This document shows, piece by piece, positions 1 through 64,000 of a stretch of 64,000 nt of DNA. The stretch is taken from contig JAHHIF010000007.1 of the NCBI GenBank assembly GCA_019358875.1, forward strand, positions 124,001 through 188,000. Reading direction: 5' to 3'. Position 1 is the stretch's first letter. Each line of letters opens with the position of its first letter. This stretch comes from Symplocastrum torsivum CPER-KK1 (lineage in GTDB: Bacteria > Cyanobacteriota > Cyanobacteriia > Cyanobacteriales > Coleofasciculaceae). The translations under genes were made by a program, and so were the position numbers. The notes beneath the pieces were generated by a model that saw only the letters and a list, made by a program, of their open reading frames with translations, did not search any database and was not told the origin of the DNA.

Positions 1-297
1 CTGTTCTAATGCTAGAAAGCATATCTCAGGTTTAACTTACTTATCTCGTATTCTTGCCCTGTCAAATGCAACTGACAGCTCTTTTTTTATTCCCCAACCG
101 TCAGTTACCTTCAAAACACAAAGGAAACTAATCATACCTGCTAATAGTACATAAGTACCATTATTTTGCATCTAGTGGCATCTATAGCAGTCGCCAAGAC
201 GACTCTTGACTCTCGCTTTCATACTGAAACCAAGTCCCGTCAATATGCATCCCCTCTACCGTCTGCCTTTTGTCATACTGCATCATTAATTAATTTC
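1..297. other. Left-edge spacer without a recognisable gene
   Basis: No convincing coding region, RNA gene or promoter is visible here. A 68-codon open frame on the plus strand beginning at 166 runs into the small repeat element at 298-394, shows no family resemblance and has no ribosome binding site, so it is not called as a gene. Confidence 0.5.
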
Positions 298-394
298 AGG
301 ACTTACGCAGAAAATCTAGTAGCAGGGTGCGTTAAAAAACACACCCTGCTACAGCTAGCGTTTAGCCTTTGATGAATAATTTTGCGTAAGTCCT
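298..394. mobile_element. MITE-like element with 12-bp terminal inverted repeats
   Basis: The ends are perfect inverted repeats: AGGACTTACGCA at 298-309 and TGCGTAAGTCCT at 383-394. Inside lies a second perfect hairpin with 11-bp arms (319-329 and 342-352) around a 12-nt loop. The element is 97 bp long with no coding capacity, which is the form of a miniature inverted-repeat transposable element. Its right end is 9 bp from the stop codon of the minus-strand GST gene, so the hairpin may also serve as its terminator. I see no clear target-site duplication. Confidence 0.7.
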
Positions 395-403
395 AAACCG
401 ACT

Positions 404-1204
404 CTAATCAATTTCAATTGATGTCGGTGCAGAACCACTACTTGGTGTGGTAGTAGAAGCTGTCAATGGCTTACGGTAATCAGCATAGATGCGATCGCGC
501 CAATCGAAAAATGTTTCGTAAAGAGTGCTATCGGCTAAACCAGGAATTCCCTTACCTTTAAGGGCTTCTGGCAAATCCAGGTAGGGGCCCGCAGGAAACT
601 TGAGTAGCATACTTAAGCCTGCTACCGCAAAATCAGCAAGGCAAGGGGTATCTGAAACCAGATAGGGACGATCTAAAAGCAGCAGACTCAAGGCTTCTAA
701 ATCTTGCTTCAGACCATCTTTTGCTTCTTTTATCGCCTCTCCACCAAACCCAACACCAGTACCCAAGAGGTCAAGAAGTTCTGGAGGAACAGCACCTACG
801 ACAGTCTTGAGGAAATCAGGCGCGGTATTGGGTAAAACTGAGGTGCGGAAGCTTGGATTTTGGCTTAATGCGCCAAACAACACCTTACGACTTTTAAGAC
901 CAATCGATTCATCTGCCCATTCTTCCATGAGCAAGCATAAGCCACGTTCTTTAGGATCTGTTGGGATTAAGGGTTTGTCTGGGTACTTGCGATCCAAATA
1001 CATTGCGATCGCGGTGGAGTCACTAATCACTGTACTTCCATCTTTGAGGACTGGTACTCGCCGTTGACCAGACAGTCGGAAGAGATCTAGCTGTCCTACT
1101 CCTGGGGTGACTTCAATTTTGCGATAAGCTAGCCCCTTGTAATCCAGGATTAGCCGTATTTTTTCAGAGTATTGCGACAGTTCAAATTGGTACAATTCCA
1201 ACAT
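404..1204 (-). CDS. Glutathione S-transferase family protein
   Basis: This 266-residue protein should be a cytosolic glutathione transferase or related thiol-conjugating enzyme. Residues 1-76 form the thioredoxin-like domain: the N-terminal SQYSEKIRLIL helix holds the usual Ser/Cys active-site region, RRVPVLKDG carries the cis-proline (Val50-Pro51), and SDSTAI (61-66) is the glutathione gamma-glutamyl binding turn. The rest is the all-helical C-terminal domain. The ATG at 1204 is preceded by GAGGAGA at good spacing. The last 20 residues are rich in Ser/Thr/Pro and look like a disordered tail. The gene stands alone; its substrate cannot be told from sequence. Confidence 0.88.
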   Translation of the reverse strand: MLELYQFELSQYSEKIRLILDYKGLAYRKIEVTPGVGQLDLFRLSGQRRVPVLKDGSTVISDSTAIAMYLDRKYPDKPLIPTDPKERGLCLLMEEWADESIGLKSRKVLFGALSQNPSFRTSVLPNTAPDFLKTVVGAVPPELLDLLGTGVGFGGEAIKEAKDGLKQDLEALSLLLLDRPYLVSDTPCLADFAVAGLSMLLKFPAGPYLDLPEALKGKGIPGLADSTLYETFFDWRDRIYADYRKPLTASTTTPSSGSAPTSIEID

Positions 1205-1475
1205 CTTACATCTCCTCGCCGTTTACTTGGGAAACACTGTTAATTTAACGTTTCCAGGTTGCTACTTGTTACCTTCTGATTCCTGAGTAGGGTTTTGCCC
1301 ATTCTACTCAAGAGACTGATTTAAGTTGATCATTAAATTTGCTAACTAACTTATGCACACTCAACAAAATTTCAGGTATTTCTAAATCTTAAAAATTAAA
1401 TTCATGGAAAATCCCCCATTGAAGAGATGGGGGAAAATACTTGAGCGATCAATTTAGGAAAGCTTTTGAAGCTGT

Positions 1476-1736
1476 TTAGGCGGCGCGTCTGGTTACTAAG
1501 CCCCAAATGAAGATAAGGATCAGGGCACCAATGACAGCAAAGAGGATACCAGGAATACTGAAAGCTCCTGATGTACTGATCCCTAGTAACGTGCTACCTA
1601 GCCAACCTCCAACTAGAGAACCTAAAATCCCTAAACCAATTGTTGCGAAGATACCGCCGCCTTGATTTCCTGGGTAAATAGCTTTAGCGATCGCACCAGC
1701 AATTAGACCTAAAATAACCCAAGCAATGATGTTCAT
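1476..1736 (-). CDS. GlsB/YeaQ/YmgE-family small membrane protein (copy 1)
   Basis: An 86-residue, almost entirely hydrophobic protein with about three membrane segments. It has the family signature GLIAGAIAKAIYPGNQGGG near the N terminus and a glycine-zipper middle (GLGILGSLVGGWLGS). The family is called transglycosylase-associated or GlsB/YeaQ/YmgE and is linked to general stress in other bacteria; the molecular function is unknown. The ATG is preceded by AAGGAGAG. A close paralogue lies immediately upstream at 1810-2082 with the same ending (GLVTRRAA), so the pair arose by tandem duplication. Confidence 0.85.
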   Translation of the reverse strand: MNIIAWVILGLIAGAIAKAIYPGNQGGGIFATIGLGILGSLVGGWLGSTLLGISTSGAFSIPGILFAVIGALILIFIWGLVTRRAA

Positions 1737-1809
1737 TTGGTTCTCTCCTTAACTTAGTTGATTAACGTTTTTTTCTCGTTTATGTTTAGAACAAAGCTTT
1801 TTGAGTGAT

Positions 1810-2082
1810 TTATGCAGCTCGTCTGGTTACTAAGCCCCAGATGAAGATAACGAGCATTGCACCTAGAACCGCAAAGATAATACCAGGTATCGATAAGGCT
1901 CCGGCTGAAGCGGCTGATGCTCCTCCTATACCTAGAGCGCTACCCAGCCAACCACCAAGTAAGGCACCGACAATACCAAGAGCCATCGTGGCAAGGATAC
2001 CGCCACCTTGGTTACCGGGATAAATGGCTTTGGCGATCGCACCTGCAATTAAACCTAAAATAATCCAAGCAATAATACCCAT
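1810..2082 (-). CDS. GlsB/YeaQ/YmgE-family small membrane protein (copy 2)
   Basis: A 90-residue paralogue of the protein at 1476-1736, with the same GAIAKAIYPGNQGGG segment and C-terminal GLVTRRAA. It differs by a short Ala/Ser/Gly insertion (GGASAASAG) in the middle. The ATG is preceded by a purine-rich AGGAAGAAG site. The two genes are separated by 73 bp and could be transcribed together from a promoter upstream of 2082. Function is unknown beyond the family's association with membrane stress. Confidence 0.85.
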   Translation of the reverse strand: MGIIAWIILGLIAGAIAKAIYPGNQGGGILATMALGIVGALLGGWLGSALGIGGASAASAGALSIPGIIFAVLGAMLVIFIWGLVTRRAA

Positions 2083-2463
2083 ATCTTCTTCTTCCTTTTT
2101 ATCAACGTTTTCTTTTCTCTTTATGCACCTAGAATATCAACGTTAAGAAGCTAGGCACCTCTATCAGAGGGAATAATCGAAAGGTAGAGAAATATTAGGT
2201 AGTTTTAAATCTTTTCTTACTAAAGAGGCAGAAGTTAATGAGCATTCGCTGCTCAATCAATCATTTAATCTTAATACTTTAGTACTATTGAGGCTTTATT
2301 TAAGAGGAAAAACTATTTCCTAATAATGCAAAATAAGGCAGTTCTGCACTTTGGTTCAGCTATTCCCCTTAAAAATCAAGAATATTGTCCCAGTCAGGAT
2401 TACTAGACTTAAGCAACATCATGCTGTTACAAGATATTTTGTAAAGTGTGACTGGAGTTTATT
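2083..2463. other. AT-rich intergenic region
   Basis: About 380 bp between the GlsB-like pair and the metallo-beta-lactamase-fold gene, both on the minus strand. It should hold the promoter of copy 2. I see no gene, strong hairpin or repeat in it. Confidence 0.4.
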
Positions 2464-3237
2464 TTAAGAGACCCGATGCAAGAGTTCTAAGTTGATCGGT
2501 TCTCCAGGTTGAGGGTCAATTACCTGGGTTTGCAGGTTGTGTAGAGCCAGTTGCGATCGCAATTCATCCACACTCCCAACAGTACGCAGCAAAGAATTCA
2601 CTAATCCTTCATACTTCACATCACCACCCGCTGCCGTTGGAAGAAATACTTGTGGTTCCAGCCATTGAGCGAGCTGCAAAGCCGTTTTACTGCCCTTAAT
2701 GATTGCTCCAGCTAGCGGCAACTCTAAACTCACCACAGGACTAATGACAACATCCACAGGTGCATATTTTTTTAACTCAGCCGGAGGAAAACCATGTGGT
2801 TCGTAATAGAGCGTTGTCGCGCTATCCAAATGCTTCAGGAGATAGCTGTTTTCTACCTGTAGTCCAATCGGTGCTCCTGGTAACGCTCGAATTTCAATTT
2901 GATTAGCTAGAGTGAATGTCTGACCAGGGCTAAGACTCGTTACTTGGGTATAGCCTAACTGTTCCACTACCTTAGCCGCGCTGGGAGAAGCAACAACAGG
3001 GATTGTCCGGTTTAGTTGCTCTAATGTGGGTCGGTGAGCATGGTCTTCTAAACCTTGAGAGAGAATAATCAAGTCAATCTTATCGGGTAGAGAAGCTAGT
3101 GGTTGCGATCGCTCACCTTTAAACAACCAACCCAAATTGCCAAAAACCAACGAACCAACTAGCCAAGGGTCAATCAGTATCCGTTGCAACCCCAGTTCAA
3201 CTAGCCAGCTATTTGCTCCGAAATAAGTTAGGTGCAT
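2464..3237 (-). CDS. Metallo-beta-lactamase-fold protein with a degenerate metal motif
   Basis: This 257-residue protein has the overall pattern of a UlaG-like metallo-beta-lactamase-fold hydrolase: an opening strand MHLTYFGANSWLVELG, LIDPWLVG, and a strand leading into the place where the HxHxDH motif normally sits. That place reads SQGLEDHAH, so the first two histidines are replaced by Gln and Leu while Asp-His is kept. A later histidine occurs in YYEPHGFPP. The fold is likely, but a normal two-metal site is doubtful and the substrate is unknown. It may be a modified hydrolase or a non-catalytic member. Confidence 0.7.
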   Translation of the reverse strand: MHLTYFGANSWLVELGLQRILIDPWLVGSLVFGNLGWLFKGERSQPLASLPDKIDLIILSQGLEDHAHRPTLEQLNRTIPVVASPSAAKVVEQLGYTQVTSLSPGQTFTLANQIEIRALPGAPIGLQVENSYLLKHLDSATTLYYEPHGFPPAELKKYAPVDVVISPVVSLELPLAGAIIKGSKTALQLAQWLEPQVFLPTAAGGDVKYEGLVNSLLRTVGSVDELRSQLALHNLQTQVIDPQPGEPINLELLHRVS

Positions 3238-3312
3238 GGACGTTTAATTATTAGATTTATTATTAAAAATTGTAAAAGAACTGATTAATAATTTTAGTTT
3301 AGGCAGACATCT

Positions 3313-4236
3313 ATGACGAAACAGCTAGTGCTAATGGATCACGATGGCGGTGTAGATGATTATCTAGCCCTACTGCTGCTGCTGACGATGGAACACATCC
3401 AGCCGATTGGTCTTGTTGTTACTCCTGCCGATTGCTACATCCAACCTGCTGTAAGCGTCACACGCAAGATTTTGGATTTGGTCGGGCGTTCAGACATCCC
3501 CGTTGCAGAGAGTACCGTGCGGGGTATCAATCCTTTTCCCACCCTCTACCGCCGCGATTCCTTTGTCGTTGATCATCTCCCCATCCTTAACGAACCCGAA
3601 GAGATTCAGACACCTGTGTTGACCCAATCCGGTCAAGAATTCATGGTGCGCGTACTACTTGAGGCACCTGAACCAGTAACATTACTCGTGACAGGTCCCT
3701 TGACAACCGTAGCGTCTGCCCTTGATCTAGCCAAGGGGATCGAAGCCAAAATCAAACAGATTATTTGGATGGGTGGTGCGATTAATGTTCCTGGCAACAT
3801 TGCTCCAGACATCGAGCCAGGTCAGGATGGTTCAGCAGAATGGAATGTTTACTGGGACCCTGTTGCTGCTTATCGGGTGTGGCAGACACAGATTCCAATT
3901 GTGCTGTGTCCCTTGGATATCACCAACACGGTGCCAGTAACAACAGAATTTGTCCGTCAACTAACAAAACAACGTCGATATCCTCTCTCAGATTTCGCAG
4001 GGCAATGTTATGCACTCGTGACAACGCAAGATTATTACTTCTGGGATGTTCTGGCTACCGCCTATTTAGCTCATCCAGAGTTTTATGAACTACGCGATTG
4101 GGAAACCGTAATTGTGACAAGCGGCAAGAGTCAGGGACAAACCAAAGTTAAGTCTGGCGGTAGAGTAATTCAAGCGATGAATAAGGTAAAGAAGGAACAA
4201 TACTATGCCTACATCTTGCAACAATGGGCACGCTAA
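3313..4236 (+). CDS. Nucleoside hydrolase (inosine-uridine preferring family)
   Basis: A 307-residue protein of the IUNH family, which cleaves the N-glycosidic bond of ribonucleosides to give base and ribose in salvage. The calcium-binding cluster is visible as DHDGGVDD (Asp9, Asp11, Asp15, Asp16), a variant of the usual DTDPGIDD. It is followed by VTGPLTTVASAL, IWMGGAINVPGN and AEWNVYWDPVAA, which hold further ribose and metal ligands. Length fits the family. It is divergent from the metallo-beta-lactamase-fold gene across a 75-bp AT-rich spacer that must hold both promoters. Nucleoside specificity cannot be read from sequence. Confidence 0.87.
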   Translation: MTKQLVLMDHDGGVDDYLALLLLLTMEHIQPIGLVVTPADCYIQPAVSVTRKILDLVGRSDIPVAESTVRGINPFPTLYRRDSFVVDHLPILNEPEEIQTPVLTQSGQEFMVRVLLEAPEPVTLLVTGPLTTVASALDLAKGIEAKIKQIIWMGGAINVPGNIAPDIEPGQDGSAEWNVYWDPVAAYRVWQTQIPIVLCPLDITNTVPVTTEFVRQLTKQRRYPLSDFAGQCYALVTTQDYYFWDVLATAYLAHPEFYELRDWETVIVTSGKSQGQTKVKSGGRVIQAMNKVKKEQYYAYILQQWAR

Positions 4237-4605
4237 TCAATGAATGTACAGCTTTTGGGACTCTACACTCTTGTGACAGAGCAGAAGGCATTTTGGTCAA
4301 ATCGCTCAGGAGAATTCTGAGAAATCTTTAGTTATTTTAATATTCGTAAATCTTTTTACTTAGAAATAAGTAAAATAGGTAAAAGTACTAATATGCTATC
4401 GTTTCTTTTCATACAGGGTCATCCAGCCAAGCCAAAGCAGATCCCCTTCTAGGGAAGACATCTAACACAAGCGCATTTTACCTAGTTCCTAACCTATATC
4501 CCTAAGAACTAGAACCAATTTATCTACAGTTATCTATAAAGGAAGCGACATCACCCGCCCCGCTTTCCTCCCATATTCCCTATAAGAAACTGGGTTTCTA
4601 GCGGG
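4237..4605. other. Intergenic region, probable promoter of the 4606 gene
   Basis: About 370 bp between two plus-strand genes, AT-rich from 4320 to 4400. I see no gene, no clear terminator and no convincing repeat. Confidence 0.35.
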
Positions 4606-5652
4606 ATGTTTTATATGACTCACCAATTAGCATCCGCCGTGTCCGCATCTCACTCTCCTGAGATTTCAGCCCGTCAGTCGTCAAAATCAAACGTGCATTC
4701 TCTTGCTGCTCTTTGGGCACGGAAATATTATGTTTCCGTTACAGGTATGGAGGAGCAGCCATCGATTGAAAAAGATGAAAATCTCAAAGAGGTTACATCT
4801 AAAGAAGGTCGAGAGCGCACGTCTGATAAGCTGAGGCAAAACTTAACGTTGGCTAGCGCTCAAGCTTGGTCTTTGACGGAAACGTTGCTCTCAGAAGAGA
4901 TTCGTCGTCACGGTATTGACCCAAACTTGATCAATCCCTTACAGATTGCTGCAGATACCCGTCACCTATTTCAAAAAGCTTTGGCGGCTTATTCAGAACA
5001 CACAACACCAAGACGCTTGTCTGTGGTTGTGAGTAAAGACTTTGGTCAGGTACGGCAAAAATATACAAGTGTTGACCGCCGTGCAATTGGCTTCGTCAGT
5101 ATGCAGTTCCACTACACAGGTCAGATGTTGCTGAAGTGGCTTTCCCCCGCAGAACAAGCGCTGTGGATACCTTACTTGAAGGTGATGGATGACCACATGT
5201 ATATGCCACTACAGGCGGCATACGAAGCTGCTGCGAACCATTCCTTTGATTCTCCAGCGCTAAGTGCCGTTCAGCATCTTCTACCTGTTAGTAGCAAAAT
5301 TGCTGTCTCGGTTTGTCAACAGATATGCCGTCAACATCCCAAATACGCAAGTTACAGTGGTCCTCTAAATAGCATCACCGTCAAGACAGCTAGCATTCGG
5401 GATGTTGAGATGTTTCAGGTTTATCTGTGCCTATGCGTGTTAGAGGATGATATTCACTCGGTGCAGCGAGAACTCTTTCCCTTATGCGTGATGCTATATC
5501 CTCGTCTGCGCGTGAGCTGGAGATTAGTGCAAGACATGATAAAAACTCTAGGTTGGGATATGCATGATCGTCTATCTCCAGACGATATGGCAGCCTTTAT
5601 ACCTTATCTGCGTACCTTGACAGAGATGTTTTCTAGTGATGTGTTCAAATAG
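4606..5652 (+). CDS. Conserved-looking helical protein of unknown function
   Basis: A 348-residue protein I do not recognise. Residues 1-90 are polar and probably disordered. From about residue 75 onward it is rich in amphipathic helices without membrane segments or a signal peptide, for example WLSPAEQALWIPYLKVMDDH and CVLEDDIHSVQRELFPL. Codon use matches the neighbours and HIP1-like sites are absent. An alternative start is the ATG at 4615, since neither has a clear ribosome binding site. It is a monocistronic gene convergent with the lipoprotein gene. A globular cyanobacterial protein is likely; function is unknown. Confidence 0.6.
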   Translation: MFYMTHQLASAVSASHSPEISARQSSKSNVHSLAALWARKYYVSVTGMEEQPSIEKDENLKEVTSKEGRERTSDKLRQNLTLASAQAWSLTETLLSEEIRRHGIDPNLINPLQIAADTRHLFQKALAAYSEHTTPRRLSVVVSKDFGQVRQKYTSVDRRAIGFVSMQFHYTGQMLLKWLSPAEQALWIPYLKVMDDHMYMPLQAAYEAAANHSFDSPALSAVQHLLPVSSKIAVSVCQQICRQHPKYASYSGPLNSITVKTASIRDVEMFQVYLCLCVLEDDIHSVQRELFPLCVMLYPRLRVSWRLVQDMIKTLGWDMHDRLSPDDMAAFIPYLRTLTEMFSSDVFK

Positions 5653-5811
5653 GCTCAAGTCGCATCAATCCCATATTCCGCCCTTCCAACTGTCACAGTC
5701 GATAATTTTGATAAGTAGAGGTCAAACGTAGCAGAAATTGAAGGGGTGCATTGTGGTGTCATCGGAAATTCGCGTTCAAACTTTAAACCACCTTGGAGTT
5801 AGGAAAACAAA

Positions 5812-5840
5812 AAAGCTGATGGCTGATAGCTGACAGCTTT
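5812..5840. terminator. Hairpin between convergent genes
   Basis: AAAGCTG at 5812-5818 pairs with CAGCTTT at 5834-5840 around a GCTGATA-type repeat. It sits between the end of the 4606 gene and the end of the minus-strand lipoprotein gene, so it could end transcription from both sides. Confidence 0.4.
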
Positions 5841-5849
5841 CTGCTTCTA

Positions 5850-6629
5850 TTAATTTGGCGAAGGAAGAGGACAGTTTTGTCTACAATAAACTTCAACAAA
5901 GCCGATAGATGCTGGTTTTTGGAAGTCTTTTGTTTCCTTTAATTCTGCTGTGGAGGAGGGATAATTTCCGGCAAATTGCTGTCCTTTCGGTGCCGCAACC
6001 CGAAAGGCGATCGCTTCTGAAGGGTCTTTGGCAAACTTGACGTATTCTCTCGACTCATTAACAGTGCTGTACGATAAGGTTGCCTCTCCGTAAACTGCCT
6101 CAGCTTGTGTGATTGGTGTTCCAGAACCAATGCCTTGAGCAGTTCGGTAGTTAGGATTATCTGTGACTAGCGCTTCAATGATATCGGAGTCACTTAAAGG
6201 TACTCCGGCTGGGTAAAGAATGTAATATTGCGCTTGCCCGGATTGGACAATAGCGATCGCATCAAAATCAACAATAAAGGGTGACTTTACCTGAAACTGC
6301 GCCTTCGTCCCCAATCGCTTTTTGAGTTCCCCGAACGTCATCCCTACCTTCGCTTCACCAATTCCCTCTGCTGAAATAAGCTTGGTTTGATTAGGTGCAG
6401 TTGAATTAGGGGCTGCTGCTGTTGTGCCCTGAGGCCTGTTGCTGCTAGTAGGGGCAGTCGCTACTGTTGGACTCTCAACTGGGGAAGAATTGGTAGTTTG
6501 GGGTGTAGTGGTAGTGACGGGTGGAGGAGATGTCTCTGGAGTTTGCGTTGAAGGACTCTTTGCCTCACCACAACCCACAAGCAAGAGCAACGCACTAATT
6601 GTAAGTTTGATTTTAAGTTGACTCATCAT
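5850..6629 (-). CDS. Predicted lipoprotein of unknown function
   Basis: The reading frame opens further upstream at 6695, but those 22 codons are translated heptamer repeat (GIGNWEL units). The real start is the ATG ATG at 6629, preceded by GGGAGAAG at the right spacing. From there the protein has a lipoprotein signal (LLLLVGCG, Cys lipidated), a roughly 60-residue Pro/Thr/Ser linker, and a C-terminal globular part starting with [22 protein letters not shown]. That phrase resembles secreted proteins with an 'IRVGMT' repeat type opening. Probably anchored in a membrane facing the periplasm. It lies downstream of rsmI, separated from it by the repeat array. Confidence 0.7.
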
Positions 6630-6641
6630 TGGTTTTCTTCT

Positions 6642-6707
6642 CCCAATTCCCAATTCCCAATTCCCAATTCCCAATTCCCAATTCCCAATTCCCAATTCCC
6701 AATTCCC
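6642..6707. repeat. Heptanucleotide tandem repeat array (CCCAATT)n
   Basis: About nine and a half uninterrupted copies of the 7-bp unit CCCAATT fill the gap between rsmI and the lipoprotein gene. The array begins at the first base of the rsmI stop codon complement and ends 12 bp before the lipoprotein ATG. A second array of the same unit occurs at 49628-49702. Short tandem 7-bp repeats are typical of filamentous cyanobacteria. Confidence 0.95.
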
Positions 6708-7585
6708 TACTCCCCACTCTCATCTAAAGTATTCACTTCCGGTAGAGCCTGATCAGGAATCGCTAAAGCTAACTGATAGAGTTGACGCCGAGGAAGTTTG
6801 GTGAGTTGCGCTAACTGGCGCGATGCTTGCGATCTCGATACTCCTTGAGCAATTATCTGTTGCAACTCTGCTTTTAGAGCATCTTCTGATAGCACTGTTG
6901 TCACAACTTGAGCGCCCGTAACAACTAAAGTAAATTCTCCCTTGGGTTCACGCTGGGTATAGTGAGCGATCGCATCCTCAATTGTGCCTCGCCAGAACTC
7001 TTCATACAACTTCGTTAACTCTCGTGCCACAACGATCTGACGGTCTTTTCCCAAATGGTCTGCCAAATCTTGCAGACTCTTTCGTAAGCGATGAGGAGAT
7101 TCGTAAAAAACTAAAGTTCTAGATTCTGCTTCCAGAGATTCTAGACGTGTTCGCCGCTCTTGACCACTTGCAGGTAGAAAGCCTTCAAACACAAATCGGT
7201 CTGTTGGGAGTCCTGCGGCGCTGAGTGCGGTAATGGCAGCCGTAGCCCCAGGAATGGGTACAACTGTTATCCCGGCTTCATTACAAGCTTTAACTAACTC
7301 ATAGCCAGGGTCTGAGATTCCCGGTACTCCAGCATCCGTAACCAATGCGATCGCTTTTCCCTCATGCAGTTGACTGAGTAACTCTGGAAGACGTTGAACT
7401 CGATTGTGTTCGTGATAGCTCAACTGAGGTGTATGTATCTGAAAATGCTGCAATAGTTTTCCCGTATGGCGTGTATCTTCTGCTGCGATCGCATCTACCG
7501 ATTGCAAAATCCGTACCGCCCGAAAGGTCATATCTTCCAGGTTGCCAATCGGCGTTCCTACTACATAAAGCGTTCCTAGTTCCAT
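6707..7585 (-). CDS. rsmI: 16S rRNA (cytidine(1402)-2'-O)-methyltransferase RsmI
   Basis: A 292-residue SAM-dependent tetrapyrrole-methylase-fold enzyme that 2'-O-methylates C1402 in the decoding centre of 16S rRNA. Diagnostic motifs are [40 protein letters not shown] and [19 protein letters not shown]-terminal helix-turn-helix-like part ([20 protein letters not shown]) is usual for RsmI. The start is 5 bp downstream of the stop codon of the diguanylate cyclase gene, so the two are probably co-transcribed. The 3' end runs directly into the heptamer repeat. Confidence 0.95.
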
Positions 7586-7590
7586 GAAAA

Positions 7591-9027
7591 TTATGGCTGT
7601 TGTTCTTGTAGTTCCCGCTCATCTACTCGGTAGATATGTACTTGATTGCGCCCTTGCTTCTTTGCAGAGTAGCAAGCCGTATCTGCTGCGTTTAGAATAT
7701 TTTCTGGATTTAAACGGCAGTCGTTGATTGATACAAGCCCAATACTAATACCAAGGGTAAAGGTTTGGTCTTGCCACACAAATCGGAACTCTTGAATAGA
7801 CTTGTGCAGTTTCTGAACAACTCGTGTGGCTTCCTCTAAAGAACATTGATAAAGTAGCAACCCAAATTCATCACCGCCTAAGCGAGCTAAAGTATCCGAT
7901 TTGCGGCACCGATTTTGCAGTAAGGCGCTGATTTGGCGTAGCAGTTCATCACCAGCCAGATGACCACAGGTATCATTAACAATTTTGAAGTGGTCTAAGT
8001 CCATGTAACAAAGTGTGCATTCCTGATCGGAAGCCCTCGCCGTACTAACGACTCTCTCTAAGCACTTCTCAAATTCACGGCGATTCACTAAATCCGTGAG
8101 AGCATCGTGGCTTGCTTGCCAGGAGAGTTGCTCATTTACCTTTGTCAGTTCAGCCGTTCGCGCTCCCACCAGTTCTTCTAAGTGTTCTTGGTAGAGTCGT
8201 AGCGCTGTATCTGACTGCTTGCGCTCTGTGATATTTTCTACCATGGCAATGCAGAATTGGGGATTGTCTTCGGCATCACGCACCAAGGAAACAGTGAGAT
8301 GTCCCCACACCATCTGCTTCTGTTTGGTGATATAAATCTTTTCTAGCTGGTAGAAGTCGCGAAGACCCTCGACCATCTCTTGATAAAGCTCCGCTTCAGT
8401 TGAGATAAAGTCTGAATGAGTGAATTGTGTGAAATGCATCCTACTCAATTCGTTTTCGCTGTAGCCCAGCATCTTTTGGAAAGCTGGGTTTGCTGCCATA
8501 AGTTCTCCAGAAACGTCCGCAAGTACAATTCCAGTTGCCGCATCCTCAAAGATTAAACGAAAGCGAGTTTCGCTTTGTTTAAGTGCAGCTTCGGCTAAGA
8601 TGCGATCACCAATTTCCTGAGCGAGTTTTTGATTAGTTGCTTCTAATTGAGCAGGGCTAGGCAGCGCTAAAGCTTGAGGAATTAAGCCAAATAGTTCTAT
8701 AGCTGTGTACAAGGAAATTAACGCTGTAGTCAGCTTAATCCCTCCAGACAGCCAATAGTCCGGATGCCAGAGTGTCCAGACAGCCATCAGATGACTTGTT
8801 CCACAAGAAATGATGAACGCCCCAAACATTAGAAAGATTCCTTGAAAGGGCATATCCCGTCGCTTGTGGACGAAGTAGATTAGCATAATTGGAATTGAAA
8901 AATACGCTAACCCAATTAGTGAGTCTGACGCTACGTGTAACCAGACAAGTTCTGGCTTCCACAGGTAGCAGTGACCATGGGGGATGAAAGAGCTTGAGGA
9001 AAAGAAATTTTTTACAGGTTCCAGCAT
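7591..9027 (-). CDS. Ethylene-receptor-type sensor fused to PAS and GGDEF (diguanylate cyclase)
   Basis: A 478-residue membrane signalling protein that should make cyclic di-GMP. Residues 27-120 form three membrane helices like the ethylene-binding domain of plant ETR1: DSLIGLAYFSIP and FGAFIISCGTSHLMAVWT. Asp35, Tyr42, Ile45, Pro46, Cys75 and His79 match ETR1 Asp25, Tyr32, Ile35, Pro36, Cys65 and His69 at a constant offset of 10; the Cys and His bind Cu(I). A PAS domain with a PAC-like tail follows at about 150-275, then a coiled linker, then the GGDEF domain with an intact RLGGDEF (near residue 383). An RxxD product-inhibition site (RKSD) lies five residues before it. There is no EAL domain and no histidine kinase. 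It heads an operon with rsmI. Confidence 0.9.
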   Translation of the reverse strand: MLEPVKNFFSSSSFIPHGHCYLWKPELVWLHVASDSLIGLAYFSIPIMLIYFVHKRRDMPFQGIFLMFGAFIISCGTSHLMAVWTLWHPDYWLSGGIKLTTALISLYTAIELFGLIPQALALPSPAQLEATNQKLAQEIGDRILAEAALKQSETRFRLIFEDAATGIVLADVSGELMAANPAFQKMLGYSENELSRMHFTQFTHSDFISTEAELYQEMVEGLRDFYQLEKIYITKQKQMVWGHLTVSLVRDAEDNPQFCIAMVENITERKQSDTALRLYQEHLEELVGARTAELTKVNEQLSWQASHDALTDLVNRREFEKCLERVVSTARASDQECTLCYMDLDHFKIVNDTCGHLAGDELLRQISALLQNRCRKSDTLARLGGDEFGLLLYQCSLEEATRVVQKLHKSIQEFRFVWQDQTFTLGISIGLVSINDCRLNPENILNAADTACYSAKKQGRNQVHIYRVDERELQEQQP

Positions 9028-9175
9028 GAATCGCTACTGCTCCTTAAGAGCGGATAACAAACAATATGCCTAACGTGTCCATATTGTCTTCCCTCCAAGG
9101 GACAACACATGTTGAAGCAAAACCTGAAATTTAAACTCTACAATTTTGAGCGTCAGCCTGAACTGGAGAGAGTCG

Positions 9176-10051
9176 ATGGCAAGAAAGGGACTTTTTGTTG
9201 GAATGGTAACGTTAGATCTGGTTTATCTAACCGAAAAGCTTCCGGATAACAATCAAAAAACTGTTGCTTCTGACTACACTGTTACCGCTGGTGGACCAGC
9301 CACGAATGCAGCAGTAACGTTTAGTTACCTGGGTAATCAAACAACACTACTCGGTGTCGTTGGCACTCACCCAATCACCTACTTAATTCGAGGTGATTTA
9401 GAAAATTATGGAGTGACTGTTGCTGATCTTGCCCCTACTACTACTGAACCGCCACCTGTTTCTTCTATCATCGTTACCGAAACCACTGGCGATCGCGCCG
9501 TGATCTCAATCAATGCTACTAGGATACAAATTAGTGCTGAACAACTGCCTACAACTATTGGCTTAGATGTTGTCGATTTAGTGATGATTGATGGTCATCA
9601 AATGCTGGTTGGATTTGCGATCGCTCAAATCGCAAAAAATAATAATATTCCAATTGTCATTGATGGAGGTAGCTGGAAGCCTGGATTTGAAGAAATATTG
9701 CCATTTGTGGATTATGCAATTTGCTCGGCTAATTTCTATCCACCAGGTTGTACTACTTGTGAGGAAGTCATTGCTTATCTTGCTGCTATGGGGATTCCTC
9801 ACATTGCCATCACCCAAGGCGAAAAACCAATCCAATACCTTAGCGATGGTGTATCAGGTGAATTGCCAGTCCCCCAGATTAATGCCGTTGATACGATGGG
9901 GGCGGGTGACATCTTCCACGGTGCTTTCTGTCACTACATCCTAGAGCAAAACTTTACCGATGCCCTAAACGCTGCGACAAAAATTGCCTCTCGTTCTTGT
10001 GAATTCTTTGGGACTCGTCGCTGGATGGAAAACGATTCCAATCCTGGTTGA
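9176..10051 (+). CDS. PfkB-family carbohydrate kinase
   Basis: About 291 residues of ribokinase-like fold, phosphorylating a sugar or nucleoside with ATP. The N terminus has the substrate-binding GG motif (TAGGPATNAAVTFSYLG). The C terminus has the anion-hole and catalytic-base motif DTMGAGDIFHGAF. The frame can be opened at a TTG at 9146, but the ATG at 9176 has GGAGAGAG in front of it and matches the family start (MARKGLFVGMVTLDLV). It is divergent from the ethylene-type cyclase gene with about 150 bp between them. The substrate is not predictable from these motifs. Confidence 0.85.
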   Translation: MARKGLFVGMVTLDLVYLTEKLPDNNQKTVASDYTVTAGGPATNAAVTFSYLGNQTTLLGVVGTHPITYLIRGDLENYGVTVADLAPTTTEPPPVSSIIVTETTGDRAVISINATRIQISAEQLPTTIGLDVVDLVMIDGHQMLVGFAIAQIAKNNNIPIVIDGGSWKPGFEEILPFVDYAICSANFYPPGCTTCEEVIAYLAAMGIPHIAITQGEKPIQYLSDGVSGELPVPQINAVDTMGAGDIFHGAFCHYILEQNFTDALNAATKIASRSCEFFGTRRWMENDSNPG

Positions 10052-10196
10052 TAAGCGACAACAAATTTAACTTACATACTCTACTGGTTCTTATTGACTG
10101 TTGACACTCCTATTTACCCAGCGAACAGTCAACGAAATAAGGCTTGGAGTTGAGAATCGTAACAAAATACTGCTTGAAAGGAAGATGTTGAAAGCT

Positions 10197-10415
10197 TCAA
10201 GCTAAAGCAGAAATCTCACTGACTACCTTCATCCGTCCCCGACGCAAGGCACGCAATAAGCGATCAATTGCATCTCTCTCTTCTTGGGTGAGGGAATCTT
10301 CTAGCAGTGCAGCCATTAACCCATATCGGTCAGCTAGTGTAATTGTTCCAGAAGTGCTGACATGAGCAAATAAATCGGAGATAGCACCAGGTAAGAGGCG
10401 AACTTGAACGTACAT
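10197..10415 (-). CDS. Small protein of unknown function
   Basis: A 72-residue protein without a recognised domain. The ATG is preceded by TGGAG at good spacing. The second half is charged and helical (DSLTQEERDAIDRLLRALRRGRMKVV), which would suit a small regulatory or protein-binding protein. It is convergent with the PfkB gene and stands alone. Its start is 186 bp from a Crp-type palindrome at 10601-10618. Confidence 0.6.
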   Translation of the reverse strand: MYVQVRLLPGAISDLFAHVSTSGTITLADRYGLMAALLEDSLTQEERDAIDRLLRALRRGRMKVVSEISALA

Positions 10416-10872
10416 CGGACTCCATAGAACTCGATACTCTTACTATGAGTCGTTTTACATCGGTTAGAAGTGATTGAACACGAACAATCATCGTGACAAT
10501 TACCCACTTTTTAGGTGAGTCAAGTCGATTTTTTGGGTGACATTACTGTTGTTTTTGTGTGAGTTACGTGCTAATGAATGGTGATATATATCGTTGTGTT
10601 TTGTGAGCTTAGTCACAATTAGTAATACTCTGCTGGTTCGATCAAAGCTGGTAGGGAGTTTGCGGAGCTTACCTCAGATGAATAAAAAGCGATCGCGTTC
10701 CCTTCGTGACTTCAAAAACAGCTAAGACAATCAACGAGGAGGCGCAGGTGACGTAAGCACTACCACAACTGTTCCTTGTGCAAGTTGTAAAAACTGTCTA
10801 TTTGCTCCTCTATCTCTAAATTGCGATCAATATGATGCGAATAACCTATTAAAGATTTCCGTTGAGGTAGAA
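10416..10872. other. Divergent intergenic region with a Crp-type site
   Basis: A 457-bp spacer between the minus-strand gene at 10197 and the plus-strand gene at 10873. It carries the palindrome described separately at 10601-10618 and a HIP1-like site near 10690. No further gene is visible. Confidence 0.5.
10601..10618. promoter_or_regulatory. Crp-type binding site
   Basis: TTGTGAGCTTAGTCACAA is a perfect TTGTGA-N6-TCACAA palindrome and contains the consensus TGTGA-N6-TCACA recognised by E. coli CRP and by the cAMP receptor SYCRP1 of Synechocystis. It lies 255 bp upstream of the YiaA/B-like gene and 186 bp upstream of the small minus-strand gene, so it could act on either. Confidence 0.6.
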
Positions 10873-11160
10873 ATGACAATGCAATCACCATTGAATAACC
10901 AAGTCCACAGTACAGGTTGGATTGTTCAAGCTTGGGCTTCTTTTGTCCTGTCTGTTGGGGCTATGAGTGTTGGTATTCTGAACCTGCCTGTGGATAATTG
11001 GGTAAAAGGTTATATGGGAATGGGTTTAGCCTTCACGGTTGGCTCTACAATCAGCATGGCGAAAACCACTAGAGACAACCACGAAGCCAAAAGACTAACA
11101 GCTAGAGTCGATGAAGCAAGAGTGGAGAAACTTCTCAGTGAACACCACCCTCTTAAATAA
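10873..11160 (+). CDS. YiaA/YiaB-family membrane protein
   Basis: A 95-residue protein with two membrane helices, AWASFVLSVGAMSVGILNLP and GYMGMGLAFTVGSTISMAKT, followed by a charged tail of about 30 residues. The pair of helices with a short polar loop fits the YiaA/B two-helix domain. Its role is unknown. The ATG is preceded by GAGG at good spacing. It stands alone and may be under control of the Crp-type site upstream. A weak hairpin follows the stop codon (around 11165-11195). Confidence 0.75.
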   Translation: MTMQSPLNNQVHSTGWIVQAWASFVLSVGAMSVGILNLPVDNWVKGYMGMGLAFTVGSTISMAKTTRDNHEAKRLTARVDEARVEKLLSEHHPLK

Positions 11161-11247
11161 AAGCAAATCCCCAATTGCATTTAAGCATTGAGGATTGTTC
11201 GACTAAGAAGCTGTACCAAACCGACTGTTCGTTTTTTGTATTAAAAG

Positions 11248-11697
11248 TTAATAATGGCTTTTCTTTTTATTCTGTTGATTCAGCTTCTTACGCCGAGCTA
11301 GGGTAGCAACGACACTAGGGTCAAGTGGATAGCCGACAAGTGGAATTACCTGATATTGCCGCTCTTCTTCAAGATGTTTCAGTTCGGTGTAATCAACCCA
11401 ATGAATGCAATCGACTGGACAGGTGTCAATTGCTTCTTGAATCACCTCTTCTGAATCCCCATCTTGCTGAACTACACGCGATCGCCCGTAGTCTGGTTCG
11501 ATATAAAATGTATTCCGGGCAACATGGGCACAATGCTTGCAACCAATACAGGTGATTTCATCAACATAAACACCCTTTTGCCGTAACGTCCCTCCCAGTT
11601 CTGGCTCCAAACCTGAACGCTCTGGAGCATCCCGGAAGATACCTCCTAATTCTGGCTCTAGACCCGAACGCTCCAGTGACGATGAGGAATCAGACAT
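11248..11697 (-). CDS. 4Fe-4S ferredoxin with duplicated N-terminal segment
   Basis: A 149-residue ferredoxin-like protein. Cys50, Cys53 and Cys56 (CIGCKHC) plus Cys93 (DTCPVDC) would bind one [4Fe-4S] cluster. The N terminus contains a tandem repeat of a 17-residue unit: RSGLEPELGG occurs at 10-19 and again at 27-36, encoded by a 51-bp direct duplication. The C terminus after about residue 100 is an extension ending in Lys-rich sequence. Its ATG overlaps the stop codon of the Ycf35 gene (TAATG), so the two are translationally coupled. It is the third gene of a DUF2997-Ycf35-ferredoxin operon of unknown role. Confidence 0.88.
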   Translation of the reverse strand: MSDSSSSLERSGLEPELGGIFRDAPERSGLEPELGGTLRQKGVYVDEITCIGCKHCAHVARNTFYIEPDYGRSRVVQQDGDSEEVIQEAIDTCPVDCIHWVDYTELKHLEEERQYQVIPLVGYPLDPSVVATLARRKKLNQQNKKKSHY

Positions 11698-12083
11698 TAA
11701 GCACTCCAGCGCTGTACTACCAAGCGGATTGAACCATCCTGATTTTGTTGTTGTTCGGCAACTTGAAAGCCTTGCTTAGCAGTTTCTTGCATTACGGTAT
11801 GGTAGGCATAACGCTGGGTTACCCGATTGAGGAAACCATCGACAGACAAGGGCTGCTGCCAGTACTGCAAGTCGGCAACGAGTTCGTATTCATTTCCATT
11901 CCAACTAAAACCAATGTCATAGTCATTGTCTTGTTCTATGACGACTTCGGCAGTGCGGGTCTGACCTTGGTATCCTCGAACTGAGCGAGGGCCAGATTTC
12001 CAGTCAACTCCCAAGTCTGACAGAGCCGCTTGCAAAGAGACAACGTTGCGGATTTGTGTTTTAATGTTGCTGAAATGTGACAT
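11697..12083 (-). CDS. ycf35: Ycf35/DUF1257-family protein
   Basis: A 128-residue soluble protein matching the Ycf35 (DUF1257) family found in cyanobacteria and in red algal plastid genomes. Recognisable parts are MSHFSNIKTQIRN at the start, GVDWKSGPRSVRGYQGQT, and RVTQRYAYHTVMQETAKQGF. Function is not known. It sits between the DUF2997 gene (41 bp upstream) and the ferredoxin gene (1-bp overlap), which suggests the three products act together, perhaps in a redox or cofactor process; that is inference from context. Confidence 0.9.
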   Translation of the reverse strand: MSHFSNIKTQIRNVVSLQAALSDLGVDWKSGPRSVRGYQGQTRTAEVVIEQDNDYDIGFSWNGNEYELVADLQYWQQPLSVDGFLNRVTQRYAYHTVMQETAKQGFQVAEQQQNQDGSIRLVVQRWSA

Positions 12084-12124
12084 CTTAGTTTGAAATAATT
12101 TACTTTATATTGAACAAAAAAAAC

Positions 12125-12340
12125 TTACCAATTGCTGAATGTCGCTTGAGCGGTTGCTGTTGCTGACTGCTTCAACGGCTGGGCAAAATATTCTGATGTC
12201 TGCTCTTGAGAGACGACTCGCCCCAATTGAGCTTCGATGGCTGCTGTCACCTCTGCACAAGAGGCTCCAACAATACCAGTAACTTTTTCCTGTACTCGAC
12301 CATCTGGATAGATGACAAACTCCAAGGTTTCCATGCTCAT
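12125..12340 (-). CDS. DUF2997-family small protein
   Basis: About 71 residues with the DUF2997 pattern METLEFVIYPDGRVQEKVTG followed by a helix (CAEVTAAIEAQLGRV). The frame opens at a TTG at 12364, but ATG codons at 12340 and 12334 are more likely starts; no strong ribosome binding site decides between them. It is the first gene of the operon with Ycf35 and the ferredoxin, and its promoter region contains the 40-bp palindrome at 12411-12450. No biochemical function is known for the family. Confidence 0.8.
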   Translation of the reverse strand: MSMETLEFVIYPDGRVQEKVTGIVGASCAEVTAAIEAQLGRVVSQEQTSEYFAQPLKQSATATAQATFSNW

Positions 12341-12410
12341 GGCTGACTGTTGGGTAATCCTCAATTCCGGGTGGATAGTGATTTTAGCGATCGCTTGCGC
12401 GGAGCCTTCA

Positions 12411-12450
12411 TACCTGTTTACTAACCAATTAATTGGCTAGTAAACAGGTA
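12411..12450. promoter_or_regulatory. 40-bp near-perfect palindrome in a divergent promoter region
   Basis: The left half starts TACCTGTTTACTAACC and the right half ends GGCTAGTAAACAGGTA; the two halves pair at 19 of 20 positions with no spacer. It lies between the minus-strand DUF2997-Ycf35-ferredoxin operon (start about 70 bp away) and the plus-strand oxidoreductase gene (about 250 bp away). The place argues for a regulator binding site rather than a terminator, because no gene ends here and no T run follows. Confidence 0.6.
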
Positions 12451-12697
12451 ATCAATCGTGAGCAATCGCCTCACTCCGAATCATATTTCAACAAAACTTA
12501 GTAAAAAGCCGGGATCGTACTCTAGTCTTTAAGTAGTTTCTCTTAACTTTATACTGCCGTCAAGCTATGACATTCCCTAAATAATAGGTGTTAATAAAAC
12601 TATACATATCCAAATTTAACCTTACTTGTGTCTTTGGGCTGATCTGTAGAGCCAGGAACTCAGATAATTAAAGTCTGTTTTATTGAAGTCAGGCATT

Positions 12698-13738
12698 ATG
12701 AGTGAAAAGCAAAGCACCAGTCCAGCTAATGTGACAACGGCTGATTCTCTAATAACGACACCAGTACGGGTAGGCGTTCTGGGCTTTGGGGGGTTAGGGC
12801 AAGCCGCCGCCAGAGTCCTTGCCCCCAAGCGTGAAATGATTTGGGTAGCCGCCGCTGACCAAAAAGGTTATGCCTATGAGGCGACTGGATTGAATCCTGA
12901 TACCTGTATCGCTACTTACGCCTCTCAGGGTTCATTAGGTTATTTAGAGCCAACGGGTACCCTCAGCAACCACAGTATTTCAGACTTAATTGAACAAGCG
13001 TCTGTTGATGGGTATTTTCTAGCATTGCCAAATTTGCCCAACACCTTTATGTCATCCGTAGCACGTCAATTTATTCAAGCTGGATGGCAAGGTGTGTTAG
13101 TCGATGCCCTGAAGCGTACCAGTGCAGTCGAGCAGTTGCTGGAGTTACAAGCTGAACTCCAAGCAGCAGGCATCACTTACATGACGGGCTGTGGTGCGAC
13201 ACCAGGGTTATTAACAGCCGCCGCCGCTTTAGCCGCTCAAAGTTATGCCGAGATTCATCAGGTGAAAATTACCTTTGGGGTCGGGATTGCGAATTGGGAA
13301 GCTTACCGGGCAACGATTCGAGAGGATATTGCTCACCTCCCTGGTTATGATGTTGAACGTGCTAGGGAAATGAGTGATGCTGAGGTGGAAGCTTTACTAG
13401 AAAAGACGAACGGCATCTTGAGCCTGGAGAATATGGAACACGCCGATGATGTGATGTTGGAACTAGCGGGAATTTGTCCGCGCGATCGCGTTACTGTTGG
13501 TGGTATTGTTGATACACGCAACGCCAAAAAACCTCTTAGTACCAATGTCCAAGTGACTGGTCGTACCTTCGAGGGCAAAATTTCGACTCATACCTTTACC
13601 CTTGGTGATGAAACCAGCATGGCAGCCAATGTTTGTGGTCCCGCATTCGGCTACCTCAAAGCCGGAGTGTCGTTGCACCAACGAGGGATTTATGGTTTAT
13701 TTACGGCTGCCGAAGTGATGCCGCAGTTTGTCAGATAG
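12698..13738 (+). CDS. NAD(P)-binding oxidoreductase of the saccharopine dehydrogenase-like type
   Basis: About 346 residues. The N-terminal Rossmann fold shows [22 protein letters not shown], and the middle has [20 protein letters not shown] and [19 protein letters not shown], which fit the saccharopine dehydrogenase/homospermidine-synthase-like group. The TTG at 12683 would add five residues; the ATG at 12698 is the better start. The N-terminal 25 residues are polar and may be disordered. The reaction is not known. It is divergent from the DUF2997-Ycf35-ferredoxin operon, and an electron-transfer link is possible but unproven. Confidence 0.75.
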
Positions 13739-13778
13739 TTTGGCAGAAATCAATGAGAGGTGGTCTTAATACTTAAAC

Positions 13779-13817
13779 CTTAGTAGTTAGTAGGCTTTCT
13801 TGCTACTAACTACTAAG
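13779..13817. terminator. Strong hairpin between convergent genes
   Basis: A perfect 15-bp stem (13779-13793 with 13803-13817) and a 9-nt loop, built from CTTAGTAGTTAGTAG and its complement. It lies between the end of the oxidoreductase gene and the end of the minus-strand gene at 13834, and can act in both directions. Confidence 0.65.
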
Positions 13818-13833
13818 AACTAACAACCAACCA

Positions 13834-14421
13834 TCAAGCCGGAGGACTTTCAGGAGACAACGTTCCTAACTCTTCCTCCTCCATAATTTCTGGCATCTCC
13901 ACAATAAAAGGTAGACTTGCACCCAACAAGCCTCGTTGAATTCGTTGAGGAGTCTCTGGAAATACAACAAACAGTGGATAAATGCGATTATCTCCCTCGC
14001 TAAGTACGTGTTGATAGCGGATAGGCATCAACCACTCGTAGTCTTTGTCTAACAACACTTGTGTTTGACGCCAACGACTTAATAAGTCGGAAAAGTCCTC
14101 GTGAGGGCGATGGATAAAGACAAGAATCTCAACCCCCATCTTAATTTTCCATTCCGGATCGCACATCAAAATAGCAACATCACAGGGCAAGCAAACAGCT
14201 CCCTGTAAGCTAGTAAGACCACTGGCAGTGTTATGTCCTGGTGGTTGAGGATTGCGGATACGCACAATCGGCAAGGGAATCGTAATCACGCTTTCGTCGG
14301 GTCGGCGCATACTCGGAATCATCTCTAGATACGGCCGATATTTCTTAAGCAGTGCGATCGCTGCCTCATGATTGCTGTACTCCGCTAAGCTAGCTTCGTA
14401 ATCCGATTGCTTAATAGGCAT
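13834..14421 (-). CDS. Soluble protein of unknown function
   Basis: A 195-residue protein I do not recognise. It has no signal peptide or membrane segment. The N terminus is helical (MPIKQSDYEASLAEYSNHEAA) and the middle is rich in beta-type sequence (SVITIPLPIVRIRNPQPPGH, KIKMGVEILVFIHRP). The C-terminal tail is acidic (EIMEEEELGTLSPESPPA). It lies downstream of pilC on the same strand but with a 190-bp gap, so it probably has its own promoter. Codon use is like that of its neighbours. Confidence 0.6.
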   Translation of the reverse strand: MPIKQSDYEASLAEYSNHEAAIALLKKYRPYLEMIPSMRRPDESVITIPLPIVRIRNPQPPGHNTASGLTSLQGAVCLPCDVAILMCDPEWKIKMGVEILVFIHRPHEDFSDLLSRWRQTQVLLDKDYEWLMPIRYQHVLSEGDNRIYPLFVVFPETPQRIQRGLLGASLPFIVEMPEIMEEEELGTLSPESPPA

Positions 14422-14611
14422 TTTTCTAGATTTAAAGAGCGATAATTAACTAAATTTTTCTTAACAGTCTAGTAAAGCGGATTAGCCAGATGACTTCTAA
14501 ACAAATAGAGGGTTTGCACGTCCTCAGACCTCTGAATCAACGATGAAAACCCTCTGCTAAAAAGCCACAGGAACTTAAAACTTCCTATTCTTGCTTTAAG
14601 CCGTTTGACTT

Positions 14612-15829
14612 CTATCCCAAAGCATCATAGACCTTAAATAGAGGCAGATACATGGAAAGCAGAATTACAGCTACCATCCCTGCCAAGAGAACCATCATGA
14701 TCGGTTCAATGAGGCTAGTTAGTGCTTTAACAGCTTGCTCTACTTCATCTTCATAGAAGTCAGCTACCTTCATCAGCATGGCATCCAACTCACCCGTTTC
14801 TTCACCAATACTGATCATCTGAATTGCCAAGAGTGGAAACACTTGATCTCGTTGCAAGGCAAGGCTAATCATCCCACCTTGTTGAATATCTTGCTTCGCT
14901 GCCTCCACAGCATTGGCAATGACTTGGTTGCCAGAGGTATCGCGAACAATATCTAATGCTCCGAGAATTGGTACTCCTGAACGAGTCAACGTCCCAAAAA
15001 TTCGACAAAACCGAGCAACTGCCGCTTTTTGATTCAAATCACCAAATAGGGGCATTTTCAGCAAAAAGCCATCGATTTGTAAACGACCAATTGGTGTCTT
15101 GTAATACCACCGGAAGGCGATGCTGACAATGATGATAAAGGCGATCGGAATAATGATTCTCCAGCTTCTGAGGATTTCGCTTATATTGACCATAAATTGG
15201 GTCAAAGCTGGTAACTCTACACCCAACTCCTCAAAAATCTCAGCAAAAATCGGGATTAAAAACACCGTCATCGCGAAAAAGACAAGAACCGCAATGATGC
15301 CAACTGCCACAGGGTAAGCCAAGGCTGACTTGACTTGGTTTCTCAACCGTGCCATGTCCTCAAGAACTTTGGCTAATCGGTTTAGTACCTCGTCAAGAAC
15401 ACCCCCAACCTCGCCAGCCTGAACCATGCTAACGTACAAGGTGTCAAAACACTCTGGGTGTTTACGCATTGCCTCAGAGAGATTTGTTCCCTGCTGCACC
15501 TCACCGCTAATAGCAACTAGGGCTTTTTTCAGCTTTGGCTTAGGACACTGTTCTGATAAGACACCAAGGCAGCGAACCATAGCCACCCCAGCATTGACCA
15601 TGGCAGCAAATTGGCGCGAAAAGACAGCCTTATCTCTGATTGTGACAGAGCTAAAACTTGTCATGAATTCTTTTACATCAAAGTCAATGCCGAAGCTTTT
15701 CTTGATGTTTCCGACGATAGGATAGCGGTTTTGGAGGATGCTACGGGCTTGTTCGGGAGAAGTCGCTTCAATTTTTTCTTTCTTAGCGTTTCCTCTGACG
15801 TCCCGAACTTCAGCAATGAAGGTAGGCAT
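14612..15829 (-). CDS. pilC: Type IV pilus inner-membrane platform protein PilC
   Basis: A 405-residue GspF/PilC-family protein that anchors the pilus motors PilB and PilT to the inner membrane. It carries the two repeated T2SSF domains (first around residues 65-190, second around 270-395). Three membrane helices are visible: near 165-195 (VGIIAVLVFFAMTVFLIPIF), near 220-240 (IIIPIAFIIIVSIAF) and at the C terminus (IMMVLLAGMVAVILLSMYLP). The N terminus has the short ~60-residue extension with a TSPEQARSILQ motif common in PilC. It is the last gene of the pilB-pilT-pilC set, 136 bp after pilT. Confidence 0.95.
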   Translation of the reverse strand: MPTFIAEVRDVRGNAKKEKIEATSPEQARSILQNRYPIVGNIKKSFGIDFDVKEFMTSFSSVTIRDKAVFSRQFAAMVNAGVAMVRCLGVLSEQCPKPKLKKALVAISGEVQQGTNLSEAMRKHPECFDTLYVSMVQAGEVGGVLDEVLNRLAKVLEDMARLRNQVKSALAYPVAVGIIAVLVFFAMTVFLIPIFAEIFEELGVELPALTQFMVNISEILRSWRIIIPIAFIIIVSIAFRWYYKTPIGRLQIDGFLLKMPLFGDLNQKAAVARFCRIFGTLTRSGVPILGALDIVRDTSGNQVIANAVEAAKQDIQQGGMISLALQRDQVFPLLAIQMISIGEETGELDAMLMKVADFYEDEVEQAVKALTSLIEPIMMVLLAGMVAVILLSMYLPLFKVYDALG

Positions 15830-15965
15830 GGCTTGCGTTTAGATGAAAGTAAAGCAGCTGAGTAAAACATTTATTTCGTTATTAGTTTCAAGTGTTATGT
15901 AAGTCTTAAAGACTCAGGGCAGATACCACTGCACCCGCCTTGTAACACTCAAAACTAACTGAAAC

Positions 15966-17090
15966 CTAGCGAGTCTGCTTAGCAGGAACTCTGGCGCTGA
16001 TATTAGCCGAACTTGCTGAACCCGCAAGGATACGCTGCAATTCGTCAGGCTTGGAACTCTTGGATGCTGCCATCTCAAATGAGATTTGACCTGATCTAAC
16101 AAGATTAGCTAAAGACTGTTCCATCGTCTGCATCCCCATCTTCATCCCCGTTTGAATCGCGGAGTACATTTGAGCCACTTTTCCTTCTCGGATAAGGTTT
16201 GCGATCGCAGGTGTCACGATCATAATTTCTTGAGCCATTACCCGACCAAATTCACCCGGTTTCGGACTTTTCTTAGGTATTAGGGTTTGACTAAAGACGG
16301 CAATTAGCGAGTTGGATAGCTGAGCATTAATTTGTTGTTGTTGTTCTGGCGGGAACACGTCGATAATCCGGTTTACCGTCGAAGCCGCTGAGCTGGTATG
16401 GAGGGTACCCATTACCAAGTGACCCGTTTCAGCCGCAGAAATAGCAAGAGAAATTGTATCCAAATCCCGCATTTCCCCAACCAAAATTACATCAGGGTCT
16501 TCCCGTAGTGCTGATTTCAGAGCATTAGCAAAGCTTCTTGTGTCTTCACCCTTTTGACGTTGGTGAATCAAGCTCTTGACATTTGGAAATACATATTCTA
16601 TTGGGTCTTCCACCGTCAGAATGTGTTCTCCTCGTGTGCGGTTGATTAAGTCAACCATCGCCGCTAGTGTAGTGGTTTTACCAGAACCTGTTGGTCCTGT
16701 CACCAAAACCAAGCCTCTCGGTCGTTCACTCATTTCCCGAACAATATCTGGCAGTCCCAATTGGTCAAAGTTAGGAATCTTAGAAGACAAGGCTCTTAAT
16801 GCTGCCGCATAGTAACCACGCTCTTTGTAAACATTGACGCGGAAGCGAGCTAACCCTTTAACCCCATAAGAACAATCCAATTCCCAGTTCTGCTCCAAAT
16901 CCTTACGTTGTGTGTTGTTGAGCATACTGAAAATCAGCTTCTGACACTCTTGAGCGGTCAGTGGATCTTCGCTAATCGGCTGGAGTTTCCCGCTAATCCG
17001 GAAGTAGACGGGGGCACCCGCTTGAAGGTGCATATCGGAGCCACCCAGCTCAATTAGCTGCTCCATTAAGTCTTCAATCATCAAGTCCAT
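15966..17090 (-). CDS. pilT: Type IV pilus retraction ATPase PilT
   Basis: A 374-residue hexameric secretion-type ATPase that powers pilus retraction and so twitching motility or DNA uptake. It has Walker A (GPTGSGKTTT near residue 132), an Asp box and Walker B (REDPDVILVGEMRDLDTI), a His box (GTLHTSSAASTVNRIID) and the PilT-specific AxxNLIREGK motif (AIANLIREGK). The start MDLMIEDLMEQLIELGGSDMHLQ is typical. It lies 107 bp downstream of pilB; the spacer holds a TTAGTTG repeat. Confidence 0.96.
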   Translation of the reverse strand: MDLMIEDLMEQLIELGGSDMHLQAGAPVYFRISGKLQPISEDPLTAQECQKLIFSMLNNTQRKDLEQNWELDCSYGVKGLARFRVNVYKERGYYAAALRALSSKIPNFDQLGLPDIVREMSERPRGLVLVTGPTGSGKTTTLAAMVDLINRTRGEHILTVEDPIEYVFPNVKSLIHQRQKGEDTRSFANALKSALREDPDVILVGEMRDLDTISLAISAAETGHLVMGTLHTSSAASTVNRIIDVFPPEQQQQINAQLSNSLIAVFSQTLIPKKSPKPGEFGRVMAQEIMIVTPAIANLIREGKVAQMYSAIQTGMKMGMQTMEQSLANLVRSGQISFEMAASKSSKPDELQRILAGSASSANISARVPAKQTR

Positions 17091-17109
17091 GACGCTGTCT
17101 CCTGAGGTA

Positions 17110-17154
17110 GTTGTTAGTTGTTAGTTGTTAGTTTTTGGTTGTTAGTTGTTAGTT
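17110..17154. repeat. Degenerate 7-bp tandem repeat (TTAGTTG) between pilB and pilT
   Basis: Five to six near-perfect TTAGTTG units with one interruption (TTTTTGG) fill the short pilB-pilT spacer. A similar tract with TTGG variants occurs at 52208-52245. It is a second family of 7-bp repeats, unrelated to CCCAATT. Confidence 0.85.
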
Positions 17155-17197
17155 AAAAAACGTTATAAATCCTAAAAACTAACAACTTTATCTAGGG

Positions 17198-19195
17198 CTA
17201 AAAACGAGGGGTCATACAGTAAGGACAGTCGAGCCACTCTGGTTGATTGTCTGCGCCACAAGTCCGACAAGTGAGGGAAGTCTTGCGTTTGGCTCTAAGT
17301 TCTGACTCTAGTCCGGAATCAGTAAACGTGACTCGTTCCACTTCTTCGAGTGTGGTGTAGCCTTGCTGCACTAGGTTCAAGCTGTAGGAGAGTAATGTGA
17401 CCATTCCCTCATCTACTGCCGCTTCCTTAATCCGCTCAGTGGGGGCACCGTCGTTAATTAGGGTTTGGACAGTTTCGCTAACACGCATGACTTCATAGAC
17501 ACCAACCCGTCCCTTATAGCCAACACCACTACATTTTGTGCAAAGTTTACCTGTATTTCTCGCCTCCTGAATTTCCTCAGCTCGCAACGTATTGGCTTGA
17601 TATAAGGTGATTTCTCCCTCATTGGAAGCTGATAAACCAAAACGAGCGAGTTCCGCTGAGCTTGGTAGATAAGAGATGCGACAATCTGAACAAACACGTC
17701 GCACCAAGCGTTGAGCCAATACACCCAACAGTGCGCCGGATACCATGAAGGGTTCAACGCCCATTTCGTCTAAACGTGCGATCGCGCCAGCCGCATCATT
17801 AGTGTGAAGCGTTGTTAACACCAAGTGCCCTGTAAGAGCCGCTTCAATCGCGGTTTTCGCGGTTTCTTTGTCCCGTGTTTCACCAACTAGAATCACATCT
17901 GGGTCTTGTCGCAGAAAAGACCGGAGAATTGAGGCAAAGTCCATGCCTTTTTCTCGCAACACCTGCACCTGAGTAATTCCTGGTAAGGAATACTCAATTG
18001 GGTCTTCGGCAGTACTGATATTGACTCCAGGGTCATTCCGTTCTGCCAGCATCGAGTATAGAGTTGTTGATTTACCAGAACCCGTGGGTCCTGTCACCAA
18101 GATTAGCCCAAATGGTTTGTTTGCCATTTCTCTAACTATTTGCAGCGTGTCTTCGTCTGTAATCAACTTGTCCAAACCTAGCTGCGTGGCGGAGTTGTCC
18201 AAAATCCGCAAAACGACCTTCTCGCCGTAGCGACTGGGTAAAGTACTGACTCGAAAGTCCACTTTGCGACCTTGAAACATCCGCCGGATTTTCCCGTCTT
18301 GAGGTAGGCGTCGTTCCGCAATGTCCAACTCCGCCATAATTTTGAATCGAGCGGAAATTGCTGCCGTGATTTTCTTGGGTAAATCAAACGCTTGACGCAA
18401 AACCCCATCTTTACGAAAGCGGATGCGTAAAGATTCTTCTTGGGGTTCAACGTGAATGTCAGAGACATCCTCTTGCAGTGCCTTCGCCATGATTTTGTTA
18501 ACCATGTTGATTACCGGGGCACCAGAGGCATCATTCAAAGAGGAATCTAAATCTGCCTCAACTTCATCCGGTGCATCCTGCAACGTGTCAAGAGTATCTA
18601 AATTCTCAAGGTCTTCTTTGACATCTACAGCTTTTTCGACCTCTAGCTGCTTCTGACGAGCAAGTTGTTCATCAAGGTATCTAGAAATTAGCTGCTGATA
18701 ATCTTCTTGGGTAATGACCATCCGTTGCAAGGCAATACCCTGAGGACGCAGAATCCGGGTCAAATCATCCTGGGCATCTAAATTATCAGGGTCAACCATT
18801 GCCACCAAGATTGATGGAGGCTGCGTTTCCTTTTTTGCGAGTGGGACTAAGCGATAGCGGCGACAGATATCAATGGGGAGTAGAGTATCGATCAATTGAC
18901 CGACTTGGTGATTGGAAATCTCACTGATTTCCGGATCGAGAGACTCAACCCCGTAAAGAACTTTTAGTTCAAATAATTGCTGTTTTTTGTATTGGCGTAG
19001 TAAGTCAGGTGACAACTGACGCCCTGTGACCGATTCGAGAATCTCTGTCAGTGGTCTTCCTGACTTGCGGGTTTCGACCAGTGCTTGATGCATCTGGTCA
19101 TTGTCAACGTAACCCGCTTGAATTAACTTATTGCCGAAGGGCGAAAAATCGTTACGGACAATAAGGGCACGCCGTGGTGATGAGGATTGAGTCAT
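17198..19195 (-). CDS. pilB: Type IV pilus assembly ATPase PilB
   Basis: About 665 residues. It drives pilus extension. The frame opens at 19306, but the ATG at 19195 (MTQSSSPRRALIVRND) is preferred: it has AAGGAGAT upstream and matches the family start. Order: N-terminal T2SSE-N domain (about 20-150), catalytic domain with Walker A GPTGSGKST (near residue 367), Asp box, Walker B DPDVILVGETRD and His box TTLHTNDAAGA. The tetracysteine zinc site is CSDC plus CTKC. A further C-terminal zinc ribbon (CRTCGA and CPYC) is a cyanobacterial feature. First gene of the pilBTC set. Confidence 0.95.
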   Translation of the reverse strand: MTQSSSPRRALIVRNDFSPFGNKLIQAGYVDNDQMHQALVETRKSGRPLTEILESVTGRQLSPDLLRQYKKQQLFELKVLYGVESLDPEISEISNHQVGQLIDTLLPIDICRRYRLVPLAKKETQPPSILVAMVDPDNLDAQDDLTRILRPQGIALQRMVITQEDYQQLISRYLDEQLARQKQLEVEKAVDVKEDLENLDTLDTLQDAPDEVEADLDSSLNDASGAPVINMVNKIMAKALQEDVSDIHVEPQEESLRIRFRKDGVLRQAFDLPKKITAAISARFKIMAELDIAERRLPQDGKIRRMFQGRKVDFRVSTLPSRYGEKVVLRILDNSATQLGLDKLITDEDTLQIVREMANKPFGLILVTGPTGSGKSTTLYSMLAERNDPGVNISTAEDPIEYSLPGITQVQVLREKGMDFASILRSFLRQDPDVILVGETRDKETAKTAIEAALTGHLVLTTLHTNDAAGAIARLDEMGVEPFMVSGALLGVLAQRLVRRVCSDCRISYLPSSAELARFGLSASNEGEITLYQANTLRAEEIQEARNTGKLCTKCSGVGYKGRVGVYEVMRVSETVQTLINDGAPTERIKEAAVDEGMVTLLSYSLNLVQQGYTTLEEVERVTFTDSGLESELRAKRKTSLTCRTCGADNQPEWLDCPYCMTPRF

Positions 19196-19656
19196 AGCGG
19201 CTCTTGAATATCTCCTTACGTTATAAGTTATTTCCGACATTACGAAATTATTCCCAAAAGCTATGGATTCAATAGCATTTGAGAAAAGGGAGCTTCGGGG
19301 CAACAAGCGTCAACTGACACGCTTTGACTTGAGCGGCGTGACCGTCGCTCTTTCCTTAAGGCGGTTACCTCGTAAACCCTTAGGGAAAAGGCTTTTTATC
19401 ACGTTATGCTGTCTTGCCCACACGTGCGTAATTACAAATATCCTGACGACGAGGAAACGCCAGTTTGAAAGATATCTGAACTTGATAAAATTTTAGGTGC
19501 GAGCAGAAGCAGCATCATGCTTTATGTAGAATATTTTATTGATGATAGCTTTTACCAACTCGCGTTTGCACCGCTCGGACAAAGCTTTGTCAGCGATCGC
19601 AAGGTGATCCCAAAGGTCAGTTCATTCCTCCCTCAACCTCCATAATAGAGAAAACT
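19196..19656. other. Region upstream of pilB without a supported gene
   Basis: About 460 bp containing the pilB promoter region and, further right, sequence leading to the insertion element. A 77-codon plus-strand frame beginning at 19263 overlaps the pilB start, has no family resemblance and is not called. Confidence 0.4.
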
Positions 19657-19803
19657 CCCCCTACAGACATATTTTCTGTAGGCGAGTTATTTACGAGTCG
19701 TGATGCGTAAAGCCCCCGCGCTCTACTCCGGGGGATATAAGCGAATAACCGAATTTATTCGGTCGTAACAGGGTAGAATTACGTCAGTGAACATGACGTA
19801 AAT

Positions 19804-20168
19804 ATGCTGGTATTTGAGGCAAAACTGGAAGGACTCGATGAGCAGTATCAAGCGCTGGATGAAGCAATTAGAACTGCTCGTTTCGTTCGGAATGCTTGCC
19901 TGTGGCAGTTCCGCCCCATTTCACCAGTCAAAATTGCTCTAACTGTGGTGAGGTTGTCAAAAAGACTCTTAGCACCAGAACTCATGTTTGTCCTCATTGT
20001 GGGCATACCCAAGACCGGGACTGGAACGCGGCGCGGAACATATTAGAAAAAGGACTAAGTACGGCGGGTCACGTCGGAACTAACGCCTCTGGAGAGACTG
20101 ATCAATACTTGAGTGGGGAAACTCCTTCAAGCAAATCAACTTGTGGAAAGAGGAAACCCAAGGAGTGA
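19804..20168 (+). pseudogene. tnpB: Internally deleted, frameshifted tnpB
   Basis: The first about 33 codons give the normal TnpB N terminus (MLVFEAKLEGLDEQ and EAIRTARFVRNACL). The sequence then jumps, in another frame from about 19896, to the TnpB C terminus: zinc ribbon CSNCG and CPHCG, then the last RuvC motif DRDWNAARNIL. Roughly the middle three quarters of a 400-residue protein, including two of the three RuvC catalytic residues, are missing. TnpB is normally an RNA-guided DNA nuclease of IS200/IS605 elements; this copy cannot be active. Confidence 0.85.
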
Positions 20169-20210
20169 TCTTTGGAATCCCCGCACCTTGATTGTCGGGG
20201 AGGATGTCAA
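20085..20210 (+). ncRNA. Possible remnant omega RNA (right-end RNA) of the TnpB element
   Basis: In IS200/IS605 elements the guide (omega) RNA overlaps the 3' end of tnpB and runs to the element's right end. Here that stretch is preserved, including a stem CCCCG-loop-CGGGG and the terminal AGGATGTCAA. The call rests on position and known family architecture; expression is unknown and the partner protein is lost. Confidence 0.3.
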
Positions 20211-20646
20211 TAGCTGTGTTAAGCTCCCCAGTCATAGCTAGGATGGCATCGGTAGAAGAATTCAGTCGTTGAGCAGGGGCTAGGAAGGCAAAACTCAAAC
20301 AGCAATTGAGGTGAAAGCTGTATAGGAAGCCCAGCCGTAAACGTTAATGCTGTTTAAAAAATGTTACATTGTGTTATATGTAAACCAGGCGGAACGGTTT
20401 TACAGCCTAAACGGATAAAGTATGTAGACAAACCAGCAGGGAGTTGCTTAGAAAGTCCTGATGTCTGCCCTAAGGAAGCTGTTGGTGTTCAACCTAGGTA
20501 GGATAGGATTTGAAAGATTAGTAATCCTACCCCGCTGGGTACTGTTTCCTCAAGCTGTAACCCGAAAAAAACCGATTAGGAGTTGGGTTGCTAGTGGAAA
20601 ATAATAGGCAAACAAGACCGCAATTACTAGCAGTCTTTTAATTGGG
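20211..20646. other. Upstream region of the grpE-dnaK cluster
   Basis: About 435 bp without a supported gene. It has a hairpin GGTAGGAT/ATCCTACC around 20496-20532. I looked for the CIRCE heat-shock operator (TTAGCACTC-N9-GAGTGCTAA) and did not find it. Confidence 0.4.
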
Positions 20647-21459
20647 ATGAGTGGAGTAATGATCGACGAAGAAAAGCAGCCAGATAACACGACACAACAG
20701 ACAGATGAGCTGATGGATGACAGTTTAAAAAATCAGGGTGGAGAGTCGGCAGCCGCAGAGGTGGATTTGACTAGCCAAGTTGATTTGGAGTCACTACCCA
20801 CGTTGGATGATCTAGTGGTTGACCTAGATGAAGCTTCAGTTGTAACGGAACAAGAAGAAGTTGGGGAGTCTGTGGCAGTAGAGGCAGATGGTTCAGCCTC
20901 GTCACCGGCGGAGATGGACTTAGCGATACTAGAAAGCTTGAAGCGGGAAAATGAGGCGCTTAAAGCTCAACTAGAAGAAATTTCTCAGCAAACTGAGTCC
21001 TTTAAAACGCAATCAATGCGGATTGCAGCAGATTTCGACAACTTCCGCAAGCGTACCTCGAAAGAGAAAGAAGATTTGGAGGTGCAAGTCAAGCGGAATA
21101 CCATCAGTGAGTTGCTGCCAATAGTCGATAACTTTGATCGGGCGCGATCGCAAATCAAACCCCAATCGGATGGGGAAATGGCAATTCACAAAAGCTATCA
21201 GGGTGTTTATAAGCAGCTAGTAGACTGTCTCAAGCGTATTGGTGTTTCTCCGATGCGTGCAGAAGGGCAAGAGTTTGACCCGAATCTCCACGAAGCGGTG
21301 ATGCGGGAACCGACAAACGAATACCCAGAAGGAGTAGTAATCGAACAGCTAATGCGAGGATACTTCATCGGCGATCGCGTGCTGCGCCATGCTATGGTCA
21401 AAGTTGCTGCGGCTGCGGAACCCGTGGTAACCTCAGAGGAAGGTATCCCAGAAACCTAG
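20647..21459 (+). CDS. grpE: Nucleotide exchange factor GrpE
   Basis: A 270-residue GrpE that releases ADP from DnaK. The first about 90 residues are very acidic and low in complexity. A long coiled coil follows ([20 protein letters not shown] through [14 protein letters not shown]). The C-terminal beta-wing domain carries the signature [20 protein letters not shown] and [17 protein letters not shown]. The N-terminal extension is longer than in E. coli but usual in cyanobacteria. A second ATG 12 bp downstream is possible. It is followed by dnaK (149 bp) and dnaJ. Confidence 0.95.
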
Positions 21460-21608
21460 TGGCAAGCCCATTAACCGTCCTTTGGCTTCGAGCTTCAAGC
21501 ATGAGTACGAGCCAGTAAATAAGGAGTGTTGAGCCAGGGTAAAATCCGGTCTTGTATTCGATTTAACGACATTCAAAAAACTCTACATAATCTTTAAGCC
21601 GAAGCACT

Positions 21609-23579
21609 ATGGGAAAAGTCATTGGCATCGACCTAGGCACGACCAATAGTTGCGTCGCTGTTTTAGAAGGGGGTCAGCCCATCGTCATTTCCAACTCGGA
21701 AGGTGGGCGAACCACTCCGAGTATAGTGGGATTTGGCAAAGCAGACGAACGCCTAGTGGGTCAACTGGCAAAGCGGCAAGCAGTGACGAATGCCGAGAAT
21801 ACTGTGTATAGCATTAAGCGCTTCATCGGACGGCGGTGGGATGATACCGCGACCGAGCGAGGACGGGTACCCTATACCTGCGTCAAAGGTCGAGATGATA
21901 CCGTCGATGTCCAGATTCGAGGTCGTGACTATACCCCTCAAGAAGTCTCCGCAATGATTTTGCAAAAGCTGAAAGCTGATGCAGAAAACTTTCTTGGGGA
22001 AACTGTCGAGCAAGCCGTGATTACGGTTCCGGCATACTTTACAGATGCTCAACGGCAAGCTACAAAAGATGCTGGAACAATTGCAGGTCTAGAAGTCCTG
22101 CGAATTATTAATGAACCAACAGCCGCCTCCCTGGCATACGGTCTAGACAAACAAGATCAAGAACAAACAATCTTGGTGTTTGACTTGGGTGGTGGCACCT
22201 TTGATGTTTCCGTTTTGCAACTGGGAGACGGCGTATTTGAAGTCAAGGCAACCTCTGGTAACAACCACTTGGGAGGGGATGACTTCGATAATGTGATTGT
22301 TCTCTGGATGACTGAAAACTTCAAGGACGCTGAAGGAATCGACCTGGGAAGTGACAAAATGGCACTTCAGCGCTTACGAGAAGCGGCTGAAAAAGCAAAA
22401 GTTGAAGTCTCCAGCATGGTGACAACCTCAATCAACTTGCCATTTATCACAGCCGATGAAACAGGCCCCAAGCACTTGGAGATGGAACTGTCACGAGCAA
22501 AATTTGAAGAACTGGCAAGCGAACTCATTCAGGGCACAATTGAGCCAGTGACTCAGGCGCTTAAAGACTGTGACCTCAAGCCAGAGGATATTGACCGCAT
22601 TCTCTTAGTTGGTGGTTCGACCCGCATCCCAGCGGTACAGGAAGCCATCAAAAAGTTCTTTGGGGGTAAGTCTCCTGATCGTTCCGTTAACCCTGATGAA
22701 GCCGTCGCCCTAGGCGCAGCGATTCAAGGTGGTGTTTTAGGTGGCGAAGTTGAAGACTTACTGCTACTTGACGTAACCCCTCTATCGCTGGGTATTGAAA
22801 CCTTAGGAGAAGTCTTCACAAAAATCACCGAGCGGAACACGACGATTCCGACCAGTAAGTCTCAGATATTTTCTACTGCAACCGATGGACAAACATCTGT
22901 AGAAATCCATGTGTTGCAGGGAGAACGGGCAATGGCAAAGGATAACAAAAGCCTGGGCAAGTTTCTGCTGACGGGTATTCCCCCAGCGCCTCGCGGTGTC
23001 CCTCAAATTGAAGTGTCCTTTGAAATTGATGTCAACGGGATTTTAAAAGTCTCAGCGGCTGATAAAGGTACAGGTAGAGAGCAAAGTATCCGGATTACCA
23101 ACACAGGTGGATTGAGTGCAACTGAAGTGGAACGGATGCGGGAAGAGGCAGAAAAATTTGCTGATGCCGACCGTCGCCGTGTTCAATTAGTTGAACTCAA
23201 AAATCAAGCTGATAGCCATATCTACAGCTATGAGACGACCTTGAAGGACAACGGCAACCTAGTTCGTGAAGAACTCAAGGTGCAAGGTGAAGAGAAAAAG
23301 CAAAAGCTGCTTGCCGTGTTTAGTGATCGATCAGCTAGTGTTGAGGAAGCAAAGCAACGGCTAGACGACTTCCAACAAACTCTATTTGCGATTGGTGCTG
23401 ATGTGTATGGGCAAGCTTCACGCAATGTGGATGGCGATGAGTCTACCGAACCACAGGAGGAAAGTGCAGCTCCGGAATTTAGCAACCATTCTGATGCCCC
23501 AACAGAAGAGGAAGGTTTGATTTTTGACTTTGATGATGAAACAATGACAGCTGACTACGAGCCAGTTGACGCTGATTAA
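21609..23579 (+). CDS. dnaK: Molecular chaperone DnaK (Hsp70)
   Basis: A 656-residue Hsp70. The ATPase domain (about 1-385) begins [20 protein letters not shown] and contains [17 protein letters not shown] and [12 protein letters not shown]. The substrate-binding domain starts around [16 protein letters not shown] and continues through the helical lid. The C terminus is a short acidic tail ([14 protein letters not shown]), not the E. coli-type end. Cyanobacteria carry several dnaK genes; this is the copy linked to grpE and dnaJ. The gene works with its neighbours in protein folding. Confidence 0.97.
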
Positions 23580-23736
23580 GGCAAGCTTATAAAACTAGGT
23601 AGCACTCAGCTTGTTTTCTGATAGACAATGATATGGATGTATGGGTGATCGTTAGAAGCGATCCGTCGCTTTACTTCTATTACCTAACGTCCACAAGTCC
23701 GCCCCTATTCAATAACCAAACACCGATCAGCGCTTT

Positions 23737-24858
23737 ATGGCTGACTTTTATGAGACTCTTGGCGTCTCTCGTGACGCAGACAAAGAAGAACTGAAGCAAG
23801 CTTACCGTCGCCTTGCTCGGAAGTATCATCCTGATGTCAATAAGGAAGCAGGGGCTGAAGAGCGCTTTAAGGAAATTAATCGAGCTTACGAAGTCCTTTC
23901 AGAACCAGAAACTAGGGCACGCTATGACCGCTTCGGAGAAGCTGGTGTTTCGGGCGCGGGAGCTGGCTACCCAGATTTTGGGGACATGGGCTTTGCCGAT
24001 ATTTTTGAAAGCTTCTTCAGCGGCTTCGGGGCTGGCATGGGTCAGCAAGGTACTCGGAGGCGTAGCGGTCCAGCGCGAGGTGATGACCTGCGACTAGACT
24101 TGAAGCTGGAATTCCGGGAAGCTGTATTTGGCGGTGAAAAGGAAATCCGGATTCCTCATTTAGAAAACTGTAACGTCTGTAGCGGGACAGGTGCTAAGGC
24201 AGGAACTCGACCGCGTACCTGCCCCACTTGTAGCGGTTCGGGACAAGTGCGTCGGGCGACCCGGACACCTTTTGGGCAATTTACTCAAGTCTCTGTATGT
24301 CCTAGCTGTAATGGTGATGGACAGGTGGTTGAGGATAAGTGCGAAAATTGTGGCGGTGCGGGTCGCAAACAAGAAACGAAAAAGCTGAAAATCACCATCC
24401 CAGCGGGAGTAGATAATGGTACTCGCCTGCGGGTTTCTAAAGAAGGAGACGCAGGGGCACGGAATGGCCCTCCTGGAGACTTGTACGTCTACTTATTTAT
24501 TGAGGAAGATGCCGAGTTTCATCGGGATGGAATTAATGTTCTGTCTGAGATAAAGATCAGCTATCTGCAAGCGATTTTGGGATGTCGTCTGGAAGTCAAT
24601 ACAGTGGATGGTCCAGTGGAGTTAACGATTCCTCCAGGAACACAGCCAAGCACGGTTTTGACACTGGAAAATCACGGTGTACCCAAGCTAGGGAACCCAG
24701 TCAGCCGGGGCGACCATCTGATTACAATTTTGATTGATATCCCGAATCGGATTACGGCTGAAGAACGGGAACTGTTAGAGAAGCTGGCAAAAATCAAAGG
24801 CGATCGCACAGGTAAGGGTGGTCTAGAAGGCTTTTTGGGAGGGCTGTTTCGCGGATGA
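23737..24858 (+). CDS. dnaJ: Co-chaperone DnaJ (type I Hsp40)
   Basis: A 373-residue full-length DnaJ. The J domain (1-70) has the HPD motif that stimulates DnaK ATPase (YHPDVNK). A Gly/Phe-rich linker follows (SGFGAGMG). Four CxxCxGxG-type zinc repeats follow ([32 protein letters not shown]), then the C-terminal substrate-binding domain ([16 protein letters not shown]). It overlaps the tusA-like gene by 4 bp (ATGA), so translation is coupled to genes that are not chaperones. Confidence 0.97.
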
Positions 24859-25124
24859 GTAACCCAACGGCATCGATACCAAACTCGATGCCTGATGCTC
24901 AGTTAGATTTGCGCGGGACACCTTGCCCGATTAACTTCGTGCGTACCAAACTCCGCCTGGAGCAAATGACACCAGGAGCCTTATTAGAAGTGTGGCTCGA
25001 CCCTGGAGAACCAATTGAGCAGGTGCCGGATAGTTTGGCGATGGAGGGCTACTCCATTGAGGAAGTCAATGATCGCACTGACTACTTTGCCTTGAAGGTA
25101 CGTCGTCCGCTTGCCTCCGCATGA
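24855..25124 (+). CDS. TusA/SirA-like sulfurtransferase domain protein
   Basis: An 89-residue protein of the TusA (SirA/YeeD) family. The core reads [20 protein letters not shown] with the persulfide-forming Cys24 in the CPxx motif (CPIN instead of the usual CPxP), followed by [18 protein letters not shown]. TusA proteins pass sulfur for tRNA thiolation and cofactor synthesis; the specific partner here is unknown. It overlaps dnaJ upstream and rsgA downstream by 4 bp each. Confidence 0.88.
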
Positions 25125-26272
25125 GTGGTGCATCACCTGATTCTGATTTGTCCCAAGTTTCCACGCCGTTACTGGGAACAGTAGTGGCAGTGCAGGCAAA
25201 TTTCTATCAGGTGCAGCTCGATTCTGGGTTAGGTGGTACTAGCCATAGTAACGAATCGCTAGATCTAAAATCTCCCTCTTCCGTTGCTACGGGAGAAACT
25301 CATAATATTCAACTACTGTGTACTCGCCGGACGCGGCTGAAGAAAATTGGTAAGCGGGTGATGGTGGGCGATCGCGTTTTGGTGGAAGAACCCGACTGGG
25401 TAGATGGACGGGGAGCGATATCAGACGTTTTACCCCGCAAAACCCTGCTAGACCGTCCCCCAGTTGCCAATGCCGAGCAAATTCTCCTGGTCTTTGCCCT
25501 CGTAGACCCTCCCTTAGACCCTTACCAACTGACTCGATTTCTGGTTAAGGCTGAGTCTACGGGGTTAGATGTCTGCTTGTGCTTGAATAAGAAGGACTTA
25601 GTACCTGATGAAGAGTTGGAAGAGTGGAGGAATCACCTCAAAGATTGGGGTTATGAACCTGTATTTATCAGCGTTCATACTCATCAGGGGGTAGAGGAAC
25701 TAAGTAAGCAACTGAGCCAGAAAGTCACGATTTTGGCTGGCCCCTCTGGTGTTGGTAAATCTAGCCTCATCAATCAGCTAATTCCAAATGTTAGGCAGAG
25801 GGTGGCTGAAGTATCCGGCAAACTCAGTCGAGGGCGCCATACAACCCGTCATGTTGAACTGTTTGAGTTGCCTGGGGGTGGACTCCTGGCAGATACTCCA
25901 GGCTTTAACCAGCCTGACATTGATTGTAGTCCGGAAGAGTTAACTCAGTATTTTCCAGAAGCACGGGAGCGACTAGCTGCTAATCACTGTCACTTTAGCA
26001 ACTGCCTGCATCGAGACGAACCGAATTGTGCAGTGCGGGGTGACTGGGAGCGATATGGGTATTATTTGGATTTGTTGGAAGATGCGATCGCATGGAAAGA
26101 GCATCTGAATCAACAAGCTGATCCAGAGTCAACCCTGAAGGCAAAAAATAAAGGGAAAGGACAAACTCAGTACGAACCTAAACTAGAAAGTAAGAAATAT
26201 CGTCGGCTTTCCCGTCGCGCTCAACAGCAAGCACTGGATGAGATGTATAAAGACAGGGACACGGATTTGTAA
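25121..26272 (+). CDS. rsgA: Ribosome small-subunit GTPase RsgA
   Basis: A 383-residue circularly permuted GTPase that acts in late 30S maturation. Order: N-terminal OB fold with an acidic insertion (SLDLKSPSSV), then G4 (NKKD), G1 (GPSGVGKSSLIN), G2/switch region (GRHTTRHVEL) and G3 (DTPG). The C-terminal zinc site is CHFSNCLHRDEPNCAV. A basic tail of about 50 residues follows (KKYRRLSRRAQQQ). It overlaps the tusA-like gene by 4 bp and is convergent with the alpha/beta hydrolase gene 6 bp away. Confidence 0.96.
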   Translation: MSGASPDSDLSQVSTPLLGTVVAVQANFYQVQLDSGLGGTSHSNESLDLKSPSSVATGETHNIQLLCTRRTRLKKIGKRVMVGDRVLVEEPDWVDGRGAISDVLPRKTLLDRPPVANAEQILLVFALVDPPLDPYQLTRFLVKAESTGLDVCLCLNKKDLVPDEELEEWRNHLKDWGYEPVFISVHTHQGVEELSKQLSQKVTILAGPSGVGKSSLINQLIPNVRQRVAEVSGKLSRGRHTTRHVELFELPGGGLLADTPGFNQPDIDCSPEELTQYFPEARERLAANHCHFSNCLHRDEPNCAVRGDWERYGYYLDLLEDAIAWKEHLNQQADPESTLKAKNKGKGQTQYEPKLESKKYRRLSRRAQQQALDEMYKDRDTDL

Positions 26273-26278
26273 ATGGGC

Positions 26279-27166
26279 TTAATCATCTCGGAATTCTAGA
26301 ATATACTTAGCGGTTATCTGAGGTTGCTCAAGGTGAGGAACGTGACCGCAATTCTGAATCCAAATCAGTTGGGAATTTGCGATCGCCTCTTTAAACTTAT
26401 ACGCATCACCAGTCCCTAAAATTTGGTCAGACTCTCCCCACAAAATTAGCGTCGGCTGCTTAATTTCTGACAGCTTCTCTCCAAACGAGGTGTAGCCTCC
26501 ACTTTTTGTAAAAGCAATCAAAGCTTGCTGCCAACCTTGGGACTTTAAATGCAACGCTGCACACAGTTGTGCATCAACCGAGGCAAAGCTTTTGTCGTGG
26601 TAAGCATTGATGCTAATCCGTTGACGGACTTTTGGATTACTCAAAAATGCCGTAGCTAGGGCACCTAATGGTCCAAACATAAACTTACTAACATTGGGAC
26701 CAGCCGTATAGCCAGCACTATCAAGTAACACCAACTTTTTTACAGCTTCTGGGTAGGCAAGCGTAAAATCAATCGCGGCTGCCCCTCCCATCGAGGCACC
26801 CACTAAAATCACAGGTTGATTAATCAGTGTTTTCCAGAAGTAATAGAAATGACTTTTAATAGCTGCTGGACTAAAGGGAATTTCTGTCAAGCGTTCTGTA
26901 AAGCCAAAACCCAACAAATCCACTGCCCAAGTTTCATTTTCAGCCGCAAGTAGTGGGAGCAAACGGCGAAACTCAAACACAGAACTGTCAAAACCATGCA
27001 GCAATAAAATTGGCGTTCCACCACTACCCTGACGCACATAGGTTGTTGTAATCGGTTGCTTACTTAGAGGCGCTGTAATGGCAATTTGCTGGATACTCTG
27101 AGCAAGAGCAATCGATGTAGACTCAGTTAGCTGAGCAATTTCAAACGGAAGAAAATCGGTAGACAT
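26279..27166 (-). CDS. Alpha/beta-fold hydrolase
   Basis: A 295-residue serine hydrolase. The oxyanion loop is LLHGFDSSVFEF, the nucleophile elbow is GASMGG (Ser125), the acid is Asp247 (WGESDQILG) and the catalytic base is His275 (GHVPHLEQP). There is no signal peptide. Related cyanobacterial proteins are annotated only as hydrolases; the substrate is unknown. It is 3 bp downstream of the YdcF-family gene on the same strand, so they form an operon, and it ends 6 bp from the convergent rsgA. Confidence 0.87.
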   Translation of the reverse strand: MSTDFLPFEIAQLTESTSIALAQSIQQIAITAPLSKQPITTTYVRQGSGGTPILLLHGFDSSVFEFRRLLPLLAAENETWAVDLLGFGFTERLTEIPFSPAAIKSHFYYFWKTLINQPVILVGASMGGAAAIDFTLAYPEAVKKLVLLDSAGYTAGPNVSKFMFGPLGALATAFLSNPKVRQRISINAYHDKSFASVDAQLCAALHLKSQGWQQALIAFTKSGGYTSFGEKLSEIKQPTLILWGESDQILGTGDAYKFKEAIANSQLIWIQNCGHVPHLEQPQITAKYILEFRDD

Positions 27167-27169
27167 AAA

Positions 27170-27976
27170 TTAGGGAAAGCGGCGCTGCTGACCATATTGT
27201 TCAGCTTTTTGTACCAGGTTTACAAGTTCTGGATTATTCAAGTTAGGGATTCGCTGCCCCTGAAACAGTTCACGTATTCCAGACGTGATTAGGAAAAGGT
27301 ATTCTCTAAACGTGAGAAAAGCTTTGTCCATAAAGGATATGTTGTTGGGCAGAGGGCTGGTATGAGGAATCACACTAAAACCCCGATCGCGGAAATCAAG
27401 AAGCGATCGCCACATATGGGGCCCATCAGTAACCAGTAGAATTTGCCGAATCCCTTGTACCTGTAAAATTGCCGCCGAGAACAAGGCATTTTCCGGTGTC
27501 GTTAACGAACAATCTTCCCCATCTAGCGAGCGCACAGGAATGCCCTTCTTCTCAAATAGCGGCAACATCCTGGCAGTATCCCCCGTACCACTCACAAAAA
27601 TTAGAGGCGATCGTTTAGCTTTCCATAGTTCAGCCGCAACATCAATGCGTGGTATCCCAAGTTCTGTTCCTCTCCCCAGCACGACAATTGCTTGTACTGC
27701 TGTACCCGAATCAACTGGCAGGAAAAGAATCAGTCCTTTATCTGCCACTGCCAACAATACCAATAAAGTGGCAGTGACAGCACTTAGCAATAAAATTCCT
27801 CTAGGCTTACTGAACTGACGTTTCCAGCGTGAACGCCTAAGCAGCAAGCGCACTCCGAAAAACACCAAAAGGAGTGGTACTACTAGCAAGGGAATTTTAA
27901 GCCAATCAAACTGTCCCCAGTTCGAGAACAGAGGAAACTGGGTAAATTGGCGATCGCACAACGGTGAATCAAACAT
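27170..27976 (-). CDS. YdcF/ElyC-family membrane protein (DUF218)
   Basis: A 268-residue protein with two N-terminal membrane helices, LKIPLLVVPLLLVFFGVRLLL and a second around ILLLSAVTATLLVLLAVADK, followed by a DUF218 domain that should face the periplasm. The domain shows AIVVLGRGTELGIPRIDVA, FVSGTGDTARMLP and ILLVTDGPHMWRSL. Members such as ElyC and SanA affect envelope integrity. It forms a two-gene operon with the hydrolase downstream. Confidence 0.85.
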   Translation of the reverse strand: MFDSPLCDRQFTQFPLFSNWGQFDWLKIPLLVVPLLLVFFGVRLLLRRSRWKRQFSKPRGILLLSAVTATLLVLLAVADKGLILFLPVDSGTAVQAIVVLGRGTELGIPRIDVAAELWKAKRSPLIFVSGTGDTARMLPLFEKKGIPVRSLDGEDCSLTTPENALFSAAILQVQGIRQILLVTDGPHMWRSLLDFRDRGFSVIPHTSPLPNNISFMDKAFLTFREYLFLITSGIRELFQGQRIPNLNNPELVNLVQKAEQYGQQRRFP

Positions 27977-28477
27977 TGAAGTCAGCAGAGTTGGGTACTA
28001 TTGTCAAGCTATAGTCTCTAGTCTGTTATAGCCTTCGTTTCAATCAAGGCAGTCCTTGTTTGATGACTAACACTCCAGTCTCTCCCGATAGAAAGATGTT
28101 CTACCGCTTCAAAGGGGAGAAAATCAAAACCAGGTTTACTGAACTTAATGATTACTCAAATGTAGGAAAAGTAAATATTTAGTAGAACAAACACGTATTG
28201 CGCTTTTCAATTTTCAAGCAGGAGAGCGGTAATATTTCATGCCACAACACAAGCTGTGGTTACTGAAATCGTTAATTGTAATAGCTTGAGAAACTAAAAA
28301 GCGATCGCCTATTTCCTTTGAATTGACCATTGAGTGTCTACTGATACAAATTATTTTAACGTGGGCAATTCCTTGATGTTACTCAGGCTCAATAGACACA
28401 ACTTCTATTGCATTGATTTGATGTTTGTAGCTTAATCAAAAAAACTAGATGTACATTCCGAGTGGGGAGAATTAAAG
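27977..28477. other. Intergenic region, probable promoter region of treZ
   Basis: A 500-bp divergent spacer between the YdcF-family gene and treZ. It has a small hairpin CCACA-N8-TGTGG near 28242-28259 and a HIP1 site near 28302. No gene is visible. Confidence 0.4.
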
Positions 28478-30307
28478 ATGAAAGTTGGTTCTAATTATCT
28501 TGGTGATGGTCGTTGTGAATTTACCGTTTGGGCACCTCCTCACGACGAGGTAGCTCTACAAATTGTCTCCTCTGAAGACCGTTTAATCCCTATGCAAAAG
28601 GATGAGCAGGGGTACTTTAAGGTACTAGCTGAAGGCGTTGAACCCGGAACACTTTATTTCTACAAAATAGAAGGAGACAATAGACCCGATCCTGCTTCTC
28701 ATTCTCAACCTAAAGATGTACATGGACCTTCTGAGGTAGTTGATCATAGCTTCTCCGGCTGGACTGATTCGGGTTGGTCGGGTGTTCCCTTGGAGGAAAT
28801 GATTATCTATGAATTGCACGTTGGCACATTCACGCCAGAAGGGACTTTTGAAGCAATTATTCCCCGCTTAGGTGAGTTAAAAGAGTTTGGGGTAAATGCG
28901 ATCGAGATTATGCCTGTTGCCCAATTTCCAGGCGATCGCAACTGGGGATACGATGGCGTTTATACCTATGGGGTGCAGCATTCCTATGGTGGCCCTGAAG
29001 GATTGAAGAAACTGGTTGATGCCTGCCATCAGCAAGGTTTGTCAATCATTCTTGATGTGGTTTACAACCACTTTGGACCAGAAGGAAATTACACCAGTTT
29101 GTTTGGGCCCTACTTTACGGAGGCGTACAAAACTCCTTGGGGCGCAGCAATCAACTTTGATGATGTTCACAGCGAGGGGGTGCGGAATTATTTTATTGAA
29201 AATGCCCTGTACTGGTTCGAGAACTACCACTTTGATGCGCTGCGATTAGATGCCATCCATGCCATTTATGACTTGGGGGCAAAACACGTCTTACAAGACA
29301 TGGCAGAAAAAGTTGAAGCCCTCTCCGCTTCTCTGGGTAGAAAATTTTATCTAATTGCTGAAAGCGATTTAAACGATGTTCGGGTAATTCGTGAGAAGGA
29401 ATTGGGTGGACATGGGATGGATGCCCAGTGGAGTGATGACTTCCATCACGCGATTCATACAGCAATCACTGGAGAACAGACAGGATATTACAAAGATTTC
29501 GGCAAAATCGAACAGCTAGCAAAAGCCTATAAAGAAAGCTTTGTTTACTCCTGGGAATACGCTCCTCATCGTAAGAGATTCCATGGTAGCGATGCACGCG
29601 ATCGCCCTGGTCATCAATTCGTCGTCTGCACCCAAAATCACGACCAAGTTGGTAATCGAATGCTAGGTGAGCGTTTAACCCATCTAGTATCCTTTGAAGG
29701 TTTAAAACTTGCGGCTGGCGCGTTGATGCTTTCTCCTTACATTCCCATGCTATTTATGGGTGAAGAGTATGGAGAAGACTCTCCTTTCCTATACTTTGTA
29801 AGCCACACAGACCCAGATTTAGTTGAGGCAGTAAGGCAGGGAAGAAAAAGAGAGTTTGCTGACTTCCATGCAGAAGGCGAATTTATCGATCCCTTTAGTC
29901 TTGATGCTTTCCAACAATCTCAACTGAAATGGGAGAAACGGCAAGAAGGTAAACACAAAGTCCTGCTAGAACTTTATCAGCATTTAATTCAATTACGCCG
30001 TACCCTACCTGCCCTGAAAAATCTCGATAAGCAAAATCTCCAAGCATCTGCTGCTGAGGAACAAAAGCTTCTAGTTCTCCGCCGTGGGAGTGGTGAGAGC
30101 CAAATCCTATGCATGATGAACTTCAATGACAAAGATGTCACTTTCCAAGAAACATCTTCAGGTGGTACTTGGCGAAAGATTTTGGATTCTTCGGATTCTA
30201 AATGGCTGGGTGCAGGTTCTACAATGCCAGATAAATTGATGCAAGAACAGGAAGTGACAATTCGTCCACAAAGTTTCGTACTCTACGAATTGGAACCCTT
30301 AGCCTAA
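28478..30307 (+). CDS. treZ: Malto-oligosyltrehalose trehalohydrolase TreZ
   Basis: A 609-residue GH13 enzyme that releases trehalose from maltooligosyl-trehalose. An N-terminal CBM48-like beta domain (1-95, CEFTVWAPPHDEVALQI) precedes the catalytic barrel. Catalytic residues are seen in LRLDAIHAIYD (nucleophile near residue 256), LIAESDLND (acid near 294) and QNHDQVGN (near 387). The C-terminal domain ends PDKLMQEQEVTIRPQSF then VLYELEPLA. A GGGGAG site precedes the ATG. It is followed by treY, which makes its substrate. Confidence 0.94.
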   Translation: MKVGSNYLGDGRCEFTVWAPPHDEVALQIVSSEDRLIPMQKDEQGYFKVLAEGVEPGTLYFYKIEGDNRPDPASHSQPKDVHGPSEVVDHSFSGWTDSGWSGVPLEEMIIYELHVGTFTPEGTFEAIIPRLGELKEFGVNAIEIMPVAQFPGDRNWGYDGVYTYGVQHSYGGPEGLKKLVDACHQQGLSIILDVVYNHFGPEGNYTSLFGPYFTEAYKTPWGAAINFDDVHSEGVRNYFIENALYWFENYHFDALRLDAIHAIYDLGAKHVLQDMAEKVEALSASLGRKFYLIAESDLNDVRVIREKELGGHGMDAQWSDDFHHAIHTAITGEQTGYYKDFGKIEQLAKAYKESFVYSWEYAPHRKRFHGSDARDRPGHQFVVCTQNHDQVGNRMLGERLTHLVSFEGLKLAAGALMLSPYIPMLFMGEEYGEDSPFLYFVSHTDPDLVEAVRQGRKREFADFHAEGEFIDPFSLDAFQQSQLKWEKRQEGKHKVLLELYQHLIQLRRTLPALKNLDKQNLQASAAEEQKLLVLRRGSGESQILCMMNFNDKDVTFQETSSGGTWRKILDSSDSKWLGAGSTMPDKLMQEQEVTIRPQSFVLYELEPLA

Positions 30308-30405
30308 TGAATTGAAGTTGGCTCCATGTCAGTTTTGCAAGCAACAAAGCGTAGTAGATCGTTTAGGGAAAAATGCAGGGTTATCTTTAACTTCCAGTAA
30401 CCTCT

Positions 30406-30432
30406 GTAGGGGCGCACGGCTGTGCGCCCTAC
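30406..30432. repeat. Small palindromic repeat (GTAGGGGCGCAC type)
   Basis: GTAGGGGCGCAC and GTGCGCCCTAC form an imperfect hairpin with a 4-nt loop. This GC-rich palindrome resembles small interspersed repeats common in cyanobacterial spacers. It lies between treZ and the degraded treZ tail. Confidence 0.6.
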
Positions 30433-30484
30433 TCTACTTCCTTTGAAGTTACTCATTAATAAATCTAACTTGACAACAGCATCG

Positions 30485-30564
30485 TAGCATTGCCAGACAA
30501 ACTGAGGCAAGAACAGGACGTGACAATTAGATTCCACAGTTTTGTGTTGTACCAACTGGAATAG
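30485..30564 (+). pseudogene. Degraded second copy of the treZ 3' end
   Basis: Read in frame up to the TAG at 30562-30564, this stretch gives PDKLRQEQDVTIRFHSF then VLYQLE. That lines up with the C terminus of TreZ (PDKLMQEQEVTIRPQSF then VLYELE), with about 80% identity over 23 residues. Nothing upstream of it resembles treZ, and the GC-rich palindrome at 30406 lies just before. It looks like the surviving tail of a tandem treZ copy or of a related GH13 gene. Confidence 0.8.
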
Positions 30565-30629
30565 GGTACGTTATTAACAGACTCTACATTGACTAGCCAA
30601 AAATATTTATTAGGAGTAATCATTCAATC

Positions 30630-33449
30630 ATGCGAATTCCCAGAGCAACTTACCGAATTCAATTTCAGTCGGAATTTAAGTTTGAGGGAGCAAAAAATAT
30701 CATTGCTTATCTTGCTGAGTTAGGTATTTCTGACCTTTACGCTTCACCGATATTTAAAGCCACACCAGGCAGTACCCACGGCTATGATGTTGTTGACCCG
30801 ACTCAACTGAATCCAGAATTAGGTGCGCCAGAAGATTTTGAAGCACTAACAAGTGAAATTAAGAACCATGACATGGGATGGGTGCAGGATATTGTTCCCA
30901 ACCACATGGCTTATCAAAGCCAAAATACTTGGCTGATGGATGTTCTAGAAAATGGGCCTGATTCGGATTATCGTGACTACTTCGATATTGAATGGGAACA
31001 CCCTTATGAAGACACTAAGGGACGAGTACTTGCCCCAATGATGGGCAGTTTTTATGGAGAAGCTTTGGAGAATGGCGAGATTCAGATCAACTATGAGGAG
31101 AATGGGTTAAGCGTTAATTACTATGCTTTGAAATTACCTGTCCGAATTGAATCGTATGGTCGGTTTATCGGTCAGAATTTAGGACAATTAGCAAGAGAGT
31201 TAGGGAAGCGCCATCCAGATTTCCTCAAGTTATTGGGTATTCTTTATCTGATAAAAAGCATACCTAACGAAACTAAAGGAAAAGAACGATATGGTCAGAT
31301 AGCTTTTGTTAAAGTACTTTTGTGGGAAGTCTATACACAAAATCCGGAAGTCAAAGACTTCATTGATAGCAATGTGAAGTTTTTTAATGGAGAGAAGGGG
31401 AACCCTGATAGTTTCCATCTTCTCGATCATTTGTTACAAGAGCAGTTCTACCGCCTATCGTTTTGGAAAGTCGGTGCAGAAGAAATCAATTATCGAAGAT
31501 TTTTTACTGTTAATGAACTGATTTGCATGAGGGTGCAAGAACTTAAGGTTTTTAACAAAACTCATGATTTGATAAGCCAGTTAGTTGAACAAGGTAAAAT
31601 AACCGGATTAAGAATAGACCATATTGATGGACTTTATGACCCAACAGAATATCTAAAGCGGCTTCGGGAAAAAACAGGAGATGTCTACATCACTGTTGAA
31701 AAGATTTTGGAACTTGAAGAAGATTTACCTAGCGGTTGGCCGGTTCAGGGTACAAGTGGCTATGATTTTTTGAACTATGTCAATGGTATTTTCTGCAAAA
31801 CTGAGAGCGAGAAACAATTCAGTGATATATACAGGAGATTCAGTAACTCTGAAACCTCTTACGAGCAGCTATTTATTGAGAAAAAACAGCTAATCGTTGA
31901 GAAGAATTTGGCGGGAGATGTAGATAATTTAGCTCAAATTCTGAAAAGAATAGCAGGTCAATCCCGATTGGGTATTGACTTTACCATGAATGGTCTGAAA
32001 AGAACCCTTTCAGAAGTATTGTGCCTTTTCCCAGTTTATCGCACCTACGTCAATGGGGATGGAATAAGTGAAGACGATCGCATTTACATCAAGGAAGCGA
32101 TCGAAGAAGCAAGAGGACGAGTTCCGCTACTCTTGAACGAACTTAACTATATCGAAAAATTGCTCTTACTTGAATGGGAAGAGGGGTTAACAGAAGAACA
32201 AAAAGCTCTACGGCTTCACTTCGTGATGAGGTTCCAACAGTTGAGTGGCCCTTTGATGGCGAAAGGGATTGAGGACACGCTCTTTTATCTATATAACCGC
32301 TATCTCGCTTTGAACGAAGTGGGGGGCAATCCTGGAAAATTTGGCATCACCCTCGACGAGTTTCATGAAGTCAATCAAAAACAAAGTGCGCTTTGGCTTC
32401 ACAAGATGAATGCTACTGCCACCCATGATACCAAGCGGGGGGAAGATGTCCGACCAAGGTTACATGTACTTTCAGAAATACCAGACGAATGGGAAAAACA
32501 GGTGATAACTTGGATTCAACTCAATCGTTCTAAGAAAAACGAGTTGAGGGGGAGAGCGGTTCCGGTTCCCAATGATGAATACTTCTTTTATCAGACGTTG
32601 CTTGGTTCTTATCCGTTTGATGAAAGCGAGAATGAGTCGTTCGTTGGACGGGTTAAAGACTATATGCTCAAGTCTGTAAGAGAAGCTAAGCTGCATACGG
32701 CTTGGCTACGCCCTGATAGTGATTATGAAGAAGGATTCCTTGCTTTTGTGGAGAAGGTTTTAGAGCCTTCTGACTCGAATGAGTTCATGAAGGAGTTTCT
32801 CCCGTTCCAGAAGTGGGTGGCTGGATATGGAATCTTTAACTCGCTTTCACAGGTTTTGCTGAAATATACCGCTCCTGGTGTGCCTGATACCTATCAGGGA
32901 ACTGAGTTATGGGATTTGAGTATGGTAGACCCGGATAACCGTCGTCCGGTGGATTACTCGCTAAGAATCTCGTTTTTGAAGGAGATTAAGGAGAGACAAG
33001 ATACCGATATTGGGAAGTTAACTGATGAGCTACTTTCTACTAAGGAAGATGGCAGGATTAAGCTGTTCCTGACTCATAAAGTTCTTCAAGCGAGAAAAGA
33101 GAATTTGGACGTTTTCCAGAAGGGAGATTATCAGCCAATTGAGGTTAGTGGAAAGTTTAAGGAACATATTGTGGCGTTCGCGAGAAGCTTTGGGGATACA
33201 ACCGCGACCGGCTCTGCCGGTACGCGCAGCGTAATCGCAATTGCCCCTCGATTCTTCACTAGCTTAGTTCAGCCAGGGGAATATCCTATCGGTGAAGTCT
33301 GGGCAGATACTCAGTTACAGCTTCCACAAGGAATCCAGTCTAGCTGGCGAGATGCGATCACAGGTCAGACGATTTCTGGCACGGGTGCGATCGCTCAAAT
33401 CCTGCAACACTTCCCCGTAGCCTTGCTCGTCAGCCAGCACAACCAGTAA
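30630..33449 (+). CDS. treY: Malto-oligosyltrehalose synthase TreY
   Basis: A 939-residue GH13 enzyme that isomerises the reducing end of maltodextrins to a trehalose unit for TreZ. It starts IPRATYRIQFQSEF and SDLYASPIFKATPGSTHGYD, as the family does. The nucleophile lies in GLRIDHIDGLYDP (near residue 330), the acid in YITVEKILE (near 357), and the second Asp in ATHDTKRGEDVR (near 600). YTAPGVPDTYQG near the C terminus is also diagnostic. An apparent in-frame insertion derived from a palindromic repeat occurs near residues 858-869. The ATG is 66 bp after the degraded treZ tail. Confidence 0.95.
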   Translation: MRIPRATYRIQFQSEFKFEGAKNIIAYLAELGISDLYASPIFKATPGSTHGYDVVDPTQLNPELGAPEDFEALTSEIKNHDMGWVQDIVPNHMAYQSQNTWLMDVLENGPDSDYRDYFDIEWEHPYEDTKGRVLAPMMGSFYGEALENGEIQINYEENGLSVNYYALKLPVRIESYGRFIGQNLGQLARELGKRHPDFLKLLGILYLIKSIPNETKGKERYGQIAFVKVLLWEVYTQNPEVKDFIDSNVKFFNGEKGNPDSFHLLDHLLQEQFYRLSFWKVGAEEINYRRFFTVNELICMRVQELKVFNKTHDLISQLVEQGKITGLRIDHIDGLYDPTEYLKRLREKTGDVYITVEKILELEEDLPSGWPVQGTSGYDFLNYVNGIFCKTESEKQFSDIYRRFSNSETSYEQLFIEKKQLIVEKNLAGDVDNLAQILKRIAGQSRLGIDFTMNGLKRTLSEVLCLFPVYRTYVNGDGISEDDRIYIKEAIEEARGRVPLLLNELNYIEKLLLLEWEEGLTEEQKALRLHFVMRFQQLSGPLMAKGIEDTLFYLYNRYLALNEVGGNPGKFGITLDEFHEVNQKQSALWLHKMNATATHDTKRGEDVRPRLHVLSEIPDEWEKQVITWIQLNRSKKNELRGRAVPVPNDEYFFYQTLLGSYPFDESENESFVGRVKDYMLKSVREAKLHTAWLRPDSDYEEGFLAFVEKVLEPSDSNEFMKEFLPFQKWVAGYGIFNSLSQVLLKYTAPGVPDTYQGTELWDLSMVDPDNRRPVDYSLRISFLKEIKERQDTDIGKLTDELLSTKEDGRIKLFLTHKVLQARKENLDVFQKGDYQPIEVSGKFKEHIVAFARSFGDTTATGSAGTRSVIAIAPRFFTSLVQPGEYPIGEVWADTQLQLPQGIQSSWRDAITGQTISGTGAIAQILQHFPVALLVSQHNQ
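33201..33239. repeat. Palindromic repeat inside treY
   Basis: ACCGGC-TCT-GCCGGT (33207-33221) sits within a GC-rich block flanked by CGCG motifs and followed by GCGCAGCGTAATCGCA. It is translated in frame as TATGSAGTRSV between two ordinary TreY segments (FARSFGD and IAIAPRFF), where the family normally has only a short turn. It looks like a small repeat insertion tolerated in a loop. Confidence 0.5.
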
Positions 33450-33718
33450 TCCTGGCTATCACTAGACCTTCACGGCGAAAGTTTCCCATTAGTTCCTCTG
33501 GGCAAGAAAAGCTAGGGAGTAATTTTTACTGGTGGGTTATTTCTGCCAAGCTGGTCTAGCGCTATCACAGTACATACCTGAAGATTGCTCTGACCGGAAG
33601 CTCCTGTCTGGACAGGGCTGATTCGTTTTCCCGAAACCCGCCCGGAGTTTAAACTCCGGGCTAATAGCTCAAGTCCATTGAAATGGACTAAGAAGTACTC
33701 TGTTTCTTGGAGTCGCTT
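33450..33718. other. Spacer with a truncated copy of a hairpin repeat
   Basis: Downstream of treY. It contains CCCGGAGTTTAAACTCCGGG (33641-33660) followed by CTAATAGCTCAAGTCCATTG AAATGGACTAA, the same parts that make up the MITE-like elements at 33719 and 37245. It is probably a partial copy. No gene is supported; a 78-codon minus-strand frame here crosses the repeat and is rejected. Confidence 0.5.
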
Positions 33719-33916
33719 AAAACTGAGATCTTGCACCCTTCTCAACAAACCCTTATACCCGCCGTATCCTCAAGTCCACGGCTAATAGCCCAAGTCCCTT
33801 AAAATGGACTGAAATCCTTGGACAGTAAGTATTTAGTCCACTTAAGTGGACTTTTGCTGTTAGCCAGGGGTTTGAACCCCTGGCGGGTTATTGCAACTGG
33901 TGAAAGATCTCAGTTT
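33719..33916. mobile_element. MITE-like hairpin element, copy 1
   Basis: About 198 bp. The left end AAACTGAGATCTTGCACC (33720-33737) and the right end (complement AAACTGAGATCTTTCACC, 33899-33916) match at 17 of 18 positions. Inside are AGTCCACTTAAGTGGACT (perfect palindrome near 33834-33851), and CAGGGGTTTGAACCCCTG (33866-33883). There is no coding capacity. A related copy lies at 37245-37504. Confidence 0.75.
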
Positions 33917-34041
33917 CGGAAGTTTTGGTGAGACTACAGCGATCGCACCCCAACTCCTAACTTGCCTAGTTCACTCCTCATCTGGAACGTGACATCCTCC
34001 CAACGCTTACCCGATCAGCGTTGGGTTTCTGTCGAAACGAA

Positions 34042-34758
34042 CTAACCGCGCCCAGTACCTAGCAACCTAGTGTACTCACCGTTGATGATTTCATAACACT
34101 CACAGGAAAAGGCTTCCAATCCTTCCCGATTCAGGATGGTAATCTTGCCACGGTTGTAGCGAATCAGTCCTGCCTTTTGAAGGGTGTTAGCTGCCTCCGT
34201 GACACCAGCACGTCGTACACCCAGCATCTGACCGATAAATTCATGAGTCAGTGGCAACTCCTTTGACTCTACACGGTCACAGACGAGCAGCAGCCAACGA
34301 GCAAGTCTCCCATCGAGCTGATGGAGGCGATTGCAGGCAACGTTTTGCGAAACGAAGGCGTGCTGTGCTTGCATATACCGCAGCAGCAGACTTTGGAATG
34401 AACCACCCCGCTGAAACTCGGTTTTTAGCAAGTTTGCCTTCATCCTCATCGCAGAGTCGGGTATCTGCACCGTTGCGGTTGTGGTGGCGATGTTGTCTCC
34501 CAAAGCGGCAGGGATACCTGCAATTCCGTCATTACCCACTAAGCAGACTTCAACCATCGAGCCATCATTCATAGTGGAGAGGGAAGAAACTATTGACCGA
34601 TAGGGGAAATAGACGTATTCAATAGGTTCACCAACCTCGTAAAGGACTTGTTTAAGAGAGAGGGAGACGTGTTGTAGATGGGGAATAAGGTGTTGGTACT
34701 CTGCATCTGGCAGAGCAGCTAGCAGTCGATTGACTGCCTGGGGGAAGCTTTCAGACAT
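34042..34758 (-). CDS. Crp/Fnr-family transcriptional regulator, copy A
   Basis: A 238-residue regulator with an N-terminal cyclic-nucleotide-binding-like beta barrel (about 15-130: VLYEVGEPIEYVYFPYRSIV) and a C-terminal winged helix (LTHEFIGQMLGVRRAGVTEA, GLIRYNRGKITILNREGLE). The canonical cyclic-nucleotide phosphate pocket (a GE-x-RxA/S loop) is not seen, so it may not bind cAMP. It is a close paralogue of copy B 243 bp upstream; both have the same hairpin about 150 bp in front of the ATG. Its targets are unknown; it lies between trehalose and debranching enzyme genes. Confidence 0.88.
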   Translation of the reverse strand: MSESFPQAVNRLLAALPDAEYQHLIPHLQHVSLSLKQVLYEVGEPIEYVYFPYRSIVSSLSTMNDGSMVEVCLVGNDGIAGIPAALGDNIATTTATVQIPDSAMRMKANLLKTEFQRGGSFQSLLLRYMQAQHAFVSQNVACNRLHQLDGRLARWLLLVCDRVESKELPLTHEFIGQMLGVRRAGVTEAANTLQKAGLIRYNRGKITILNREGLEAFSCECYEIINGEYTRLLGTGRG

Positions 34759-34907
34759 CGGGTATTAGGAATCTCCTAAGGTTGAGCCGTTGCAAAAAAC
34801 AACTGACGCCATCAAGAGAAGAATTTAGAGCCTAGTCCGAATGTCAAAAGGTGTCGATTGACCAGAAAATTGAAAACCTGATTTTTATATTCTAACTATT
34901 AAACATT

Positions 34908-34945
34908 CTCAGCCGCCTCTATCGCTTGCGATAGAGGCGGCTGAG
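34908..34945. promoter_or_regulatory. 17-bp perfect hairpin upstream of Crp copy A
   Basis: The arms 34908-34924 and 34929-34945 pair at all 17 positions around a CTTG loop. The stem is equivalent to that at 35867-35904 upstream of copy B but differs at three pairs, each changed on both sides. It is 150 bp upstream of the ATG of copy A and 57 bp downstream of the stop codon of copy B, so it could be a leader structure, a terminator or a mobile palindrome. Confidence 0.7.
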
Positions 34946-35001
34946 TTTTAAGACTGCTGCCGCAGCAGTGCGATCTCGCCCCTCTATCTGACTAAGATCT
35001 C

Positions 35002-35718
35002 TCAACCGTTCTCAGTGCCTAGCAACCTATCGTACTCGCCTTTAATGATTCCATAACACGGACAGGAAGCAGCGTCTAATCCCTGCCGATTCAGGATGGT
35101 AATTCTGCCACGGATGTAGCGAATCAGTCCTGCCGTTTGAAGACGGTTAGCCGCCTCCGTAACACCCGCACGTCGCACACCCAGCATCTGGGAGATAAAT
35201 TCCTGAGTGAGCTGCAACTCGTTTGACTCTACACGGTCACAGACGAGCAATAGCCAACGGGCAAATTTCTCATCGAGCTGATGCAAACCATTGCAGGCAG
35301 CCGTTAGCGAGGTTTGGGCGTACAGTGCTTGCGTATACCGTAGCAGCAGATTTTGCAGTGAGCCACCCTGCTGAAACTCGGTTTTAAGCAAGCTTGCCTC
35401 CATCCTCATGCCAGAGTCTTCTCGTTGCACCATTGCAGTTGTAGTCGCGATATTGTCTCCCAAAGCGGCGGGTATACCCACTATCCCCTCATTACCCACT
35501 AAACCGACTTCGACACTCGATCCTTCTTCCGGAGTGGAAACCAAAGAAACGATTGCCCGATGGGGGAAATAAACATATTCGATTAATTCACCCCTCTTGT
35601 AAAGGACTTGCTTCAGAGGGAGCGGGACGTACTCTAGATGGGGAACAAGGTGTTGGTACTCAGCATCTGGCAAAGCAGCTAGCAATCGATTCACTGCCTT
35701 GGGCGAGGGTTCAGACAT
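35002..35718 (-). CDS. Crp/Fnr-family transcriptional regulator, copy B
   Basis: A 238-residue paralogue of copy A with the same architecture: effector-like barrel (VLYKRGELIEYVYFPHRAIV) and winged helix (LTQEFISQMLGVRRAGVTEA). The HTH recognition region GVRRAGVTEAAN is identical to that of copy A, so the two may bind the same DNA sites, while the barrels differ, as expected if they sense different inputs. The start MSEPSPKAVNRLLAALPDAE parallels that of copy A. Confidence 0.88.
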   Translation of the reverse strand: MSEPSPKAVNRLLAALPDAEYQHLVPHLEYVPLPLKQVLYKRGELIEYVYFPHRAIVSLVSTPEEGSSVEVGLVGNEGIVGIPAALGDNIATTTAMVQREDSGMRMEASLLKTEFQQGGSLQNLLLRYTQALYAQTSLTAACNGLHQLDEKFARWLLLVCDRVESNELQLTQEFISQMLGVRRAGVTEAANRLQTAGLIRYIRGRITILNRQGLDAASCPCYGIIKGEYDRLLGTENG

Positions 35719-35866
35719 TTCGTGTTAGGACTCTCCTAGAGTTGAGTCGTTGTAAAAAACAAGTGATGGCATCGGGAGAAGAATTCAGACTCTAATCCGA
35801 ATGTCTAAGGTGTTGATTGACCAAAAAATTGAAACCCTACCTTTTTATAGGTTAACAGTTGACGTT

Positions 35867-35904
35867 CTCCGCCGCCTATACCGCTTGCGGTATAGGCGGC
35901 GGAG
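35867..35904. promoter_or_regulatory. 17-bp perfect hairpin upstream of Crp copy B
   Basis: The arms 35867-35883 and 35888-35904 pair at all 17 positions around a CTTG loop, 149 bp upstream of the ATG of copy B. Compared with the copy A hairpin, three base pairs differ with both partners changed (A-T to C-G, C-G to A-T, T-A to C-G). Confidence 0.7.
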
Positions 35905-36263
35905 TCTTGAGAGTGCCTATTTCCTATATATTTTGTTCAGATATTTGTAATTATTAATACCTACTAAATTAACATAACTCTTTATTTTGATAGAAAATTA
36001 GCCTGTTCCTGAGATAGAGGGTAGAAAAATCATTAGGTGTTAACTTTTATCTAAGGGCAGTATATCGGTTCAAGATGGAATTTCTCTTAGCAGTCTAGCT
36101 GCAATCAGAGCAATGGAATCGCTCTTGTTTAGACATTTGGTTATTGCTTAATTTTTACCTGAAATCTTCAAGGTATTTGTTCCACTGGGTTATCCCTTGG
36201 GATAACGCTTGCTTATGAAGGAAATAAAAAATATTTATCTAAAATAAAAATAGCTATAAATCT
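35905..36263. other. AT-rich divergent spacer with a small palindrome
   Basis: About 360 bp between Crp copy B and the plus-strand gene at 36264. GTTATCCC-TT-GGGATAAC, a perfect palindrome, lies at 36189-36206, 57 bp before the ATG of the 36264 gene, and could be an operator. Nothing else is recognisable. Confidence 0.45.
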
Positions 36264-37193
36264 ATGAATAACAATCAATCTGGAGCAATTTCTCTTTTTG
36301 TAACTCAGCTTAGAAACAATATTTGGAGCCTAGGTATTCCATCTTTTATATTCGGGATTGCTGATAGAAGTATTGCTTCTCTTACTGATGGCTACTTATC
36401 TGCAATAGAACTTGTACACCTATTTACAGCTTCTTTCTTCTTTATAAGTTGGTTGTCTTTGAAGCCAGAGAAAAGCTTGAATAGTGGTGGGTTAAGGACG
36501 CTCCAGAGATACCGAACTGATTTAACTCTTTACCAGGATGAAGTATATCCCTGTACAGCTCAAGCGAGACTGCTTGAGTTGCAAGAGCAACATCTGATCA
36601 GCCAGGAATATATCTTGCCTTTTCCCTATCTCTGCCAAATTTATCATTTATTGAACCTAAAGCATCTGGAAACAATTCACAACTTTAGCCTTAATAACCT
36701 AAAAGTTATTAATGTTAGCGATTTTCAGCCGACAGACTCTGGTGGAATAATCAGATTTCAGACAATTTTAGATTCTCCCGTTAATCCTCTAAGAATTTGG
36801 CGATCACCAATTGTAGAAGTGGACTTAATTTTGCATAATCCTTATACTGTGGAACTCAGTATCCCGGTTTACGGCAACAAGCGTATAACTGTGATTTTCA
36901 ATGCCCTTCCCATAAGTGACACTGAACATAGGTTATGCATAGATATTTACAGTAATCTAGGGTGGCCGAGACCCTTATTGCAAATCCTCTTGCATTTTGC
37001 TTCTTGTTTAACACTCTTTGAAGACTTGCCCTATTTACAAAAAATAGCTGAAAGAAATGTCGAGCGCTTATTCAGCTCATGTAGGGCTTCAAATCAGGAA
37101 ACGATGTTGCTTTTTAAAAGATTCGTTGACCTCTATAGTTCGAGAATAAAACCGTCTCAACCCATGAAGGTTATTGAAGCAGCAGAGGCGTAA
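36264..37193 (+). CDS. Protein of unknown function with an N-terminal hydrophobic segment
   Basis: A 309-residue protein without a confident family. Residues 15-70 are hydrophobic (LGIPSFIFGIADRSIA and LVHLFTASFFFISWLSL) and may enter the membrane. Residues 160-280 have beta strands and a terminal helix (VEVDLILHNPYTVELSIPV, CLTLFEDLPYLQKIAERNVE). That part faintly recalls the lipid-binding C-terminal domain of ring-hydroxylating oxygenases, a weak impression only. The gene has lower GC than its neighbours and no clear ribosome binding site. It stands alone. Confidence 0.6.
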   Translation: MNNNQSGAISLFVTQLRNNIWSLGIPSFIFGIADRSIASLTDGYLSAIELVHLFTASFFFISWLSLKPEKSLNSGGLRTLQRYRTDLTLYQDEVYPCTAQARLLELQEQHLISQEYILPFPYLCQIYHLLNLKHLETIHNFSLNNLKVINVSDFQPTDSGGIIRFQTILDSPVNPLRIWRSPIVEVDLILHNPYTVELSIPVYGNKRITVIFNALPISDTEHRLCIDIYSNLGWPRPLLQILLHFASCLTLFEDLPYLQKIAERNVERLFSSCRASNQETMLLFKRFVDLYSSRIKPSQPMKVIEAAEA

Positions 37194-37244
37194 CTTAAAG
37201 CCGCCCTGGTACGCTTTGCAAAAACATTGGGACGTATCTCAGCC

Positions 37245-37504
37245 TCAAATCTTGCACTAATCCTCACATCCGCCGGGGAATGAATTCCCCGTCTCATAGC
37301 AAAAGTCCACTTAAGTAGACTAAAAAGTAGACTCCTAGTGCAGTAGGGCAGAAATAACAGACCAGTAAAAGCGCCCTATCTCTCCATCATTAGGCGAAGT
37401 GGTCAGAAACTTGTGCTTTGATGCACTAGTCCACTTAAGTGGACTTGATCTGTTAGACAGGGACTTGAGTCCCTGGCGGCGAATCGGGCAAGTGAAAGAT
37501 TTCA
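37245..37504. mobile_element. MITE-like hairpin element, copy 2
   Basis: About 260 bp. The left end TCAAATCTTGCACT (37245-37258) and the right end (complement TGAAATCTTTCACT, 37491-37504) match at 12 of 14 positions and resemble the ends of the element at 33719-33916. Inside are CGGGGAATGAATTCCCCG, two copies related to AGTCCACTTAAGTGGACT, and CAGGGACTTGAGTCCCTG. There is no coding capacity. Confidence 0.7.
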
Positions 37505-37523
37505 ATATCACCCAACAATCCTC

Positions 37524-38057
37524 CTAACTTGGTGCAGCGAGGAACCCCTCAGAAAGCCCCGCTTCACGCAGACGGTTGGCACCAATATTTCTACTGAGTA
37601 CTGCTAGCCCTGCCAAGTGTGCTTGCAATCCCGCCGTACTAGCGCAGCAATCAGTAAGAATGAGCGGTTCAATGCCAATGTCAAAAACATCCATTGCTAT
37701 CTTCAACACGCACATATCAGTATCAATACCAACCAGGAAAAGCCGTTCGATACGCTGTTCGCGAAGGTAGGAAGTGAGTTCATCTGGCATCCCGCACAAC
37801 CCCCGTTTAGAAAATACTCGTTCTGGTTTTACCCAAGGTTCTAGTTCTGGGGCAATGTGAATTTCTGGTTCACTGTCGCAGCTATGCCAATCGAGAAGTT
37901 GTTGGTAGGGGCCATCTGGGGTATTGATGAACCGCGTAAAAAGGATGGGTGCATACTCTTGGCGCTGGATTAAACGGGCAACTCGTTGTGGGATGTGATG
38001 GGTAAATTCGTTGATGAAACCCACTTGCACATCAACAATGATTAATGGCTCGGACAT
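37524..38057 (-). CDS. Isochorismatase-like cysteine hydrolase
   Basis: About 177 residues of the isochorismatase/nicotinamidase fold. The Asp of the triad is in LIIVDVQVGF, the Lys in VFSKRGLCG and the nucleophilic Cys in GIDTDMCVLKIAMDVFD, so an amidase-type activity is likely. The frame opens at a TTG at 38096, but the ATG at 38057 (MSEPLIIVDVQ) matches the family start. The metal-binding Asp-x-His pattern of nicotinamidase is not obvious, so the substrate is undecided. Confidence 0.85.
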   Translation of the reverse strand: MSEPLIIVDVQVGFINEFTHHIPQRVARLIQRQEYAPILFTRFINTPDGPYQQLLDWHSCDSEPEIHIAPELEPWVKPERVFSKRGLCGMPDELTSYLREQRIERLFLVGIDTDMCVLKIAMDVFDIGIEPLILTDCCASTAGLQAHLAGLAVLSRNIGANRLREAGLSEGFLAAPS

Positions 38058-38177
38058 TGGAAAAGCGATCGCAAACACAGAAGTGGATAAATTCAAGCTC
38101 AGTCTCAGGATAGGGTATTCCTCACAACAGGAAATCTAAGCTGAGGTATATTCAGTTACTAATTTGAGGATAAACTC

Positions 38178-38378
38178 ATGCCTGGTGGTCATGCTAGCCA
38201 TAAAGGGTCTTCCATAAAACCCAATACCAATGCTGAGGGTGTAATTAATTCTACGGATGATGCTCCAGTAGACATTCCTGATATTGTTACCCAAAGTAGC
38301 ACTCCAACCCGACCCGATGAAGCTCCGGAGAATGTGGCTGCTACTCAACGTCCTGAAGACAACAACGAGCAAGAGTGA
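38178..38378 (+). CDS. Small acidic hydrophilic protein
   Basis: A 66-residue, very polar protein (MPGGHASHKGSSIKPNTNAE, ending EDNNEQE) with no hydrophobic core, probably disordered. GAGGAT precedes the ATG at good spacing, and a terminator follows at 38451. A minus-strand frame overlaps it but has poor start and composition. I do not recognise a family; a small stress-related protein is possible but unsupported. Confidence 0.5.
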   Translation: MPGGHASHKGSSIKPNTNAEGVINSTDDAPVDIPDIVTQSSTPTRPDEAPENVAATQRPEDNNEQE

Positions 38379-38450
38379 ACGACCTAACCCAAAGTAGGGT
38401 TAAGTAGGCTAAAAGACGTTTCACCTGCAACTGTTCCATATTCCCAAAAG

Positions 38451-38480
38451 AATCCCACCCCTTTAAGAGGTGGGATTTTC
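38451..38480. terminator. Intrinsic terminator between convergent genes
   Basis: AATCCCACC at 38451-38459 pairs with GGTGGGATT at 38469-38477, followed by a T run. It separates the small acidic protein gene from the convergent debranching enzyme gene. Confidence 0.7.
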
Positions 38481-38547
38481 AATAGTATCCTTTGTCAGGT
38501 TGTCGCTTCCAACCGCTGAGCCGACCGTAAGTTGGTAGCAATACGAT

Positions 38548-40677
38548 CTAAGCAGTACGACGTAGCACTACAACCGATCGCCCTGTCACTAGCACCGCTT
38601 GAGAGCCTGTGTAAACCTTCTCCTCTTTGACGAAGCGAGGCTCCTTGGTGTCAATCACAACAGACCACTCCTTCGTAGATAGCCCATCGGGTAAGGCAAA
38701 CTCGATCGTTTCATAGTGGGCGTTAAAGAACAGGAGAAAACTATCATCGCTGACGCGCTGACCTTGGGGGCCGGGACTGGGAATTTGACCTCCATCCAAG
38801 AACACCCCAATCGACTTGGCATAACCAACCTCCCACTCCTCGTCAGTCATATCGCTGCCATCGGGATTGAACCAAGCGATATCACTAATGGCTTTTCCGT
38901 GAATTGCTTGACCTTGGAACCACTTGCGTCGCCGAAATACCGGATGCTGACGGCGGAAGTAGATGAGTTCGCGGGTGAAATTCAACAGCTCATCATTTCC
39001 CTCAACCAAGTCCCAGTCGAACCAGGAGATCTCTGAATCCTGGCAGTAGCCATTATTGTTGCCCTTTTGGCTGCGCCCCATTTCATCTCCCCCCAGCAAC
39101 ATCGGGATGCCTTGGGACAGGATTAGGGTAGTGAGCATATTTCGCCGTTGTTGCTCCCGCAACCGCAGCACTTCTGGGTCATCAGTTTCACCTTCCGCGC
39201 CACAATTCCAAGAACGGTTGTGGCTTTCACCGTCCATGCTGTTTTCCCCATTCGCCTCGTTGTGCTTTTCGTTGTAGCTAACCAAGTCGTTCAGGGTGAA
39301 ACCATCGTGAGCAGTGATGAAGTTGATACTTGCATTGGGTTGCCGTCCATTCGTCTGAAAATACAGGTCAGGACTGCCCGTGAAACGGTAAGCAAATTCC
39401 CCTAATCCACTCTCCTCGCCGCGCCAGTAGTCCCGCATGGTATCGCGATACTTACCATTCCACTCCGACCAGAGGACTGGGAAGTTCCCAACTTGATAGC
39501 CACCTTCTCCAATGTCCCAAGGTTCAGCAATCAGCTTCACACCTGCTAAGGTTGGGTCTTGGTGAATGATGTCAAAGAATGCTGCCAGACTATCCACTTC
39601 ATAGAGTTCTCGCGCCAACGCTGAGGCTAAATCAAAGCGGAAGCCATCGACGTGCATGTGCGTCACCCAATAGCGCAGACTATCCATGATTAGCTTCAGG
39701 ACTTGGGCATGGCGCACGTTTAGGGAGTTGCCGCAGCCTGTATAGTCCATGTAGTAACGGGGATCGTCTTCTACCAGACGGTAGTAAGTGGCATTGTCGA
39801 TGCCTCGCAGAGTCAGATTTGGACCCTGATGATTGCCTTCGCCCGTGTGGTTGTAGACGACATCCAGAATCACCTCAATCCCAGCACTGTGCAACGCCTT
39901 GACCAACTGCTTGAACTCATTAACCTGTCCTCCCAGAGTCCCACTGGCACTGTAGCCGGAGAAGGGAGCAAAGTAGTTGATGGAATCGTAGCCCCAGTAA
40001 TTTTTTAGTCCCTTGTCAACTAGATGTCCGGGTTGGGACAAGTAGTGATGAATCGGCATCAGCTCAACCGCTGTGATTCCTAGCCTCTGAAGATGTGCGA
40101 TCGCAGCAGGGTGTGCCATTCCTGCATAAGTCCCCCGCAGGTTTTCCGGGATATCCGGGTGCAGCTTAGTAAAACCCTTGACGTGAGTCTCATAAATAAC
40201 CGTTTCATGCCAGGGGATTCGCAGCAGCTTGTCACCACCCCAATCAAAGGACTCATCCACAACAACAGACTTTGGAACCAGATGGGCATCATCTAGATCA
40301 GAAAATGATAGATCTTCTTCAGGTGAATCCCAAGAGTAGGCAAACAGTTCCGGACCATTGCCAACTTCGCCATCAATTGCCTTGCCATAGGGGTCAATCA
40401 GCAGTTTGTTGGGGTTGAAGCGATGACCCTCCTGGGGTGCCCACGGCCCATGCACGCGGAACCCATAGCGTTGACCGGGACTGATCCCAGGCAGATAGCC
40501 GTGCCAGACAAAGTTGCTGACCTCAGTCAACTCTACCCGTGTCTCTTTGTCCTCTCTATCAAATAAACAAAGCTCGACACCTGTGGCATTTTCCGAGTAC
40601 AACGCAAAGTTTGTACCTTTGCCATCCCAGTCCGATCCTAAGGGATAAACTCTACCAGGCCAGAGTGCTATATGCAT
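38548..40677 (-). CDS. glgX: Glycogen debranching enzyme, GlgX/isoamylase type
   Basis: About 709 residues. A GH13 enzyme that cleaves alpha-1,6 branches of glycogen, yielding linear maltodextrins for TreY or phosphorylase. An N-terminal CBM48 domain (MHIALWPGRVYPLGSDWDGK) precedes the barrel. Catalytic motifs are VDGFRFDLASALAR (nucleophile), LIAEPWDIGEGGYQ (acid) and FITAHDGFTLNDLVSYNEKH. The frame opens 24 bp earlier, but the ATG at 40677 has GGGAG in front. With treZ and treY nearby it completes a glycogen-to-trehalose route. Confidence 0.93.
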   Translation of the reverse strand: MHIALWPGRVYPLGSDWDGKGTNFALYSENATGVELCLFDREDKETRVELTEVSNFVWHGYLPGISPGQRYGFRVHGPWAPQEGHRFNPNKLLIDPYGKAIDGEVGNGPELFAYSWDSPEEDLSFSDLDDAHLVPKSVVVDESFDWGGDKLLRIPWHETVIYETHVKGFTKLHPDIPENLRGTYAGMAHPAAIAHLQRLGITAVELMPIHHYLSQPGHLVDKGLKNYWGYDSINYFAPFSGYSASGTLGGQVNEFKQLVKALHSAGIEVILDVVYNHTGEGNHQGPNLTLRGIDNATYYRLVEDDPRYYMDYTGCGNSLNVRHAQVLKLIMDSLRYWVTHMHVDGFRFDLASALARELYEVDSLAAFFDIIHQDPTLAGVKLIAEPWDIGEGGYQVGNFPVLWSEWNGKYRDTMRDYWRGEESGLGEFAYRFTGSPDLYFQTNGRQPNASINFITAHDGFTLNDLVSYNEKHNEANGENSMDGESHNRSWNCGAEGETDDPEVLRLREQQRRNMLTTLILSQGIPMLLGGDEMGRSQKGNNNGYCQDSEISWFDWDLVEGNDELLNFTRELIYFRRQHPVFRRRKWFQGQAIHGKAISDIAWFNPDGSDMTDEEWEVGYAKSIGVFLDGGQIPSPGPQGQRVSDDSFLLFFNAHYETIEFALPDGLSTKEWSVVIDTKEPRFVKEEKVYTGSQAVLVTGRSVVVLRRTA

Positions 40678-41573
40678 ACATGAATCTCCCATAAAAACCA
40701 ATATTCAGCCAGAATCAACTCCCCGCTTTGAGGAGTTGATAAAACAAAAATAGTTTCCAAGCGTAACCTGATAATAATTGCTCTTGTTTTTAATGCTTGG
40801 AGACTCTTAGAATAGGTTTGAAGAGTAGCCTACTAGATAGCTTTTTAGGGTATCAATGGCTTTTCAATACGAAAGACAAATTTTCTCTTTCACAGTGCTT
40901 TTAAACCCAACGGAAATACCCTGAAGTCTTCTAACTCAGGCTTTTCAAACCTACTCCTTAGATTTAGATAAAGCGGCAACCTCAAGCCAGTTTACCGACT
41001 CTTGGTAGAAACCCAATCTGCCTACGGATAGAAAGCTATAGTGATTCTCGTATCAGTGAGTGAGTACATCTTAACTTTCTTGCCTATTCCCAATTCCCAA
41101 AAACTCAGAACCTTGTACCTCATCCTTTAAAAGAACCGCTATATCTATTTCCAGACCTTCCGTGTTGAGTTTTTGACAAAGCTAAAAATAAAAATCTACC
41201 GAAGCTTTGTACACGCTTTCGGTAGTCTTCTCGCTTCTATATAAGTAGGTAGACACAGATAAACCACGGTATGTCAACAAATGTTAAGAGACTAAAATCC
41301 TCTTCCCTTCTGCCTTCTGCCCTCTACCTTGCCTCAACAGTAAATATTAGTGCCGACCTACTTAGTTGTACCAAGAGTGTATCAGCAACGATTAACTACT
41401 TTTCAAGCCTGCTTATCCCTACCGCACTGAAAATTGGCGGCAGATAAGAAGGTTTGGTTATTCTAATCACATATTTTCTCTAGTTTAGGATAGGCTCCTA
41501 ATAGCCAGCTAAACTTTTAGCAATTTCGCTCTCTTATTTATGTGTAAGAAAGCACAAGTTGAAATAGCAACTT
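40678..41573. other. Long spacer without a supported gene
   Basis: About 900 bp. It holds a hairpin CTACCGAAGC/GCTTTCGGTAG near 41196-41226 and short CTGCCTT-type repeats near 41308-41330 (a third 7-bp repeat family). No frame here has coding character; it may be the remains of decayed genes upstream of glgX. Confidence 0.4.
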
Positions 41574-41771
41574 CTACTTAGGATTGACATAAGCCTGTAG
41601 CCACTGCTCTGAAACGCCCACAATCTTGGCAACCTCAGCAAAGGAAAATTTTCCTAACAGCAGTTTGTCAATCAAGTCTTTAGTTTTCTTGGAGATGGCT
41701 TGGTTTTCAATGATTTGGTTTTGGAGGCTTTGCATAACTGTCTGAGGAAAGTTCAGCAAGCGCTGTAACAC
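41574..41771 (-). pseudogene. Fragment resembling an N-terminal part of an IS1-type transposase
   Basis: A 65-residue product, MLQRLLNFPQTVMQSL then NQAISKKTKDLIDKLLLGKF and VAKIVGVSEQWLQAYV. The second half looks like the helix-turn-helix of cyanobacterial IS1-like transposases (IDKLLLEKISLAGIARV...SEQWLQ type). It ends just after the HTH with no catalytic domain, so it would be a truncated remnant. It could instead be a short intact HTH protein. Recognition is from memory only. Confidence 0.45.
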
Positions 41772-41897
41772 TTATTTGTACTCTTTTTAATGTATGGTTT
41801 TGGCAATTATTTGTCCGTCCGTCACCGTACATTTTTTAGAGAATTCTGCGTCGAACGCCTAGGTGCTTAAGCCTTGGGTTGAATTGCACTTTACCCA

Positions 41898-42611
41898 CTA
41901 GGGAGTGCCAAGCAAACGATCGAACTCTTCTTTAACGACCTGATAACACTCACAGGAAGCTGATTCCAGACCTTGGCGATCGCAAATTGTTATCTTGCCA
42001 CGACTGTAGCGGATTAGCCCCGCCTTCTGAAGAGTAGCGGCAACCTCACTGACACTGGCACGGCGCACACCCAACATTTGAGAGATTAACTCCTGAGTAA
42101 GCATAAACTGGTCTGACTTCACTCGGTCGTGACACATCAACAGCCAGCGGCAGCATCGCCCTTCTACCGGGTGTAGGCAGTTGCAGGCAACCGATTGCGA
42201 GATTTGGTTAAGTAGTGCTTGCGTGTAGCGCAGCAGCAGCTTGTAAAGTGAAGTACTTGGGGTAACCTCGCGTTTGAAGACATCCACCTTCATCCGCAGA
42301 GCATCGCCAACAACCTGCGAAATCGCCAGAGCAGGCATTTTATCGGCTCCCAGGAAGACGGGGATGCCAGCCATTCCTTCATTGCCTACCATAGCCGCTT
42401 CGACTGTCCTGCCATCTTCCGTGACGTTCACCAAAGAAATAATCCCGCTTTTAGGGAAATAGACATACTCGAGCGGTTCGTCGGGCGCGTAGATGATTTG
42501 CTTAAAATTCAGGGAAACAAATTCCAGGTTAGGAAGGAGACGTTTGTATTCTTCTGTAGGTAAGGCAGATAAAAGTTGGTTCTCAATTAGATGGGGACGG
42601 TCTTTGGACAT
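41898..42611 (-). CDS. Crp/Fnr-family transcriptional regulator, copy C
   Basis: About 237 residues. The frame can be opened at a TTG at 42680, but those 23 codons are read from a palindromic repeat, and the ATG at 42611 (MSKDRPHLIENQLLSALPTE) lines up with the other copies. The barrel shows IIYAPDEPLEYVYFPKSGII and the winged helix shows LTQELISQMLGVRRASVSEV and GLIRYSRGKITICDRQGLE. HTH differs from copies A and B at Ala-Gly/Ala-Ser. It stands in a minus-strand row with copy D. Confidence 0.87.
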   Translation of the reverse strand: MSKDRPHLIENQLLSALPTEEYKRLLPNLEFVSLNFKQIIYAPDEPLEYVYFPKSGIISLVNVTEDGRTVEAAMVGNEGMAGIPVFLGADKMPALAISQVVGDALRMKVDVFKREVTPSTSLYKLLLRYTQALLNQISQSVACNCLHPVEGRCCRWLLMCHDRVKSDQFMLTQELISQMLGVRRASVSEVAATLQKAGLIRYSRGKITICDRQGLESASCECYQVVKEEFDRLLGTP

Positions 42612-42638
42612 TGACACTAGAAGTCTTGTAGGCGCGTC

Positions 42639-42734
42639 TATAGCGGGGTTCAATTGGAGGTTCTTGCAGGACTCCGTCAAGGCACGAATGCCTTAACCCC
42701 TACCATGCGATTTAGGCAACGGAGAACCGCTATA
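42639..42734. repeat. Small inverted-repeat element next to Crp copy C
   Basis: TATAGCGGGGTTC at the left and GAACCGCTATA at the right are inverted repeats about 95 bp apart. The pattern resembles a common cyanobacterial MITE with TATAGCGGTTC ends. It lies immediately upstream of copy C and covers the false upstream extension of that gene, so it may have replaced part of its promoter. Confidence 0.5.
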
Positions 42735-42951
42735 AACATTACAACGAGAGCAGGACAGCTTTATCTGCTTAAGCTCTCATCCCCTAACGCCTTCCCCCAA
42801 TTTTGGGAGAGGGGGGCGAGGGCAAAAGTTCATTTGCAAAACTGACATGCTCCCTATTACAACTACTCCATTTTGTTTGGCGATTAAGATAGCCTCCTAA
42901 TTTATAAACTGTACGAATGCTTTGTCTGTCCCTTACCGTACTGACGTATTG

Positions 42952-43665
42952 TCACCCAAGCAAGCGATCGCTCTCTTGTTTGATTGTCTGATAACACTCA
43001 CAGGCAGCCGATTCTAGACCTTCTCGGTTGAGGATTGTAATTTTGCCGCGATGGTAGCGGATGAATCCTGCCTGTTGAAGAATGGCGGCAACCACACTCA
43101 CACTAGCGCGGCGCACTCCCAGCATGATCGAAAGGAACTCCTGGGTGAGGAGAAAGTCTTCTGAGTTTACCCTATCTTGGGTCATTAACAGCCAACGGCA
43201 GCATCGCTCTTCTACCGAGTGCAGACTGTTACAAGCGGCTGTCTGTGCGAACTGGTTCATCAGTGTTTGCGTGTAGCGTAGCAGTAGGGTATGAAGTGGG
43301 CAACCCCAGTAGACCTCGCGAATGAACACCTCTGCCTTCATGCGTAGGGCATCGCCAGGAATCTGCGCTATCACTTGAGTGGGAATTTGCTTGGTTCCCA
43401 ACAACAGGGGGATGCCAACCATGCCTTCATTACCCACCGTCGCTGCTTCGATCGCTCCACCGTCTTCCATAAGGCTAAGTACAGAGACGGCACCACTAAG
43501 GGGGAAGTAGGCGTACTTGATTGGTTCGTCGGCTTCGTGGAGGACGTACTTCAAAGGCAGGGAGATAAGTTCTAGGTGAGGCAGGAGGCGATCGTATTCC
43601 TCCTTAGGTATAGCAGCTAGAAGTTTGTTAGCAACGGGATTACGCGAACTTTGGGATGATGACAT
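42952..43665 (-). CDS. Crp/Fnr-family transcriptional regulator, copy D
   Basis: A 237-residue paralogue of copy C. The start MSSSQSSRNPVANKLLAAIP is preceded by a perfect AAGGAGG site. The barrel shows VLHEADEPIKYAYFPLSGAV and the winged helix LTQEFLSIMLGVRRASVSVV and GFIRYHRGKITILNREGLE. The upstream region (about 43690-43735) is repeated in front of the deleted copy at 43828-43953, showing recent tandem duplication. Confidence 0.87.
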   Translation of the reverse strand: MSSSQSSRNPVANKLLAAIPKEEYDRLLPHLELISLPLKYVLHEADEPIKYAYFPLSGAVSVLSLMEDGGAIEAATVGNEGMVGIPLLLGTKQIPTQVIAQIPGDALRMKAEVFIREVYWGCPLHTLLLRYTQTLMNQFAQTAACNSLHSVEERCCRWLLMTQDRVNSEDFLLTQEFLSIMLGVRRASVSVVAAILQQAGFIRYHRGKITILNREGLESAACECYQTIKQESDRLLG

Positions 43666-44375
43666 GAGGAGCCTCCTTAAGCTGATCTCGCTTGAAGCAG
43701 ACAGCCAACGGCATCGGTGAACACTCTTGTCGCGGGTTGAATTACTTAATTGGACAGTTTATGCCCTTTAACGTACATAGTATTGGTGCTTGGGAAGGTT
43801 AGTCTGTACGCTTTCGGACAAAGGGTTCTAGAGCAATGTAGCCAGTCGCAGGCGATCGCACTCCTGTTTTAGAACCTGATAACACTCACAGGCAGCTAGA
43901 GTAGCCAACAACTTATTACCAACCGGATTACGGTTGCTTTGAGATACAGACATTAGGAGCTTCTCCGAGCCAGTCTTGCTTAAAGCAGACAGCCAACGGC
44001 ATCGGTGAGGACTCCTGTCGCCAGTTGAATTCTTTGGTTATTAAATAACTTATGTACGCTACTTTACATAGTAACAGATAATACAGGGTGAGGTTGTCTG
44101 TCGGCAGAGGGACGAACGTGTTCTAACCGCCACACGACCAAGAACGTTGGGAGGCTTTGCGATCAGCCTATGCTAGTAGAGCGTATCCTCGGCAAACGAC
44201 ACCAGCATTAGCTTTCTTTGCATAGCAACGTTCTTAGAGTTAGCGTGACGCTTGGCGGTCGCGCCAAGCACACTCGTCAAAGGCGATCGCGAACCATCCC
44301 ATTACCAGTAATTCTCTAGCTGAACTGCTCAGTGCTATTTATGACGTTAAAGTAACAGCAGATGGCTACAATCTT
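43666..44375. other. Duplicated upstream region, deleted Crp copy and hairpins
   Basis: Besides the deleted Crp copy at 43828-43953, this 700-bp region has two copies of an upstream block (GCAGACAGCCAACGGCATCG at 43697 and 43986). A perfect hairpin GCTTGGCG-GTCG-CGCCAAGC lies at 44250-44269, with a HIP1 site close by. Nothing else is recognisable. Confidence 0.5.
43828..43953 (-). pseudogene. Fifth Crp-family copy with most of the gene deleted in frame
   Basis: Reading from the ATG at 43953, 41 codons give MSVSQSNRNPVGNKLLA, matching the start of copy D, fused in frame to ACECYQVLKQECDRL, matching its C terminus (ACECYQTIKQESDRL). About 190 codons including barrel and HTH are missing. The upstream region is nearly the same as that of copy D. 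It is a deletion remnant of a tandem duplicate; a short peptide could still be made because the frame and a purine-rich site remain. Confidence 0.85.
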
Positions 44376-44750
44376 TCAAGCTGTTGCATCACTTCCTTGT
44401 TGCAAGTCTCTGAGATAGTCTCTGTGTTTTGCCCAGACACGGCGTAGGTATTCCAAAACAGGCTTTTCGTAGTCAAACTTGTCGCACTCTTGTTTAATCC
44501 ATAACCCCATTTGCCAAAGGTCTTCGAGGGTAGTGCAAGTTTTGATTAGGGAAACAACAGCTTCAATCCACATAGCAAGTTTTCGGTAGCTGATGAATTG
44601 TCCTCCCTTGTCACAACGATGGACAAATAGAACATAAGCCCAACATTCAGCTCGTACAAGTAGTGATTTTGGGATGTGCAGGAATTTGGCGATGAGGTCG
44701 AGGGTGATGGGAAATGAGTAGGGTTTAATCCGGCGAAATAAGGTTGTCAT
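44376..44750 (-). CDS. Protein of unknown function (first of three small minus-strand genes, 3'-most)
   Basis: A 124-residue helical protein, rich in Trp, Leu and basic residues (LIAKFLHIPKSLLVRAECWA, DLWQMGLWIKQECDKFDYEK). There is no signal peptide and the hydrophobic part looks amphipathic rather than membrane-spanning. I do not recognise it. It is 30 bp downstream of the 86-residue gene at 44781, in probable operon with it. Confidence 0.55.
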   Translation of the reverse strand: MTTLFRRIKPYSFPITLDLIAKFLHIPKSLLVRAECWAYVLFVHRCDKGGQFISYRKLAMWIEAVVSLIKTCTTLEDLWQMGLWIKQECDKFDYEKPVLEYLRRVWAKHRDYLRDLQQGSDATA

Positions 44751-44780
44751 GGTTACTTTAGTGTTTATAGAACTTACGCG

Positions 44781-45041
44781 CTAGTTCTCTTCTTCCTCTA
44801 AATCTGGAGGAGTGTCGAAGATGACTTCAAATTCTGCAACGGGTATGAAGCGATTGAGGACTCTGAGATGGTCTTGGGCATCGGTTCTGTTGTGGAATCT
44901 GGCAACTGTGTAGCGTCTTAGGTCGGGTAAGAGACGCACAATCGCCCAAGGACGAGTAAAGTCTTCGGGTTGCTCGATGCGTTGGTAGGTTTTGACTTCC
45001 TCTCTTGTAACTGTGTTGAGGGTGTTTTGAATGACGCGCAT
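44781..45041 (-). CDS. Protein of unknown function (middle gene of the small cluster)
   Basis: An 86-residue protein of alpha/beta type with an acidic tail (FDTPPDLEEEEN). The middle reads RPWAIVRLLPDLRRYTVARF and HNRTDAQDHLRVLNRF, which looks like a small strand-helix fold that handles a modifiable surface; no family is recognised. It lies between the 124-residue and the 48-residue genes on the same strand. Confidence 0.55.
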   Translation of the reverse strand: MRVIQNTLNTVTREEVKTYQRIEQPEDFTRPWAIVRLLPDLRRYTVARFHNRTDAQDHLRVLNRFIPVAEFEVIFDTPPDLEEEEN

Positions 45042-45107
45042 GAGCTTTTCTCGTGCTGGAGTGGTGTCGTTTGGGATGAGACTCCAGTCATTTACGGGTG
45101 CTGGTTG

Positions 45108-45254
45108 CTAAGTCAGTAAATAAGATGTGCCTTCTACGCTGATTTTCCAGGTCAAGCGGCGAGTTTGTTTATGGCATTGATAATTTTGCTGTCGCAGGCG
45201 CGAACAGATTTGTTCGCCTTCAGTTTTCAGGCGAAGCCAGTCACGATGCTTCAT
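45108..45254 (-). CDS. Very small basic protein of unknown function
   Basis: About 48 residues from the ATG at 45254: MKHRDWLRLKTEGEQICSRL then QQNYQCHKQTRRLTWKISVE. The frame extends upstream to 45338, but that part is translated from a CTCTCCTCGCAGGAGAG-type repeat and is not coding. It is strongly basic and might bind nucleic acid. It is first in the row of three small minus-strand genes and divergent from the HTH gene at 45568. Confidence 0.4.
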   Translation of the reverse strand: MKHRDWLRLKTEGEQICSRLRQQNYQCHKQTRRLTWKISVEGTSYLLT

Positions 45255-45567
45255 CAGTTTTATTACGGTTGGTAGATGGACATGGAGACCTCTCCCCCAG
45301 CCCCTCTCCTGCGAGGAGAGGGGAGTCAGAATCTGCATTTTTTAGGAAAGGCGATCGCATACACATACACAGGCAAGCGATCGCCCATGGAAGACCAATA
45401 CAAAGCTGCATCTAAACGATTTCCGTCTAGACATCACCTCCTTGCATGGGGCTTTACTTTATTTGTGGTCGATAATGTTAACTTACTTGTTTACGTCTCA
45501 ATCATACACGATGTGAACAAATAAATTCACATTTACTTGGTTATATTCCTCTGACACGATCAGAGGC
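45255..45567. other. Divergent spacer with a small hairpin repeat
   Basis: About 310 bp between the small minus-strand genes and the HTH gene. It contains the common CCCCTCTCCTGCGAGGAGAGGGG palindrome (45292-45320 region) and two HIP1-type sites. A plus-strand frame from 45276 crosses this repeat and is rejected. Confidence 0.45.
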
Positions 45568-45813
45568 ATGGGAAGAGCAGGGCAAGCCCTCAAGCAGGCA
45601 TTGGAAACCTACAGTATCAGCCAGAACAAACTGGCAGTGGCGTTAGGCATTGAGCGAACTATTGTTAATCGTTGGTTTCACGAACGGGCAGACCCTACGG
45701 CTGAGACAGTTGCAGATATTGTCAAAGCGCTGAAGGGAATCAATCGAGCTGCCGCCGAGAAGTTTATCGAATTATATCTAGGTGAGCTGATTGAGGATGA
45801 GGAGCAGCCTTAG
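45568..45813 (+). CDS. XRE-family helix-turn-helix regulator
   Basis: An 81-residue protein, nearly all of it a Cro/C1-type HTH: ALETYSISQNKLAVALGIER and TIVNRWFHERADPTAETVAD. The C terminus is a helix with an acidic tail. It carries no other domain and should bind DNA as a dimer. It is divergent from the three small minus-strand genes and could regulate them. The AT-rich start region (45470-45560) likely holds its promoter. Confidence 0.8.
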   Translation: MGRAGQALKQALETYSISQNKLAVALGIERTIVNRWFHERADPTAETVADIVKALKGINRAAAEKFIELYLGELIEDEEQP

Positions 45814-46165
45814 CAAAAATGTGTAGCCAGTAGCGCTCGTGTTGCTGGCTTTTGACTTTAATTAAGTGCTTGTGAATGCGATCGCACGCTAGCAGTGATG
45901 CTAAGGGGGAAACGCGCTCACTTTCAGCCACCTAAAACACACCTCAGGCGCTCCTTCGTGTGTTTGACTGAGGAACTAAATGCGATCGTGCTGATGGGAG
46001 TGAGAGTGCGATCGCCTTCTTCACGGTGCTGCTCGTAGTATCCCCAGGCAGGGGATTTTACTCAAGTTTTCTCCCTCTAACAACCGTTGTACCGAAACCA
46101 CGATAATCTAAAATCAATTGCAAGTGCGATCGCCACACAGAAAGGCGATCTGTAAGTATCCAAGA
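45814..46165. other. HIP1-rich spacer
   Basis: About 350 bp with four GCGATCG-type sites (near 45878, 45982, 46009, 46127) and no supported gene. Confidence 0.5.
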
Positions 46166-46495
46166 TTATGTAGCAACAACTCGTGTTCGAGCTTGTGAAC
46201 GAGATTTAGGTTTGGTTTTCACTACAATTTCCACATCTCGACCCAAAGCATTCAAAAAACGAAACAACCGTACAGTTGAAAATCCTGATAACTTTCCGTT
46301 GATTAGATCAGATACTTTTGGCTGATCAATTCCTAAAAGCTCTGCTGCTTGGGCCTGCGTCATGTGTTGCTTAGTAATAATGCTGCTGATCTTACGTGCG
46401 AGTTCAGCTTTTACAAGCAATTCATCCGAATTTTCTAAACCCAAATCGGCAAATACATTACCGCTACTTGCTTGCACTCTAATTTCCTGAGCCAT
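46166..46495 (-). CDS. XRE-type antitoxin (HigA-like)
   Basis: About 109 residues from the ATG at 46495 (MAQEIRVQASSGNVFADLGL), which has GGGAGAGAG in front; the frame opens further upstream inside the toxin gene but without such a site. The HTH reads MTQAQAAELLGIDQPKVSDL. The length and the order, directly after a RelE-like toxin gene with a 13-bp gap, fit a HigBA-type antitoxin that also represses the operon. The basic C-terminal tail is KTKPKSRSQARTR. Confidence 0.85.
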   Translation of the reverse strand: MAQEIRVQASSGNVFADLGLENSDELLVKAELARKISSIITKQHMTQAQAAELLGIDQPKVSDLINGKLSGFSTVRLFRFLNALGRDVEIVVKTKPKSRSQARTRVVAT

Positions 46496-46508
46496 TTCTC
46501 TCTCCCTT

Positions 46509-46877
46509 TTACTGCTTGCTATAGTTTTCTGCGTAATGCTCTTTTGCTCGTTTAAGTCTTGTTTCAATCAACTCAATATCCTGCTGTGGTGTAGCGATTC
46601 CTTGCTTTGATTTCTTTTGAAAAGCGTGTAAGACATAAATTACGCCAGCAAGTTTCACTGTATATACAGCTCGGTACGTATCTCCATCAAAGTCTTCCAC
46701 AACTTCAAGCACCCCAGCCCCCTTAAATCCTTTGAGTGGTTTAGCCCAAGGATGCTTCTCACCGCATTGAGCCAAGTACAAGGCATAGCCAACGGCTTGC
46801 TGAACCTCCTCTGGGAAATCTTTCAAATCCTCAAGGGAACTTCCAACCCATTCAACTGGTTTCAACGATGAACTCAT
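46509..46877 (-). CDS. RelE/HigB-type toxin (phage Gp49-like family)
   Basis: A 122-residue protein of the Gp49/HigB group: PVEWVGSSLEDLKDFPEEVQ, WAKPLKGFKGAGVLEVVEDF, DTYRAVYTVKLAGVIYVLHA and FQKKSKQGIATPQQDIELIE. This pattern is typical of ribosome-dependent mRNA interferases of type II toxin-antitoxin pairs. Toxin first, antitoxin second is the HigBA order. The pair is probably a small mobile stabilisation module. Confidence 0.87.
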   Translation of the reverse strand: MSSSLKPVEWVGSSLEDLKDFPEEVQQAVGYALYLAQCGEKHPWAKPLKGFKGAGVLEVVEDFDGDTYRAVYTVKLAGVIYVLHAFQKKSKQGIATPQQDIELIETRLKRAKEHYAENYSKQ

Positions 46878-47211
46878 CCCTTAAATATGCTAGTTCTGGC
46901 ATATTATTGTCAATCGAAGCTGTGCATCTTGAGTGATAATGGAGCATTAAAAAAATGCCAAATCTAAACCACGATTTTCTATGAGATAGCTACGCTTTAC
47001 GCACTCATCAGGTGGGCAGGATGGCGATCGCTCTTTAAAAGTCAGTAAGGTGGAAGCGATCGCCTTTTTTGAGAGGTTGGCAGAGTGCGATCGCTCTCAT
47101 AAGGCTTTAGCAGAATTTAGATAGGGAAAGATCAACCCTTGGAGTTCTAAACTCTGGTGCTTTCCCAAACAACACCTCAATTTTGGAAGCTCAATTGGAG
47201 AGGTACGAATA
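46878..47211. other. Spacer with paired HIP1 sites forming a terminator-like hairpin
   Basis: About 330 bp. GGCGATCGCT (47023-47032) and AGCGATCGCC (47055-47064) can pair, with TTTTTT directly after. A third HIP1 site follows at about 47087. No gene is seen. Confidence 0.5.
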
Positions 47212-47439
47212 ATGGAATATTGCAGTGTTGCCTATTCCTGGATAGGCAGAGGATGGACTCAAGAGATTAACTGGCTGCGTATACAAGGAGAGGAAGTTGC
47301 CGAGTGGAAAGGGAAATACTGGACGGATTTTCTGAATTATATGGCACAAGACCGCTGGGAGCTTGTCGCAGTAGCTCCATTGGGAGGCGGAGAGTATTCA
47401 ATCTCCGGAATTGTTGCCTATTTTAAGCGACCTCTTTAA
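47212..47439 (+). CDS. Small protein of unknown function
   Basis: A 75-residue protein of beta-alpha-beta character (MEYCSVAYSWIGRGWTQEIN, LNYMAQDRWELVAVAPLGGG, ISGIVAYFKRPL). The pattern 'D-W-E-L-V-x-V' with a closing strand is like DUF4177-type small proteins, a weak likeness. A hairpin follows at 47469-47502. The gene stands alone and is convergent with uvrB. Confidence 0.6.
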   Translation: MEYCSVAYSWIGRGWTQEINWLRIQGEEVAEWKGKYWTDFLNYMAQDRWELVAVAPLGGGEYSISGIVAYFKRPL

Positions 47440-47468
47440 TTGCTCAATGAAGCCGAGCATCACCATTC

Positions 47469-47502
47469 GTAGTTGGCGCTTTAACGCTAAAGCGCCGACT
47501 AC
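47469..47502. terminator. Hairpin terminator between convergent genes
   Basis: GTAGTTGGCGCTTTA pairs with TAAAGCGCCGACTAC around an ACGC loop, with one G-T wobble. It separates the small gene at 47212 from uvrB. Confidence 0.65.
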
Positions 47503-47530
47503 AAATCAAATTATCTTCATGCCATTCTGC

Positions 47531-49528
47531 TTAATGACCTATGAGTTTATCTCGCAGATGCTTAATGCGATCACGATACTTCGCCGCCTCCTCAAATTGC
47601 AAATTCTTCGCCGCATCCTTCATCAATTCTTCCAGTTGACCAATTAATCCCGGAATCTGCTCCAAAGGCAACTCATCCGCCTGTTCATAAACCTCTTCTA
47701 ACTGTTGAGCATTCAATCGCCGCGACACTTCCAGAAACGCCAGAATCGAATTATTTGATCGCTTGATAATCGACTGCGGTGTAATGCCGTGTTTCTCGTT
47801 GTATTCCAGTTGAATTGCTCGACGTCGTTCCGTTTCCCCGATCGCTTTTGCCATGCTGTCGGTAAGATTATCAGCATACAAAATTGCTTGCCCTCGGACA
47901 TGACGGGCCGCCCGCCCAATCGTTTGAATTAGCGATCGCTCTGCCCTCAAAAACCCCTCTTTATCGGCATCCAAGATTGCCACCAGAGAAACCTCCGGTA
48001 AATCCAATCCCTCCCGCAACAAGTTCACTCCAATCAAGACATCAAACATACCCTCACGTAAATCTTGCAAGATTTCAATCCGCTCAATCGAGTTAATCTC
48101 CGAGTGCAAATAGCGTACCTTGATGCCGCGTTCCTGCAAGTATTCCGTCAAATCTTCCGCCATGCGCTTCGTTAGGGTAGTCACTAGCGCTCGCTCTTTC
48201 CGATCAACCCGATCCTTAATTTCACCCAAAAGGTCATCAATTTGTCCTTCCGTCGGGCGCACATAGATTTCTGGGTCAACCACACCCGTCGGTCGAATCA
48301 CCTGTTGAATTACTCGCTCTTCTGACCGTTCGATCTCCCAATCTCCTGGTGTGGCAGAAACAAAGATGCACTGACTCACCTTCTCCCAGAACTCCTCTGA
48401 CTTTAGAGGACGGTTATCTGCTGCACTGGGTAAGCGAAAGCCATGCTCAATTAGCACTCGCTTTCGGGCTTGGTCGCCGTTGTACATCCCCCGAATTTGA
48501 GGAACCGAGACGTGGGATTCATCCACCACCAACAGCCAATCTTTAGGGAAGTAATCAATCAAACACTCTGGCGGTTCTCCAGCAATGCGCCCTGCGAGGT
48601 GACGAGAATAGTTTTCAACACCGTTGCAGTAACCCACTTCTCGCAAGAGATCTAAATCATAACGAGTACGCTGTTCCAGCCGTTGAGCTTCCAGCAAACT
48701 CCCTGCTTTCTCCAATTCCTCCAAACGCTGACGCAGTTCCTCCTCAATCGCATCACACGCTTCTTCTAGTCGATCATCCGGGGTAACAAAGTGACGCGCT
48801 GGGTAAACATTTAGAGCATCCAAACTTTGGAGAATTTCACCCGTTACAGGGTCAACGTAGCGAATTGCGTCTATTTCATCACCAAAGAATTCCACACGAA
48901 TAATCCGGTCTTCGTATGCCGGACCAATCTCCAAAACATCGCCTTTAACACGAAACCGACCTCTCCCCATCTCCATGTCGTTACGAGAATATTGCACCGA
49001 GGCTAAATCCCGCAACAACTGGCGTTGGTCAACTTCCTTCCCCATCCGCAAGGGTATCGAAGCTTTCAAGTATTCCGAGGGAATCCCCAAACCATAGATA
49101 CAGCTAATTGACGCAACAACAATTACATCACGCCGCTCAAAAAGCGATCGCGTTGCCGAGTGCCGAAGCATATCAATCTCATCATTAATCGCTGCACTCT
49201 TCTCTATATAGGTATCCGTAACCGGGATATAAGCTTCCGGCTGATAGTAGTCGTAGTACGAAACGAAATACTCAACTGCATTGTTGGGAAAGAACTCGCG
49301 TAACTCATTACAGAGTTGGGCAGCTAAAGTTTTATTGTGAGCTAGCACCAACGTCGGTTTGCCTATCTTGTCGATCACACTAGCGGCGGTGTAAGTTTTG
49401 CCTGTTCCTGTTGCACCGAGCAGAGTTTGGAAGCGATGACCGGATTGTAGACTGGAGGTCAGTTGTGCGATCGCCTGTGGCTGATCACCCGTCGGTTTAA
49501 ATGGAGCTTGCAGATTAAATTGCGCCAT
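47531..49528 (-). CDS. uvrB: Excinuclease ABC subunit UvrB
   Basis: A 665-residue helicase-like protein of nucleotide excision repair. Walker A is [13 protein letters not shown] (near residue 40), the damage-sensing beta-hairpin is [12 protein letters not shown] (about 92-103), helicase motif II is DESHV, and motif VI is QTIGRAARH. The C-terminal UVR domain that binds UvrC is present ([20 protein letters not shown]). Length and order are normal. The ATG is at 49528. Confidence 0.97.
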
Positions 49529-49627
49529 AGAAGTGAAGATGAAGAGGTGCCTCTATTACCTATGCTAAGTAACTTCTCACGTAATTGCGTTTAGCCGGAG
49601 CGGTCGTCTATTGTGTCATCCACCTTA

Positions 49628-49702
49628 CCAATTCCCAATTCCCAATTCCCAATTCCCAATTCCCAATTCCCAATTCCCAATTCCCAATTCCCAATTCCCA
49701 AT
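49628..49702. repeat. Heptanucleotide tandem repeat array (CCAATTC)n, second array
   Basis: About ten and a half copies of the same 7-bp unit as at 6642-6707. The array joins directly to a gene fragment of the Uma2 family; read in frame it gives PIPNSQF units. Confidence 0.95.
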
Positions 49703-50179
49703 GGCTTCCTCAGTTTAGGAGTAGAGCGGCTAAAAGCAGGGAAGCTACGACCCAGTTACGTTGTCTGGGAAGAAAACTATATTGTCCCCATTTTGGTATT
49801 AGAAGTCGTTTCCAAAACCTATGGTGGAGAATATGACGAAAAAATGACGGATTATGCCAAATTAGGGGTACTTTACTCTGTCATCTACAACCCTGACTAC
49901 TGCTGTCGCGATAAGCATGACTCGTTTGAAGTTTATCGCTTAGTAGAGGGAGTTTATCAACGTCAACTGGGGGAACCTGTCTGGATGCCAGAAATTGGCT
50001 TAGGAATTGGGCCAGAGATTGGTACTTATGACAGGTGTCAGCGGGAGTGGTTGTACTGGTACGACTCTGAAGGTACTAGATTTCTTATGCCTGATGAGGC
50101 TGCTGAGCAGGAGCGGCAACGAACACAACGGTTAGCAGAGCGGTTGCGAGAACTAGGGATTGATCCAGAGCAAGTGTAG
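49703..50179 (+). pseudogene. 5'-truncated Uma2-family endonuclease gene
   Basis: From [20 protein letters not shown] on, this is the C-terminal two thirds of a Uma2 (DUF820) protein, a restriction-endonuclease-like PD-(D/E)xK fold. The core strand with the acidic residue is VPILVLEVVSKTYGGEYDEK, and the end is the usual coiled ERQRTQRLAERLRELGIDPE. About 80 N-terminal residues, including the first catalytic Asp before FLSLG, are missing. Their place is taken by the heptamer array. The frame is open upstream through the array to a GTG at 49613 without a binding site. A product would lack part of the active site. Confidence 0.8.
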
Positions 50180-50279
50180 CGATCTGAACCTACTCTTTTT
50201 CATCTCTAGGTTCAGAAGATTTGAAGATAGGGTAATGTTGATGAGGATTTCCGATAGAACGCGATCGCACTCATTGGTA

Positions 50280-51611
50280 CTATCGCTCAGCGTGAATATA
50301 GTCAACGAAGTAAAATCTCGGCTCCAGCCAAATTTTGAGCCAAGTAAACGCCGCTAAACCCAAGAGTGCCACAGTCATTAAGGGTAAACCTAAACTGAGG
50401 CGCAGTGCATCTGGCATTAAGGCAACTCCTGAAATCGTCAGAACAAAGTACCCTAAAAGCACTTTCTGCAAACGCTGTACCCTTTTCAATGCACCTCGAC
50501 AGCTACTGCAATGCTGGGTGTGTTGTTTATAGCGATCTAGCACTTCCTCACGGTTATCGTTAAGTTTCCTTGTATCTGGAGTACTAAGCCCAACTTCGCG
50601 CCACGGTAGCTTTCCTTCGCAGTACTTATCAAACCAATTCCGAAACTCAATGACTAAGCGATCGGCACTTGTAGGTAGTTTGTAGGCAGTTTTCCAGCTT
50701 TCAACCTGTTGTCGCTGTTGCAGAAAATACTCTTGCTGCTGGAGCAAAATCATATCTCCCTCAAGTACCAGATTGCGATTATTGATGTGATCCCACCAGC
50801 GAGGCGTTAGCTGAAAAACGGTTTTGGCAAAGTTACGGGGAAATTGAGCGACGATCCTTGATTTACCTGGAGCCACAGGAATACAGTAGGTAACCAATCC
50901 AAGTTCCTTTCCCTTATCGCCAAAACTGATTGCATATTCCAAGCGGCAAGGAGGTTCAAAGGTAATTGTTGTGCTGAATCGTCCGGGGGTAGTAGCTTCA
51001 ATTAAATTGAGTGTTGATTGCTCAATTTTGAGCAAAATTGGTGTCGCCCGTTCTCGATTTCCCTGTATTCCATGATGAGCAAAGGGAACATGGCTCGGAT
51101 CGGCTACATTCTCAACCAGCGTTTGCCAGTCATAGTCTAAGTCGCGCACAAAAGAAGACCAGACAAACCCTTTACTGGCATCCACTTTAGGGGAGATTGG
51201 TCGGGGTGTAGCAGCAGCGAGTTCTGCGGAGTTGGTATCTAACCAAACCCAAAGCAAATCATTTTCCTGGCAACAAGGTAGTGCAATCGCACACAAGTTT
51301 TTTTGTTGATTAGCAACGAGTTGTGGATTTTCTGCCTGGGGAACCTTTGTACAGGTGCCTTGCTCATCAAACTGCCAGCCATGATAGCTACACATGAGAT
51401 TACCCGTCTTCTCATCCACTCGTCCCTCACTTAAGGGGGCAAGTCGATGAGGGCATTGATCTAAAAACGCTCGATAAGTCTCAGATGAACTAGGCTTCCA
51501 AATGACTAAGCGAAGTCCTAAAAGAGTAACAGGGGTTGGTCGTTTTGGATCAAGGTCTTCGACAGGTGAGAGAGGATACCAATGCTGAAAAAAGTTAAAC
51601 TCAGGTGGCAT
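50280..51611 (-). CDS. Rieske oxygenase of the pheophorbide a oxygenase (PAO)-like type
   Basis: A 443-residue oxygenase. The Rieske 2Fe-2S ligands are Cys53/His55 (CPHR) and Cys74/His77 (CSYHGW). The mononuclear iron site is in ENVADPSHVPFAHHG. The C-terminal CxxC (HCSSC) and two membrane helices (LGYFVLTISGVALMP and LGLPLMTVALLGLAAF) are features of PAO/Tic55-like proteins in cyanobacteria and chloroplasts. These act on chlorophyll breakdown products or related substrates; the one here is not known. It would sit on the thylakoid or plasma membrane. Confidence 0.9.
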   Translation of the reverse strand: MPPEFNFFQHWYPLSPVEDLDPKRPTPVTLLGLRLVIWKPSSSETYRAFLDQCPHRLAPLSEGRVDEKTGNLMCSYHGWQFDEQGTCTKVPQAENPQLVANQQKNLCAIALPCCQENDLLWVWLDTNSAELAAATPRPISPKVDASKGFVWSSFVRDLDYDWQTLVENVADPSHVPFAHHGIQGNRERATPILLKIEQSTLNLIEATTPGRFSTTITFEPPCRLEYAISFGDKGKELGLVTYCIPVAPGKSRIVAQFPRNFAKTVFQLTPRWWDHINNRNLVLEGDMILLQQQEYFLQQRQQVESWKTAYKLPTSADRLVIEFRNWFDKYCEGKLPWREVGLSTPDTRKLNDNREEVLDRYKQHTQHCSSCRGALKRVQRLQKVLLGYFVLTISGVALMPDALRLSLGLPLMTVALLGLAAFTWLKIWLEPRFYFVDYIHAER

Positions 51612-51854
51612 AGTGCAGCTAGTTTCAAGAATCCTGTGAGAATTATCTTAGAGGTTATGCCGACTAGAAGCGATCGCATCGTAAGAATTCAGAATCAACT
51701 CAAACCTCTCTCCTTTAAGAAGCTATTGCCCACCCACAAGTGCCAGAAGTTAAGACTGATAGGGGTGTACGGCAATACACCCCCACCTAATTAGAATCTG
51801 CAAGACAAAGCACAACCAACAAGAAAACGGTACGCTCAGCTTGCATAAACTTTC

Positions 51855-52208
51855 TTAGCCAAACGTTGAGCCATTCCAGCCCCACAACGATGCCTTAGCA
51901 TCAGCAAACTCAATATAAACTCGATTAATTGGTACACCGAGCTTTTCGTTTACCACCTGACAAAAGTCCTGACTCATCGCTTTGGTTTGCGCCGGACTCA
52001 TGCTACCGATGCTTTTGACCTCAATGTAGCAGACTGGCTCAACTGTACCCGCGAACGTCATTGCCACCTCTGGCTCAAAAGCCGTCATCACATATGACTC
52101 TGGCTTACCCAGGTGCGTTGCCAGCTTAGCAGAGAGAATTTTAAGCAATCCTTCGACAGCAGTTGGTGCTGGGATCGCGACAGATGTTTGTACTTTAATC
52201 AACGGCAT
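51855..52208 (-). CDS. MIF/phenylpyruvate tautomerase-like protein
   Basis: A 117-residue protein of the MIF superfamily. After removal of Met, Pro1 would be the catalytic base (MPLIKVQTSVAIP). The C-terminal part VPINRVYIEFADAKASLWGW has the family's typical 'NRVYI' strand. It should be a trimer acting on keto-enol tautomers, or be a signalling homologue; the substrate is unknown. It is followed by the flavin reductase gene upstream, separated by the second TTAGTTG-type repeat. Confidence 0.88.
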   Translation of the reverse strand: MPLIKVQTSVAIPAPTAVEGLLKILSAKLATHLGKPESYVMTAFEPEVAMTFAGTVEPVCYIEVKSIGSMSPAQTKAMSQDFCQVVNEKLGVPINRVYIEFADAKASLWGWNGSTFG

Positions 52209-52245
52209 ATTGTTGTTAGTTGTTGGTTGTTAGTTGTTGGTTGTT
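52208..52245. repeat. TTGTTAG/TTGTTGG 7-bp tandem repeat
   Basis: About five units with alternating TTAG and TTGG, directly upstream of the tautomerase gene. The same family as the tract at 17110-17154. Confidence 0.75.
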
Positions 52246-52290
52246 AGTAGGAAAAATGTCTATAAAGGACTAACAATTAGCCGTAATACC

Positions 52291-52770
52291 CTACCCGCCA
52301 TATTGCCAGCCAGTGTCTTCTAGTAAGATTTGTTTGCCCTCCCGGTGGATGCCTGAGGCGATAACTTCACCAACAAATACCGTGTGATCGCCTTGTTCCA
52401 CTGAACCCACTACCTGGCACTCTATATAACCGAGTGAGTCGGAGATGATTGGACAGCCAGTTTCTCCTGTATAAAATTCCACATCCTCAAACCGATTGCC
52501 AACGCGACGCAGTGGCTGAAAGAATTTCTGAGCCAAATCTTTCTGTTCCTTCTCCAGGAAGCTGACGGCAAAAACCCCACTATTTTTGATCATGGCGTGG
52601 GACGTATGGTTTTTGTTGACGCAATTGACGACTTGTGGGGGTTTAAACGACGATTGCATTAACCAACTAATCGTAAAACCGTTAACGTTTTCTCCATCCT
52701 TAACACCGCAAATATAGATTCCGTGGGGAATATTGCGTAACATTGTTTTCTTCGCTTGTTCGTCTAGCAA
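52291..52770 (-). CDS. Flavin reductase-like FMN-binding protein
   Basis: A 159-residue protein of the flavin reductase/FMN-binding split-barrel type: IPHGIYICGVKDGENVNGFT and ISWLMQSSFKPPQVVNCVNK at the start, HAMIKNSGVFAVSFLEKEQ in the middle. It likely binds FMN and transfers hydride from NAD(P)H. The partner enzyme is unknown. It lies between the tautomerase and zinc-ribbon genes on the minus strand with gaps of 80-90 bp. Confidence 0.87.
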   Translation of the reverse strand: MLDEQAKKTMLRNIPHGIYICGVKDGENVNGFTISWLMQSSFKPPQVVNCVNKNHTSHAMIKNSGVFAVSFLEKEQKDLAQKFFQPLRRVGNRFEDVEFYTGETGCPIISDSLGYIECQVVGSVEQGDHTVFVGEVIASGIHREGKQILLEDTGWQYGG

Positions 52771-52863
52771 GGGTCTACCTACTTGTAAATGTCCTACACT
52801 GCATCAGTTTATCAACCTTCATAGAAATCCCAGTTCTCCAGTTTGATAAATTAGCGCCATTGA

Positions 52864-53262
52864 CTAGCTTTTTCGTCGAAAAACATTCCAGGCTTGATTT
52901 AGGATGCCTTCGCGATTGAAGTTGTGCTTAAAGTTCTTAAACTCACCTGCATCAAACCAGACACCGTTGCAGGCTGGACATTTTTCGTACCAGATACAGT
53001 GCTGGTCAATATCAACCATACGAGTCATTCTCGCGTTACACCGAGGGCAGTTAATATCTTCAGTGATTTTATCGAGCTGACTACCTGTTGCCGGGTCGCC
53101 AATATCCAAAAAGTGTTCAGAACCTTTCACAGCTTTGAGCTTTTCTGCCTCTAGGGAATCAAACCAAATTCCTTTACAGTAGAGGCAACGATCGACTTCA
53201 ATCCCGGCACAGATGACTTGCTCTAAGCTTCCCCCACATTTTGGGCAAGTTGTTGGATTCAT
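52864..53262 (-). CDS. Tandem zinc-ribbon protein (TFIIB-type)
   Basis: A 132-residue protein made of two similar zf-TFIIB repeats: CPKC with CLYCKGIWFD in the first half, and CPRC with CPACNGVWFDAGEF in the second, each having the conserved G-x-W-F-D after the second Cys pair. A basic C-terminal tail follows. Proteins of this kind are common in bacteria but uncharacterised. It is 28 bp downstream of cobM, so they may be co-transcribed. Confidence 0.85.
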   Translation of the reverse strand: MNPTTCPKCGGSLEQVICAGIEVDRCLYCKGIWFDSLEAEKLKAVKGSEHFLDIGDPATGSQLDKITEDINCPRCNARMTRMVDIDQHCIWYEKCPACNGVWFDAGEFKNFKHNFNREGILNQAWNVFRRKS

Positions 53263-53290
53263 GGATTTTCTTGTTCACCCTATTTCCAGC

Positions 53291-54184
53291 TTAGGAGACT
53301 GGACGAGAGGGGCGGAAAAGATGGGAGTGTTCGGGGTGATAGAGACGCGATCGCGCTTCTCCCATACTTTGCCGTTGTCCTAGTTCTGAAGGTGCTGTTG
53401 CGCTAACTTCCAAGCCTGGAAACTCTGTCTTTCCTACTGCCTTTAAGGCTGGACTCACTACATAAAGTGTTGTCCGAATTAGATTCTCCTGTTGAGTCAC
53501 GGCTGCCATTTCGGTGAGGGGAACCAGCCAAATTTGTTCATCTGGCCAACCAATCCGGAAGCAGACGGCTACAGGGGTATCGGCTGGGTAGTGTTCTAAT
53601 AATTTCGCTTGTGCCTCTTCAACATGACGTGCAGCGAGGTACAGGCATAGACTGGCTTGATGGGCTGCCAGAGACGCTAATTCTTCCGACTCTGGGACGG
53701 CTGAGGCACGACCACTAATGCGGGTAAGGACGATTGTCTGTACCAATCCGGGAACCGTTAGCTCAACTCCAAGTTTTGCAGCAGCAGCTTGGAAGGCGCT
53801 GATACCTGGGATGAGTTCAAAGGGAACTTCCGCTTCTGCAAGGACTTGCATTTGCTCGTGGATGGCACTGTAGAGACTCAAGTCACCCGAATGGAGACGA
53901 ACTACAGATTTATGCGATCGCACTCGCGAAATCATCAGTGGCAAAATCTCTTCTAGAGTCTTATTGCCAGTGCGAACAATTTCTGCATCGGGACGAACCT
54001 CCTGCAAAATCTGCTGCGGCACCAGCGAGTCAGCAAATACAATCACATCCGCCCGTTGGAGAATTTTCTGTGCCTTAACTGTCAATAAATCTGGGTCGCC
54101 AGGGCCTGCACCAACAATATAAACGGCTGGTGCTAAAGGAGGGAGGGAGTTTCTAAGCTGTGTAGATTCAGTAGGGTGAGACAT
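53291..54184 (-). CDS. cobM: Precorrin-4 C(11)-methyltransferase CobM
   Basis: A 297-residue SAM-dependent tetrapyrrole methylase that methylates C11 in cobalamin (pseudocobalamin in cyanobacteria) synthesis. Motifs: YIVGAGPGDPDLLTVKAQKI, VIVFADSLVPQQIL, VRLHSGDLSLYSAIHEQM and PFELIPGISAFQAAAAKLG. The C-terminal part beyond about residue 255 is an extension of low complexity. It is an isolated cobalamin gene here; no cobalamin riboswitch is seen upstream. Confidence 0.92.
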   Translation of the reverse strand: MSHPTESTQLRNSLPPLAPAVYIVGAGPGDPDLLTVKAQKILQRADVIVFADSLVPQQILQEVRPDAEIVRTGNKTLEEILPLMISRVRSHKSVVRLHSGDLSLYSAIHEQMQVLAEAEVPFELIPGISAFQAAAAKLGVELTVPGLVQTIVLTRISGRASAVPESEELASLAAHQASLCLYLAARHVEEAQAKLLEHYPADTPVAVCFRIGWPDEQIWLVPLTEMAAVTQQENLIRTTLYVVSPALKAVGKTEFPGLEVSATAPSELGQRQSMGEARSRLYHPEHSHLFRPSRPVS

Positions 54185-54285
54185 AGATAAAGGCAGCTTG
54201 CCCAGAAAAGTTTCTAAATTAGCAAAATTATTCCGGATTCACTCTATTTCTTAAGAAATAAGAAATGGTAGATGCACCCTGGTTC

Positions 54286-54317
54286 AGCTCTAGAGTTTAA
54301 CTCTAGGGCTTTTTTTT
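54286..54317 (+). terminator. Plus-strand terminator-like hairpin with an 8-T run
   Basis: AGCTCTAGAGTT pairs with AACTCTAGGGCT (wobble and one mismatch), followed by TTTTTTTT. It reads in the plus direction, yet both flanking genes are on the minus strand. Confidence 0.5.
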
Positions 54318-54438
54318 CTTTTTCTCTCGATGTCTTCACTCTTCTAGAGATTAGGTGTTAGGGGTTAGGTTGTAGGTGGTAGGTGGTAGGGGAGAGAGAT
54401 TTTCATCGTAATGTTAGTGCGCTCTACTCGCATGGAGT

Positions 54439-55317
54439 CTAATCAGAACGATAATCCCATCGTTGTTCTTCAGGAGGAACAACATCCGGTAGGGGACGGC
54501 GCAAGAGATACAGCCACGCTAGACCAATCAGCCCCAAAGCGATTGCACTTAAGCTCACAATTTGAGCAATTCGTAGTGGACCAATCATCAAGCTATCCGT
54601 CCGAAATCCCTCAATCCAGACTCGACCCGCACTATAGGCAACCATATAAATCAGGGCTAGCGTTCCTACCTTCAGATGCGATCGCTTTTTTAAATCCCTA
54701 AAGAACAACGTCATCAGTATCCCGAAAACCATCAAATTCCATAGGGATTCGTAGAGGAAGGTAGGATGGAAATACTCAAAATTGATGAACTCTAGGGGGC
54801 GCTGCTGTGGTGGAATGTATAGCTTCCAAGGCATATTTGTCGGACGACCAAAAGCTTCAGAATTGAAGAAATTACCCCAACGCCCAATTGCTTGACCCAG
54901 AATTAGGGAAGGCACGACAAGATCGGCTAACTGCCAAATCGAGACTTTCTTAAGTCGCGCAAAAATCAGTGCCGCCAGAGTACCACCGATGATTGCTCCA
55001 TGAATCGCAATCCCACCATTCCAAATCGCAATAATTTGGTCAGGGCGCTTAGAGTATTGCTCCCACTCAAACAGCACGTAGTAAAGTCTAGCCGCCGGAA
55101 TTGCCGAGAGTACTAACCAGATTGCGAGGTCACCCAAGAGGTCTGGGTTAACATTACGGCGCTTCGCTAAGTCTTGAGAAAGACTGACTCCAATCAACAC
55201 CGCCGAGGCAATCAACAGACCATACCAGCGGATTGCGAATGGCCCTAGTTCAAACAAAATCGGTCCTGGAGAAGCAAATTGAAACGCCAGCGTCAGAGAA
55301 GATATTGCTTGCAGCAT
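54439..55317 (-). CDS. lgt: Prolipoprotein diacylglyceryl transferase Lgt
   Basis: A 292-residue inner-membrane enzyme that adds diacylglycerol to the lipobox cysteine of prolipoproteins. The signature [17 protein letters not shown] is present, as is the conserved His in [10 protein letters not shown]. About seven membrane helices are visible. The C terminus ends with a polar tail ([12 protein letters not shown]). Its products would include the lipoprotein encoded at 5850. Confidence 0.95.
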
Positions 55318-55634
55318 CGAATTAGAGTTCTAGTTACGTTCACACATACCACTCAACACCACCAATCTTAATCACACTTCCAGGAGCTTGTATTGTTGGT
55401 ACTGAGCCAATCGTTGTGATCTGACGGTGAGTAAGGACAAGACTGTTACTCAGCTCACGACCAATGGTCAAGGGGAAAGCCTTCCTTGAGATTACACTAC
55501 CATCACAACGGTTCACTAAAAGCGCGATCGCACGTTGTGAGTTGTTCTGTACGTCCGTGAACAGCTTCTTATTAGTTAATTTAAGTTTTTAGAAAATGCG
55601 CTCAACGCTGTGTGTCGCACTCAAGAGATAAGGT
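55318..55634. other. Spacer between lgt and the surface protein run
   Basis: About 315 bp with no recognisable gene; it should hold the lgt promoter and the end of the surface protein operon. Confidence 0.4.
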
Positions 55635-56984
55635 CTAGTTCACTCTGGCACGAAAGCGAATGAAGCCATAGGAATTAGCGGGAGTACCTGGGGCAGTGGC
55701 ATTCGGTAACGTGGTTGGGTTCGTCACCACATTCACAACCACAGCCCCATTGGTAGCGCCGCTGGCACAGAGTCCAGCAGGTATAGTTCCGGGCGTGAAA
55801 ATTTGTCCTCGGTCAGCATCAGCAACATTAGTTAGATAAGCCGTTGGAGTTGTGGGAAGGTTAGTTGTACTCAGGGCGAGGGCAATACCTTGCTCGGCTC
55901 CTGCAGTACCACCATCTGTGGGCGTTAAGTTATTGAAGGTATTAGGAATAAAGGTGGTGTTGGCAGGGATGAGGTCGCAAATTTTCACATTGCTGGCGGC
56001 TTTCCCCCCATCCGATAAGAAGTAGATTGTGTACTCCACTTCATCTCCAGGCTGAACCAAGCCCCCATCAATTGCCCCACGTAGATAATTCGCGAACGGT
56101 GTGGGCCAGTTCACTGTAGTATCGTCGTTTGCATCGCCTGGATTGTCTACAAAACCTGTAATATCTGTACCGTTAATTCTCGTAATCCGCTTGACTAAGC
56201 GCAGGCGGGATGGAGATGTAGGTAGACTATTATTGTTAGGCCCAACTGTTGTAATGCGGCTTGCCACTGCATCTGTATCTAAAGTTGGTAAAGCGCCAGG
56301 GCATCGTCCGTTAGCGTTTCCACTGGTGGTTCTTTCCCAGCAAGCACTGGTATTGCTATCTTGTCCATTGGGGGTGAGGCTGATCGACTGACCAGCAGTA
56401 GCACCCGCTAGAGAAGACTGAAAGCTGGAGTTCCAGAGGTTTAGTGAGGCAGGTGGCGGTGTGTTGATGGCAGTGCCTGAGCCGTAGGCAATATAGTCAA
56501 CGATGCGTTGCTGACTATCGTAAAGCCAGACATCATCCCCCGTGTTGTTCAGCTTTGCCGATTGTCCCAACCAGGTTTGAAACACTGCGTTGATAGCTTG
56601 ATGGTTTGGTGTATTATCGCCAATCCAAATAACAGAATATCGTCCAGGTGGCAAAGTTGTACCGCTCGGAAATAAATAAGCTGGGTTACCCGTATTGCCA
56701 GTAATGCTGCCAATGCCATCTGTACTATTGGCGATGAGATTACCGTCAGCCAATCGCCAACCACTTAGGTCTACAGGGGATGAAGAGGCGTTGTAAAGTT
56801 CAATGAACTCATCATTTCCGGGGGAACCTGCACCTGTTTGCGCGTACAGCACCTCGTTGATCACAACTTGACCAGCAGCAGGTGAGATCGTGACGGTTTG
56901 AGCGATCGCTCTTAGGGACAATACACGCAGGAAAAACGTCGCGAGGCATAGGAATTTGAGGTAGCTAAATTGCCGAAATTTCAT
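55635..56984 (-). CDS. Exported protein with lamin-tail (LTD) and DUF11-type domains
   Basis: A 449-residue secreted protein. A signal peptide (FLCLATFFLRVLSLRAIAQT) is followed by a lamin tail domain (about 40-180: VVINEVLYAQTGAGSPGNDE, FIELYNASSSPVDLSGWRLA). A DUF11-like beta domain follows at about 300-400 (GDEVEYTIYFLSDGG, CDLIPANTTFIPNTF). It has no membrane anchor or sorting signal. Its ATG overlaps the end of the barrel gene by 4 bp, so it is the last gene of a coupled operon and probably acts at the cell surface with the barrel. Confidence 0.85.
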   Translation of the reverse strand: MKFRQFSYLKFLCLATFFLRVLSLRAIAQTVTISPAAGQVVINEVLYAQTGAGSPGNDEFIELYNASSSPVDLSGWRLADGNLIANSTDGIGSITGNTGNPAYLFPSGTTLPPGRYSVIWIGDNTPNHQAINAVFQTWLGQSAKLNNTGDDVWLYDSQQRIVDYIAYGSGTAINTPPPASLNLWNSSFQSSLAGATAGQSISLTPNGQDSNTSACWERTTSGNANGRCPGALPTLDTDAVASRITTVGPNNNSLPTSPSRLRLVKRITRINGTDITGFVDNPGDANDDTTVNWPTPFANYLRGAIDGGLVQPGDEVEYTIYFLSDGGKAASNVKICDLIPANTTFIPNTFNNLTPTDGGTAGAEQGIALALSTTNLPTTPTAYLTNVADADRGQIFTPGTIPAGLCASGATNGAVVVNVVTNPTTLPNATAPGTPANSYGFIRFRARVN

Positions 56985-59900
56985 AGATTTTTTTCCGCTG
57001 ATTGGTTGGCAACGGGTTCCACACGCGATTCCTGTTCTTGTGGCGGAGCAATCTCTTGATGTCCGAAGCCGTCAAAGAGTCCATTGAGCTTAACCGTCAA
57101 GCCAAAATAGGGGCCGCCTGCCGAGCGGGAACCACTGAAATCACGGTCATCCACTTCACCAAAGGCATATCCTGCCGATAAGCGGAGATTGGGAGTAAGG
57201 TAGTAGCCGAGTTCAAGGAGAAAGCCTGTCTCGCTATAGCCAGCAGAGGGCTGATTAATCCAACGAGCTTCACCCGTTAAATCCCAGGAGTATCCCAAGC
57301 GGTAACTAGCTCGTAGTTGTGCTAAAGAAAGGCTGCTAGTACCGACTAAATCCTCCGCTAAGTAAGAGGTGCTGTTGCGAATGGCATACTTGCCGTAGAA
57401 CTCCCAGCGCCAGTTAGGGGCGTAGAGCAATTCCAGGGCTAAAAGATGTTCCCGTGAACCCGTACCACTGCCCTCCAAAATTGTTTCGGGAATAATTGAG
57501 GGATTTTTGCGGTATTCATAGCGCACTAAGGCGTTGAAACTATCCTTGTTGGGGTCGCGGTAGGCTAAACCGAAACGGAGGTTAGCTGTATCTCCCAGTC
57601 CCCGCAGCACTTGATTGGACGAGTTGGCTTGGTTATAGCGGAACAACGCCGTGAGTGCTGGGGAGATTTTTCCCGTCGCTGATGCTGAAATAACGGTATT
57701 GGAGCCACTAGAGGAGGTGCGATGTTCGTAGCGGGCGCTGGCATGGAACGCTGGATCATCGGTGTACTCTATCCCAATGCTGTAGCTATCTCCCGACCCA
57801 AAGCCGAGAACCGCAGCCGATTGCCCAACAGTATAAGGTTGAAAAAACCGAGTTCCGGCAGCCGTGCGACCAACGAAGTCACCAAAGACGTATTCGTAGG
57901 CGAGATTCAGGCGCAATCCAGGGGTCAGTCTGAAGGTATGGTTCAAACCAACCGCGCCTTGATTTGTAATTTCGTTTGCCCCACCCAAAATTGAGTAACG
58001 TCCGGTGATGGCGGTATTTTCACTTAGGTCGTGCGAACCCGCTACCTCTAGACTGGTGATCGCATTTCCCTCAAACTGACCACGAGTGTAAAACTGCTGC
58101 GCCAGACGGACATGAACATCTGGCAACACAGCCCAGTCCAACCCCAAGATGGTGCGATCGGGATAAACGGTATCGACATCTGAGGAGAGGGTGAGTTCAT
58201 TTTGTGCCAGAAAGGTCAGGTTGGAGGTGAGGGGCAAGGTGAAACGCGATCGCAACTGATCAGAGTTGCTGCTTAAGGGACTGTTGGGCAGTCGATCTTC
58301 ACGATCGCGATGCAGCCAATCCACCTCTAACCTGGCACTGCCAATTCGCTGCTCAATTCCTGCTGAAATCGTAGTCAGCGAATTATCAACAACACTACCG
58401 GGAAGGGGTTCTAGACGCGAGGTAAATAAATCCTCAAACGTGTTGAGCGGTCGTGGGGCAATCCCTTGATTGTCCTCGTGGTCATATTGCACACGCACAT
58501 TGGTTGTGGGTGAGACTTGGGCGGTGACGTTTGCCCCATACCGCCGTTGACCAGGGACAAAACTAACCGTGGCATTATTGGCAAAGCCGCTATCAGCATC
58601 ACGATAATAGGCACGACCCTGAATTCCTTGTGCAATCTTTACTTGGGCTTCAAAACGGTAGGCGGAACCCTCAACGAACCCTAAAACTTCAGAATCATTG
58701 CTGGAATGGGCGTATTCTGCAATTAGGTGAGTATCTGAACCGAGGGAGATGTACGCATCAGCACCATACAGTTCAAAGTCGCGAACCCCTTGATTTTCGT
58801 TTAAGTAAGTTGCCCCAATCCAACTTTCTTGATTGAGTTCCCGTGACAAGTGGTAGCGAACTCGACCGCCGTAGATATTATTGTCAGAACCTTCGCTTTC
58901 ATACTGATACGTGACTACAATCCGCCGCACCAAAACCTCTCCCGTCTCGCTAACTTGGGTGCGAAGAAAGGGTTGGCGGAACAATAAGGTGCCGCGATCA
59001 TAATCAATCTCATAATCTGGCCCCCGGTTGAGTTGTTTGCGCTCCAGGACTGTACCTGGACGAGTCAGTTCTTCTAACTCAACAAACACATTTTCACTAC
59101 CAGGCACCAGTAACCGTTGGGACAGGAAGTAGTAACCACTGGTACCATCAGGCGGGATGGTATCCCGTTGAAATCCCTCAACGTTATCGCCATAAAAGGC
59201 TGTGACTTGTAGATTTCCTAGGTTGTAATTGCCTTTAAAGCCGTGGAGTTGGCGTGTGGTGGCGGTAAACTGCTGTGATGCTGTGGCAAACTCTTCGGTG
59301 TCGTAGTCTCCCCACATGGCGTAATCGGGATCGGCATTGGGGATGCGCGAAGACCGCTCAAAACGCAAGAACAAGCTATCTTGCGACGGGGTAGTGCTTT
59401 CAACAGTGGAACTATCGCCATAGACTGGATAGTTGCGATCTGCGCTTCGCAGCAGCGCTTCGCTATCGCAAAACTGGACATCTTGATAGAGGCGATTGAC
59501 TCCATCACAGCTTTGGTTTAGGGTGCGATCGCTGTTATAAGCGCCAGTAAATAACCACTCTCCAATTGCCCCAGTCGCAAAAACCGACGTACTAAAGTCT
59601 AGTTGAGTACTGTTGTCACCATCAGCAGGTAGGAAGTCACGAAAACTCCCGTAATAATCCGTCCCCCGTTGTCCCAAGCGCAGATTGATTACGCCAGACA
59701 TGAGGGAGGGACGCAGACTTGTCTCAAACTGAAGTTGGGTAAACGCTTCCAACTCGCCAGCAGTTGCCCGAATTCTTACCGTTTGCGCCTTCAGGTGGGA
59801 TTGCAAGGTTGCTGTAAACTGTCCCTGGCGTGCCTGCACTTGCCAGCCAACTTGATCGCGATCGTAATCTGTCCCAACAAATTCACCAGCATTGGTAACC

Positions 59901-60685
59901 AGGGTGACAACTCCATTACGATTGGAGCGATTGCCATTCGCATCCAACAACTGACCTTGGATCGTTGCGGTGGAACGTCCATCGGCAGGAATTCGCGCCT
60001 CAACTGTTTCCACTCTCAGTTGCGTTGGTTCCCCCCGCACCTGTGCGGTAACAAAACTGGGTGAACTGGTAACGCCATTGGTTGTCGCTTGGGCGGTGAT
60101 AGTGTTCTCTCCTTCCTGAAGAGCAACACCGTACCAGGTTTGAGTGACAAGTTTAGTCGTCTTATCTGTCTCTGTACGTCCAATTAAGGATGGATCTACC
60201 GCTACCCCATTGACCTGAAGTTTTACTTCGCTCCCTTCAGTAAATTGCAAAATCACAGTTGCGGCGGGAATATCAAGTACTGTGCCAGGGGTAGGTGTGA
60301 GAATCCTGACTTCTCCAGTTGCTAAAGGAGTGGAAGCGCTCTGAGTCTGGGATGTTAGGGTTCCGGGCTGCAAAGGTGAAGATTGCTCCTCTGCTCCCTT
60401 GCTTTCCTGTGTTAGCGATGAACTTGGTGTTAGTTGAGGTGAGGAAGTTTTTTCTCCCCCAACGGCTGGCGAAGTTTGAGCCTTCTCCCCAGTGACAGGA
60501 GCCATTGTTGGTGTCGGCAAAGGCTCAGGACTAGCAGCAGAAATGGCTTCAGGAGTGTTGAGTTGATTCTCACGCCCCAGATTTAAGGGTTCAGTTCGGG
60601 CAGGATGAGCAACCATGACGATACCCAAGGTTTCAACCGTCGCTGCCACCAGGAAGGCTTCTAAGAATTTTCGTCTCAGTTTCAT
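56981..60685 (-). CDS. Large outer-membrane beta-barrel protein with N-terminal Ig-like domains
   Basis: A 1234-residue exported protein. Residues 1-30 are a signal peptide (AFLVAATVETLGIVMVAHPA), followed by a Ser/Thr/Pro-rich linker to about 125. Two Ig-like beta domains (about 125-330) follow, the second with a Big-1-like opening (ARIPADGRSTATIQGQLLDA). From about 340 to 1200 there are repeated 8-12-residue alternating strands typical of a long outer-membrane barrel (LRFGLAYRDPNKDSFNALVR, LELGYYLTPNLRLSAGYAFG). No TonB plug is seen. Start overlaps the 60682 gene by 4 bp (ATGA), so it is coupled to it. Confidence 0.8.
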   Translation of the reverse strand: MKLRRKFLEAFLVAATVETLGIVMVAHPARTEPLNLGRENQLNTPEAISAASPEPLPTPTMAPVTGEKAQTSPAVGGEKTSSPQLTPSSSLTQESKGAEEQSSPLQPGTLTSQTQSASTPLATGEVRILTPTPGTVLDIPAATVILQFTEGSEVKLQVNGVAVDPSLIGRTETDKTTKLVTQTWYGVALQEGENTITAQATTNGVTSSPSFVTAQVRGEPTQLRVETVEARIPADGRSTATIQGQLLDANGNRSNRNGVVTLVTNAGEFVGTDYDRDQVGWQVQARQGQFTATLQSHLKAQTVRIRATAGELEAFTQLQFETSLRPSLMSGVINLRLGQRGTDYYGSFRDFLPADGDNSTQLDFSTSVFATGAIGEWLFTGAYNSDRTLNQSCDGVNRLYQDVQFCDSEALLRSADRNYPVYGDSSTVESTTPSQDSLFLRFERSSRIPNADPDYAMWGDYDTEEFATASQQFTATTRQLHGFKGNYNLGNLQVTAFYGDNVEGFQRDTIPPDGTSGYYFLSQRLLVPGSENVFVELEELTRPGTVLERKQLNRGPDYEIDYDRGTLLFRQPFLRTQVSETGEVLVRRIVVTYQYESEGSDNNIYGGRVRYHLSRELNQESWIGATYLNENQGVRDFELYGADAYISLGSDTHLIAEYAHSSNDSEVLGFVEGSAYRFEAQVKIAQGIQGRAYYRDADSGFANNATVSFVPGQRRYGANVTAQVSPTTNVRVQYDHEDNQGIAPRPLNTFEDLFTSRLEPLPGSVVDNSLTTISAGIEQRIGSARLEVDWLHRDREDRLPNSPLSSNSDQLRSRFTLPLTSNLTFLAQNELTLSSDVDTVYPDRTILGLDWAVLPDVHVRLAQQFYTRGQFEGNAITSLEVAGSHDLSENTAITGRYSILGGANEITNQGAVGLNHTFRLTPGLRLNLAYEYVFGDFVGRTAAGTRFFQPYTVGQSAAVLGFGSGDSYSIGIEYTDDPAFHASARYEHRTSSSGSNTVISASATGKISPALTALFRYNQANSSNQVLRGLGDTANLRFGLAYRDPNKDSFNALVRYEYRKNPSIIPETILEGSGTGSREHLLALELLYAPNWRWEFYGKYAIRNSTSYLAEDLVGTSSLSLAQLRASYRLGYSWDLTGEARWINQPSAGYSETGFLLELGYYLTPNLRLSAGYAFGEVDDRDFSGSRSAGGPYFGLTVKLNGLFDGFGHQEIAPPQEQESRVEPVANQSAEKNL
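59434..59470. repeat. Palindromic repeat inside the barrel gene
   Basis: TGCGAT at the left and ATCGCA at the right frame a GC-rich block (GCGCTTCGCAGCAGCGCTTC). It is translated in frame as CDSEALLRSADR between NRLYQDVQF and NYPVYGDSS, likely in a loop. It looks like the insertion of a small cyanobacterial repeat, similar in style to that in treY. Confidence 0.45.
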
Positions 60686-62214
60686 TGGCCGTCGGACTCC
60701 TTATAGGTGGGGGTGACGGCAAAGTTCATTCGTCCCAAGCCACCGGGCTGCAAATGTACGAGTCGGGAGGGGCTATTACGTTCTTTGAAATAGAGGTTGG
60801 GAGCAAGGGTGTAGCCAGGGAGACTAGTCAGATCTAAAACCCCCGTTCGGTAACCCGAAATCACATTTGCCACGGAGAACAAACCATTGGCATCGGTAGT
60901 AATTCGGTTGCCGTCATCCATGAAGATCACAGCATTGGGAACTCCTGCCTCTCCAGGTTGCTGTTCGCCGTCAAAATTCTTATCCACAAACACCCGACCA
61001 ATGAGAGTGCCGCAGTCGGAAAGAATTCCCGATCCAAGGCGCATCCGGTGCGTTACGGGACCATCCTTGACATCCTGACCATTGTCAGCACGTTCCCCGT
61101 TAACAATCGCTGAGTTTTGACCTGTGCCTCGCAGAGCATCGGGTGTCAATCGTGCGGCATAGACAATGTTCAACACCCGTTGCCCCTCACTGACTGGGAG
61201 TGTTGTGCCGTCTGCCGTCATCGTCACTGTTGAGCCATTTTGACTTGTCGTGATTGGCACTAAGGTTCCCTCTAGCTCACTCCGAACCGATTCTGGTAAG
61301 AGTTGGAATCCCAAGGGTAAGGTGTCAGTGACGACTAGGTTGTTTAAGGGGGCGCTAGCCAGGTTTCTAATCGAGAGGCGGTAAATTACCGTATCTCCGG
61401 GTTCGGCAGCGGCGCGATCGCCTGTTTTCGTAATTTGAATTTCTTGGGCTTGGCAAATGCTCGTGTTCAAGTCCAAAATGGCTACGACAAGTCCGACTTG
61501 ATCCGACTCCCGAATTGTGATCGTTCCGTTGATCGATGCCCTACCGTCTTTGGTGCTAAAGGGTTTGCCGTCTAGGGACGTTGCTGTGTACGAAACAATT
61601 TCACCATTGCGGTGTCCGATAACGATGCGAAATTGCCGTTGGTCATAGATTGAATCTGGGGGAGGATTGACCACTAAAATATAGGTTCGCCCTTGATCCA
61701 ACTGCCCCCGGCGAGGATCGAGCAAGAAGTTATAGGTTCCCTGCTCACCGTTGGTCAGGAAGAAGGGGTTACTATTTTGCGTATTGGGAGCGGCTCCTCT
61801 AGGAAGACTGTTACCGGGAAGATCGGGAAGTTCTGTCTGGGTGAGTGCCGCAACTTCTCCTAACTCGGTTCCCGTTGGAGCGCTTGGATTAACCTCGTAC
61901 AACCCAACGCTAATTCCTGTGTAGTTTGCCAAAATTTCTCCGGCGCAACCTGTGACTCGTCCCAGTGGATCTTGTTGGGACTCCAAATTCGTGACAATCT
62001 GACCCGTAACCCCCTGAATAGTTTGCCCATTGGCTGAGTCGCTGTAGGTATAGGAGGCTTGATTGCTGATACTGATAGACTTAGTTCCGGTTTGAGTTTG
62101 AGCCAGCGCAGGCGTGAGGGCGGGCAAAATACTACCAACTAAAGCGATCGCAGCTAGCCGTTGGACTGGGTATTTTCGTGAACGAATGGGGGGGGGTGCT
62201 TGAGGTTGAACCAC
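60682..62214 (-). CDS. Exported DUF11/SdrD-B-type surface protein
   Basis: A 510-residue secreted protein. It starts with GTG at 62214, preceded by AGGAGA at 8 bp. A signal peptide follows (AAIALVGSILPALTPALAQT). Around 265-400 is a DUF11 beta domain (DTVIYRLSIRNLASAPLNNL, VVTDTLPLGFQLLP). Around 410-500 is an SdrD-B-like domain (GRVFVDKNFDGEQQPGEAGV). Three CCC codons at 7-9 form a 9-C tract. It is the first gene of the coupled set with the barrel and the LTD protein. Confidence 0.85.
   Translation of the reverse strand: MVQPQAPPPIRSRKYPVQRLAAIALVGSILPALTPALAQTQTGTKSISISNQASYTYSDSANGQTIQGVTGQIVTNLESQQDPLGRVTGCAGEILANYTGISVGLYEVNPSAPTGTELGEVAALTQTELPDLPGNSLPRGAAPNTQNSNPFFLTNGEQGTYNFLLDPRRGQLDQGRTYILVVNPPPDSIYDQRQFRIVIGHRNGEIVSYTATSLDGKPFSTKDGRASINGTITIRESDQVGLVVAILDLNTSICQAQEIQITKTGDRAAAEPGDTVIYRLSIRNLASAPLNNLVVTDTLPLGFQLLPESVRSELEGTLVPITTSQNGSTVTMTADGTTLPVSEGQRVLNIVYAARLTPDALRGTGQNSAIVNGERADNGQDVKDGPVTHRMRLGSGILSDCGTLIGRVFVDKNFDGEQQPGEAGVPNAVIFMDDGNRITTDANGLFSVANVISGYRTGVLDLTSLPGYTLAPNLYFKERNSPSRLVHLQPGGLGRMNFAVTPTYKESDGQ
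62188..62196. repeat. Nine-base G:C homopolymer in the first codons of the 60682 gene
   Basis: Nine consecutive G on the plus strand (nine C on the coding strand) encode Pro7-Pro9. A one-base slip would shift the frame directly after the start. Confidence 0.95.
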
Positions 62215-62505
62215 TGAACTTTCTCCTAAGTGACCCTACAGCCAATGGCAATTGGAGTAGTAGATGAGCGATGAGCTAGCGATTGGGTAACACAGCCAAC
62301 CGGGACGCTAGCTAGGCTGCGCTCAAGGGGTCAGGGCAAAACCTGACGGTTAGTGTGAGTTGTTTAAAAAGCTTTTATGCAGTGAAGGTTGCATTCGCAG
62401 GTTGAATAAGTAAAGGCAGAAGGCAAAGGGCTTTTATGCAGGAGCGATTTATAGCAATTTGCACTGAGTAAACTACATTTTTTGCCTTCTGCCTTCTGCC
62501 TTTGT
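62215..62505. other. Spacer with an inverted CTGCCTT-type repeat
   Basis: About 290 bp between two minus-strand surface genes. AAAGGCAGAAGGCAAA (62412-62427) is complementary to the tract TTTGCCTTCTGCC (62481-62493). It could end the transcript of the 62506 gene, or form a long-loop hairpin. The strong binding site of the 60682 gene lies at its left end. Confidence 0.55.
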
Positions 62506-63069
62506 TTAACGTACTGTCACTTCATAGCTGGCACTCGCTGCTGTCGCTGGGTTGAGAGGCTTGCTAAAGTCCCAGCGAATGTGGGTGTAAGCCTCGGCTG
62601 GGGCTGGTCGTATTTCCACCGTGCCATCAGGAAGCGTGACTTGAATGGTGGGATTTTCGACAAACGTAGTGGCGTTGTCGATGCTGTAGGTCATCGTCGC
62701 TCCGTTATTGCTGTTTGCCGATTGCAAGATATAAGTAGTGCGTTGGGGAATGGGTTGAGTAATGACCAGGTTTTCGGCTGGGCGTTCACTGGTATTTTCA
62801 CTACTGACGGTATAGCGCAGTACATCCCCCGGTTGAACTACAACTTGACCTTCCAGTGCTTGCCAGGTGACTTTTTCTTTGCCTGTCTCATCCAGTTCCA
62901 CTAGCTTCTTCTGTGCGCTCAAGTTCAATTCAACTTGTTGGGGTTGGATGTTTTGAACTAGGTTTTCGCCAGCCTCTTGCAATTGAGCAAGTACAGGCAT
63001 TCCGCTAACAAAGGGCATGGTTGCAATAAAAGCGATCGCGCCAAGAGCGGCAATATAAAACCGTTTCAT
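62506..63069 (-). CDS. Small exported DUF11-type protein
   Basis: A 187-residue secreted protein with a signal peptide (AALGAIAFIATMPFVSG) and one DUF11-type beta domain (about 60-187: VQPGDVLRYTVSSENTSERP, AENLVITQPIPQRTTYIL, YSIDNATTFVENPTIQVTLP). TTGGAG precedes the ATG. It is one link in the run of surface proteins and lies 107 bp downstream of the partial gene at the window edge. It has no anchor of its own. Confidence 0.85.
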   Translation of the reverse strand: MKRFYIAALGAIAFIATMPFVSGMPVLAQLQEAGENLVQNIQPQQVELNLSAQKKLVELDETGKEKVTWQALEGQVVVQPGDVLRYTVSSENTSERPAENLVITQPIPQRTTYILQSANSNNGATMTYSIDNATTFVENPTIQVTLPDGTVEIRPAPAEAYTHIRWDFSKPLNPATAASASYEVTVR

Positions 63070-63176
63070 GCTTCTAACTCCAAACTACAAAACTGTTGAT
63101 TCGGTAAATAAAATTCATGCAATAACACTTCTTGGCTTGAGGACACGGCATGGTTGCAATGTCCTCAGGTTGTTTC

Positions 63177-64000
63177 CTACGGGAGGCGGCGTTGAAATGT
63201 GAATGTCCCTGTGCCGCCTGGTGCAACTTCGACTACGGTATCCACGTACTGGGTAACATCCTCACCGTCACCAGATGGAGTTGTTGTGATTGTTCCACCG
63301 CTAGAGTCAGCGGCTGTGCCAGGAATATTAATGGTGTCGAGTACACCGTCGCCGTTGCCATCCAGTGCCCAGTTATTGCCGTTTGTTGTGCCATCCTCTG
63401 TAATCACGAGATTATTCGCCGTTGTTAAGTTGATACTGCCAGTAGCTGCTGGATCAACGGCTGGGGCAACATTGGCGTAGGTGACACGGTACTCTATGAT
63501 GTTCCCTGGCGCAGTTTGAGCGCTCAATAATGCTGTTTCTGTGGTGAAGTCCTGTATCACAGTGGTACCATCCGCCGCGAGAATCCGCGCTGCTTTCACT
63601 AGCGACAAGAAGCCTGTAAATAGGCGGTCAATCGTAATGTTGGCAGGCTCACCCGCAGTCGGCAGACCGTCGCCATCGGTATCGGTGAAAGCTGTAATCG
63701 GAACTGGGTAACCAGTTAACTGAGGTGTGTTAGCAGGTAGGTCAATCGTTACCTGATAATCAGCGGTAGCATCGGGGCTACCATTCGGTTGGAGTGTTAG
63801 TTTGGGCGGATCGGTAGCACTAGTACCCGTACCTTCGACGAACTCAAATCCAGTCGCCGTGTAAGTGTACCTTGCGATGTCTCCTGTTGTAGGGATTGTA
63901 ATAGTGACCACTGTGCCAAGAGGCAGATCTCCAGGATTTGCTGGTGGTGTGGGCAACAGCGAAATGATTACTGGATCTGTGGTAGAGCTATTCTGAACGG
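63177..64000 (-). CDS. Partial exported DUF11-type protein (5' end beyond the window)
   Basis: At least 274 C-terminal residues of a larger protein; the frame stays open to base 64000, so the start lies outside. It has repeated beta domains: GTVVTITIPTTGDIARYTYT, then a DUF11-like SLVKAARILAADGTTVIQDF and EYRVTYANVAPAVDPAATGS. It contains DTDGDGLPTAGEP, a calcium-binding-like loop. It ends with a beta strand (GTFTFQRRLP). It continues the surface protein run. Confidence 0.8.
   Translation of the reverse strand, partial: VQNSSTTDPVIISLLPTPPANPGDLPLGTVVTITIPTTGDIARYTYTATGFEFVEGTGTSATDPPKLTLQPNGSPDATADYQVTIDLPANTPQLTGYPVPITAFTDTDGDGLPTAGEPANITIDRLFTGFLSLVKAARILAADGTTVIQDFTTETALLSAQTAPGNIIEYRVTYANVAPAVDPAATGSINLTTANNLVITEDGTTNGNNWALDGNGDGVLDTINIPGTAADSSGGTITTTPSGDGEDVTQYVDTVVEVAPGGTGTFTFQRRLP

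Follow-up and report, generated by a model that had tools for sequence, protein, structure and literature searches.

A probable one-component ethylene-gated diguanylate cyclase of GGDEF-EAL ancestry in Symplocastrum torsivum

Can a receptor of the ethylene type by itself set the level of c-di-GMP, the standard switch for motility and biofilm formation? This question is raised by a gene in the 64,000-nucleotide stretch of Symplocastrum torsivum CPER-KK1 DNA that we analyzed (the window), in which an ethylene-binding domain (EBD) is followed by a PAS and a GGDEF domain. Cyanobacteria exposed to ethylene change their motility and biofilm formation (PMC6682694); the Synechocystis receptor SynEtr1, or UirS (Slr1212), affects phototaxis and biofilm (PMC6682694, PMC5812497). 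A receptor bearing the cyclase itself would, if the reading is true, be the shortest testable route from ethylene to motility and biofilm. The comparisons made here leave a direct ethylene-to-c-di-GMP switch, which an earlier note on this DNA had predicted, as what still appears to be the best reading.

The coordinates of the locus are collected in Table 1. The frame lies on the minus strand, stops occurring throughout the plus strand of the gene interval, and the ATG start is supported by an AAGGAG motif just upstream; a promoter scan found none. Compared with its 73%-identical orthologue from a Coleofasciculus MAG (L011), the gene had a dN of 0.17 and a dS of 2.3, the latter saturated, and by these values the frame is under purifying selection. 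Identity between the two proteins was 82% in the EBD, 78% in the GGDEF domain and 66% in the linker and PAS, the EBD being the best conserved part among the orthologues.

Table 1. Features of the receptor gene and its neighbours in the window
Feature	Position	Strand	Basis or remark
EBD-PAS-GGDEF gene	7591..9027	-	478 aa; ATG at 9027, TAA at 7591
AAGGAG, likely ribosome-binding site	9040..9045 (read 9045-9040)	-	12 nt before ATG; by eye
ETR1_N ethylene-binding domain, aa 26-122	8662..8952	-	Pfam PF25487, 143.9 bits, E 1.8e-42
Predicted Cu(I)/ethylene site stretch (D35, Y42, I45, P46, I72, C75, H79)	8791..8925	-	sequence comparison
PAS domain, aa 155-268, flanked by helical stalks 125-162 and 267-309	8224..8565	-	Pfam, AF2
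GGDEF domain, aa 305-462	7642..8115	-	Pfam, 149.3 bits, E 1.1e-43
I-site RKSD (375-378) and GGDEF signature (384-388)	7864..7905	-	sequence motifs
rsmI, 16S rRNA C1402 2'-O-methyltransferase	6707..7585	-	TIGR00096, 317 bits; neighbour outside receptor
PfkB-family sugar kinase, divergent neighbour	9146..10051	+	PF00294; synteny

The assignment of an ethylene-receptor-type domain, a PAS and a GGDEF, made in the earlier note from the letters, was matched by Pfam, with all three domains far above cut-off; the curated cut-off for ETR1_N is 27 bits, and the EBD match reflects homology and not a chance motif. Six residues of the ETR1 site had been placed at a constant offset of +10. All six were present, and a seventh matched as well, giving seven of seven counterparts (D35=D25, Y42=Y32, I45=I35, P46=P36, I72=I62, C75=C65 and H79=H69) under the ETR1 numbering, which is borne out in part by PMC11819568. 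K98 corresponds to K91, the output residue of ETR1, and the seven site residues and K98 are conserved in the orthologues. Mutation of C65 or D25 abolishes ethylene binding in AtETR1 (PMC11819568). AzoEtr1 of Azospirillum brasilense, a functional ethylene receptor, has the same EBD-PAS order, and its residues equivalent to D25, C65, H69 and K91 of ETR1 bear the very same numbers as here (D35, C75, H79 and K98), but its output is a histidine kinase (PMC11819568) and that of the window protein a GGDEF domain. Since all seven residues occurred in 103 of the 116 distinct EBDs collected, they are a hallmark of the family. The PDB held no sequence relative of the EBD. AF2 predicted N-terminal helices at 25-55, 62-87 and 91-120, which we take as three transmembrane helices; with simple hydropathy, only the first two exceeded the threshold of 1.6. 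Copper and ethylene binding by the window protein is likely.

The site residues are not automatic, because two EBD-like proteins with GGDEF-EAL output have lost C65 and/or H69. One is a second EBD-like protein of the window genome (L047; G000 C6, 1693-5370), with GAF, PAS, GGDEF and EAL domains, which reads E, Y, I, S, T, G and R at the seven positions; its copper ligands are gone (C65G, H69R), and it may sense a signal other than ethylene. The other, a similar protein (L022, in G026), has lost H69 and further site residues. Both kept the fold after the ligands were lost, so the EBD fold can persist without the site. This would fit a reading of the window protein as a constitutive or PAS-gated diguanylate cyclase in which the EBD serves chiefly to anchor the protein in the membrane, ethylene being of little import. 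The PAS domain, as a second possible sensor, may then carry the true signal. We consider this account unlikely, given that the window protein retains the complete site and that its EBD is better conserved than the linker and PAS (82% vs 66%).

On the output side, the active-site and RxxD inhibitory motifs had been read as intact, and inspection confirmed this for GGDEF, RKSD (RxxD) and DLDHFKIVNDTCGHLAGD, so that none of the motifs for metal, substrate or I-site is missing. The Pfam scan of the window protein gave neither HisKA nor HATPase. The AF2 model, built with 29 homologues in the alignment, consists of three helices, a stalk, a PAS fold, a second stalk and a GGDEF fold, with a mean pLDDT of 86.9; its pTM is only 0.50, and domain packing is therefore not reliably predicted. 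The nearest solved structures were those of the PAS-GGDEF-EAL protein PA0861, or RbdA (5xgb, 5xgd and 5xge), which is nearest by sequence too, and a LOV-activated cyclase (8c05) was among the best structural matches. PA0861 and its relatives, the closest solved PAS-GGDEF proteins, have no EBD and carry a C-terminal EAL that is absent from the window protein. With its motifs complete, the GGDEF domain is likely to be active as a cyclase.

In the mechanism that we propose, Cu(I) would be bound by C75 and H79 within the three transmembrane helices, with D35 in a positioning role, and ethylene would bind there. The signal would pass along the helical stalk to the PAS domain and through the second stalk to the GGDEF domain, where it would alter the meeting of two GGDEF domains and hence the amount of c-di-GMP made, while the product could feed back on the cyclase through RxxD. 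Coupling of ethylene binding to the cyclase is rather probable, a lesser confidence than we place in binding or in catalysis. With 20 GGDEF matches in the genome, this one protein may alter total c-di-GMP only slightly or only locally.

The ancestor would have been an EBD-PAS-GGDEF-EAL receptor that, on losing its EAL phosphodiesterase, was left with synthesis only. The closest full-length relatives are the copy in the Coleofasciculus MAG (L011/L060, 73%) and those of Aphanothece sp. CMT-3BRIN-NPC111 (L061, ~62%) and genome G024 (L012/L041, 61%). The latter two occupy the same pfkB-rsmI locus and are 60-62% identical over EBD-PAS-GGDEF, but bear a C-terminal EAL, whereas the window gene and L011 end right past the GGDEF domain. 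A tree of GGDEF domains with 52 rows placed the window protein and L011 inside a clade of 20 (support 100/99), nearly all other members of which are GGDEF-EAL proteins; the only other member without EAL (L038) has an EAL frame beside it. Because same-locus orthologues have the EAL and the GGDEF domain nests in a GGDEF-EAL clade, the EAL appears to have been lost in the window form, and the simplest account would place this loss in the common ancestor of the window gene and the MAG copy. No EAL remnant was found 3' of the gene in the window or in the 1.1 kb downstream stretch of the MAG. The claim that a GGDEF domain stands in place of the histidine kinase of ETR1 thus holds for the output itself, but not as a simple swap, since the nearest same-locus orthologues are EBD-PAS-GGDEF-EAL proteins. 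In a tree of the EBD alone, holding the window clade together was not rejected (p 0.41), yet did not give the best tree; the EBD by itself does not resolve the clade, which therefore rests on synteny.

A GGDEF domain that stems from a GGDEF-EAL tandem may bind GTP in a regulatory role and not act as a cyclase, as has been discussed for RbdA-type proteins. With hybrid GGDEF-EAL proteins as its nearest structural relatives and an origin within a GGDEF-EAL clade, the window GGDEF domain could accordingly be a GTP- or c-di-GMP-binding relic, left after EAL loss and no longer a cyclase. This seems improbable to us, as the motifs for metal, substrate and I-site are intact and relaxed selection would not preserve a domain 78% identical to that of L011 at low dN. 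The window protein is probably a membrane-bound, one-component, Cu(I)/ethylene-gated diguanylate cyclase that arose from a GGDEF-EAL receptor. The orthologue series, with EAL, altered EAL and no EAL, offers a natural set for following how a sensor's output changes after enzyme loss. The EAL domains of L061 (5710-7998) and of L159 (2069-4579) read TIAKFV vs TIAEFV in other relatives, and their phosphodiesterase is possibly weakened.

Among known systems, SynEtr1 differs in its histidine kinase output to a response regulator and its additional photoreceptor GAF, where the window protein has a GGDEF output. The MHYT proteins with GGDEF-EAL (NbdA, MucR and CdgB) likewise place a copper-dependent membrane gas sensor on c-di-GMP enzymes (PMC11347149) and are the closest mechanistic parallel; MHYT is proposed for diatomic gases, whereas the window protein has a three-helix ETR1_N sensor and no EAL. 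That the EBD senses some other small Cu(I) ligand, another alkene or gas, is very improbable: methylotroph and other betaproteobacterial EBD members exist, and MHYT, also on GGDEF-EAL, senses CO in CoxC (PMC11347149), but the site is identical in its residues to that of proven ethylene receptors, and ethylene binding is established for cyanobacterial EBDs (PMC6682694). As for precedent, the searched text of a review of bacterial EBD proteins describes a wide range of outputs, some absent from plants, and does not name diguanylate cyclases (PMC7700396). The full-text literature that we searched held no description of an EBD or ethylene receptor joined to GGDEF or c-di-GMP, which is not proof that no prior report exists.

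The gene lies next to rsmI, which begins 5 nt past the receptor stop codon on the same strand and had been called an unexpected partner. That surprise disappears on comparison: pfkB and rsmI are an old divergent pair, adjacent without the receptor gene in at least nine relatives (G001, G006, G008, G013, G015, G022, G025, G032 and G036; the two frames are ~55 bp apart in G013), and rsmI is a neighbour because the receptor gene lies within this pair. A functional partnership with rsmI is, for the same reason, unneeded. All four orthologues (window, L011, L061 and L012) adjoin pfkB, and three sit between divergent pfkB and rsmI; the MAG keeps pfkB and has rsmI on another contig.

A second EBD-GGDEF lineage, found in cyanobacterial family f8, also occurs beside pfkB-rsmI, in genomes G172, G135 and G441. 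The first has an EBD-PAS-GAF-GGDEF frame tail to tail with pfkB (L320, 5260-9076), the second encodes EBD and GGDEF separately, in a pair of frames that overlap (L321, 5877-8950), and the third has a shortened EBD-GGDEF frame (L324, 7819-10081). The GGDEF domains of the two lineages lie far apart in the GGDEF tree, and a single origin of the two clades was mildly rejected, with groups picked after the tree was seen (AU p 0.024). Neither pfkB nor rsmI was found close to further EBD loci among those searched (L001-L239). Chance hardly accounts for finding two lineages at the same locus, which may reflect an insertion hotspot, rearranged common descent or a functional link. We consider less likely than not the fuller reading in which a one-component ethylene receptor, stripped of its phosphodiesterase, sets c-di-GMP synthesis and separate EBD-GGDEF lineages sit at pfkB-rsmI for a functional reason.

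The earlier note had supposed that other EBD-GGDEF proteins might exist and proposed a search of other genomes, and such a search found EBD-GGDEF and EBD-GGDEF-EAL proteins in several lineages. Besides its GGDEF matches, the window genome contains nine matches to the EBD and about seven EAL regions. An EBD was present in 87 of the 386 cyanobacterial genomes drawn, and the majority of the 104 higher-scoring EBD frames from this draw resemble histidine kinases. Fusion of the EBD to GGDEF was seen in two of them and to GGDEF-EAL in one, and a further EBD frame is adjacent to, and overlaps, a GGDEF frame (80 loci ranked by similarity to the window protein were left out of these frequencies). Family f8 contains EBD-GGDEF fusions without EAL in seven genomes, with split and shortened copies in addition, and the four fusions checked by Pfam have the EBD followed by PAS-GAF-GGDEF. 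EBD-PAS-GGDEF-EAL proteins occur in the Betaproteobacteria (Methylovorus, a Methylophilaceae MAG, Noviherbaspirillum and Paucimonas), and an EBD with GGDEF-EAL output is found in Nostocales as well. By domain content, then, the window protein is one of several putative links between ethylene-type sensing and c-di-GMP.

A co-directed GGDEF frame follows an EBD frame in eight further cases, and all four of the downstream frames checked encode REC-GGDEF or REC-GGDEF-EAL response regulators. These stand close behind the EBD receptor genes L179, L184, L197 and L231, of which L197 was confirmed as a histidine kinase, and through such pairs an EBD would act on c-di-GMP by way of a two-component system. 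In Methylophilus sp. Leaf416, EBD-PAS and GGDEF-EAL form one frame broken by a stop codon at 7024-7026 (L134, 5980-8241). A further non-kinase output was seen in G155, where an EBD is joined to a SpoIIE-type phosphatase domain (L209, 3318-4556).
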